Shown: one piece after another, positions 1 to 64,000 of the stretch
Position numbering within the stretch: the stretch's first letter is position 1
How the letters are laid out: each line of letters starts with the position of its first letter
DNA from: Antedon mediterranea
Taxonomy: Eukaryota; Echinodermata; Crinoidea; Comatulida; Antedonidae
Reading direction: 5' to 3'
NCBI RefSeq assembly: GCF_964355755.1
Contig: NC_092679.1
Coordinates: forward strand, 5,580,001-5,644,000
Length of the DNA stretch: 64,000 nt
Made by a program: the position numbers and the translations under genes
The notes under the pieces: model-generated
What the model was told of the DNA's origin: nothing
Databases searched by the model: none
The model's input: only the letters and a program-made list of their open reading frames with translations

Positions 1-62
1 AGATTGATGATGAATTTATTGACAATCTGTCTGTTTTTTTCTCTCTCTGTTTGCTCCTTTAG

Positions 63-1392
63 GCATTTTGATTGATCATATAGTTACCAGTGTACATAAT
101 AAACTTGAACTCAACTTTCCTTTTAATGGGAAAATCTGTACTCATGCTGTAATATGTTCTGTTATGGTTTACAGGTGAGTTGGCCATTTTATTATTGATC
201 CTCATTGGAATTTATCAATACTGATTGACCCTTATTGATATTGATTGATTGACATTTATTGATATTGATTGATTAACAATTATAAATATTGATTGATTGA
301 CAATTATAAATATTGATTGATTGACATTTATAAATATTGATTGACTGACATTTATTGATATTGATTGACAATTATTGATATTGATTGATTGAATTGTATT
401 GATATTAACCTATTGACCACTATTAATATTGATTGATTGACATTGATATTGATTGATTGATAATTATAAATATTGATTGATTGACATTTATTGATATTGA
501 TTGATTGACAATTATAAATATTGATTGAGTGACATTTATTGATATTGATTGATTGACATTTATTAATATTGATTAATTTATATTTATTGACTTTTATTGA
601 TTGGAATAATTTAAAAAAGGAATGTTTTTCCTGCCCATACTGTTCTAGGCATATTTTCCCTCATTTCATTGAAATAATCAATAACTGTTTTTGATTTGAG
701 GATTTGATTACTCTGTTTACGTATACAGGGGCAGTCAGAATTACTTTAGTGATCATTAGATATATCTCAATGCTAGTTGATTTTCCTTACCGTGTCTATT
801 GTATCATAGGGAAATTCTGTTATACAGTATCACATGTGACACATGTAAGCTGACTATAACCTTAAAGTGTTACAGACACCACATTTATTTATTTATTTAA
901 ACAATATTTTATGAGGATGGTCCATCCAGCCGAAGCTGATCATTAGGGACCCTCACAAAACTACAAAATGCCGATATAAACATGTAAAAATAAATATTAT
1001 TATGTGATACATGACACTGTAGTACAGAATTTGGCTATGATACTGATTATATACCATATGTGGAGATACAGTACAGTGATCATTGAACTGGTTGATCAAT
1101 GGAATCAGTTCATTAGTTGACTGGTATGTTAAAATATCTGACTTCATTGACAAACCATTAATGCCTAATTACACATGGTTGAGTGACTGCCAATATTTTA
1201 TATTTTGTTTACTTTAATTTCCCTAACTCACACTTTTTAAATATAGAGCAAAATTAAGTGAACTTTTCTTATTATTGTTTCCATAGTTTTCATCTATTCA
1301 GTCCATTGTCATACGGAATGAATGGACCTTATGCTGGCAAAGCAAATAGTAGATTGACACATTTGAAATGGCTTGATTCGTGGGAAATATGA
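63..1392 (+). CDS. POMT2: Protein O-mannosyltransferase 2, last two exons (partial)
   Basis: Two exons are visible: 63-174, after a long pyrimidine tract and AG, ending AG|GTGAGT; and 1287-1392, ending in TGA. The phase-2 junction makes one open frame of 72 residues. The first exon is a hydrophobic membrane segment. The second begins SFHLFSPLSYGMNGP and ends LKWLDSWEI. This is the C-terminal signature of the PMT family, and the FxPLxYGMxGP...LxWLDSWxx form is the one I know from POMT2 rather than POMT1. POMT2 acts with POMT1 in the ER membrane to transfer mannose from dolichol-phosphate-mannose to Ser/Thr of proteins such as dystroglycan. The catalytic and MIR regions lie upstream, outside the window. 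The intron between the exons holds a minisatellite. Confidence 0.8.
178..600. repeat. Minisatellite of ATTGATTGA(C)-type units
   Basis: About 420 bases of degenerate tandem repeats, units roughly 28-30 bp, built from TTGATTGATTGACA and TTTATTGATATTGA or TATAAATATTGA. It lies in the last intron of the POMT2 gene. Confidence 0.85.
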
Positions 1393-2223
1393 TATTATTA
1401 CATGTTTGTATTGTGACAACTGTAACCTTTTCTACTGTTTTGTTACATTGTTTTGTACTGACCTTGTTTTTAAAATATTTAACTATTTCACACCGTGCAC
1501 ATAATTTTGCAAGAACTATTCCAGTTGGTTGTATTTTTCAGTGTATGTTGATTATGTCCTATAAACCAATTCTTGTCTACACTTTTCAAAAGACTAGTCT
1601 TTTTTGTATGGCTTCTAATAACTCCTTGATCTTATGCAACCTTACTATTAGTCATTTTAACTGAATTTTCCCATTACCTTCTTTTGTATTTCTTTGCCTT
1701 ATGGCTATTTTTAAAATGTATTTTGACAATATTGTGATATTCACAAAAGAAAATGTCTTTTGTATGTGTATATATAATTTATTTCCCCTCTTTTTTGTGG
1801 ATAAAGTTCTACATTGAATCTAACTAAAATCATACGTTATTGCAGTAAATAACATGTAGTTACTGCAGTACTTGCAGTAGATTGATTTTTACAACTATAA
1901 TCTGCATGTCGGTTGTCTTTCATGACAATACAATATAATATTTGTGCTTGCAAACTTCCTTCCTTGTTGTTCCATATACCATAGTTTTAACTTGTATATT
2001 ATTTATTCTGTATTGTATATAAGTATTAAATCAAACTTTATGATTTAGTTTGTATAAAATTGTCTGTCCAACAATCTAGATTTTGATTTATTAAATTATA
2101 TTGATTATACTTATAGTACATTCTATTGAAACATGATGTTATATTTTTTCAAAGTACAGTGGGAATCACACCTCGTAATTAAACACTTTTAAAATTAAAT
2201 TGTAAGGCCTAATGGTTCTTTTT

Positions 2224-2565
2224 AGAGGTCTCTGGTGTTGACAGGTTTTGAGATGGTCAGTCGTGTTGAATGAGAGGTCAGAGTGTTGAATGAGAGGTCA
2301 CTTGTGTCGATTTCTTTTGAGAGGTCAGAGTATTGAATGAGAGGTCACTTGTGTCGATTGATTTTGAGAAGTCAGTAGTGTTGAATGAGCAGTCAGAGTG
2401 TTGAATGAGAGGTCACTTGTGTCGATTCTTTTGAGAGGTCAGAGTGTTGAATGAGAGGTCACTTGTGTCGATTGCTTTTTGAGAGGTAAGAGTGTTGAAT
2501 GAAAGGTCACTTGTGTCGATTGCTTTTGAGAGGTCACCGATTCAATTTCTTTTGAGCTGGTGTAC
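2224..2565. repeat. Minisatellite of about 60 bp units
   Basis: Degenerate repeats of GAGAGGTCAGAGTGTTGAAT followed by GAGAGGTCACTTGTGTCGAT, around five copies. Confidence 0.85.
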
Positions 2566-2880
2566 AATGGTGTTGAGCAGTGGTTCTGCGATTATGATAA
2601 AACAACATTACATTTGATGATGTAAATTGAGACAATATAGTTATGATTAGTATAACGATACGTTTAATACATTTTACAAAGTATCTACAAATATAATAGT
2701 ATATAATAAAATATATAAAGTGTTGCCCAAAAGCTAATTTTTCTGGCTGTTTTACTTTATCAATTTAGCTTTATGCTTATTTTATTTGTATCTCCATTGA
2801 GATCCAGCCGCAGTGATACACACAGCATTGTAATTTTTTCAGTAATATTATCATATATAAACATCACAGGCACAGAATAA

Positions 2881-2952
2881 ATTCTAAACCGTCCGGTGAT
2901 ATACTGAAATTTAATAATTAAATTTCAGTATATCACTGGGCGGTTTAGAATT
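2881..2952. repeat. Near-perfect palindrome
   Basis: Arms ATTCTAAACCGTCCGGTGAT... and its inverse ...ATCACTGGGCGGTTTAGAAT flank an AATTAATT-like centre. It could form a 30-bp-stem hairpin. It looks like a small inverted-repeat element or its solo termini. Confidence 0.8.
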
Positions 2953-3299
2953 AATTAATTAATTATTAATTAATTTGAAACGATAAAGATGAGGAAATCT
3001 GTGAGAATGATAAAAAGTCGCGCCAACCGAGATTCGAACCCGGTATTCATATTGTAGTTTTCATAAAGAATACAAACATATACTGCATACCATAGTATGC
3101 CCGGCTAATACTATATAACCAAAGCCCGTAGGGGTTCGAGGTTCCTATGTTATATATGTTTAGTCAATAGTTTCCCTGTAACTGACATTTTAGCAAATGA
3201 ATATTACTATTAATATTGCTTTATTAAATCGACTACATTGCGTATCCTTTGAAGAAAAACTATAAAATGTAGTAGTAGTCATAATACTACTATAACATA

Positions 3300-6203
3300 C
3301 TAATTAGCTGATTGCAATCCTTTCTTCATTGTTGCTACGACAACGGCGAAGACCACACCCCAAGCTGCTTTGTGTTTCTCGTCAAAAGTTTCGCCAACAG
3401 CTTCACAGAGGGCAAATATTAGGGCTTCTCCGACAGCCTGTGGAATGTTGAAATTAGTTAAATATACATTACAAGTATTAAGAATTTTTAATAAGAACAA
3501 CCTCGCAACTGAAATAAAGTAAAGGACACTGAGCTCGCCTTGCCAATAAAGGAACTCGTAACAATCTTTGATCTTATGTCTGGTTGCGACAAACAGTACT
3601 ACTAGGGGCGTAGCCACAGATAAAAAAATAAAAAAATAAATAAATTAAAAAGTGCCCCAACTAGAGAGACGCGACTGTAGGTTTGGCGCTTGATATAGTG
3701 TAATATAAATTGTGGTTCTTTTCTGCTCAGCAGAAAGTCGGTCTATTATAGCGCAGTGTGCGTGCGCCTGTGCGGAACACTTCTGATTAAGATTCTAATT
3801 ATGAAATTATTCAATTTATTGTTATGAAAGAAATAAGTTCTTTGTTGTTATCTATATGAATTTATTATCTCTAGAAATAAAAATTTCAAAAGATGTCGGT
3901 AAAAATTTTACCTCGAAATATTCAGGTTTTGCTTTGTACTTCTTGTGTCTTTTACCAAGACTTTCTAACTTTTTGGCCATTGGTGCAACGTCATCCAAAC
4001 CGTTAACGGCAACTCCTACCATCTTGATGACGCTGTTTGCGTGGTACACAAACTTACTATGTATTTTTAGCTCTTCCATTGGTAGGCCTAAATCACCAAA
4101 GGGGAATAGTCCTAGAAATTCTGGATGTTGCGTGAATAATCTACAATTTAATGGTTTAAATACATTTATAATTTCATTTGTTTGTTTTGTTTTATTTGTT
4201 TTCAGTTTATGTCCGGAAATGGCTATCGACACGGATAACCATGTGTAAAATTTGTCCGTATTTCAACGGTCGACCGTACCTATAGAAAACGTTTACACAC
4301 ACGTTTTCCCGTGCCGGTATCCTTATCTGTGTTATATAGTACAGGCCTATCAGATAGATATGTGTTTCAACTTGATATAATATCATTGAACGTGTTCATT
4401 TTTCGTCTAATTTCCGTTGATATGATATGAATATTCCTTGATCACACGAGCCATTCATTTTATAATTCGTGTTTGTTCATTTAAGAAAAGTGCATCTTTC
4501 CATTTAGAATGTGTCCGATGAATGGGCATTGAGGAGTGGAATTAGGGGTTGGGAGTGGGGGAGGGGTTGTGCGTGTTCCCGTGCTTGATATTCATGAAAG
4601 CAGGCCTTGTCTTTTAAGGTGAGCAAGTGCGATCACTCACCTAACACACTCCTAAAAGGCCTTTGAGGAGTGTGATTTACAACATTTCTACACACTAAAA
4701 TACAAACAGCACACCTACAGCACGCGCTGAATGTGAGAAGTGCAATTTGTAGCACATATATATTTTCAAAAGACAAGGCATGTGAAAGACGATCGTATAT
4801 AATGGTGATATAAAAAAAACATTTCCGGGCCAGTGATTATGAGCATTATTAGTATCCCTGATGTAAATTTAAAAAAAATTATCTTCTCAGTTGATGTTAA
4901 GGTTGTGTGATTTCCTTTACCCTCTATTGTGCATTTAAGCCGTAGTAAATATATAGATTAAATAGTACAGTAATAATTATTCCCACAAAAAGAAGTAAAA
5001 CATATTTGGAATTTTTCATTCGGTTGTATTATTTGATATCAAAGTTTATTGACCAGTTTTTGCTTTTTGTTGTACCGGTAGTATTTCCGCATTAGGGCGT
5101 TTAGTTCGTTTTAATCTATTGCTTCATAAAAAGAGACACCACAAACTGTTCTGCGTGTGCGTAAAGCTTGGTTCCCACTAGTGACGCAGCCAGTGGCAAC
5201 ACGGATGAGCGCTCAGTGGCTAAACTCAGAGGCCCCGGAGCTTATGTGGGCCACTGAGCAGTGTTCAGAGGTATTACAATTTGTTGAAAAAGGCTAAAAA
5301 CGCACGAGGCCTCCAGGCGTTGGAGGGCCACTTGGGGTTCCTAAACAGGGGCCTCAGGTCTCTACGTTACGCCACTGGACGCAACGCAAGTACGTAAAGC
5401 AAAGTAAAGCGTGGTTCCTACTAGCGACGCAACGCAAGGACGTAACGCAACGCGACTGAATTGACCAATCACAAGCGATGGCTTATTCGCTTGTGATTGC
5501 TAACTGTCTATAACTTCGCTTGTCATTGGTTAAAACGCTTGCGTTGCGCTTACGTACTTGTGTTACGTTCTAGTGGGAACCAAGCTTCAAGCTTGGTTCC
5601 CACTAAAACGCAACGTCAGGACGTAACGCAACGCAAAGTGATTTGACCAATCTCAATCGATGGCTTATTCGAAGCACTTTCTAAAGTAAATAATTAAACG
5701 CCGCTAAACCTATACGCAACGATGCGAATGGGTATATGAAACGCCTTTAGTCCGCATCATTTTGATTGAAGTAACACTCTTGCTTAAACGTACGTAGATC
5801 ACGCGTCGACCTTACGCGACATTATTGGCGTATTGCATTGAGAAACCTTTGTGCTAAACAGAAAATCAGGAAAGTACTACTTATTCGAATGGCTTGTTTG
5901 TTGGGTACTAAACGACTAGGAAGCAACGCAAGGGCGTAAGCGCAAGCAAACGAGTTGACCAATGACAAGCGACAGTTTCAATAATCCGTCGCTTGTGATT
6001 GGTAAAATTGCTTCCGTTGCGCCTACGTCCTATACCAAGCTTTAAAGTCTGAATCGAATACGCAAATTGTGTACGCGCACTGAGAGTGCTGAAGCCTACC
6101 TTGAAAACATGCAGACACCAGTACTACCCAAGGCATCTCTATCCACAAGACACTTCCAAGATGTTTGTACAAGATTCTTCTCTTCTGGTGTAGGTAACGT
6201 CAT
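3300..6203 (-). CDS. Globin (neuroglobin / globin X-like, cytosolic), 156 aa
   Basis: Three exons: 6203-6100 (ATG to phase-2 donor AG|GTAGGC), 4140-3912 (ends in phase 0 at GAG|GTAAAA) and 3437-3300 (TAG stop). They total 471 nt. The introns fall at the ancestral positions B12.2 and G7.0. The protein starts MTLPTPEEKNLVQTSW; an in-frame TAA lies ten codons upstream, so this ATG is the first available. Phe47 fits CD1, His68 fits distal E7, and His100 in LGKRHKKY fits proximal F8. The C-terminal exon resembles neuroglobin helices G-H (VGEALIF...AAWGVVFAVVVATM). It has no signal peptide or N-terminal extension. It would bind haem and handle O2, NO or redox chemistry; the physiological role cannot be read from sequence. 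Intron 1 (about 2 kb) holds a cluster of palindromic MITEs. It lies downstream of a second globin on the same strand, so this is a globin pair. Confidence 0.88.
5160..5672. mobile_element. MITE family A, nested or tandem copies
   Basis: Several copies of an inverted-repeat element with termini GCTTGGTTCCCACTAG and inner words GACGCAACGCAAGGACGTAA and TTGACCAATCACAAGCGATG. The best copy is 5406-5587; a half copy follows at 5587-5672 and a degraded end lies at about 5163-5185. It lies in intron 1 of the small globin gene. Confidence 0.85.
5920..6044. mobile_element. MITE family A copy
   Basis: Carries GCAACGCAAGGGCGTAAGCG, GTTGACCAATGACAAGCGAC and the inverse end TACGTCCTATACCAAGCTT. It ends about 55 bp downstream, in gene orientation, of exon 1 of the small globin. 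Confidence 0.8.
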
Positions 6204-6764
6204 CTTATCAACAGAGTTATTGACTAATCTTTAACAACAGTGAACCGTTTGCAACGCCTATGTCCCAGAAAGTTCTGAAGGTTCGTCGATGCGTTTATAG
6301 TTAAATGGGGCAAGTAACGCATTTTATACAGAATCGTTCTCCAATTGGTGTCTTTACAACAATATCCATTGAAATAATGTACCCGTTGAATTGGAAGTAA
6401 CCATACAGGGGCGCTCTGTTTACCAAAATCAGTTAATCTGAGCATTAAAAAAATGACAATGCATCGAAAATATATAATGAGACGCTTATAGGCATAACGG
6501 CGTCGGTTTTATGCATGGTTACAGTATTATTACATTGTTCCGAACATACGGTAATTAATAACTCTGATACTGGTTTCTACCCTGTGATAGTCAATCATAT
6601 CTGTTTTTTAGTTGGGGTGAACATCAACCCCCATAACCAAGCTTATAATACTCTACCGCCCTTATCTTCCCAAATTGTTGTATTCAATTTGGGAAATGTA
6701 GGCCGCCTTTAAAAAAAAATCGTGCCCTGTATTTTATTCATCCTCACTGAGGAAAATTGGATTG

Positions 6765-6865
6765 GTTCTGCGGACCTACGGAAGCCACAGAGCTGCCGTC
6801 ACCTATCGCTTCTGGACCTTCTTATCCGAGAAGACAATTGTTCTACCACCAGACCATGGTCCTTG
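6765..6865 (-). mobile_element. SINE body fragment, reverse orientation
   Basis: Read on the minus strand it gives CCATGGTCTGGTGGTAGAAC, then CTTCTCGGATAAG and, further on, CCGTAGGTCC. These match in order the body of the SINE at 36196-36515. Confidence 0.6.
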
Positions 6866-6972
6866 AACTACCTGTACCGATATTATGGATTTATGGATGT
6901 TTTGTTTGTGTCCCCATCATTCCCATTAGAATGATGAATAATTCAATAATATGTATAGTTTAGTCGAACGGC

Positions 6973-7206
6973 GAGTGGTGGGGCGCCGTTTACCGAACCA
7001 AAGAGCCACAAATATCGGCATGGGTTCGAGTCCAACTCGCTCCTATAGTTCTGATGGTGGAGAAATTCTCGAATAAGGACTATAATAAACTGAGGTTCAC
7101 TGTACACAGTTTGACCTCCATTCAAGAGGGGGTTACCCCAGTGAACTGGTACAAGTCAGGGGATTACCACCTATCTGAGAGGTATAAATAAAATAATAAA
7201 TAAATA
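6973..7206 (+). mobile_element. tRNA-derived SINE
   Basis: The head has a B box (GGGTTCGAGTCC) and ends in a tRNA-like ACTCGCTCC. A body follows with GTTCTGATGGTGGAGAAATT, TCTCGAATAAGGACTATAA and GGGGGTTACCCCAGTG, then a tail of AATAAATAAATA. The same body follows a tRNA-like head at 36196-36515. Confidence 0.75.
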
Positions 7207-7329
7207 AATACAAAACAGCATATCAACCACACTTCATTGGTGATCTACTATCAACACGCTAATGTGTTATTAGTTTAAGCCTTCTTCATAAACCTGTAGA
7301 GTGCATTAATACTAATTAATATTTGACCA

Positions 7330-7806
7330 TAGTATTTCAAGAACGAATTCTGCTCATTATATTTAATTCATTTCCACGTCTGTTCAATAACTTGCCTCCA
7401 AATGTTAAAGATAGTCTAGTTATTCCCTGTCATCATTTATATATTCACTTAAGAAAAACTTGCTTCAAATACCTGTCTGAACTCAACGAAATGTGAAATG
7501 TTATGTTAAACTGTTGTATATACTTGTGTTACTTTTTCTGTATTTAAGTTTATTTCATTGTTACACTTTAGGGGGTCGGAGGTCGCTCGATAGTGTTTTG
7601 CACTTTTTGACAATCCCGTCTGTAATATTTCTTTTCGTACATAAGTTGGGGAACCCTCGTGAAACGTCACAAAATAAACATGAATATGCATAGTCATATC
7701 CATATGGTGTGACGTAAGTATTGACGTCTACCCCCTGAAGTGCTATGTATCTTGTGATTTGTATTGGGCCTATTTATAAAAGACGAAATAAATTGAAATA
7801 AAAAAA
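7330..7806 (+). mobile_element. Non-LTR retrotransposon 3' end (5'-truncated)
   Basis: A short open stretch reads FNSFPRLFNNLPPNVKDS...TCFKYLSELNEM and stops near 7495. This is typical of the C-terminus of LINE reverse transcriptase ORFs. A 3' UTR follows, ending in GACGAAATAAATTGAAATAA. The reverse transcriptase core is missing. Confidence 0.55.
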
Positions 7807-7956
7807 TACCAATTACGCCTACATTCCAATTTATTGCTACCATAAACAAGTGACTCTTCTGTCATTCATGGTAATTAGCCCCTTTAGATGCCAATTCATG
7901 TGCTAGATAAGGTATCATTATTTGATATTCTGTGCTCATAGTATACCACTTCGATT

Positions 7957-8287
7957 ATCGGGACCTCCCCTGGATTCCATTACTGTACTGTCCCCTGGAT
8001 TCCATTACTGTACTGTCTCCTGGATTCTATTACTGTACTGTCTCCTGGATTCTATTACTGTACTGTCTCCTGGATTCCATTAGGCCTCTGTACTGTCCAC
8101 TGGATTCCATTACTGTACTGTCCCCTGGATTCAGTTACTGTACTGTCCCCTGGATTCCATTACTGTACTGTCCCCTGGATTACATTACTGTACTGTCCCC
8201 TGGATTCCATTACTGTACTGTCCCCTGGATTCCATTACTGTACTGTCCCCTGGATTCCATTACTGTACTGTCCCCTGGATTCCATTA
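7957..8287. repeat. 25-bp minisatellite
   Basis: About 13 tandem copies of TCCCCTGGATTCCATTACTG plus TACTG. Three units make 75 nt, so it stays open as a spurious reading frame. Confidence 0.95.
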
Positions 8288-9496
8288 CAATAATCCAAAT
8301 ATAACCTTACCTTTGCGTGCATCCTCTTGTAGGCCTACGAAATGTCATACAATTCTCATATTATCACCTCTGATATTAATTATATAATTCATTTATTTAA
8401 GATGTCTTTATTGATGACTGTTAACTCCCTTAGTGACGCATATCGAATTCACTCACATAATACCGATCCTCCTTTTAAAGTCTCCACGTATTACATATGC
8501 AGCTCAACAGACGCTTATATATCAATATCTCAATATTTAAGATCTAACTTACTGCCTGGTAGGCCTATCGTACACCATCATTGGCACCCTACGGCGTGCA
8601 AAAGCTGATAATATGGCACAGTTTTTGTACGCGCGCGTTAATATTATTCTGTTGCTTGAACTCGACTCTGTTTTTTTTTGTTATAACAAATTATCAAATA
8701 TAACTTGTTCTGATTTTCAATTACATCCCCTTTAGGCCTATATATATTTTTTAACGTGACATTAGTAGCGCACCAATTTAATTTTATAACAGATACACCT
8801 TATATACCCAGGCGTATATTATTTTATTTTATTATGAATATTTAACTGAAATAGTACGCTTAAGATATAATTAATAGAAATACGAAACCCTAACACCCAG
8901 TTTAGACATATTTATACATAGTTATAATTACATTGATATTTATATACAGATGCATTGTAAATTTCACTCTTCCCTGGATTTATTTATTCCCTGATTCTTT
9001 GTTTTAGGCCTAACAATTCAAATATTTAAAAATATAATTGTTTTTTATGACATTGTTTTTGTGGTGTAAGACGCTTTGTTAAAGCGCCATAGAAATGAAA
9101 TAAAATTAAATAAATATGTAAAAGGAAGTAAAAATCGTGGATGTTTACAACATTTAAAGGTTGTTTGTTCCCAACAAGTATTTGAATCATGGTTGTGAAC
9201 AGCCATTATATAAAAGAGAAAAGTCATGATACAAAACGATGTTTCCTTATTTTGTTGGTAACCCTTTTATCAACACACAGTTTAAGCAAGTGATAACAAG
9301 CACGTGTACTTATTGTACTTCTTTTCCAACACCTGAGTGAAGCCAGTTAAAATAAACGAATGTTAAACAATGTTGACGTTAAGTTTGTTCCACTTAATGT
9401 CCAACCGTAAAAATAGCTTGGACACACGTATGGGCGGCCATTAAGGTCAATATAGAAAAACCTATACACAGGCTAGTATTAAATAACATCAGTAAA

Positions 9497-11647
9497 TCAT
9501 TCATCTTTTAACTCGGCTGACATGATCTTCGCAACCGTTCCAATGACCGCGTCCCAAGCCTCGTTCACGTCCGCTGTCCATACTTTCTCATCTAACCCTT
9601 TCTTGTATGAGTACATGAGTGCCGCGTGCACAGCCTGCAAGTTGACAGAAATAAATAAATACAGTTGTTTTGAAACATTTTTGTTCGGTAGTACCAAAGA
9701 ACTTATAACACAAGAATCTTCTGTTCGTCCGATGCGCGTAACAATTTCGAAAGGCATTGTGGGATAGAATAGAGCTATGGGTGGCGCCATTGTGAGCCAT
9801 GGAGTAGGGCGCCCGCATCAAATTAGAAAGTCAAAATCATAGAGGGGATCTGCTAATGCTCTAGGGGGATGCAGTAATTGACTGAGGAGTAGGGCGCCCG
9901 CATCAAATTAGAAAGTCAAAATCATAGAGGGGATCTGCTAATACTCTAGGGGGGATAGAGTAATTGACTTCCTAGTTTGGAGGGGGCGCTGCTCCATGCT
10001 GTGAAATGGCGTCGCCCAGTTTGACCTTTTAACCCTGTACTTCCGATACTGTGTTTTGAATGCAAATTGAAGAACAGGAGATTCTTGTGTTATAAGTTCT
10101 TTGGTAGTACAAAACAATGTTAAAAATATCTACAATAGAACCCATAATATTGGGGATATCTTCGAGACCCAACAAAGTGTCCCTTGATGAGGGTGTCTTG
10201 CCATGTTAAACATTTCCCATTGTACACGTCACAGGAAAGTGTCCATAGTGTAAGGGTGTCCCTTTAGTAAGTGTGTCCCAAAAGATGGGTTGTTATTTTG
10301 TCCGCCCACTATAAAAATAATTGACCGTACCGTAAAATGTTCTGGTTTAGCACCATACATCCGATGACGTTGACCGAGGTCCGAAATAATCGGTACAAGA
10401 AGCTCGAGGTCATCTAGGCCCTGGATAGCTCTACCGATCATTTCCATCACCTGCCGAGAATGATTTTGAAAAGATGTGTCTGCTCGAAGTTCAGCCTCTG
10501 TTGCATAGTTCATTTTACCAAAAGACCACAAATGTCTTATTGTTGGGTTCTCGTCAAGAAGCCTATGAAAAAGAACAAAGTGGAGATATAGCTTGGTGAT
10601 TAACGTGCTTGTTTTTCATTCTCAAGGTCCAGGGTTCTATCCTGACCTAGTGTCAGGGTTCAATACTGACCTAGTGTCAGGGTTCAATCATGACCCAGTG
10701 AGTGTCAGAGTTCAATGCTGAACTTGACAGGATTATAACTTGCGATTCACCATCCACCCCTAAGCAAATGAGCCTTTATAAGCACGATAAATTATAGCTT
10801 GCCCATCCTGTAATTGATGAATGTCTTGCTGTTGATGCGTATGAAATTATACATATAAATAAATAAATCAAGAAAATATAAATCTTTTTTTTAATTAATA
10901 AATTTTTAACTTTAATAAAAAAAAAAAACACCCCAAAAAACAACACACGCAGATGTATAGAGAAGGAATCAATGTATACTATCATAGATGTCAGCGAATT
11001 TTATCTAAACTAAGTATACGAACCACAGTAGTCATATCGTAACTATCCGGTATGTTTTTTAAGGGCCTCATTTTCAAAAGAAGTGTTGTTTTTGTCGCTT
11101 ACCTGGCGAAGAATACCATTCCATATTCAAGAAGATCTTTTTCAATGTACGCCCACGAATCCTGAACCAGCCATTTTTGTTGCAATGTAATCGGCGACTC
11201 TTGTTGACCTGATGCATTCACCACCTCTGAAATTGTGACTTCCTCCAAAGTGTGACCTTCTGACACTCCTCCTTCCTCTGACACTATTCCTCTTTCTTTT
11301 GGCATTGCTTTTTCTGTTGTTTCCTTCTGATCCAATACTGCAACGTTTCCATTTTGTAATGGCAGTGACATCATCTCCGACTGATTGTCATCATTATTGG
11401 ATATTTCTGTCGCAACTGCAATACCATTAACTACATCATTTTCTAACAAAGGGTTATCCACATAATTATCATTGTCATCATTAACTCCTGGTTTTCCACA
11501 TAGTGCGCGTTTTTTAGAAAACGGAGTCCCCGTTTGCACTCCAAAGTCATGTCGTGATCTTACGGAACCATTGAAGTTTTTTTTAGTTTTTGATGGAATC
11601 TGCAACTTGACGTTGTCTGTTGTCGATTTACTTTCAAGACACCCCAT
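9497..11647 (-). CDS. Globin X-like protein with acylation motif and long acidic N-terminus, 304 aa
   Basis: Three exons: 11647-11103, 10562-10331 and 9634-9497, totalling 915 nt. The introns are B12.2 (phase 2, AG|G) and G7.0 (phase 0). The frame is open four codons further upstream, but only through a TTG; the first ATG gives MGCLESKS. Gly2 and Cys3 form an N-myristoylation plus palmitoylation motif, known to anchor globin X at membranes. About 155 residues of polar, acidic, probably disordered sequence precede the globin fold, which starts near LQQKWLVQDSW. His216 (NHSRQVM) fits distal E7 and His248 (LGQRHRMYG) fits proximal F8. The usual CD1 Phe aligns with Trp194 (HLWSFGK). Known globin X proteins have much shorter N-termini. 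Intron 2 carries a 409-bp inverted-repeat element. It lies upstream of, and on the same strand as, the small globin. Confidence 0.88.
9695..10103. mobile_element. Inverted-repeat DNA element with 7-bp target duplication
   Basis: Termini CAAAGAACTTATAACACAAG and its inverse at 10103 extend about 35 bp. Both sides are flanked by GTAGTAC (9688-9694 and 10104-10110). Inside is an 85-bp direct duplication beginning GGAGTAGGGCGCCCGCATCA at 9801 and 9886. There is no coding capacity. It lies in intron 2 of the globin X-like gene. Confidence 0.8.
10140..10300. repeat. Dispersed GTGTCCC-rich repeat
   Basis: Phrases such as AAGTGTCCCTTGATGAGGGTGTC recur here. Related wording is at about 48280-48620 and 61450-61550. 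It is a degenerate interspersed element in intron 2 of the globin X-like gene. Confidence 0.5.
10622..10728. repeat. 24-bp tandem repeat
   Basis: About four copies of TGACCTAGTGTCAGGGTTCA plus ATAC, in intron 1 of the globin X-like gene. Confidence 0.8.
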
Positions 11648-11879
11648 TATATTTTCCAACTGAAACTAACGTGAAGAATATTTTTATCAACATAATTATT
11701 TTAAGCTAGGAAACCTTATTCTCGATAATGTTTTCCAATAATGAAATAACAATACCATAATTAGGCTACTTTGACCTTTTTTATATTTAAAATAGAACAT
11801 TCAATCAGGAAAGAGTATAATTACTATTTCAGTATAGTAATTTTACTCTACCCTGATTCAATCATCAGTTCAATGATCT

Positions 11880-12896
11880 GCATCTCACGAAAACTTGGAT
11901 ACGCTCATAGATCTAGTTAATGGTGAACTAAAAAATGTTTCGGATTGGTTCATGTGCAATAAACTATCAATCAACGTTAAAAAAACTAATTACATAATTT
12001 TCCGCAATCAGCGAAATCCAATTAAATTAGAGAATGTAAATATTTATGTCAACAATAAAAGAATAGATAGAGTTAAATCGACTAAATTCCTTGGAGTACA
12101 TATTGATGAATTTCTCACATATAAGAATCACATCAATGTTACAGCTAGGAAAATATCTCGATATGTAAGTAAGTAAGTAAGACATTTTTTACCAACCTAT
12201 GCTCTCTGGACAATATACAAATCACTCATTGAACCAGTATTAAATTATTGCAACATAATATGGTGTAGTACATTTCCAAGTTATCTAGATGAGTTATTTA
12301 GACTCCAGAAAAGGGCATTACGAGCTATAACATGGTCAAAGTTTAATGATTCAATGACTGAATGTTTCTATAAATTTAAACTTCTTAAAATTGCGGATAT
12401 CAATAGGTACCAAATTGGGCTTTTCATGTATAATGTTACTACTAATCAGGACGTGCGTTTTTCATCGCTCTTTATTAAAAATGGTTCTTACCATTATTAT
12501 AATACAAGATCTAAAGACAAAATGAGACTCGGAAAACGTAATCGTACTTCTACTAGTTTTACTGTGTCATGTGTGGGAACTAAATTGTGGAATGACTTGA
12601 ATTACGAACTACAAAGTACCAAATCAATATTTATATTTAAATCATTGTTTAAAGAACATTTATTATCATTTTACAAATAATTTTAAAATAATACTTGTTG
12701 CAGGATTTAACTTTTTTTATTATTTATGTTTTAGTTTTTAGGCTAGTTAGGGACGTAGGGGGACACAATTAATCAAGCTCTTTTGAGTTTTTATATGTTT
12801 CCTTTTCATCTTTTTTTTTTTATGTTCTCATATATTGTTGTATATTTTCATGATTGATGATGAATAAAGAATATTTGAATTTGAATGATTAAAGTA
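11880..12896 (+). mobile_element. Non-LTR retrotransposon, 5'-truncated and frameshifted
   Basis: The C-terminal part of a LINE reverse transcriptase ORF. It reads NGELKNVSDWFMCNKLSINV and STKFLGVHIDEFLTYKNHI, then breaks at a TAAG repeat (about 12166-12180). It resumes with LPTYALWTIYKSLIEPVLNY and LDELFRLQKRALRAITWSK, and ends FKSLFKEHLLSFYK with a stop at 12678-12680. The 3' end has AATAAAGAATATTTGAATTTG. The catalytic YxDD core and any endonuclease are absent, so the copy is dead. The style is that of the Jockey/CR1/Rex group; I cannot assign a clade. Confidence 0.85.
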
Positions 12897-13625
12897 TTGT
12901 CCCTTTGACTAATTCCCAAAAAAAGACATTTATACTTGTAGGTATTTCAATTTCCTTTTAAAGAATGTAATGTTTATTAAACAAATCAAAGCGTGTGTAA
13001 ATGTTTTACGATGTGTTGAAAATGGGATATGCTTATGACGTCATCAAGGATCGTCCTTTCCTTGTGATCGTCATATTCTGCAGTTTGAACAATCATTTTA
13101 AAGACTGGTGTAAATTATGCATTAGATATGATTAATTTAGAGAATAGATAGTGCAATGTTTCCAAGTATACTCATGCTCTTTAATGCAATATAGAGGTCC
13201 CTTCCCCTCCCCTCCTAGTAGGCCTGCACGTCAATGCCCTAGTACGGTAAGGTACAGTAAGTGCAAATCCGTCAAGTCCGGTGGTCAACCCTGGTCAACA
13301 TAACGTTGTCCTCCATGAAGATCACGTCGACGATGGCTGCATAATTGTAATCCCTTTTGGACATACTGCCTATTATGCAAGTCCATTGTCATATTAAACA
13401 GAATATTGATCTAGACATTTAGCATTTGGCAATGAGAGAAGATTTAGAAGTATCAAAGAATTTATTTTATTGTTGTCTAAATCGCCAACCATTATATTTT
13501 AACGTAACTACACTAATTAAAAGATGCGGAGATCACGTACTCTAATCTGTACAATACTGAATGAATACTGGAACTATTAACGAACGGCGTATGATTCAGA
13601 GCATGGTTTTATTAACCAATCTTAC

Positions 13626-13740
13626 ATACTTAGTTTCCACTATAGGACGCAGCGCAATGACGTACGCGCAACGCAAGTAATTTTGTCAATAACAGTCGTG
13701 TAAGCGATGGATTATTCGAACGGTTGCTTGTCATTGATCA
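13626..13740. mobile_element. MITE family A copy (degraded)
   Basis: Contains TTTCCACTATAGGACGCAGCG, CGCAACGCAAGTAATTTTGT and GCGATGGATTATTCGAACGG, matching family A in order. Confidence 0.65.
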
Positions 13741-15974
13741 CCAATTGGATCACCCTCATTAAATTATGGTTCAAATAAAATAAAAATCAAATTGGTCAAC
13801 TCGCTAGAGTTTTGCTTAAGAACAAAGCTTTAGTGTACTTTAAGCAAACAGAAGGCTATCGCTATGGGATAATTATTTTTACTGATATCTACATACGGAA
13901 TTTCTTTTCAATTCGGTTCAATATAAAATATGTTAATGAAAATAAGTTAAGTCCAAAATTGTATTTTGTGTTTCTCAAACAAGTATGCCTACAATACCTC
14001 ATTTTTACAATTACCATAAGTAGGCCAGAAATACTGTATGAAAATGTTGTGAACCATGAAAATGAATCAATTGATGGTTACATTTGATCTAGAATCATAT
14101 TTCGCAAACAAACAATGGAAAATACAGGGGTAGCTGGTGGGTTGGAATTTTTGCGAGCTAGTTTCAAGTTGAGCGTGAAAAGAGTTTAGAAACCTGACAC
14201 CAAAGTGACACAGGTAAACTCTATGTAAATATTATTCTACCCCTTTCAGAACATGTGTACTGCATACTAAGTTGTCAATAATAGTCACCTAATGCATACT
14301 TTATATAGATCAGGTGTGTAAATGGGCTATTCGGATAAAAGTATAAGGCCTATATACTTAGTTAGCTTCCGTTAGGGCGAGGCAAATTCTTAAAATGTTT
14401 GAAATAATCAACAGGAGCCTATTATGTGATTCGGTTCACGGTGGTACGATCATATTTATGCATGTTTTTTTTAAGATAAATTTTAAAAAAACGCAATATC
14501 ATAAATTGGAGAAGAACTAGGCCTCAAAGAGGAGAGAAAGAAGACGACTATAACAAAAAGAGTTTAAAATTAAATCAAATATAAATTATATTGAAATTGA
14601 ATATAAAACATCTTAAAATTCAATACTCTGATCTTTTTGTTTTTTTTTTCTATATGACGGAGTGCAAACACACAACAATTGTATGTTCATACATAAAAAA
14701 TATAATATTGGCATAGCCTATGCCTATCATATTTTCATCCATAAAAAATATAATATTTGCATATCATGATCATTCAGTCAAACAACTGAGGAAAAATTAG
14801 TTTGAATTGATGTTCGAAAAAAATGTTCAACTATAAGCCCTCAACCGTGATGTCATTGGTACGGACCATAGTGAAGTACTCCGTTTGGTGCAATGTTTTA
14901 ATAAAAGAAATTGTCAAGATCATTCTAATCTGTACATTAATGAATGAAAAGGTATTACGAAAACATAATAAATAAAAAAATGTTACCTTTAAAAATGCAA
15001 AACGTCTCTCGTTAAGCGCACATCCAGCTGCTGATACGGAGTTTACTATACAACTTCCACTTTTAAAGTGCACCCTGGGAGACGTTCTTAAGTGCCGGTT
15101 AACGACCAGGTAAGTTTAAGTAAAGATTGGAAAAGAAAAGGTGTACTTGTAAAATAAAGGCGCCTATGGCATTGAGTATTGCCTAAGTCAATAGGCAAGG
15201 GCGACTTGAACGTTTGTTTTTAACATAATCCCTATGAGAAAAAACTGTACACAATAAAACACATTCTATTCACCTTTTTGTTCAAAAATGACTATGCAAT
15301 TTTCTTATTCAAGATTTTTTAATATAGGCTAAAGAAGATTTGTCGCCAGAATTTGGAAAAAGAGTTAAGATAAGGTGAGTCGCGTCATGTACAAAAATAA
15401 AGTTATACCGGTTCTATGTAGGGCTACAATAGGCCTACTCAAACTTAAATTCCAGTGACATGACTTCAAATAGATGCAGAGAAGAGTTACTCTTCCCTGG
15501 TAGAACATCCATTAAAATTGTATTATAAAAAGATCGTTTCAAACGCAAATCTCTCGGGATGTAATCTCTGGCATTCGGTAATATTCAACAGGTTATTTTC
15601 TGTCTGCTTTATCATTACAATTCGTTTCAATATTTGGGAGATAAACCTTTATATAAAAACTAAATCCACAACTTCCCTTTTGGATTAAAAGCTTAAACAA
15701 ATCTGTGGTTGGTATCACAGACTTTTTAACAGTTCTTACTTTTATATTTGTTAGAGTAATACGGTCCTTTAAATCGAAACGAAAGTGGGTTGCGGGCGCT
15801 AGATTGGTGAGAGGAGCTCTACTTTCCCGTGGCGGACTTCAATTAATTTAAAACAATAATAATCAATAAAAACTCAGATTAGATTAGAATAGAATATTAA
15901 AAGAAACAAAATGATATTTTTTGGGTACAATTACAGAGAATTTTGAAGAGGAGATAATAATATTGTGTTTATCC

Positions 15975-16412
15975 AAAATGTCATACCGTCAATCTTCTAA
16001 TAGTAGAACTGCCTTTCTAATTATAGTAACCCACATTATAAGTCAATCTATGATAATAACCCACTACTCTAATAGTAACCCATGGGGGTTACTATCAGAG
16101 TCACAAAAACTATTGAAAAAATTACATTATGAAGACTGTCCGTTTAATGACGTACAGCCGGATTTTGAAAATTAGGAGATAATGCATGTTTGACATTGAG
16201 TGTTTTGCGTTTATAAAATAAATTTGTTTATTCGTACTGTTTTATTATTTTGCTATGAGTTGCTGACCGGAAAAGTTGGGATGGGTTACTATTTTCAGGT
16301 GCCTAATTTAAGATTAGTAATAGTAACCCCCCTTCTAATTGTAACCCACCCTAAAAAACAATCAAAGAATAATAACCAGGGATACAATTAGAAGATTTAC
16401 GGTATAATATGT
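15975..16412. mobile_element. Inverted-repeat element with duplicated flanks
   Basis: The left end ATACCGTCAATCTTCTAATA is inverted at the right end (ACAATTAGAAGATTTACGGTAT). The interior is rich in GTAACCC phrases. The flanks 15890-15970 and 16465-16545 share AATATTAAAAGAAACAA and ATATTTTTTGGGTA, so a short segmental duplication brackets the element. Confidence 0.65.
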
Positions 16413-17394
16413 GACTAGCCCGATCAAGAATTTAAGTAACTCAGATTAAACTTAAACAAGAAAGAAAGATTAGAATATTAAAAGAAACAATTATATTTTT
16501 TGGGTAGGGAACTAGAGAATATAATATTGTTTTTATCCATATTATAACCAATGGTTTAGTAATAGTATCTATTAAATTAAACAAAGTCTTCAATTATGAT
16601 TGTACGGTATCTGAGTTATTATTAATATTTATTATTAGTCAATTCATTTTTAAGCTATTTCATTGAAAAGTAGTGTAGTAGTAGTAGCCTCTCCATACAA
16701 ACAACAAAATTAGTACTGATTCAAAAACGCCACCAATTTTTTCAGTGGTCGCAATATCCCGTATGGTTGTGTAAACAACAGTAGTCTGTTTTTGTTAATA
16801 AAAGTGTGGGGAATGAATGTTGTACTTTGTTTACCTATTGATATTATGTGTCTGTTTAAAATATGATTATCACTGGATTTTGATATTAAACTAATCACAG
16901 GACAAAGGTTAGTGATCTAGGTTGCATTGTAAGTGAAATATTAATGAGAGAAGAGAAATAAAGTCATCGAAAGTGAAGGCCGGTATCAACAAACTGCTAG
17001 CCTAACTAAGCCCATCCAAGGCTAAATTCAGTCGCGCAAACCGACCATTCTCACCGTGCGTAGAGAGCTAAAGTAAGCCTTATCTTATGAGGAATGTTTG
17101 GGCTAGGCTTATTATTGAGTAAAATGTTTCAAATTTTCAATACAGGTTAAATAATATGTCATACAGTCATGGTACCTATTGATTATATTTTTAAACTTTT
17201 AATTTATTTATTTAGGTAGGCCTAAACTACAGTAAGTCTATAAATTTAAAAACAATGATGTAGGCCTATCTATTCTAGGCCTAGGTAGAGGTAGACTAAA
17301 TACAAAAGTCAAATAGAAAAGCCTAAGTTGTTTTTTTTTAAATAAAAATTATAGTAGGGCCTAGCCTAGCTAGCTAAGCCCTATACACTCAGTA

Positions 17395-17563
17395 TGGGTC
17401 TTTCACACCTGTTCCAGCACGGTCCCGGTCCGGCGACTGGCAAATCCAATCAAACATCATTTTTATGTGGCTACATGCATATCGATTGGTGCATATATAG
17501 CCGCGTGGAGCGTCGTGAAAACGCATTCATCGGAACCGTACCGGAACAGGTGTGAAAGACCCA
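17395..17563. mobile_element. 169-bp inverted-repeat element
   Basis: Begins TGGGTCTTTCACACCTGTTC and ends with its exact inverse, GAACAGGTGTGAAAGACCCA. The arms extend a further 10-15 bp around ACGGT/CCGG. The core is higher in GC than the flanks. It has no coding capacity. Confidence 0.8.
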
Positions 17564-18831
17564 TTATACGAGGCTATATTCATCACTTTTTAATACTAAA
17601 TAGTGATTTTTGTTTGTCTTACTCTTATTAAATTTTTCAATTTAATAATAATTAATATATTTTTGTATATTGTTTTCTAACATTTGTTTTCTCAGACTAC
17701 AGTACTGTAGGGGTAGAATAGGAGAACAGGTAGACAATTAGAGTTTCTGAAATTGTTTTAATTGTTTTATTTTAAATAATGATAATAGAATGCCTGATAA
17801 TTTAATATTTATAATGCAGATCATTTGAGTGCCACACACTTACACTACAGTAACATGTGTGACATGTTACTTTGTATTGTACAGTATCTTCACATACTGT
17901 ATGTCCATGTATTGTAGCTGCTACAGAGTCCCACAGCTTGCTATTTATTAAACAATTCAATTAAATATACATATAAAATATTGTATGTCTGCCTAGCTAA
18001 AGCCACTGTAACAATACAAACTACTGTACTGCTTATTTTCAAACACAAACCTTTGCATTGTAATCTCATTTAGTACCATTAATTAGCACTTACAGTATAT
18101 CAACGTTCATTAGAACATAGTAACTAAATAGCGTAAGACTAAAACATACAGTAATTAGCCAATCAAATGGCACGTATAAACCATGAAGGTATAATTATAC
18201 CGCCATTGATAAACTAAGGTGTTTTATTAATTGATATAATTAGTAGTTTCTGTATTAGAAAATAACATAAAATTTTAATTGTAAAAATACATACAGTAAT
18301 ACATTCTCCCATATTACATTTTTAGATTCAACGCACTATCACCAGACAGGTGGAGAGGAACCCATTGCCTATAGCTTTTAAACAGTGTACATTCTGATAC
18401 AATGAACAATTAAAAAAAATAAAAATCCCACCTGGCCAATCTTATACAGCTTTTAGTATAGATAGAATAAAGAGAACACTTTGATGCCTCAGTACAGTAC
18501 ATGGTAGCATAGTACTGTATCTAGTTGACTACACATTATGTGTTAATAGGCAGTCATGTGCAATCGACTGGTTAATGTATTAATACATTATTAAGGAAAA
18601 TGCGATCAAGTGTTATTAACTACAATACAAACGTTGGTTTCTTTTTTAATTGATTATTTCCAAGCGACAGTTTATCAACTTAGATAATAGAAACCAGAAA
18701 TATTGTAACACAAAAGTAAATTTTTTAAGGAAAACTTTTATAAGAACAACAACTGACTGTTTGATGTCAAATTATTCTTGTCAAAGCACCTACTGTTACT
18801 GTTATACGTCAATAAAGTGCAATTTATATTC

Positions 18832-19000
18832 TAAAGCTCTTTCTGCATACAATATCAAACTTTATGTACCAAAAAATATGATGTGCCCATATATGGACAC
18901 GATGATGTTATATTACTACCAAATTTGGGCATTTACAATATCAATACCATATTTGAGCACATCACACTTTTTTTGTCAAACTAGTTTGATAGTGTAAACC
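18832..19000. mobile_element. MITE family B copy
   Basis: Contains ATCAAACTTTATGTACC, ATGATGTGCCCATATATGGA and the inverse end TTTTTGTCAAACTAGTTTGA. Same family as 28024, 33833, 35076 and 38493. Confidence 0.75.
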
Positions 19001-20203
19001 AAGCATTAGATACTTGGCCTAAAACCCTCTGTAGCTTAGCACTAGACTCACTTTAAAATGCCTTGTACACAAGACCTCCTAACTACGGTAGGCCTAAAAT
19101 AATTTAATGAATTTGAATTTAGGAGTATCTTTACATTGTGAAAGAAGAACCTGTTATACAATCAGTCCAGTTATTCAATACTGAATTGAGAATAAAGGAG
19201 AAGGATATATGTTTGTATGTCACTTTGCCATTCATGATTCATTGTCTATTTATGAATGGAATCCTTTTAAACCTCAAACAATGATCAACAAACTACTGTT
19301 CTCAACTCTCACTATTTAACACTCTGTAAACTTTACTGAAAAATTGAAAATAAAAGAACCATGATGTCCAATTTTCAGGACATCTAATGTTTTTATTTGA
19401 TTATGTTTTTCCTTTGTAATGTATTACTGTATATGATAAAATTAAAAAAAATCTAATGTTTAAAAAGAATTCAAATGTACTGTACAGTTGGAATTTAGCT
19501 ATTTAGATGTTACGGAAATTTGACAGCATAATAGTTAATACCACTTTTATATGTTTTAACCATTTATATTGTCTACAGTATCAATGACAATCATAAAAAA
19601 ATAGGATGAATGTGCTAACTGTATGTTGGCGTTATATGTGGCGTTAAGTTGATTATTGGTGTTCAAAATAATAATACTGTCATAGAATTCTTCCAGTGAA
19701 AAGTTACTTTTAAATGGAGCTATTATTCATTAATAAGTTGTACAAATACAAACTTACTGTAATGAAATGTAAATAAATTCAAAGTAATCTATATGAGAAA
19801 TACAGTACATTCAATATCTTCTTTCTACTCAACAGTATTGATAAACATTCACTATCTATTTGGTTTCTCACAATTTATTTTTAATCTTTGCTACCATATC
19901 TTTCTGGCGTCGAATCATTTGATCTATAACCAATCCCAATCCATTTTGCTCATCTTCTTTCAAGACGTGATTACGAGTTCTGTAACGACTTGCTATAATG
20001 GGTCATTTTGAGTGCACTGACTGCTGACTGCTAGTTTTTATCCAGCATTGTAGGTGCCTTGATGGTTTATGCTAATTTTAACCAAAAGTCTAGCTGCATG
20101 ATTTTAACTAATGTTGTACAGATTTTTAGTTGACTATGTTTTAAAAAGCAAAAAAAATATTGCACAAAATGATAATAATTTTTTTTTTTTTATAGGAATA
20201 AAA

Positions 20204-36754
<16,551 letters not shown>

Positions 36755-37894
36755 ATAGACTATACATTTTTATGAGGTGTTTTCCGATCGTTATAAATTG
36801 GAGATGTTTTTCCTGTTTTTGAGCCTTAAAGATTCTTGAAATTAAGCTGGAGAGTTTAACTTATTTGAGTACGGATTTATTCATCTTAATGGTTCGAAGT
36901 CTTTAAGGAGGTTTGCTTGATTGGTGTGGTGGACAAAGGGGTACAACAGATGATAATTACATTGGAATCTGATACGAAGTTTACTTGTATAGAGGGGAAA
37001 AGGTTTGAAAGAAATAAAGTTTGGGACAAAATATGTAAAACAATTTTCAAGACTGGGAAAAAAAACACCAGAATTTTAGAATAAAATGTCATAATATTGG
37101 CAGATATGAGAGTCCAGACATTGAACAAAACTTGAAAAAAAAAACGAGTACTATGTATAAGTAGTACAAATGGGCATTGCCTTTATCTCATCTTGAAATA
37201 CCAGAAAGTGTGATCAACAAATACACATTATTTTCTTAGAGCATTTTTTTATGTTGTGTGTAATTTTCACATACATGTGTGTAATTTCCATGTATACGTG
37301 TTAAGTATCTGTGAACAAAATAATGTACAGTATCATTCTCTATGTTAACAAATTATTAGTTTATGATATTTTAAAACATGTGTTTAATATTTTTATTCAA
37401 AAATATATAAAGGAATATTTTATTTTTAAAAGTATTTGATTTTATTTATTTAAACACTTGGTATTTTGTACCACAGTTCATTCAAGTTTGTATCATGAAT
37501 TATTTAATATTTTATACTCGTACATTTATTTAAAGAATATTTTTCTTCCTTGATTTTTTGCATGTAAAACTTTTGAGTTGTTCACAAACTGATGTGTTGT
37601 ACTTTAACAAGAGTCTTGGTTAATCATGTTACAAATGTAAGAGATATATTTATCAGGGTTTAATAATCTGGTTACATCATTATTGAAGCTGTTATTTTGT
37701 CCATCTTCATTATCATGTGACAAACAACTGTTGTTTGATTCGCTAATGTCACAAACCTCAGCAAACTCATTTGTCACTAACTTCAGCAAACTGGTTTACT
37801 AAAGTTTGCCAACTGGTTTAGCAAGCTTTGAACATTCTTCTTTCCAAACTCTTGTGTTGGTTGAGTTTGCAAACTTAAGCTTTAACGTTGGTGA

Positions 37895-38030
37895 ATTATT
37901 GAAATATCCTGGATAAATTTCTTGAAATACCCTGGATAAATTTCTTGAAATACCCTGGATAAATTTCTTGAAATACCCTGGATAAATTTCTTGTAATACC
38001 CTGGATAATTTCTAGGAATACCCTGGGCAA
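37895..38030. repeat. 23-bp minisatellite
   Basis: Six copies of GAAATACCCTGGATAAATTT plus CTT, the last ones diverged. Confidence 0.9.
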
Positions 38031-38492
38031 ATCAACAATGTGTGTCACAGTGCTATATTTTAAGGAACACAGACTTTTTGAAAAATTATTTGTTGGATGG
38101 TTATAAATAGAGAAAACTGACCTAATAAGAATGAAGAATATTTCTGATAAGGGAAGATACAAGATATCTCAGAGGACGTCGCAATGATGTTGTAGGTGCA
38201 GCAAAATGAAAAAAAGAAGGCTTTTAAAATGGATGGATAAGTTTACAAACAATTATCAAAGGAATGAAGAGGGAACAACCAATATGAACAAAAATGATCA
38301 CAGTCCATATTTTGGTCACCAAAATATAAGCTATGTGACAGGAAACAGGAATGATAATGAATGACTACTGTACTGTAGAAAAGGATTGTACTGCAAATCT
38401 TGTTTGTCAGAATATCAGAAAGCAAGAAGATGCCAGATGTAAAGGAACAGGAATGAATCCTAGTGAAATCCTATTAGAAATATCATTTTGTT

Positions 38493-38636
38493 TTAAATTC
38501 TGTCTACATTATCAAACTAATTTGACAAAAAAAGTGTAATGTGTCCAAATATGGTAGTGATATGACATCATCGTGTCTATATATGGGCACATCAAATTTT
38601 TTTATCATAAAGTTTGATAGTGTAGACAGAGCTTTA
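38493..38636. mobile_element. MITE family B copy
   Basis: TTCTGTCTACATTATCAAAC at the left, GTTTGATAGTGTAGACAGAG at the right, CAAATATGGTAGTGATATGA within. Confidence 0.85.
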
Positions 38637-38904
38637 GTTGCAAAAAGCATGTAAGACAATTATGCGTGATAGGGCAATTTATTGAGAACTTTGACTTCAC
38701 ATTGACATTTGTTTTTAAGTATTATTATTATATATACCTTAACATAGCATTGCAATATTTTAAGAGAAAGATTTTGAGAGGATTAATCGTACTCCCGATA
38801 TGAAAATAAAAACCTTTTTAACGAGTAATGTACTGTATACTACACTCTGTTGCCTGAACAGATTACATTGGAAATTTTGTAAAACATTTGAGCAAACTTT
38901 GTGT

Positions 38905-39330
38905 TTGGACACTCCTTTTGCTCTAGTTTGTTAGTGTAGACTTCTGCAAACTTGTTTACTTTCTAGTTTTCTCTAGTTTACCAAGTGTAGACTTCTGCAA
39001 ACTTGTTTACTCTCTAGTTTGCTCTAGTTTACTAAGTGTAGACTTCTGCAAACTTGTTTACTCTCTAGTTTGCTCTCGTTTACTAAGTGTAGACTTCTGC
39101 AAACTTGTTTACTCTCTCGTTTACTAAGTGTAGACTTCTGCAAACTTGTTAACTCTCTAGTTTACTAAGTGTAGACTTCTGCAAACTTGTTTACTTTCTC
39201 GTTTACTTGTTTAGACTTCTGAAAACTTGTTAACTCTCTAGTTTACTAAGTGTAGACTTCTGCACACTTGTTTACTCTCGTTTACTAGCGTAGACTTCTG
39301 CAAACTTGTTTTCTGCAGTTTGCCAAAGTT
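38905..39330. repeat. Minisatellite with units of 35-50 bp
   Basis: Eight or so copies of TAGACTTCTGCAAACTTGTT followed by TACTCTCTAGTTTGCTCTAG and TTTACTAAGTG, variable in length. Confidence 0.9.
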
Positions 39331-40021
39331 TGTAACCTGGTTAGTTACACTTTTTTCTTGTCAAGTAAAGGTTTGACTAGACTTATCATGTGAAAACTGT
39401 ATTTATCTGAGCCTTGTTTTCAATGAAGGAAGAAGAAGGAAAAGTCATTTTAATACCTGTATTTAGCTGTGAACCTCTATGCAGAAATACCTTTATAATT
39501 ATGTCAATGTATTAGGATACCTTTATTTTTTTTAATAAAATTACCGATATTTTTAGCTGACTAATACCAAACAAAGCAATACCATATATGTGTACTGTTC
39601 TTCCATCAAAGTTCTCTCCACATTAAATGATTTTAATTTGGAGATTTTCTAATACGTGTTAATAAATTTCATCCTACTATAAGTTATTTTAGTCGATTAC
39701 ATAATGTTAGGTTATAACCATAAGTTGGTTGGTAATAAATTAGGTGTTTTAGAAACTTTAACCTTATTTCCCAAGATGCAAACCCCATATTTTTTGGGAA
39801 AATCAAATACGCCTGCGCACGTATTTGGAATACAGTAGTCGAGAACATTACGTTTTGTAAATAATAATTGTACTGTTCTTACATCATATAATGGTTACAC
39901 AAATGGATTGTAGGTACATGTGTAATGTATGTTTGCAAGTATGGTAGAAACAAATTGAATAATAAAAACCAGCGTTGTATTCTTTACGGGGCGCCATTTG
40001 GGGCATTGTCACCACAGCATT

Positions 40022-40163
40022 AGTTGGTTCCCAATAGGATGCAACGCAGGGACGTAAGCGAGTTGACCAATGACAAGCGGAAGTTCAAATAATCCATCCA
40101 TGTCATATTACTTGCTGCGACGTGCTTACGTCATTGCGTTGCTTCCTAGTGGGAACCAAGATT
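40022..40163. mobile_element. MITE family A copy
   Basis: TTGGTTCCCAATAGGATGCA at the left, TTGCTTCCTAGTGGGAACCA at the right, GTTGACCAATGACAAGCGGA within. Confidence 0.85.
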
Positions 40164-40967
40164 AAATGAACAAATTGCGCCCTGTAATTCTGTATTATAG
40201 TTTGTTTTCGTTGTGCTTTTTACAGCGATTTAACCAGTTGTACAAAGGTGTTTTAATGTCAAAGAATGTGACTCAATTGTGTATACTCGTGTTCCACGTC
40301 GAACATACTCTACAGGTTTTATTTGAGCGTTGTATTGTATAACCTTGTTTATTGTTTTAATCTTTAGTACATAAAATTTGCGTGAATTGATAAAAGTGTC
40401 ATGTATCTTGTTTTTTAATCAACCGCCAATCAGTGTATCCGGGTACTGTATATTCCGCGTACGCGTTCAAACATTGATAGAATGTTACGGATTTTGTACG
40501 CGCGCGTTAAAGTTTGTCTCTTTAGTGTTGTGATAATCCAATAGGCCTACTCTTTTTACAGATTGTTATCATTCGCATACCTATGGATAATGAAATCTAA
40601 TCGAAATGTATGCAACACAGTAACTTAACATTTTCGTATTATTTATTTTGATCATTTCAATCCGTATACAAAAGATTATCAAATTTGTTGATAATGCAAT
40701 GATTCTGTGTAGTACTTTCTGTGGTCAAATTGATTACTTAAACTTACTGTATTGTTATGGTGTTTAATTTATGTATTATATATGCATTATACATTATCAT
40801 CAACATCGTGATCATCAGCGTCTTCTTAATGTTATCAATATTTTCTTAGCGCCACTTATGGCTCAGCAGCACTTATTATGACATGTTATTTTAGTTGTAT
40901 TTCAATTAACACGTCATTAATATTAATATCGGACTAGCATGTGTGTACGATACTGATTGCATTCTTA

Positions 40968-41112
40968 GGCGGGACGGGATGTAAAGCTGTTGGTCCTGTG
41001 TACATCAAGTGCACGTTAAAGAAATGTGTACACTATTCGACACTAGTGTGCTGATCTGGACGCTGGCTGCCGTGGGTCCATGAGTGCCTAATCCGAATTT
41101 CCTCAGTTAAGC
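40968..41112 (+). mobile_element. SINE-like fragment
   Basis: GGCGGGACGGGATGTAAAGC, CTGTGTACATCAAGTGCACG and TTAAAGAAATGTGTACACTA resemble the body of tRNA-SINEs common in marine invertebrates. No head is recognisable. Confidence 0.4.
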
Positions 41113-41542
41113 TTGAGAACGAATAATTACATTTAACATTTAAGCGCACACATGAACTGAATCTCTAATATTACGGTATTGACGCGTGCGTTCACATCTT
41201 GATAAATCTCGCACTGCGAAACACCGTTGGATATTCTGTTACCAAACCATCAGAACAGATACGACTCCTATAACCATCAGTACTTGCCATCCTGTAACGT
41301 GTAGTCCGATGTGTTGTCTAAAAAATAAACATCTTAAAAATAATAATGAGTCGAGAGTATCAGAACAGAATTGAATTGAATTGTTTTTAAACTGCCTCCA
41401 AATTTATTCGACGATTGATTCCTGATATCTCACATGATTGTCTGCCCGAGATCATCATGTATCTATTTATTTTGTATTTAATGGCTGCCCGTACTTGCCT
41501 ATATACTAAAAGGGTCTGTCTAGTAAATATATATCACTTTAC

Positions 41543-44500
41543 CTAACGTCCTGGATCGTCTTGCGAGTGCGTTTTTATTCGGCTTCGGTCGTACGGCCGG
41601 GGCAGACATTTTTCGCCTGTTTATTTTTGCTTTGGAATAAATAAGACAACACGTTTTAATATCCAAAAATAATAGCCAAAACACAAACAAATTTGATGAC
41701 TTTTTACTGTAAAACTGAAATCAGCAACAAAAAAGAGCACCCTAGTTTTTGGAGAGAAAAAAAGAGTAATGTTTTGTAACTTACCTGCAGCTTCCTCTGC
41801 CAAATTTGGTAGAAGAGCTGCTATTCCAGTTCGAACGTCGTCACCTAGTAAAAAACGAAATAGAAATATAAATGTTATAACATGATATACTTGTATGTAG
41901 TTGCCGTATCTGCTGCGTCTCGTCGCCTTATTCTCTAATTATAAACCAAATTGTTTTATAGTCCGCTGTCTTTTTTTATCTGTTACTCAACGAATACAAT
42001 GAATTTATAAACTAACCACTTGCTTGTCTTATCGGACATGTTGGTAGAATCCCGTCAACTGCTGGTGGTGGTGGTGGTGGCGCTGGTGGTAGGTCAGCTT
42101 GATCTAGATACAAAATTACAGTTTTAAATACTGAGTTGATAATCATAATGTGTATGTGTAGGCCTCATTGTGTTAATAATATACACTGCAGGAGGAGGAT
42201 AACGGGTCCCCGATTCTAAAATGCGCCTTGAGCGACGTATTTGCGTCTTGACCGACCTAATGCGCCTTGAACGACATAAGTGCGTTTTGAACTGCGCATG
42301 TGTGTCTTTGACGCGGTAATTGCCTCTCAAACGTCGTAAATGCGTCTTCACGACGTAATTGCGCCTTGGTCGACGTAATTGTGTCTTGAATGACGTAAAT
42401 GATAATAAATAATAATGAACAAACCTAAGCAGCTAGACTTTCGTCTAATTGCAGCCGATCTCCAATCATCCACACGTCCTCCTGAAACAGTTAACCAAAA
42501 CGAAAGTGCATCATTATCAACATGAGGTCATTATCAACATGAGATCATTATCAACATGAGGTCATTATCAACATGAGGTCATTATTGACAAAGGTGTATT
42601 CTCATGACGTGTATATATCGTTTTATGACTGTGATTTACATACCTCTTATAGGTGAACGTGCAGTCCTATTCTGCGTAGATCGATTGGATGCTGAAAATT
42701 TAAAAAATTGTAGCTTGTTATCCATCATGAAGGGTAATTATTTTGACGTAGGCTATAGATACCCGCCCGATGGGCTATTAAACTTGGTTCCTCCCACTAG
42801 GACGCAACACGAGGATGTAAGCTCAATGCAAGTGAGCTGACCAATCACGACGCGATGGATGCTAACTCATCGCGCCGTGATTGGTCAAATTTCTTGTGTT
42901 GCGTCCTAGTGGGAAAACCAAGCTTCAGGCATATTATTTTTACCCGCGCGGCGTTCAATCGTTTTTGTTAGGCGTGCTTTTTAATTGTGTCTACTGTACC
43001 TTGGTTGGCAACTTCTGCTGCTAACATTCCCACGGACTTCCGTCGTGTTTGTTCTTTAAAAAGAGATGAAAAGTGTTTATTTAAAAAAAAACATATTTAA
43101 ACTGTTAAATTCCCTACACCAAACTACTGACTTTGTTCAATGAAGACATAACCCATGACTACACACTACATACTGTCTGTTATGACTTATTATAAATCTA
43201 AATGTTACACCAAACATTAAAACTTTAGGTTAGTAATCTTTCTGTGAATAATACTGTAGCACGAAGTTACTATGCCGCAGCCTCGCAGACCATTGTCACA
43301 AATATTTAGTAGTAATAAGTGCATGGCATATGTTTAATATTATGCTGGTTCGTGCATGATGGAAAACACGTGTATACGCTTCATTTTCTTTCATTCATCA
43401 TAAAGCTTGGTTCCCACTAGAACGTAACGCAAGGACGTAAACGCAACGCAAGCGTTTTAACCCATGACAAGCGAAGTTATAGACAGTTAGCAATCACCAG
43501 CGAATAAGTCATCGCTTGGGATTGGTCAATACACTTGCGTTGCGTTACGTCCTTGCGTTGCGTCGCTAGTGGTAACCACGCTTAAGCGTGCGTACTAGTA
43601 AGACTTTCTTGTGCAAAGTTTTTGAGATTACGGTGCTTTATAGTTTGTTAAAACGATCAACTAATATTGTTAGTACAACACAGGGTAAAAAACAAATACA
43701 CGTAAACTAGACTCTGTCAAGGTAATATACATACGCGGAACCGAGGGTGTACCTTTAGGGCGCCATGTTGTGACGACGGTAGGGCAGGTTTCTGAAATAA
43801 AATCGGTATTTCTTGAAGAGATGATTACAATAGAATACAACATATTTATATTTTATTTTATTAATTAATTAATTAGTTTCGTTAACTGTTTAATCCATTA
43901 GTTTGTCTTAACAACCGGTCGTTCGTTTGTCCTATCCTGTCGTTCATTTGCCCGATCCGGTCGTTCGTTTTTCCTCTCCGGTCTTTACTCAATCTGTCAA
44001 TATTGTTTCAATACATTCATTGTTAATTTGTTTATTAAATCAATTCCTTCCTTCTACTAACCTGGGCTGATCGAACAAGTAGGGGTTTCATAAACACTAG
44101 TAATTCTTGATTTTGTATTTTTCGGCACTGAAATAAAAATGGCCAATCAGTATCGTCAATACAATTATACATATATTCAACAATAATTATTAGTACACAA
44201 CATTAGTAGCCTACACTTCCAACAACAATATTATTTCATTAATGCCAAATAGGGCCTACTATCATCATACTGTGTGAAAATACAATTAAACAATCAATCA
44301 TTTTGAAATTTTAATTTCCTAATTTATATTATAGTCATTATCACAAATCACTATGTCGTCAGCAGCATCGTCCCATATTTTTTATAATTCCCATTTAATC
44401 ATCACCAATTTTCACCCCTTCGTGAATAATTGTTATTTAATTATATTTACGAGTGTCAGGTCGTGTACGTGGACGCACAGATTCCATACAGGCGTAATCT

Positions 44501-46500
44501 TCTACATGAAAACAAAATCAAGAAATACTGTATCAAGACTTATCATTAGTGACGTCACGAAAGGAACACAAAGTTGACGCGCGCTTAATTTATTCATCAA
44601 CACTTGAACGCGCTCGTCCAATTCGTTGTGTCACTGAATGGTATACAGTAACTGAATTGTTTAAAATAAATCGCAAAATGCTCCACACCTTATGTAATTA
44701 TTTACCTATAATATTAGAATGTGTTTTTTCAACCGGATCGTTTTTTACAGTACATGTATTGTTCACATTTAGCCCCCTACCACAATGTGTTTTTTCAACC
44801 AAATCGATTGGTTTCATTTCATGATATAATAATAATTATTATTCATTTCATGTTAGGCGGCCTAGAAGAAGTTTAAATATTTGACAACTAAGTTTATATT
44901 GGATTTATTATACATTTTGGTATTTTATATCCTTTTATTTTATAATCATATTTGGCAGAAGTTAGAATAGCCTATATACAAAATAATACAAATCGTTTAC
45001 CCTCTTTGGGTGGTTTTTGAACCGGTTGTTGATGTCCAACCATCACCATATAAGGACCTTTAAAAAAAGAATATGAAACAAAAACTTTTTAAAAAAAGAG
45101 ATGCAATTAGAGGTTAATGGCGGATCACCAACCTGGTATATGTTACTATACTATAGGCCTAAGATTAATCTGCAAACTATATTCTGTGACGTAAAGTAAG
45201 CGCTCCAAATAGTGAGTTGACCAATCACAAGCGATTACTTGGTGAGCTCTTTACATCTTTGTGAAGAGGCGCTAGTATATGTTTTATCTAGATTTCCTTG
45301 GTTCTATCGTATTTACTATAATACGTCATAATATTATGAATATGAAAGATAGCTTTTAATATATTGAAGAACACCGGTTGAACAGTATGCATTGTTCCAC
45401 TCACTTTCATATACAACTTCATCATTAATTGGTATTTTATCGGTGGTTTTGCTAAACTCGGTTGATGGCACGTTGACATATCCTAAAAGAAATCAACAAC
45501 AATAGACGTACTTTAGTGAGAACATGGAACTATATTATATTACAGTTCCATGGTGAGAAGGGTGCTGGAAGTTAGTGATGATGGTAATGATGACATCACA
45601 ATTAAGAAGATGTTCAAAACGATGACACAGATACATAACAACTGTAAAGTAACTGTAACTTTTTGAGTTAACCTAAGCCCATCTAATTATATCGGTATGC
45701 ACGTCCAAGCTTCATAACAAAGGCAAAATAGCCGCACCACCGATGAACAAATCTTATATAAATATTATCCAAATCGTTGTGTTTAATTGAATCACACGAC
45801 TGGACTATCGAGTGTTGCTTTTTTGACATATCATAGGCCTATAATATTCAATGAATCATTTAGAATTGTGTCCCGATTTCGCTTTGAAATTTATCAATTA
45901 GATTAGCAAGAAGCAACATGACCTTATTAATTAAACTCGTTTTTAGGCCTACTTCTTTTGTGTACCAGAGTGGAAATAATATAGGCCTATGCAATAAGAC
46001 TACAAGAGCCTCTATTCAAGGGACACCCCTGTGCCTAATTTCCACGTTCTTGATTTTAAATAGGCCTATCTAATTTTATGTAATTTTATAGATTGTATGA
46101 TTTGCTACAATATTATTTATGTGTTGTAATAAAAACCAAGTAGGGTATACCAACCATTATTATTTAAGGTTGTCCTCTTTACGTCGAATAACAATGCTTC
46201 TATTATACTACAGGTAGATTCCTTGTATCTTTTGACGATATTACTAAGAAGAAAATTACTCTGCATTGTATCAATATCACCGTCACATAGTTCTATCGTT
46301 TTCCGGCATGAGGGACAAGGTATGCCTAGCACCTTCGATATTTTCACTCCCTTCCTGGATCCGTTCGCTTTATTCTGGCGTTCTTGCAAAGCGTTGAAGA
46401 TGGAACGGAGGCATTTCCGACAAAAACTGTGTGCGCACGGTAAAAGTACGGGATCATCATAAAACTCAAAACAACACGGACATGTTAATTCATTGTCCAT
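41543..46500 (-). CDS. RING-finger (TRIM-like) protein with a chain of tiny phase-1 exons
   Basis: Exon 1 starts at ATG 46500. The frame continues upstream only via TTG. It reads MDNELTCPCCFEFYDDP, a C3HC4 RING with ligands Cys7, Cys10, Cys22, His24, Cys27, Cys30, Cys62 and Cys65 and a long loop before the last pair, as in TRIM proteins. It is probably an E3 ubiquitin ligase. Downstream lie ten short exons with good splice sites, all starting and, except the last, ending in phase 1: 45482-45405, 45057-45001, 44127-44062, 43791-43753, 43053-43000, 42691-42644, 42481-42425, 42103-42017, 41844-41785 and 41616-41543 (stop TAG). They code a polar tail with a PPAPPPPPPA stretch and basic-Ser motifs (RRKS, IRRKSS). 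No B-box, coiled coil or SPRY is seen. The exact donor of exon 1 (between 46210 and 46130) is unresolved, so joining RING to tail is an inference. Confidence 0.6.
42221..42402. repeat. Tandem repeat of about 20 bp
   Basis: Diverged copies of TGCGTCTTGAACGACGTAA. It lies in an intron of the RING gene. Confidence 0.85.
42511..42590. repeat. 17-bp tandem repeat
   Basis: Four to five copies of CATTATCAACATGAGGT in an intron of the RING gene. Confidence 0.9.
42783..42929. mobile_element. MITE family A copy
   Basis: TTGGTTCCTCCCACTAGGAC at the left, GTTGCGTCCTAGTGGGAAAA at the right, with CCAATCACGACGCGATGG and its inverse inside. It lies between two of the tiny exons of the RING gene. Confidence 0.9.
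43403..43586. mobile_element. MITE family A copy (good inverted repeat)
   Basis: AAGCTTGGTTCCCACTAGAA at the left, TTGCGTTGCGTCGCTAGTGG at the right, with ATGACAAGCGAAGTTATAGA at the centre, as in the copy at 5406-5587. Intron of the RING gene. Confidence 0.9.
43915..43988. repeat. Short tandem repeat of 22-23 bp
   Basis: Three to four copies of CCGGTCGTTCGTTTGTCCTA with changes. Confidence 0.75.
45186..45240. mobile_element. MITE family A fragment
   Basis: GTGACGTAAAGTAAGCGC and GAGTTGACCAATCACAAGCG match one arm; the other arm is missing. Confidence 0.5.
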
Positions 46501-46794
46501 TTTCTCACTACATTTGCCAGGCCAAAACTTCGAGACACCTACCTCTATTTCTATTTCTGTCAAAGCAGCTTTATTATTTAAATTGACTTATCTGTGTATG
46601 CTGTATTATGAAGCTAGTGTGAAACGAGTAACGCATTGGTGACATAATACAATATTATATTGTTTATGGATAAACATTGTACAGCAAGGCGGAAGAACTT
46701 TAAAGGAAATTATCTGATATATTATCATCAGCGTGAATACCAGCTTCAACGCGTACATGAACCGCCTCGGAGACGGGGATTCTAGAGGAGTTGG

Positions 46795-47850
46795 TCTATG
46801 ATACTATAAGATGATGATAAAGCAATATATGATTACATAGAGCAATTTTATCGCATAATAATTGAATTTTTTTAAAAACCGATATTTTGGCTATTAAGTT
46901 TCGAAAAATCCCTGTACTATAGTACAGGGATTTTTTCCAAAATGGCCAATTATCGACCCTTTCATTTTTCGACATACTGGCTTCTATGGCACTATAAGAT
47001 GATGATAAAGCAATATATGATCATATAGAACAATTTTATCGCATAATAATTGAATTTAAAAAACCTGATATTTTGGCCATTTTTCGAAAATCCCGGTACA
47101 GGGATTTTTTTCAAAAATGGCAAATTTTCGACCCTTTTATTTTTCGACATAACTGGTGTCTATGGTACTATAAGATGATGATAAAGCAATATATGATTAC
47201 ATAGAGCAATTTTATCGCATAATAATTGAATTTAAAAAAAACCGATATTTTGGCCATTAAGTTTCGAAAAATCCCTGTACTATAGTACAGGGATTTTTTT
47301 CAAAATTGGCCAATTTTCGACATAACTGGTGTCTATGGTACTATAAGATGATGATAAAGCAATATATTATTACATAGAGCAATTTTATCGCATAATAATT
47401 GAATTTAAAAAAACCCGATATTTTGGCCAATAAGTTTCGAAAAATCCCTGTAGGCCTACTCAAAGTGATATATATTCTTTGGCCTACTATAGTACAGGGA
47501 TTTTTTCAAAAATGACCCATTTTCGACCCTTTTATTTTTCGACATAACTGGTGTCTATGGTACTATAAGATGATGATAAAGCAATATATGATCATATAGA
47601 ACAATTTTATCGCATAATAATTGAATTTAAAAAAAACGATATTTTGGCCATTAAGTTTTGAAAAATCCCTGTACAATAGTACAGGGATTTTTTCAAAAAT
47701 GGCAAATTTTCGACCCTTTTATTTTTCGACATAAGATGATAATAAAGCAATATATGATTACATAGAGCAATTTTATCGCATAATAATTGAATTTTAAAAA
47801 ACTGATATTTTGGCCATTAAGTTTCGAAAAATAATAATAATTGAATTTAA
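46795..47850. repeat. Satellite of about 175-190 bp units with internal hairpins
   Basis: ATGATGATAAAGCAATATAT recurs at about 46811, 46999, 47175, 47348 and 47570, with a degenerate copy near 47735. Most units carry the palindrome AAATCCCTGTACTATAGTAC with its inverse half, CAGGGATTT. One unit has a 40-bp insertion splitting the palindrome at about 47450. Confidence 0.92.
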
Positions 47851-48279
47851 AACGATATTTAGAAAAAACATTTCCGAAAATCGGTAAAATTTCGACAATT
47901 ATTTTCATCTTGTATCTTATCGAGTTTTCATAATTCTTAAGCATTAAAATTGAATTCTGTAAATTACAAAAAAAAATCAATATAAAAAAAAATCATATAT
48001 TCTATGAATGTTCGAGGGTTACTTAAGAATGACATTTATTTAATGTATGCATTCTACTAATGATAGATAAGATAGTTTAAAAATACAAACTATACTGAAA
48101 ATCATAAGATAATATATTTTCATTTACGTCTGTAATTGAATGCAGCAAGAAAAAAATGATACCAATAACAATACAGCCTCCATTAAGGGGATACACTGAA
48201 TATGAATTGGGCATAGTGTTAAAATATAATATTTCCCTTTGTTCGTTTTTAACGGGAAATTGTTCCAATAAAAGCGTCC

Positions 48280-48620
48280 CTTGAATTACTGAGGATCGAA
48301 TACATCAATTACTAAAAAGATGCTGTTTGCTTTTCCAACATCGTGATCCGTGGATTAAAATCTCTCGTATTTTAAGTATGGAAATCAGGCAAGCCAAAGC
48401 CATTACACAATCAAAGAAAATTCTTAACGAACACCTTAGTAGGCTATTTGGTGCAGAATAGGTTTTCGACTCCAGTTCTACGACGTAGAAGAGGAGGACA
48501 CATATGTGTATGTGCTGATAAAACATATATTTCCCCCATGTTCGTTACATCATGGGAAAGTGTCCCCATAATAGGAGTGTTTCCACCGAATAGGGGTGTC
48601 CAAAAGGAGGTGTTTTACTG
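48280..48620. repeat. Dispersed GTGTCCC-rich repeat
   Basis: GGAAAGTGTCCCCATAATAG and CGAATAGGGGTGTCCAAAAG, similar to 10140-10300 and 61450-61550. Confidence 0.5.
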
Positions 48621-49579
48621 CACTCGTCTTGCTCAATAACAAATTGTACAATCTAAGTCCATACACCTACAATCACACAATAATATTCTTTTTTATTTTT
48701 TGTATGCCAGTCAGTAAATGTGTGAACGTTGCTTTGCTACCCTGGTTTGTAAATAATGTACAATAATAAACAACATTGATATCAAAATAGGGATTTGGAT
48801 GTATTGTACATATGACATTAATTAACTTACTGATTTCAATCAACGTACACTAAAGTCATTCACACACAAAAGGCGATTGGGGGATAAAAACTTATTATTT
48901 ATCCTCAGGGTTTTTTTTAAGTATAATAAATAGTTTCTATACGGTCTATGTTTTCATAAAGAGTTGTTTTTCTAACAGTTTTTTTTCTAAATCACTAGTA
49001 AAGTTCAGTTCATTATCCTCACCCAGTTGGCAATGCAGTGCATATTCTTTTAGGTTCGTTGAGTGTTATAGAGAAAAATTATAGAGTTTACCCTTTTCAG
49101 TCAGTTAAAAATAATGGATAAAATCTACAATAATAATTAAAACTGAATATCTACAATACCTTCTATGTTACCTATAATATAGTACATTACATGTTAAACT
49201 TATATGCACACTTTTACTTATAAAGCATCTAAAATTCCACACACGATTGTTAATAGTGACCTACGCTTTCATGACACGCAACTATGCAGCTTAAGTCATT
49301 CTGTGAATTACTTGGCGTGTACCATAGTCTAGTGGCGTGTTGTGAAAATGAAACGTCTCTATATTATAAGTCATTGTCTATACTTACTTTGTATAGAATT
49401 TCAACACACATTACTTTTTAAACATTACTTTACCATTTAAATAACTCTATTTCATTTCTGAAACAGCCATAAATATCTGACCTTTGACCTGCATGTTACT
49501 TAAACCATACTAAAATACATTAAGCATCGTCTTACTATTAACCCAAGATTAAACAAGCTCATCTTTACTACATCACGTC

Positions 49580-52500
49580 TTAATATGTTTCAACTTGATG
49601 AAGTCGCTGACGTCTTGATGGCGAAAGGGATCTTGTTCTTGACCTCCTGGGCGTATCCACAGCTCCTGTATAACCTTCGCGAAATCCTGAATCCATTTGA
49701 CCAAGGCTTCGTTCCAAAGTGTGCGACGTGAGAGAGTGCGAGTGATGAGCCTGGATAATTTTTTCTAAGCGTGTGATAATCTCATAATCAGGCACAGAGA
49801 GTAAGGTGACGTCCAGGCCCAGCATACGCGATATTACCTGACGGAAGTCAAGCAGCTGCTTCTCTCGCTGCTGCATGTCTGCAAGGAGTGCTTTCGTTGC
49901 ACGTAACTCCTCCATGAGAGCAGTAACTGATCGGTCGGCATGGAATCTTTTATCGCTTGCTTCTTGTTCTGTGAATTCAATCTCGTTTTTCATTCCAGCT
50001 ATTTTACGTGCTTGTCTTTCTTTCGTCTTTTCCAGTTTGGTTAACTCTTTGCAAAGGGCGTCTATATGGTCTCCTTGCACAAGGTTTGTAGACTAAACAA
50101 AACAAATAAAAAGACGCATATATTGTAATTTCCTACCAGAATATAAACACAAATGATTAAATGGTTAACATGCAAATGTTAAGTTCTGCTAGAAAAATAT
50201 ACATTTACATTAAAGTTTTACATAAATTTACATTAATTTTTTTGGGTTAATCAATACATTGTATGTACCGAGGTAGTGTAGCTCTGCAAATTATACAAAT
50301 ATCGATTCATTTCTATCTCTCTCTTGATTTTGTTTTGTTAATAAACTTATTAACCAAATATGAGAAATACTAAAATGTTAAAAATACCTTTATTTCGCCA
50401 ATCTCCATTAATTTTGCTTTCAGCTCAAGAATGACCTGTCTGGCAGAACCAAGTTGACCTCGAAGACGGTCATTCTCCTTCTGAAGTTTCTTCTGACCCA
50501 TAACAATGTCATCCTTAAACAAATTATACACAAATAATAAAAAAAAACAACCTAATATAATGGTACAACAAATATATCATGGAAACTATTGTCAAGTATG
50601 TGTCTATTTTTCAGTTTTACAGTACTCACTTTTAATAAATTATCACACACAAATTAATAACTTTCTTGTAATTTTACCTTTTCTTTTTCCAACGTTGACC
50701 TCCCTAACAGACCTTCGTCCTGTGTACAAATCTTCTTCCTGAGAAGGTCGATGTGTAAGTCTTTGCTCTCCAATTGTTGTTTCATCGTTTTCAACTTTCG
50801 TTGCAAGTTGTAAACATGAGTTGTTTTATCTGTAATTGTATCCACTTCTTTTCGCATCACCTGTTCAGCTCGTGCCAGAACTGCGTCGGTGCAAAGGTCA
50901 AACCCGACGTCCAGAGCGATTACGTCCATCTTTAGGACTCTGCATATCTTTTCGATGAAAGCCATGTACTGTAAAGTAGATAAAAATATGAAGATGGTTT
51001 ATTAAACTTGGTTTCATATAAATAGACAATAATAAAATTTGTAAATATCTTTATTTTGAAATAGAGGCTCCTTCACAAATAAATGTGTTTTTCAATGAGC
51101 AATGCACAATAATCAATATTTGATAGCTAGATAAATTCACTTTAATTGAGTATTCACCTTCTTGCGCTCAGCACGTATAGTGTCTTTCAGTACGTCGCCA
51201 GTGTTCAGATCATCTTCCATTGTTCTAATTCTGAACCTGAAGTCTCCCAGGTTTTCCTCTGCCTCCTTTGCTCGTTGGATGGTAGAGTGATGCAGTTCAA
51301 CTTGGTTGTGCAGTTGGTCTGACAAACTCTTAACCTTTGCTTCAAGTACATCTATAAACTGTCAAAATAAAAAACAATAAAATCATCATAACTTATCATA
51401 ATATCTAACCAGGTATAAGTAGATTCTGGGGAAAGGTGCATGTCAAATGCTATGTATAGTATGGCAGATGAAATAGTATACAAATATTGACTGTGATGAG
51501 GAGCATAGTTCAAAATATAGGTGATCTGGAGAATTGAATTATTATATTTATTGCTATATTATAGTTTCAAACGAACTTACACTTTGTCTTTCCTTTGATG
51601 TGGAATGTATGTTCTTAATTTGACTTTTAACAATCTCCTCAGTAGGCTCACAAGACAGCAAGGCAGCCAACGAATCCTTAAAAGATTTCAGTTCAGCTTT
51701 GGCTACCTGAGCTTCAAACTCCAACGATGACTTAGCGTGGCTATATTCACTCAGACGAGATTCACGTTGATTCAACTCTTCTCGGGTAAGTTCCCATGCT
51801 TTCTTGTCAGCATTAAATCTTTCACGAAGAAGGGTATTTTCTCGTTCAAGGTCCTTTTTAGCTTGGACTGCTGTTTCCTTTTCCTTAAATTATAAATAAA
51901 ATTTTGAAATTTAGTATATGTTTTGGTCATAGAAACTGGTAATGAAGGATGACTAGCAAAACTCTACGGCTGTCAACACTAGCATTCTGTTTGTTGTGTG
52001 CAATTTATTTATTCTTTATACTGGGTCACCAAACTTCAAATATAAAAGGACTATTAATGACTGGGAGGCATTTTAAAATAGAGAGGAAAAAAACAATGAA
52101 CCTACCAATCGCATTCTTTCATTTGTAACCAGTGAAGTTGATGACTGCCGCTGACCTTTTGTAAGTTCTTCTGAAAGACGATGAATAGTCTCTCGTCCAG
52201 CCTTTGATTCCAATTCCAAACTGTTGACAGATTCGGAGAGAGAGCTGACCTTTCCACGCAAAGTCAGATTTTCTTGCACGACATCGTTAATCTAAAAAAA
52301 ATGAAATTATAATTATTATATTAATATTTAGCACTAAGCCGAAATTTGTTATCCTCCTAAAACAAAAATTTCTGACGTTCCAGATGGGGCAACTTTTTAA
52401 TTTCCCTTGAGTCATTCAGCAATTTTTTTCTGAAATATGTTTAATTTACGAATTAATCATGAACTGATGAATTTATAGATAATTTTTTGTTTTGAAGAGT

Positions 52501-55500
52501 GGTTATCAAATCAAATAAATAATAAGCACAAAATCAAGAAAACCTGCACTAATGATTCAAAATGTACATACCTTTGATGCCATGTATTCCGGTGTTCGAT
52601 CCTCCACAGATGCAACATCTTTTAGTTGTAGAAATATACTGTGAAACTGCCTATCCCATGATTCTAGTTTCCTCTCCGCTGCTTCTCGTTCCTCGATGAG
52701 GTTACGATTCCTTCTCTCAAGCTCTAGTATCTTCTCCTGAAGATTACTATTCTCCTTCTGCAACGTACCGATAGCAAACTCTCCTCTTACTGACACGTCA
52801 GTTTTGTCCTTTAGCTCTTGAATGCGGGTTTGTAGAGTGATCACGAGGGCAGCATTACGATCACTGCTCTCTTTGTACGCACTGACCTGACCTTTTAGAT
52901 CGTCAATTTGAATATCGCGTGAGTTAAGTCGACTCTGGTAATCTCTTGTCTGAAAGGTAAAAATACAATTGCTATTATGGCTATTATTATTAGGGCTACA
53001 GTATGTGAACCAGTTCACCCCCTACTTGTCTCAAAAGTTGTTTTTATGTAGTAATTGGTCTTACCTCAGCTTTCATCTGGTCCACCTGTAACTGCATCAT
53101 GCTTATTTCTCGCGACACGTCAACCGAATGACGATGATGTGAGTCACTTAAATATTCACGAGAACCAAGAACATCAGTTGGATAAATTGTTGAAATCTGT
53201 AAACAGTAAATAATAATTGATTTTAAAATTACACAAACAATAGAAATGTATCACTATAAATTTTTCTACTGCAGTTACTGCAGTTTATAGTTTTTAAATT
53301 GTTATTTTAAATGAACAGTAAATTATTTTATGTTGAAAGTGACATTTTTTGTTAAATTATAACTTATCCGTGTACTACAGTATATATAAATCAAAGAGCT
53401 GCATAGGCAGGATATAGAAAAAAATCAAGATCAAATAAGTTAAAACTGCCTCAATATAGATTTATTTTAACGACATGTTTCGGGCATAGCCCATCATCAG
53501 GTGAAAAGAATTGTAACAAAGGATAACATATATAAGTCACAAAATTACATAATAAAACAAATCAGCCAATCAAAGATGTTAACAAACAAAAGGCATACTA
53601 CAGTATATATACTGTACTGTGTTTAATGACCGAAAGTAGATGGCATAAATATTGGTCAGGTCATAATGGCATAATCTTTTTCTGTGCGCAATATTCTAAC
53701 GTATAACGTGCATGTGGTGTTTGTTGTGCAGATAACTAACTCGTCAAAAATACGAGTTCAAATCTAGTTTTTTTAAGTGGATGAAATTTAAAACAATTTT
53801 AAAAATCTATAATACATTTCAATTTTGGATTTGTTAAGTTTTTCAATTAATTTATATTATAATTTATAATCTTTTAAAGGGATGAACATTTTTTTTTACA
53901 AATACAATATCAATTTCGATTAGATTTGTCAATTATTTGAATTAAGAAATAAATTAAAAATCTATAGTAAATTATTTCTAAAATCACATTTTAAAAAAGG
54001 CAATTCAATTTATTCATCTTGTTTTGCGTAATATTCTCTTTCGTAAGCACCTTGAACAAAAGAGCACACAGCACAGGGAATATAACAATAAAATCACAGA
54101 TTCCTAGTAGAATCCTAAGAATATTAATGCAAAATTTTAAAATGAAATTTTTCCCTGATGTAAAATCAATGTTGCCAGCACATTAAACCTCATGATATGT
54201 CCATGTACACCCTCACATATCTCATCAACCATTCCATACACTGATCATGTTAATGTTTCATTTAATTTAGTTGCCTAGGTGATATGTATGGTAAACCAAT
54301 AATTCAATGACATAAATTCTTTCTATTTAATTTTAAATTTATATAGAAATTCAATAAATAAATATAATATAAATAACATTAATTTGTTGTAAACGATGCA
54401 ATAGTCAACAGAGAATGGCCACATTTATTAAATATAGTAATATGATTTATTGCTTAAAAATATAATTACACTAAGTATTATTTTTTATTTTATAACTAAT
54501 CATTCTATTCACTGGAAAACATCATATCAGTTTTAAATAGTATTTACAGTACAGTAAGTACAATTTAATAAATAAAAGATTTGAAGTTTAAGGACCGGTA
54601 GTGTATATAAATAATCATTAAATCCGATTTTTTTTTATTAAACTACTTAATATGATTTCATGTTTAATTATTAAATAATAAAATGATCAAAATTAATATA
54701 GTAGAATATCAGACAGATTGTTCACTGTTTTTACTAAAATCCAAATGTATGTTTCTAAATCTGTAATAAATAATTCAGAGTCTTAAATACAAAACTTGAG
54801 AGGCAAAGGATTATTGTTGATCACGAATGAAAAATATGAAAATGATTATGCAGAGTGTGTTAAGGCAACTGCTGACGCATGCTGTACACGTGTGCAGTGA
54901 AATGTGATCAAGTTAATAAAATGAATAAACGTCAAGAATACATTGTATAGAAATAAAATCTGAAAAGACTATTGAGAACAAAAAGATATTAGTCATTTAT
55001 AGGGGCTGTGTCAGTCGAATTTGTTAATTTATTTGTTCAATTTTATCATTTACTTAAAGGCCAAATATTTTGATTTTTTTTCCATTTTTTATCCGTCTAT
55101 AAATTTAAAATGTGATCAACTTAGATATCCATCTATTGTCGTAGTTTTCATGTATATAAGCGACATTTATTAAGTAATTTTTCAAATTAATTGAAATTAA
55201 ATCAATATAAAAATAGCAATTATATAAATAATAATACAAAAATTGTAAAATAATATTCTTCAATACAGTAGATGAGCAATGTTTTATTTTATCATTCTAA
55301 ATATTATTTTTTATATTATTCTTTTTTGGAATAAAACCACTTTCCTGATTATAGAGCTAAAATAAATAATAATATTGATGATTTCTTTAATAACTTGGTT
55401 GTTAAATAAACACAATATGATAATCAACTACCTACTATCTATCAGCAATAATAATCTCTATCGGGCTGTACCTAATTAGGCGTGACTGTTGCTAACGGTA

Positions 55501-58024
55501 ACACTAACAGTGTGTTCATAATAAAACAGAGTTGAGTTTTACGACAGCGAGTAAAAGCTTTGTCAATTACTGATGTGGAAAATAATCGTAGATCAATGAA
55601 GAAAGTTGCGATGAATTACATCTTGTTGTAATGTCAGTAGTAATTGATGAGTTCTTATATTATCGTGTTTGTACTGAGGCTAGCATATACAATGAGCAAT
55701 TGTGTTTAAAGGATTTAAAAGAAACAGTAGTAAAATACTGCTATTTCTATGTAAAATTTAATTATGGTATAATATTAGTAGAGAAATATTTTTCCATCAT
55801 TATTTAAAACATAAACAATAAAATACTGCTATTTAGGTATGAAGCTATTTACAGTAAAATGATATAATCATCATCATTATTTATTTTTTTTGTTTGATTG
55901 AAATAATTTATTATTTAGTCAATTATAATTACATTTATTATATAATTACCAAATATTAATTAAAGATGTAAAAAATGATCAACTTAGTTTTGGTTGAATT
56001 TAATAGTTTTTGTCATTTTAAAGTGAAAACATATTTTGTTTGTTTTTTTTCTACGGAAGTAAATTACTTTATTAAAACTACAAAATAACCTATTCAAAGC
56101 CCGATTTAATTAATCTTTATTAATCATCATGTTTTGGGGGACAATAATGTACATCTTCAATAATTACTACTTATTTAAAATAAAGAATTATAATTCCTAT
56201 TTTTTTTTTATATTTACAAATTCTCAATAATATTTATTATAAGTTGGTTTAAATTTATGGTAAGTGTTTTCACATTTATCACATCTTAAAAATATATGTA
56301 ATGTGTACTTGCACCATAATGTAATAATACTAATAACAGCAGAACACCTACCTTGTCTTCTGTACTAAAATGCACTTTTCTATATGGAGCTGAATCAACC
56401 CTAAAAAAATTATACATAAAAAGAAAATTAGTTTATTTATTTGTATCTTAATTAACTACATCGTTACTAATTAAATATTGAATTGTTTATTATATGATGC
56501 CATTTGGCGTGTTTAATTGCAGAATTTAAGATTGAGTATAGTTTTTTATTTTATTTTAAGCATTGCGTTTTAGTACTTATCAAACAATCTCTCGTTAATC
56601 AATTAAGTACATGTACTATTTCAATGACAAATTTTTTTTGTTTTTTTATTGAGCACAAGAATTTACAATTTACCATTTGAGAAAAAAAGTACAGATCTTA
56701 TTAAAATGTATATTATTATTATTATTTATTTTAATATTATTTTAATTAGTTAAAAATTGAAATCTTGCCAAACTTACCGTGATAAATCCTGAATGAGCTT
56801 GTCTTTTTTTTCAAGTTCTGTTTTGTAAAGTTTAACTTGATCATGTAACTGTAATAAATGTAAAAATACAAAAAAAATATGATACATTTTTTCTATGAAA
56901 AAGAAAGCAAAACAATAATTATACGCCGTGGCTAAAGATACGGTACCGTATTCTAACTTCTGTTTACTAAAGGTACGGTAAAATTGCATTACGTCATAAT
57001 CAGCCAATGGGGTGCTGGTACGTGTGTGACGTCATCGTATAAGGACTTGGGATTTTTTTTCATATCGCGTCTGTTGTGTTTGTGTGTGTAGAGAATTGCT
57101 ATCGGCGGCGGCGCCAGGCTGCGTTGATGTGTGTGCGCTGCAGATGAGGGTTTTATTTTTATTCCAAATGGCCTATTTAGGCCTATATTTTTTATTAAAC
57201 TTTGTTTACAATGGTGACCATAAACAACAAGCAAATGCAGACAATAAAGGGGCCCTCAAATACTATGATTTAGACAGTAGCCCCAGGGCTAACGAGTCAC
57301 AGAAATCAGCGCACACATGCAGCTGGCCCCAGCCTGGCATCGCTTTCCCTCTACACAAACAAACTCATATTATGAGGTTATAGTAGGCCTAGCCTAGGCC
57401 TCTTTTGAAACGGTTTTCTGTATTCTAGAATTAAAATCAACATGTTTTGGCTTTTCAATAATAATAACAGACGTAGGCTACATTTAGTTTTTGTCACACA
57501 CGACGGCGATAATAGCGATAAATAAAGCATAAAGAAAATGCGGTTGATCACTGTTTTCGCGATATGAAAAAAATCCACAAAGTCCTTATACGATGACGTC
57601 ACACACGTACAGCACCCCATTGGCTGGTTATGACGTAATGCAATTTTACCGTACCTTTAGTAAACAGAAGTTAGAATACGGTACCGTATCTTTAGCCACG
57701 GCGATAATTATATATAATTTTAATAAATTTATTTAATCAAAAAGAGACTTGAATAATTGTTTTTTTTTTTTGTTGGGTACTTACATCTTGCATCATTTTC
57801 TTCGATTGAAATCCACTAGGTTGAGGGCTTCCGAATGGACTACCAGAGCTAAGCCCAAGCCCAGGACTACTGGGTCGACTGCCTGTACGTCCTCCAGCCG
57901 GGGCTGAGCGACTGCATCGTAGCCTTTCGATTTCATCTTCCAAAAGAGTCAAGTTGCGGTCCACAGCTCTGTGTCCATTTAATTTTGGCAAACCATCGTG
58001 CCTCTCCTTTCCTAAATACGACAT
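49580..58024 (-). CDS. Long coiled-coil protein, possibly CCDC170 family, 829 aa
   Basis: Eleven exons: 58024-57785, 56848-56778, 56400-56352, 53196-53065, 52949-52572, 52291-52106, 51883-51581, 51358-51158, 50968-50678, 50513-50388 and 50092-49580. All junctions are in phase and total 2490 nt. The chosen start gives MSYLGKERHDG; an upstream ATG at 58192 is in frame but would add an unlikely Cys/His-rich stretch. Residues about 38-75 are Ser/Pro/Gly-rich. Heptad-rich sequence runs from about residue 81 to 780, with a conserved-looking block MLGLDVTLLSVPDYEIITRL. The C-terminus is SRTRSLSPSRRQRL, basic and phosphorylatable. There are no catalytic motifs or membrane segments, so it is probably a cytoskeletal or ciliary microtubule-associated scaffold. 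The CCDC170 name rests on layout and memory of the family, not on a search. It is head to head with the COX7A2L-like gene. Confidence 0.8.
53450..53560. mobile_element. Possible retroelement fragment
   Basis: CGACATGTTTCGGGCATAGC followed by CCATCATCAGGTGAAAAG is a phrase I associate with the ends of Penelope-like or related retroelements. There is no coding sequence around it. It lies in an intron of the coiled-coil gene (53197-56351), whose other 3 kb is plain AT-rich sequence. Confidence 0.3.
56924..57703. mobile_element. 780-bp foldback element, Mutator-like (9-bp target duplication)
   Basis: Terminal inverted repeats of about 145 bp begin CGCCGTGGCTAAAGATACGG and run through CTTCTGTTTACTAAAGGTAC to CATATCGCG with only a few differences. 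The element is flanked by ATAATTATA on both sides (56915-56923 and 57704-57712). Long TIRs with a 9-bp duplication are the hallmark of the Mutator (MULE) superfamily. The internal 480 bp has no credible ORF, so it is non-autonomous. It is inserted in intron 1 of the coiled-coil gene. The two arms still match well, suggesting a fairly recent insertion. Confidence 0.85.
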
Positions 58025-58401
58025 TTCAAAATTTGTCAATGTGTGAAAAACTCTTATACAATATTGTGAACTCACATGTACGCACAGTGTACGAGAAATC
58101 AAATGATTACCAACATAACAATGTGGGTTACGAAACGATTTTATTGTTATGTCAAAACAATGTTGGCATGGGCAACAAAACAAAATAAACATTAAAGAGC
58201 ACCCTCTACATTTTACACGTGAAATTTGTATAATTGATTGATTGGCCTAGTCTCTTTTTCCATACAAATGTTGATGTCTGGTTATTAAAGGCTATCTCTC
58301 TCTGCTATATAGTGGCGGCGGTAGATTTCGAGCGATTAGAATTTTTCTATCGCTAAGTACGGCGGTGTTCGTTTTTATCATTATTTTCATTGTTTTTTTA
58401 G
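58025..58401. promoter_or_regulatory. Putative bidirectional promoter region
   Basis: Only about 390 bp separate the start codon of the coiled-coil gene (minus) from that of the COX7A2L-like gene (plus). The interval includes a GC-richer stretch, TAGTGGCGGCGGTAGATTTC. An acceptor at 58400-58401 shows that the plus-strand gene has a non-coding first exon within or above this interval. No TATA box is convincing. Confidence 0.45.
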
Positions 58402-58410
58402 AAAATTAAC

Positions 58411-59339
58411 ATGGCTTTCAGATACAATACATCCACTGGAAAATTAGCTCCTAGTACGCCACAATTTGCTTACAACCCTGAGGTCAGTGATGAGCTCTAT
58501 TGTAAAGTTATACTACCCTCCTTCCTAGCCTAAATTACTGTGTATCCAATCACGTCACACAGAGGTAGGCCTAGCCTAGGAATAGCCCTAGCTAGGCTAG
58601 GAGGTTTTTGTACGGCCTAGCCTTTTCAGTACAGTTTCATGTAGCCTATGTTAGGCAGCTTCGTAAATCAAGTAACAGAAGAAATATCATAATTAATATT
58701 AATAATATATTTTAATATTAATTAAAATAAAATGAATATTATCATAATATAATAATGCTTTATTTTAAATAATGTAAATGGAATAACTTCCAATTTATAT
58801 AGGGCCTAATAGTAATAAGTATTTATTTATTTGGGTTTTATTTTAATCTAAATTCTAGATTTCTTTTAACAATTTTCTTTTACTGTACTGTAGGGTATTC
58901 AAAGGCTAAAAGTGGTTGACCCTCCAAAGATACAATGGGCTGTTAAACCAATGCCACCTCCAGTTCCACACAGCCCTCTCGGAGGAGATCAGATATTTGG
59001 AAGTCTTGTTAGAAATAGAGTTTATGAACAGTGGCCAATATTTCAGGTAAAGACATGTGCAATTTTATGGCGTTGAAATAAATAAAAATAGACCTCTCTC
59101 TTCTCTAGTAAACAACATTGTCAGGAGAGATTTATTTTGTTGATGATTATCAAATAATTTATTGTTTTATATAAAGTTGTTTAAATTATTTTTTTTTCTC
59201 TCAGGCAAAAGACGGAGTTCCAGTACATTTAAAGCGAGGAACCAGAGATCGAGTCACCTTCATGCTCACTGCTGGATTTACTCTATGTTCTTGTGTTTAT
59301 GCATTGTTTCAACTTGGCAAACTTATAAACAAAAAATAA
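58411..59339 (+). CDS. COX7A2L: COX7A2L-like protein (respiratory supercomplex factor SCAF1), 119 aa
   Basis: Exons 58411-58482, 58894-59046 and 59205-59339, all phase 0, 360 nt in total. An N-terminal extension (MAFRYNTSTGKLAP, then a proline-rich PMPPPVPHSPLGGD segment) precedes the COX7A domain. This begins AKDGVPVHLKRGTRDRVTFM and ends in one membrane helix (TAGFTLCSCVYALFQLGKL) and NKK. The VPVxLKRG motif and total length fit COX7A2L/SCAF1, about 114 residues in mammals, which bridges complexes III and IV in the inner mitochondrial membrane. The first exon encodes no classic Arg-rich presequence, also true of mammalian COX7A2L. AATAAA follows the stop at 59531. The next gene downstream is its COX7A paralogue; the last exons of both are 135 nt. 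Confidence 0.9.
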
Positions 59340-59765
59340 ACAATATAAGTTACAGATTTATTTAACATTTCATGAACTATAGAATTATGAATGGATGTCA
59401 GTTTATTACAGTATAACACAATACAAAAATGTGAAATGTTGGAGGCCAATGATTTGCTGGCTGAATGTGGTGTACAGATTAGAAGACACAAAATGTGACA
59501 ATGTTTACACTATATTTAATACCACTTTGCAATAAATGATACACAGTATAAAGTTTAACTTATGGCTTTTCAATTCATTACTGTGACAACAAAATAAATT
59601 AAAGATTTTTACCATTTGTGGCAGTGCTTGATACGACTCTGTTGAGGAAAAAAACATTTTTTTTACATACTTCATTAAAATACTATACTAAATACATACT
59701 TATAAACAATATTTTTATAAATTGTATACCGGTAGAATTTGATTACGCCCTCTACAGTTGTACTT

Positions 59766-59777
59766 CCGCCATCTTTG
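59766..59777 (+). promoter_or_regulatory. YY1-like motif at the COX7A promoter
   Basis: CCGCCATCTTTG, the inverse of the AAGATGGCGGC core bound by YY1 in many nuclear-encoded mitochondrial gene promoters. It lies about 70 bp upstream of the COX7A start codon, probably in the 5' UTR or core promoter. Confidence 0.5.
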
Positions 59778-59843
59778 TTGCGAGTACTCTTCTTTTTTCG
59801 CAGATTCTTCTTCAGTTTTTAGAGCAATCAAGCTAGTCCAAAA

Positions 59844-60618
59844 ATGAATAGGATTTTGGTATGTTTTGATGTTTACTCTTCGACCAATATCTAGTTTATG
59901 AATACAATATTTAAAAAATTGATTAGGCAATCACAGGTTTTGCGGGTCTCGCCCTATACAGATGTAGCAGTCTAGGCCTAAACTACCAGTTTGGTGCTCT
60001 CCATACATGGTCTGCGTGGCGGAGTTGGTCTGGTTCTGGCAGGTTGTCTCACAGTGGCCGGTATAGGCCTAGCATTCCTGAAATCTTTTCTTTCCTAGAA
60101 CGGCTTAGATAACGTCATTAATTTATTAATTTCAATAATCTAAATAAATTACTAGTAGGCCTAGATTACTAGCCTGTCTTTCAATTCCTATAAAAATTGA
60201 ATTGTAGAAAAATTATTTGTGTTTTTTTACAGAGCGCAAGGAGTCTTATTCCTCGTGCAAGGGCCAACCTATCGACATCTTCTAAATGTTTTGATATTGC
60301 TAAAGTTAAGAGAAATCAAATACGTTTCCAGGTAAATAAATATAATTTATTAATGAAGCCAAAAATACTTTAAAATGGAATTTAACTTATTTTTATTGAC
60401 ACAAAATCAGTAACAGACAGACAGGGTTTTTAAATGCGAGTTTTAAAATATATTTTAATTACTTGATTCATTTAACTTCACAGGAAAATAATGGTAAACC
60501 AATACATCTAAAGGGTGGTCCCATGGACCTAACCTTCACGTACCTCACCATGGCTTTTACATTTGGCTCGGCCTGTTATGCTTTTTATGGTTTATCCCAA
60601 CTAATTATGAAGAAATAG
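59844..60618 (+). CDS. COX7A2: Cytochrome c oxidase subunit 7A, 82 aa
   Basis: Exons 59844-59858 (five codons, MNRIL, donor GTATGT), 60233-60331 and 60484-60618, all phase 0, 249 nt. The N-terminus MNRILSARSLIPRARANLST is Arg/Ser/Leu-rich without acidic residues, a typical mitochondrial presequence. The mature part has GKPIHLKGGPMDLTFTYLTM, a single membrane helix and the C-terminus IMKK. The HLKGG motif separates the COX7A type from the HLKRG of its neighbour. It is a small nuclear-encoded subunit of complex IV in the inner mitochondrial membrane. The tiny first exon is inferred from splice sites and the fit of the presequence. Isoform naming (7A1 versus 7A2) does not apply outside vertebrates. 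Confidence 0.85.
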
Positions 60619-60704
60619 ACACTGCTTGATACACATAGATTTGATTTGTTCTACAATTATTAGCTGTTTATAAAAAAAAATTGTTTTGCTGTTTACTGAT
60701 TCAG

Positions 60705-60869
60705 AGTTCGAAAAATTATGGGGCGCATGAACAACCTAGCAAATTGGAGGCGATGGGAAGAAATTTATATAGCTTGACACTTGTTGTTCTAACTGCATCA
60801 CTCGGTGTAACTATGTTCTATCTCAACTACGGAAAGAAGAAAACAGAAACACAGAAAGTTGTAAAATGA
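60705..60869 (+). CDS. COX7A-like alternative terminal exon or degenerate paralogue
   Basis: After acceptor TTCAG at 60704 the sequence is open in phase 0 for 54 residues to TGA: SSKNYGAHEQPSKLEAMGRN, then a hydrophobic helix LYSLTLVVLTASLGVTMFYL and a Lys-rich end. The layout (short polar lead, LYxxTxxxLT-type helix, lysines) parallels the COX7A last exon 87 bp upstream, and the phase matches COX7A exon 2 at 60331. It could be a mutually exclusive last exon of COX7A, or the remnant of a third gene copy. The HLKGG motif is not kept. Confidence 0.5.
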   Translation, partial: SSKNYGAHEQPSKLEAMGRNLYSLTLVVLTASLGVTMFYLNYGKKKTETQKVVK

Positions 60870-63472
60870 TTATAATACGACGATGTACAAAACTTGAATT
60901 ACCAACATCAAAAATGCTCTTGAACAATTTACACAAACTAAATGGAAAGAAGCAATAATGGAAAACAACTGACTCATACTTCAGATCAAGCATAAAAAAA
61001 AAACATTCATCTGCGATTTTTTCACCAAAGGACAAATTGAACGAAGCATAATTATCGTTAATAGATTACTAGAATTGTGAACTAATAAACTTCAATAAGT
61101 TCCAACAAACTGTATCTTCCTCATACAGCTCTACATACCTGTATAAAGCATGTTCTGTGTTTAATCAATTACAAATTTAATTTTACAATAGGGCTAAATA
61201 ATAATTTAATAAAGATTAATCAAATAGAGACAATAAAAAAACAAAGCTGCTTATTGGTTGAATGTGAAAAAGAATAAAATAAAGAGTTTCTTTACAATTT
61301 AAATTGCATTGTTTTGTGTTTTATTCAACTACAGTTAGAACTCCTATTAATGAAATACCTTGTGGAACCAGGGAAGAGTTAAATTACAATTTAACTCTTT
61401 AATTTAATTTAACTCTTCCCTGGTGGAACCAAGATACTATCTTGGTTCCGTGTCCCTTGAATAGAAATTTCCCATAGTGTTAATAGATTGTCTCTGCATT
61501 TATTTCACGTGGAAGTGTCCCCTTAATAGGGTTTCTCAAAGGAGGGGCTCTATACTAACTACTATTGTAACGTACTGATGATACAGTACTATACTCTCTT
61601 GGTAACACATGGGTTTTGGTCACTCGCACAACTATCACTATTCATTTTAAGTTGAAAATTCGAGCCAAAAACAACAGGTTTACGTAATTAACAGGTAAAT
61701 TAATTTGATTATATTTCGTCTGGAAAATCGTCGCGAGCGAAAGTAAACAAAGATTTCAAACCACGAGTATGCATTATGCATGATGCTAATTAGGATTGTT
61801 TACAACTCATCACGGGTGAAAATGTGTTTTCATACAGATCTCAAGGAAGTTTTATGATTATGCATACAGAGTAGCCAAACAAGCGCGTTGCATTATGAGA
61901 TATGTTTTGATCAAAAACTTTGAATGAAAGTCAAAGTTATTTTTTGAACAAAAAAAACGTCTGTATTTCAGTTAAATGATTTGTTTTTCGACTAATTTTT
62001 GGTGAAAGTTAATAACTATTATGATACTTCAAAATGACCCACTTTTTTCGAAATCTTTTTTTTTTTTTAATTAGTCAAAGGGACAATACATCTTTAATCA
62101 TATAATAACCATTAACGTTATAGAAGCCGATGGTTGGAAAGAAGAACCATTGTAAATTGACAGACTACAGCGTAAGATTAAACAGCAGTCAACAATACCG
62201 CGCACAATTTACCGGCGGTCAGGGTATTTTTATTAATTTTTTGTAGATTTATAATGTTTCTGAACATTGCATTTTGCCGGGGATTCCCTACACCCTCTTC
62301 ATATCCTTACGTCCGTAATATTGGGCCGAATTTCCGTAGTAAATTAAAGCACGTCGAAATAAGTCCGTGTTCAATTGCTTCTTTCTGCAAATTTCGATCA
62401 TATTTTCTTTTCTCTGGATTGAGGTTTAAGCAATATTGTTAGTCGCAAAATCGCGTGTGTTTTACCGGCGGGATAGACCTCAATGGTGGATAAATAGCAA
62501 AAAAAACCATTTTGTATGAAATTAAGTGTGTTGCTTGTGGTCCGCCTTGCCAAATCGCTTCATTAAAACATAGCAACAACAAAAAAGAATCGTAATCCAG
62601 TCACTAATGTGCTTGTTACCAATATTATTGTTTCCTTATGAATACAGTAATATATTGTTTTTATGGCTCTTCACTACCAAGCCAGGTAATACACAGGGGA
62701 ATGTATAATAGGGGTCATAAATGGTACACGATAGAATATTATAGTTGCAATGGCCTACTACTAATGTTCTCCCCTATGATCCGTTGCATTCGTCGGACAT
62801 TTTTGGTATCATGAACCTATGAATTTTAATTTATCAGACATTGAATTATGTATCATCAGTGAATGAATAGTGTGTAAATAAAAATCAGTGACCCGCTTCA
62901 GATAAAGAAAAGGTTCTGTATACAGGACCCTATTGATACGCAAATCACACCTTGTGTATAGCTACCATAGCAACAGTGATCACAATTGACGTTAAGTACT
63001 AGACGAATGGTGGGTCGTGGTAATAATGCGATCGAAGTTCACAATCAATTCTAGACAGGAAAAATATACAGCATAGTGTACTCGTGTCCTATCATATTTA
63101 AATTTAATGACGCTGAATGAAACAGAAGTATTTAATTTGTCTCCAGGAAGCTACAGCAGACGTTATAAGAATGAAAAGGTGCAATTTGTAACGTCGTCGT
63201 CACGTCGGCCTACAACCGGTAACATTCTGTTTTTATCGTGTATATGGAAAACAACCTGTTGTATCGTCTCTGTAGATAGATATTTTACGAAGCAGGTGTT
63301 TTGAGAAAAATGTTTCAATAACGAACGCAAAATTACTATTTTTTACCCATAAATCATCTGGATTCTGTGGAGTGTACAAGGGTAGTGACGGGGGAGAATA
63401 TTTGTTGAACTCACGTGGTCGTTTTAGGAGAAATGTTTCTTGTTTGCTGTCTACAAAACTACAAAAAGTAAA
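60870..63472. other. Intergenic region 5' of ANKEF1
   Basis: AT-rich DNA with a hairpin at 61368-61428 and a GTGTCCC-type dispersed repeat at 61450-61550. The 5' UTR or promoter of ANKEF1 should lie within the last few hundred bases. No other exon is recognised. Confidence 0.5.
61368..61428. repeat. Hairpin
   Basis: Arms CCAGGGAAGAGTTAAATT and AATTTAACTCTTCCCTGG surround ACAATTTAACTCTTTAATTT-like filler, giving a perfect 18-bp stem. Confidence 0.85.
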
Positions 63473-63818
63473 ATGCCAGTTGCTCAGACAAGATTGGAGG
63501 TTCTCCAAATACATAAACTCTTGCAGTGCGTTCGCACCAAGGACACTGATCAGATAGAAAAGCTCTGTTCACACGGGGTACAGCATCTAATCAACTATAG
63601 TGAACCCAATGAAGGAGATACTGCGATTCATTTGGCTGCCAAGGCTAACGATGAAGACATGACGAGGTTCTTATTGTCACTTGGGGCTCACCCTAATGTC
63701 ACGGATCTTAAGGGACGGACGGCAGCAATGAGGGCTGCAGAGTATGGCCATATACAGACACTAGACATCTTATGCAACGCCACTTCAGATATGAAGATTA
63801 AAGACATTGATGGCAAAG
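63473..63818 (+). CDS. ANKEF1: Ankyrin repeat and EF-hand protein 1, first coding exon (partial)
   Basis: ATG at 63473, donor AAAG|GTAATA after 63818 (phase 1). The frame extends 11 codons upstream only through a TTG. The 115 residues start MPVAQTRLEVLQIHKLLQCV and continue KDTDQIEKL...LINYSEP, then ankyrin repeats: GDTAIHLAAKANDEDMTRFL, LGAHPNVTDLKGRTAAMRAA and EYGHIQTLDIL. The order RLExLQIxKxLQCVRxKDxxQIEKL...LINYxEP is the N-terminus I recognise from ANKEF1 (ANKRD5), an axonemal ankyrin protein of sperm and cilia in mammals. The rest, with the EF-hands, lies beyond the window. Confidence 0.85.
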
Positions 63819-64000
63819 GTAATAAATATACTATTTTAAATACTATTGGCCTACTTTCCTCATAGTATAACCCCTAGGAGACACATTTTGGACCAACAAA
63901 CATTTCCTCTTGACCAAGGGTTGCTTGTAGATAACATCGACCGTGACACTATAGTTCTTTTCACAGTCCTTTCAATGAGGGGTGTCCAGGAATAGTTATT

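Follow-up and report, generated by a model that had tools for sequence, protein, structure and literature searches.

A tandem neuroglobin-like gene of the crinoid Antedon mediterranea with a predicted dual-acylation start and a long N-terminal arm

Neuroglobin lies beside POMT2 in vertebrates, and orthologs in amphioxus, sea urchin and Trichoplax were established by means of this linkage (PMC3087553, PMC3485006). The clade that holds it, clade V, is treated as cytoplasmic by Song et al. (PMC7771090). Globin X has SRP14 as its neighbour (PMC3206486), with plekhg3 as a further linked gene, and in the zebrafish protein both acyl sites are required for the membrane location (PMC3176823). The myristoyl and palmitoyl sites are likewise required for the plasma-membrane location of GLB-12 of C. 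elegans, whose superoxide signal depends on this anchor (PMC4686822). Predicted acylation is widespread in animal globins and occurs in clades II-IV, in spiralian globins and in some hemoglobin-like globins of arthropods (PMC7771090, PMC7457136). Long extensions are also known, namely in nematode, amphioxus and arthropod globins (PMC2867796, PMC3087553, PMC7457136), with GLB-23 carrying "an exceptionally large" extension and arthropod globin X averaging 228 aa in total (PMC7457136, PMC2867796). Whether the blood and tissue globins of animals descend from a membrane-bound ancestor or whether anchoring arose repeatedly is disputed, with Song et al. 2020 (PMC7771090) representing one side.

The window analyzed here is a stretch of 64,000 nucleotides of A. 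mediterranea (contig NC_092679.1, positions 5,580,001 to 5,644,000), and coordinates refer to it unless a contig is given. It contains a three-exon globin gene on the minus strand (11647-9497), whose joined frame is open, encodes 304 aa and starts with MGCLESK. Exon 1 (11103-11647, minus strand, 545 nt) comprises this start, an extension of about 155 residues and globin helices A-B up to a phase-2 donor at B12.2. Its delimitation is based on the open frame, the coding periodicity, the donor score of 11.1 and its occurrence as a single genomic copy. Exon 2 (10331-10562, minus strand, 232 nt) encodes helices B-G with His E7, Val E11, His F8 and Trp CD1, as seen from the Pfam Globin match and the alignment to neuroglobin, and exon 3 (9497-9634, minus strand, 138 nt including the TGA) encodes helices G-H and the stop. 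With a simple weight matrix, three of the four splice sites were strong, with 11.1 bits for the first donor (CAG/GTAAGC) and 11.7 and 9.8 bits for the acceptors, and the second donor was moderate. Introns are found only at B12.2 (phase 2) and G7.0 (phase 0), two ancestral positions that most metazoan globins retain (PMC4527676, PMC3485006). The globin domain, whose fold is recognized by homology, is complete at residues ~157-299 (Pfam PF00042, E=9.4e-16). The open frame, this Pfam match and the PROSITE pattern discussed below bear out the first-pass annotation in its description of a globin with an MGC start of the dual-acylation type and an unusually long N-terminal arm.

Intron 2 contains an insertion-like element (9690-10115), delimited by eye, whose ends (GTACTACCAAAGAACTTATAACACAAGAATC ... 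GATTCTTGTGTTATAAGTTCTTTGGTACTACC) are inverted and which includes a direct repeat of ~85 bp; it resembles a short inverted-repeat transposon.

Compared with solved structures, the globin domain scored 75 bits against the bacterial globin HGbI, 67.6 against neuroglobin, 46.1 against cytoglobin and about 32 against vertebrate hemoglobins (32 for hemoglobin beta). Neuroglobin is therefore the best match among animal globins of known structure, a set that includes no globin X. In a small tree, for which textbook sequences of myoglobin and hemoglobin were used, the arm-bearing globin, its tandem neighbour and a third globin of the same contig grouped with neuroglobin and HGbI, apart from cytoglobin, myoglobin and hemoglobin, with support of 93/99. 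The alignment to human neuroglobin shows that Phe B10, His E7, Val E11 and His F8 are all kept. Since both histidines are present, a bis-His heme is plausible. At CD1, Trp replaces the near-invariant Phe, which all four of the other aligned globins of this genome keep. This replacement could weaken heme binding, and it may be read as a second sign of a shift of this globin away from oxygen storage.

The surroundings of the gene match those of neuroglobin. A tandem neighbour (3300-6203, minus strand; exons 6203-6100, 4140-3912 and 3437-3300) is an ordinary neuroglobin-like gene of 156 aa with the same neuroglobin affinity. It has neither an extension nor an acylation signal, and the two genes form a head-to-tail pair. 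At the left end of the window, the last exon of a POMT2-type protein O-mannosyltransferase (PMT) gene was found on the plus strand (1258-1392, start approximate), based on a match to positions 169-202 of the 202 positions of Pfam PMT_4TMC with E=7.8e-5, which falls under the curated score cut-off of the family. The other PMT and MIR exons of this gene lie just left of the window (contig 5573214-5577417), and it begins at least ~6.8 kb to the left. A search of the whole genome for MIR and PMT domains returned two PMT genes, one beside the globins and one on C4. The gene beside the globins is closest to yeast Pmt2 (89.5 bits versus 85.1 for Pmt4, and 40.7 versus 36.8 on one exon). We assign it to the POMT2 type by sequence similarity because its best match is of the Pmt2 class while the C4 copy is closest to Pmt4-type enzymes; the margin of 4.4 bits is small, yet the two genes split as expected. 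TMEM63, which is also a neighbour of neuroglobin in vertebrates, is located on the same contig at a distance of 2.2 Mb.

Taken together, these observations indicate that the gene very probably belongs to the neuroglobin lineage. The first-pass annotation had named it globin X, a name that found no support. If the gene were a globin X or X-like ortholog with a lengthened N-terminus, this would explain the Gly2/Cys3 start, which is typical of globin X (PMC3176823), and globin X is present in invertebrates including the acorn worm (PMC3206486). The best match among solved structures could not have revealed a globin X either, since none is in that set. However, its tandem partner is a second neuroglobin-like gene, a POMT2-type gene lies next to them, and the only SRP14 match is on the same contig at a distance of 13.3 Mb. 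In addition, no intron interrupts exon 2 between B12.2 and G7.0 or exon 3 before the stop, so that the E10.2 intron, usual in globin X of vertebrates and of most arthropods (PMC3206486, PMC7457136), and the H10.0 intron of vertebrate globin X are both absent; this is weak evidence, since many invertebrate globins lack both. Nor is the MGC start the globin X signature for which it had been taken, since predicted acylation is found in several globin clades (PMC7771090, PMC7457136). Because of the POMT2-type neighbour, the distant SRP14 and the missing introns, neuroglobin lineage is the better name, a choice that is founded on synteny, introns and best match and not on a full tree, and a globin X identity is unlikely.

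Further globins were observed in the genome. The third globin of the contig, 0.53 Mb away, is short and starts with MSLTINEIS. A cytoglobin-like globin (C1:16661951-16664447, plus strand; 85 bits to CYGB) has an extra intron in its N-terminal part, and its first exon starts with MGGEQSYLGK, which fits a myristoylation pattern but lacks Cys3. Another globin, encoded at C10:12997901-12998694 (plus strand), is strongly diverged and has Gln at E7; a search for its exon 1 at C10:12.99 Mb did not find it. At C7:4814493 (plus strand), a short exon that resembles a globin from near helix E onward (FVDHALQVTKCVGNAIQQFDN...) may represent a sixth globin, which would have an extra intron.

The rest of the window contains several other features. 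A P21-Rho-binding domain exon (20108-20416) and the start of a protein kinase domain (32591-33010), both on the plus strand, apparently belong to one PAK gene, which we take to be of the PAK4-6 type. A TRIM-like RING finger exon (46120-46587, minus strand), several long coiled-coil exons that are probably part of one centrosomal-type protein, with weak Pfam matches (49583-53021, minus strand), and an ankyrin-repeat exon (63428-63862, plus strand) were also observed. The tandem arrays at 31362-32204 and 29632-30246 have a unit that is open in several frames on both strands and thus produce long non-gene ORFs, and a minisatellite with units of ~26 bp (GGAATCCAGGGGACAGTACAGTAAT) is located at 7930-8300.

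The first-pass annotation had proposed an N-myristoylation prediction as a check, and the start MGCLESK (11627-11647, minus strand) does fit the PROSITE pattern PS00008, with Cys3 and Lys7. Gly2 and Cys3 are arranged as in zebrafish globin X (PMC3176823), which makes this a predicted signal for N-myristoylation of Gly2 and S-palmitoylation of Cys3. The codon is the first ATG of exon 1, and its context is good, with A at -3 and G at +4. Shortly before it, a candidate 3' splice site (TTCTTCACGTTAGTTTCAG followed by TT; 11660-11678, minus strand; score 6.0) has 11659 as its first exon base and ends 12 nt upstream of the ATG. It most simply suggests an intron in the 5' UTR, although an upstream exon is also possible. 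In the latter case, the true start would lie in that exon, MGC would be internal, and the product would be a longer, soluble, multi-part globin without a lipid anchor. The frame is indeed open from the candidate site, which is plausible as an acceptor, and the protein of the sea urchin neuroglobin locus is polymeric (PMC4527676, PMC3485006). However, an exact MGCxxSK after a good start context would in that case have arisen by chance, with a probability estimated by us at ~2 in 100,000 from typical residue frequencies, and a 5' UTR intron accounts equally well for the same splice site. An upstream start is therefore rather improbable, and with fairly good confidence MGC can be regarded as the real start, targeted to the membrane.

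The arm that follows this start differs in charge along its length. Residues 1-55 (11483-11647, minus strand) are basic, with 11 K/R, 3 D/E and a net charge of +8, while residues 56-155 (11183-11482, minus strand) are acidic, with 4 K/R, 21 D/E and a net charge of -17, and are predicted to be disordered. An earlier description of the whole extension as acidic is thus accurate for residues 56-155 and wrong for residues 1-55. The arm is rich in N, V, E, S, G, K, T and D, and aromatic residues are scarce. When exon 1 alone was modelled with AlphaFold2 from the single sequence, pLDDT was below 50 for most of residues 1-132 with a mean of 43.9, and even helices A-B were mostly poor; this is consistent with a disordered chain, for which it is weak evidence. 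No relatives of the arm were found over threshold in Pfam (a weak DUF7445 match has E=0.2), solved structures yielded nothing convincing (E at least 0.7), searches of the genome at the protein and DNA levels gave no second copy, and viral contigs gave no relative. The opposite strand (11877-12680, plus strand) carries remnants of a reverse-transcriptase-like ORF of a non-LTR element, which lie upstream of exon 1 at a distance of ~230 bp, and the piece at 12177-12677 has no Pfam match. A transposon origin of the arm was considered and rejected despite these remnants, since the arm DNA is single-copy.

Several properties indicate that the arm is coding. Its 155 codons contain no stop in their own frame, whereas the remaining forward frames have 6 and 16 stops and those of the reverse strand 5-10. 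Its period-3 signal is 5.4, while the window mean is 1.1 and 0.5% of the 465-nt stretches of the window reach 5.4. Stop-free frames of arm length are rare in the window with repeats excluded (7 of 16,680 sampled, all from four ORFs). Within exon 1, the arm runs on unbroken into the globin part. A scan of splice sites for in-frame pairs supported no intron able to remove the whole extension. Because of the stop-free frame, the periodicity, the continuity with the globin and the weak cryptic acceptors, an origin of the arm as an unspliced artefact, which had been named as grounds for rejecting the extension, is unlikely. It is also very improbable that an internal promoter or splice skips most of the arm and leaves an ordinary short globin as the working product, since the internal Met codons of exon 1 and some in-frame cryptic intron pairs that would permit this are set against periodicity and zero stops across the whole arm and against acceptors of 2.3-2.6 bits, compared to 9.8-11.7 for the real ones, and removal of these introns would still leave at least ~80 residues with MGC.

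This gene is probably best explained as a tandem duplicate of neuroglobin whose predicted myristate/palmitate anchor sits on a long arm, first basic and then acidic. The arm-bearing globin would be the second member of the head-to-tail pair at the POMT2 locus, and its exon 1 would have gained the membrane-anchoring arm. Gly2 would be myristoylated during translation and Cys3 palmitoylated thereafter. The basic residues 1-55 may form an electrostatic foot that holds the chain to the acidic inner leaflet, and the acidic, disordered residues 56-155 may act as a spacer bearing the globin. Because of the dual-acylation-type start and the long flexible arm, the protein is probably tethered to the membrane, in agreement with the initial proposal. 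The heme is probably six-coordinate through His F8 and His E7. The domain might then carry out redox, nitrite/NO or superoxide chemistry at the membrane, at the inner leaflet, rather than oxygen storage; such a redox or NO role is a tentative suggestion by analogy. The charge-patterned arm might even be a regulated electrostatic switch by which the heme domain nears or leaves the membrane. Also possible, though short of an even chance, is the evolutionary scenario that a copy at the neuroglobin-POMT2 locus became membrane-anchored after tandem duplication by gaining the dual-acylation start and the 155-residue tether in a single exon. If true, membrane-bound globins would have arisen here independently of globin X and X-like globins.

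No report of an acylation signal together with a long extension in a gene of the neuroglobin locus was found in the open papers that were searched, and Blank and Burmester 2012, the main survey, may contain one. These authors reportedly take the side opposing Song et al. 2020 in the dispute on a membrane-bound globin ancestor versus repeated anchoring. The presence of a soluble neuroglobin next to one predicted to be membrane-anchored, at the conserved neuroglobin locus, makes it possible to test directly and on a small scale whether anchoring was gained or lost. The two genes also form a matched pair for the effect of anchoring on neuroglobin chemistry.

Compared to described globins, the gene is most similar to neuroglobin (clade V of Song et al. 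2020, including the POMT2-linked amphioxus BflGb4), with which it shares His E7, His F8, Val E11, Phe B10 and the POMT2 linkage. Invertebrate neuroglobins likewise have the two ancestral introns and no central intron. However, neuroglobins have ~150 aa and are described as cytoplasmic, whereas this globin has the long arm, the predicted dual acylation and Trp instead of Phe at CD1. With globin X of zebrafish and invertebrates it shares the Gly2/Cys3 start with predicted myristoyl-Gly2 and palmitoyl-Cys3 and an N-terminal extension, but it differs in the absence of the E10.2 and H10.0 introns, in the lack of SRP14 linkage and in its neuroglobin-type domain. The claim that known N-termini are far shorter applies to vertebrate globin X, with an extension of ~25 aa compared to ~155 here (PMC3176823), but not to GLB-23 and arthropod globin X (PMC7457136, PMC2867796). 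These also have long N-terminal extensions, although they belong to other globin lineages, and the comparison made here is one of extension length. Among the nematode globins, GLB-12 is acyl-anchored and GLB-26 is predicted to be myristoylated, redox roles have been described for both, and CD1 of GLB-26 is Ile and thus likewise not Phe (PMC2867796). However, the membrane-targeting region of GLB-12 is just ~30 aa long, and both belong to nematode lineages at different loci. Acylated globins and long extensions are therefore each known, while their combination at the neuroglobin locus appears to be new.
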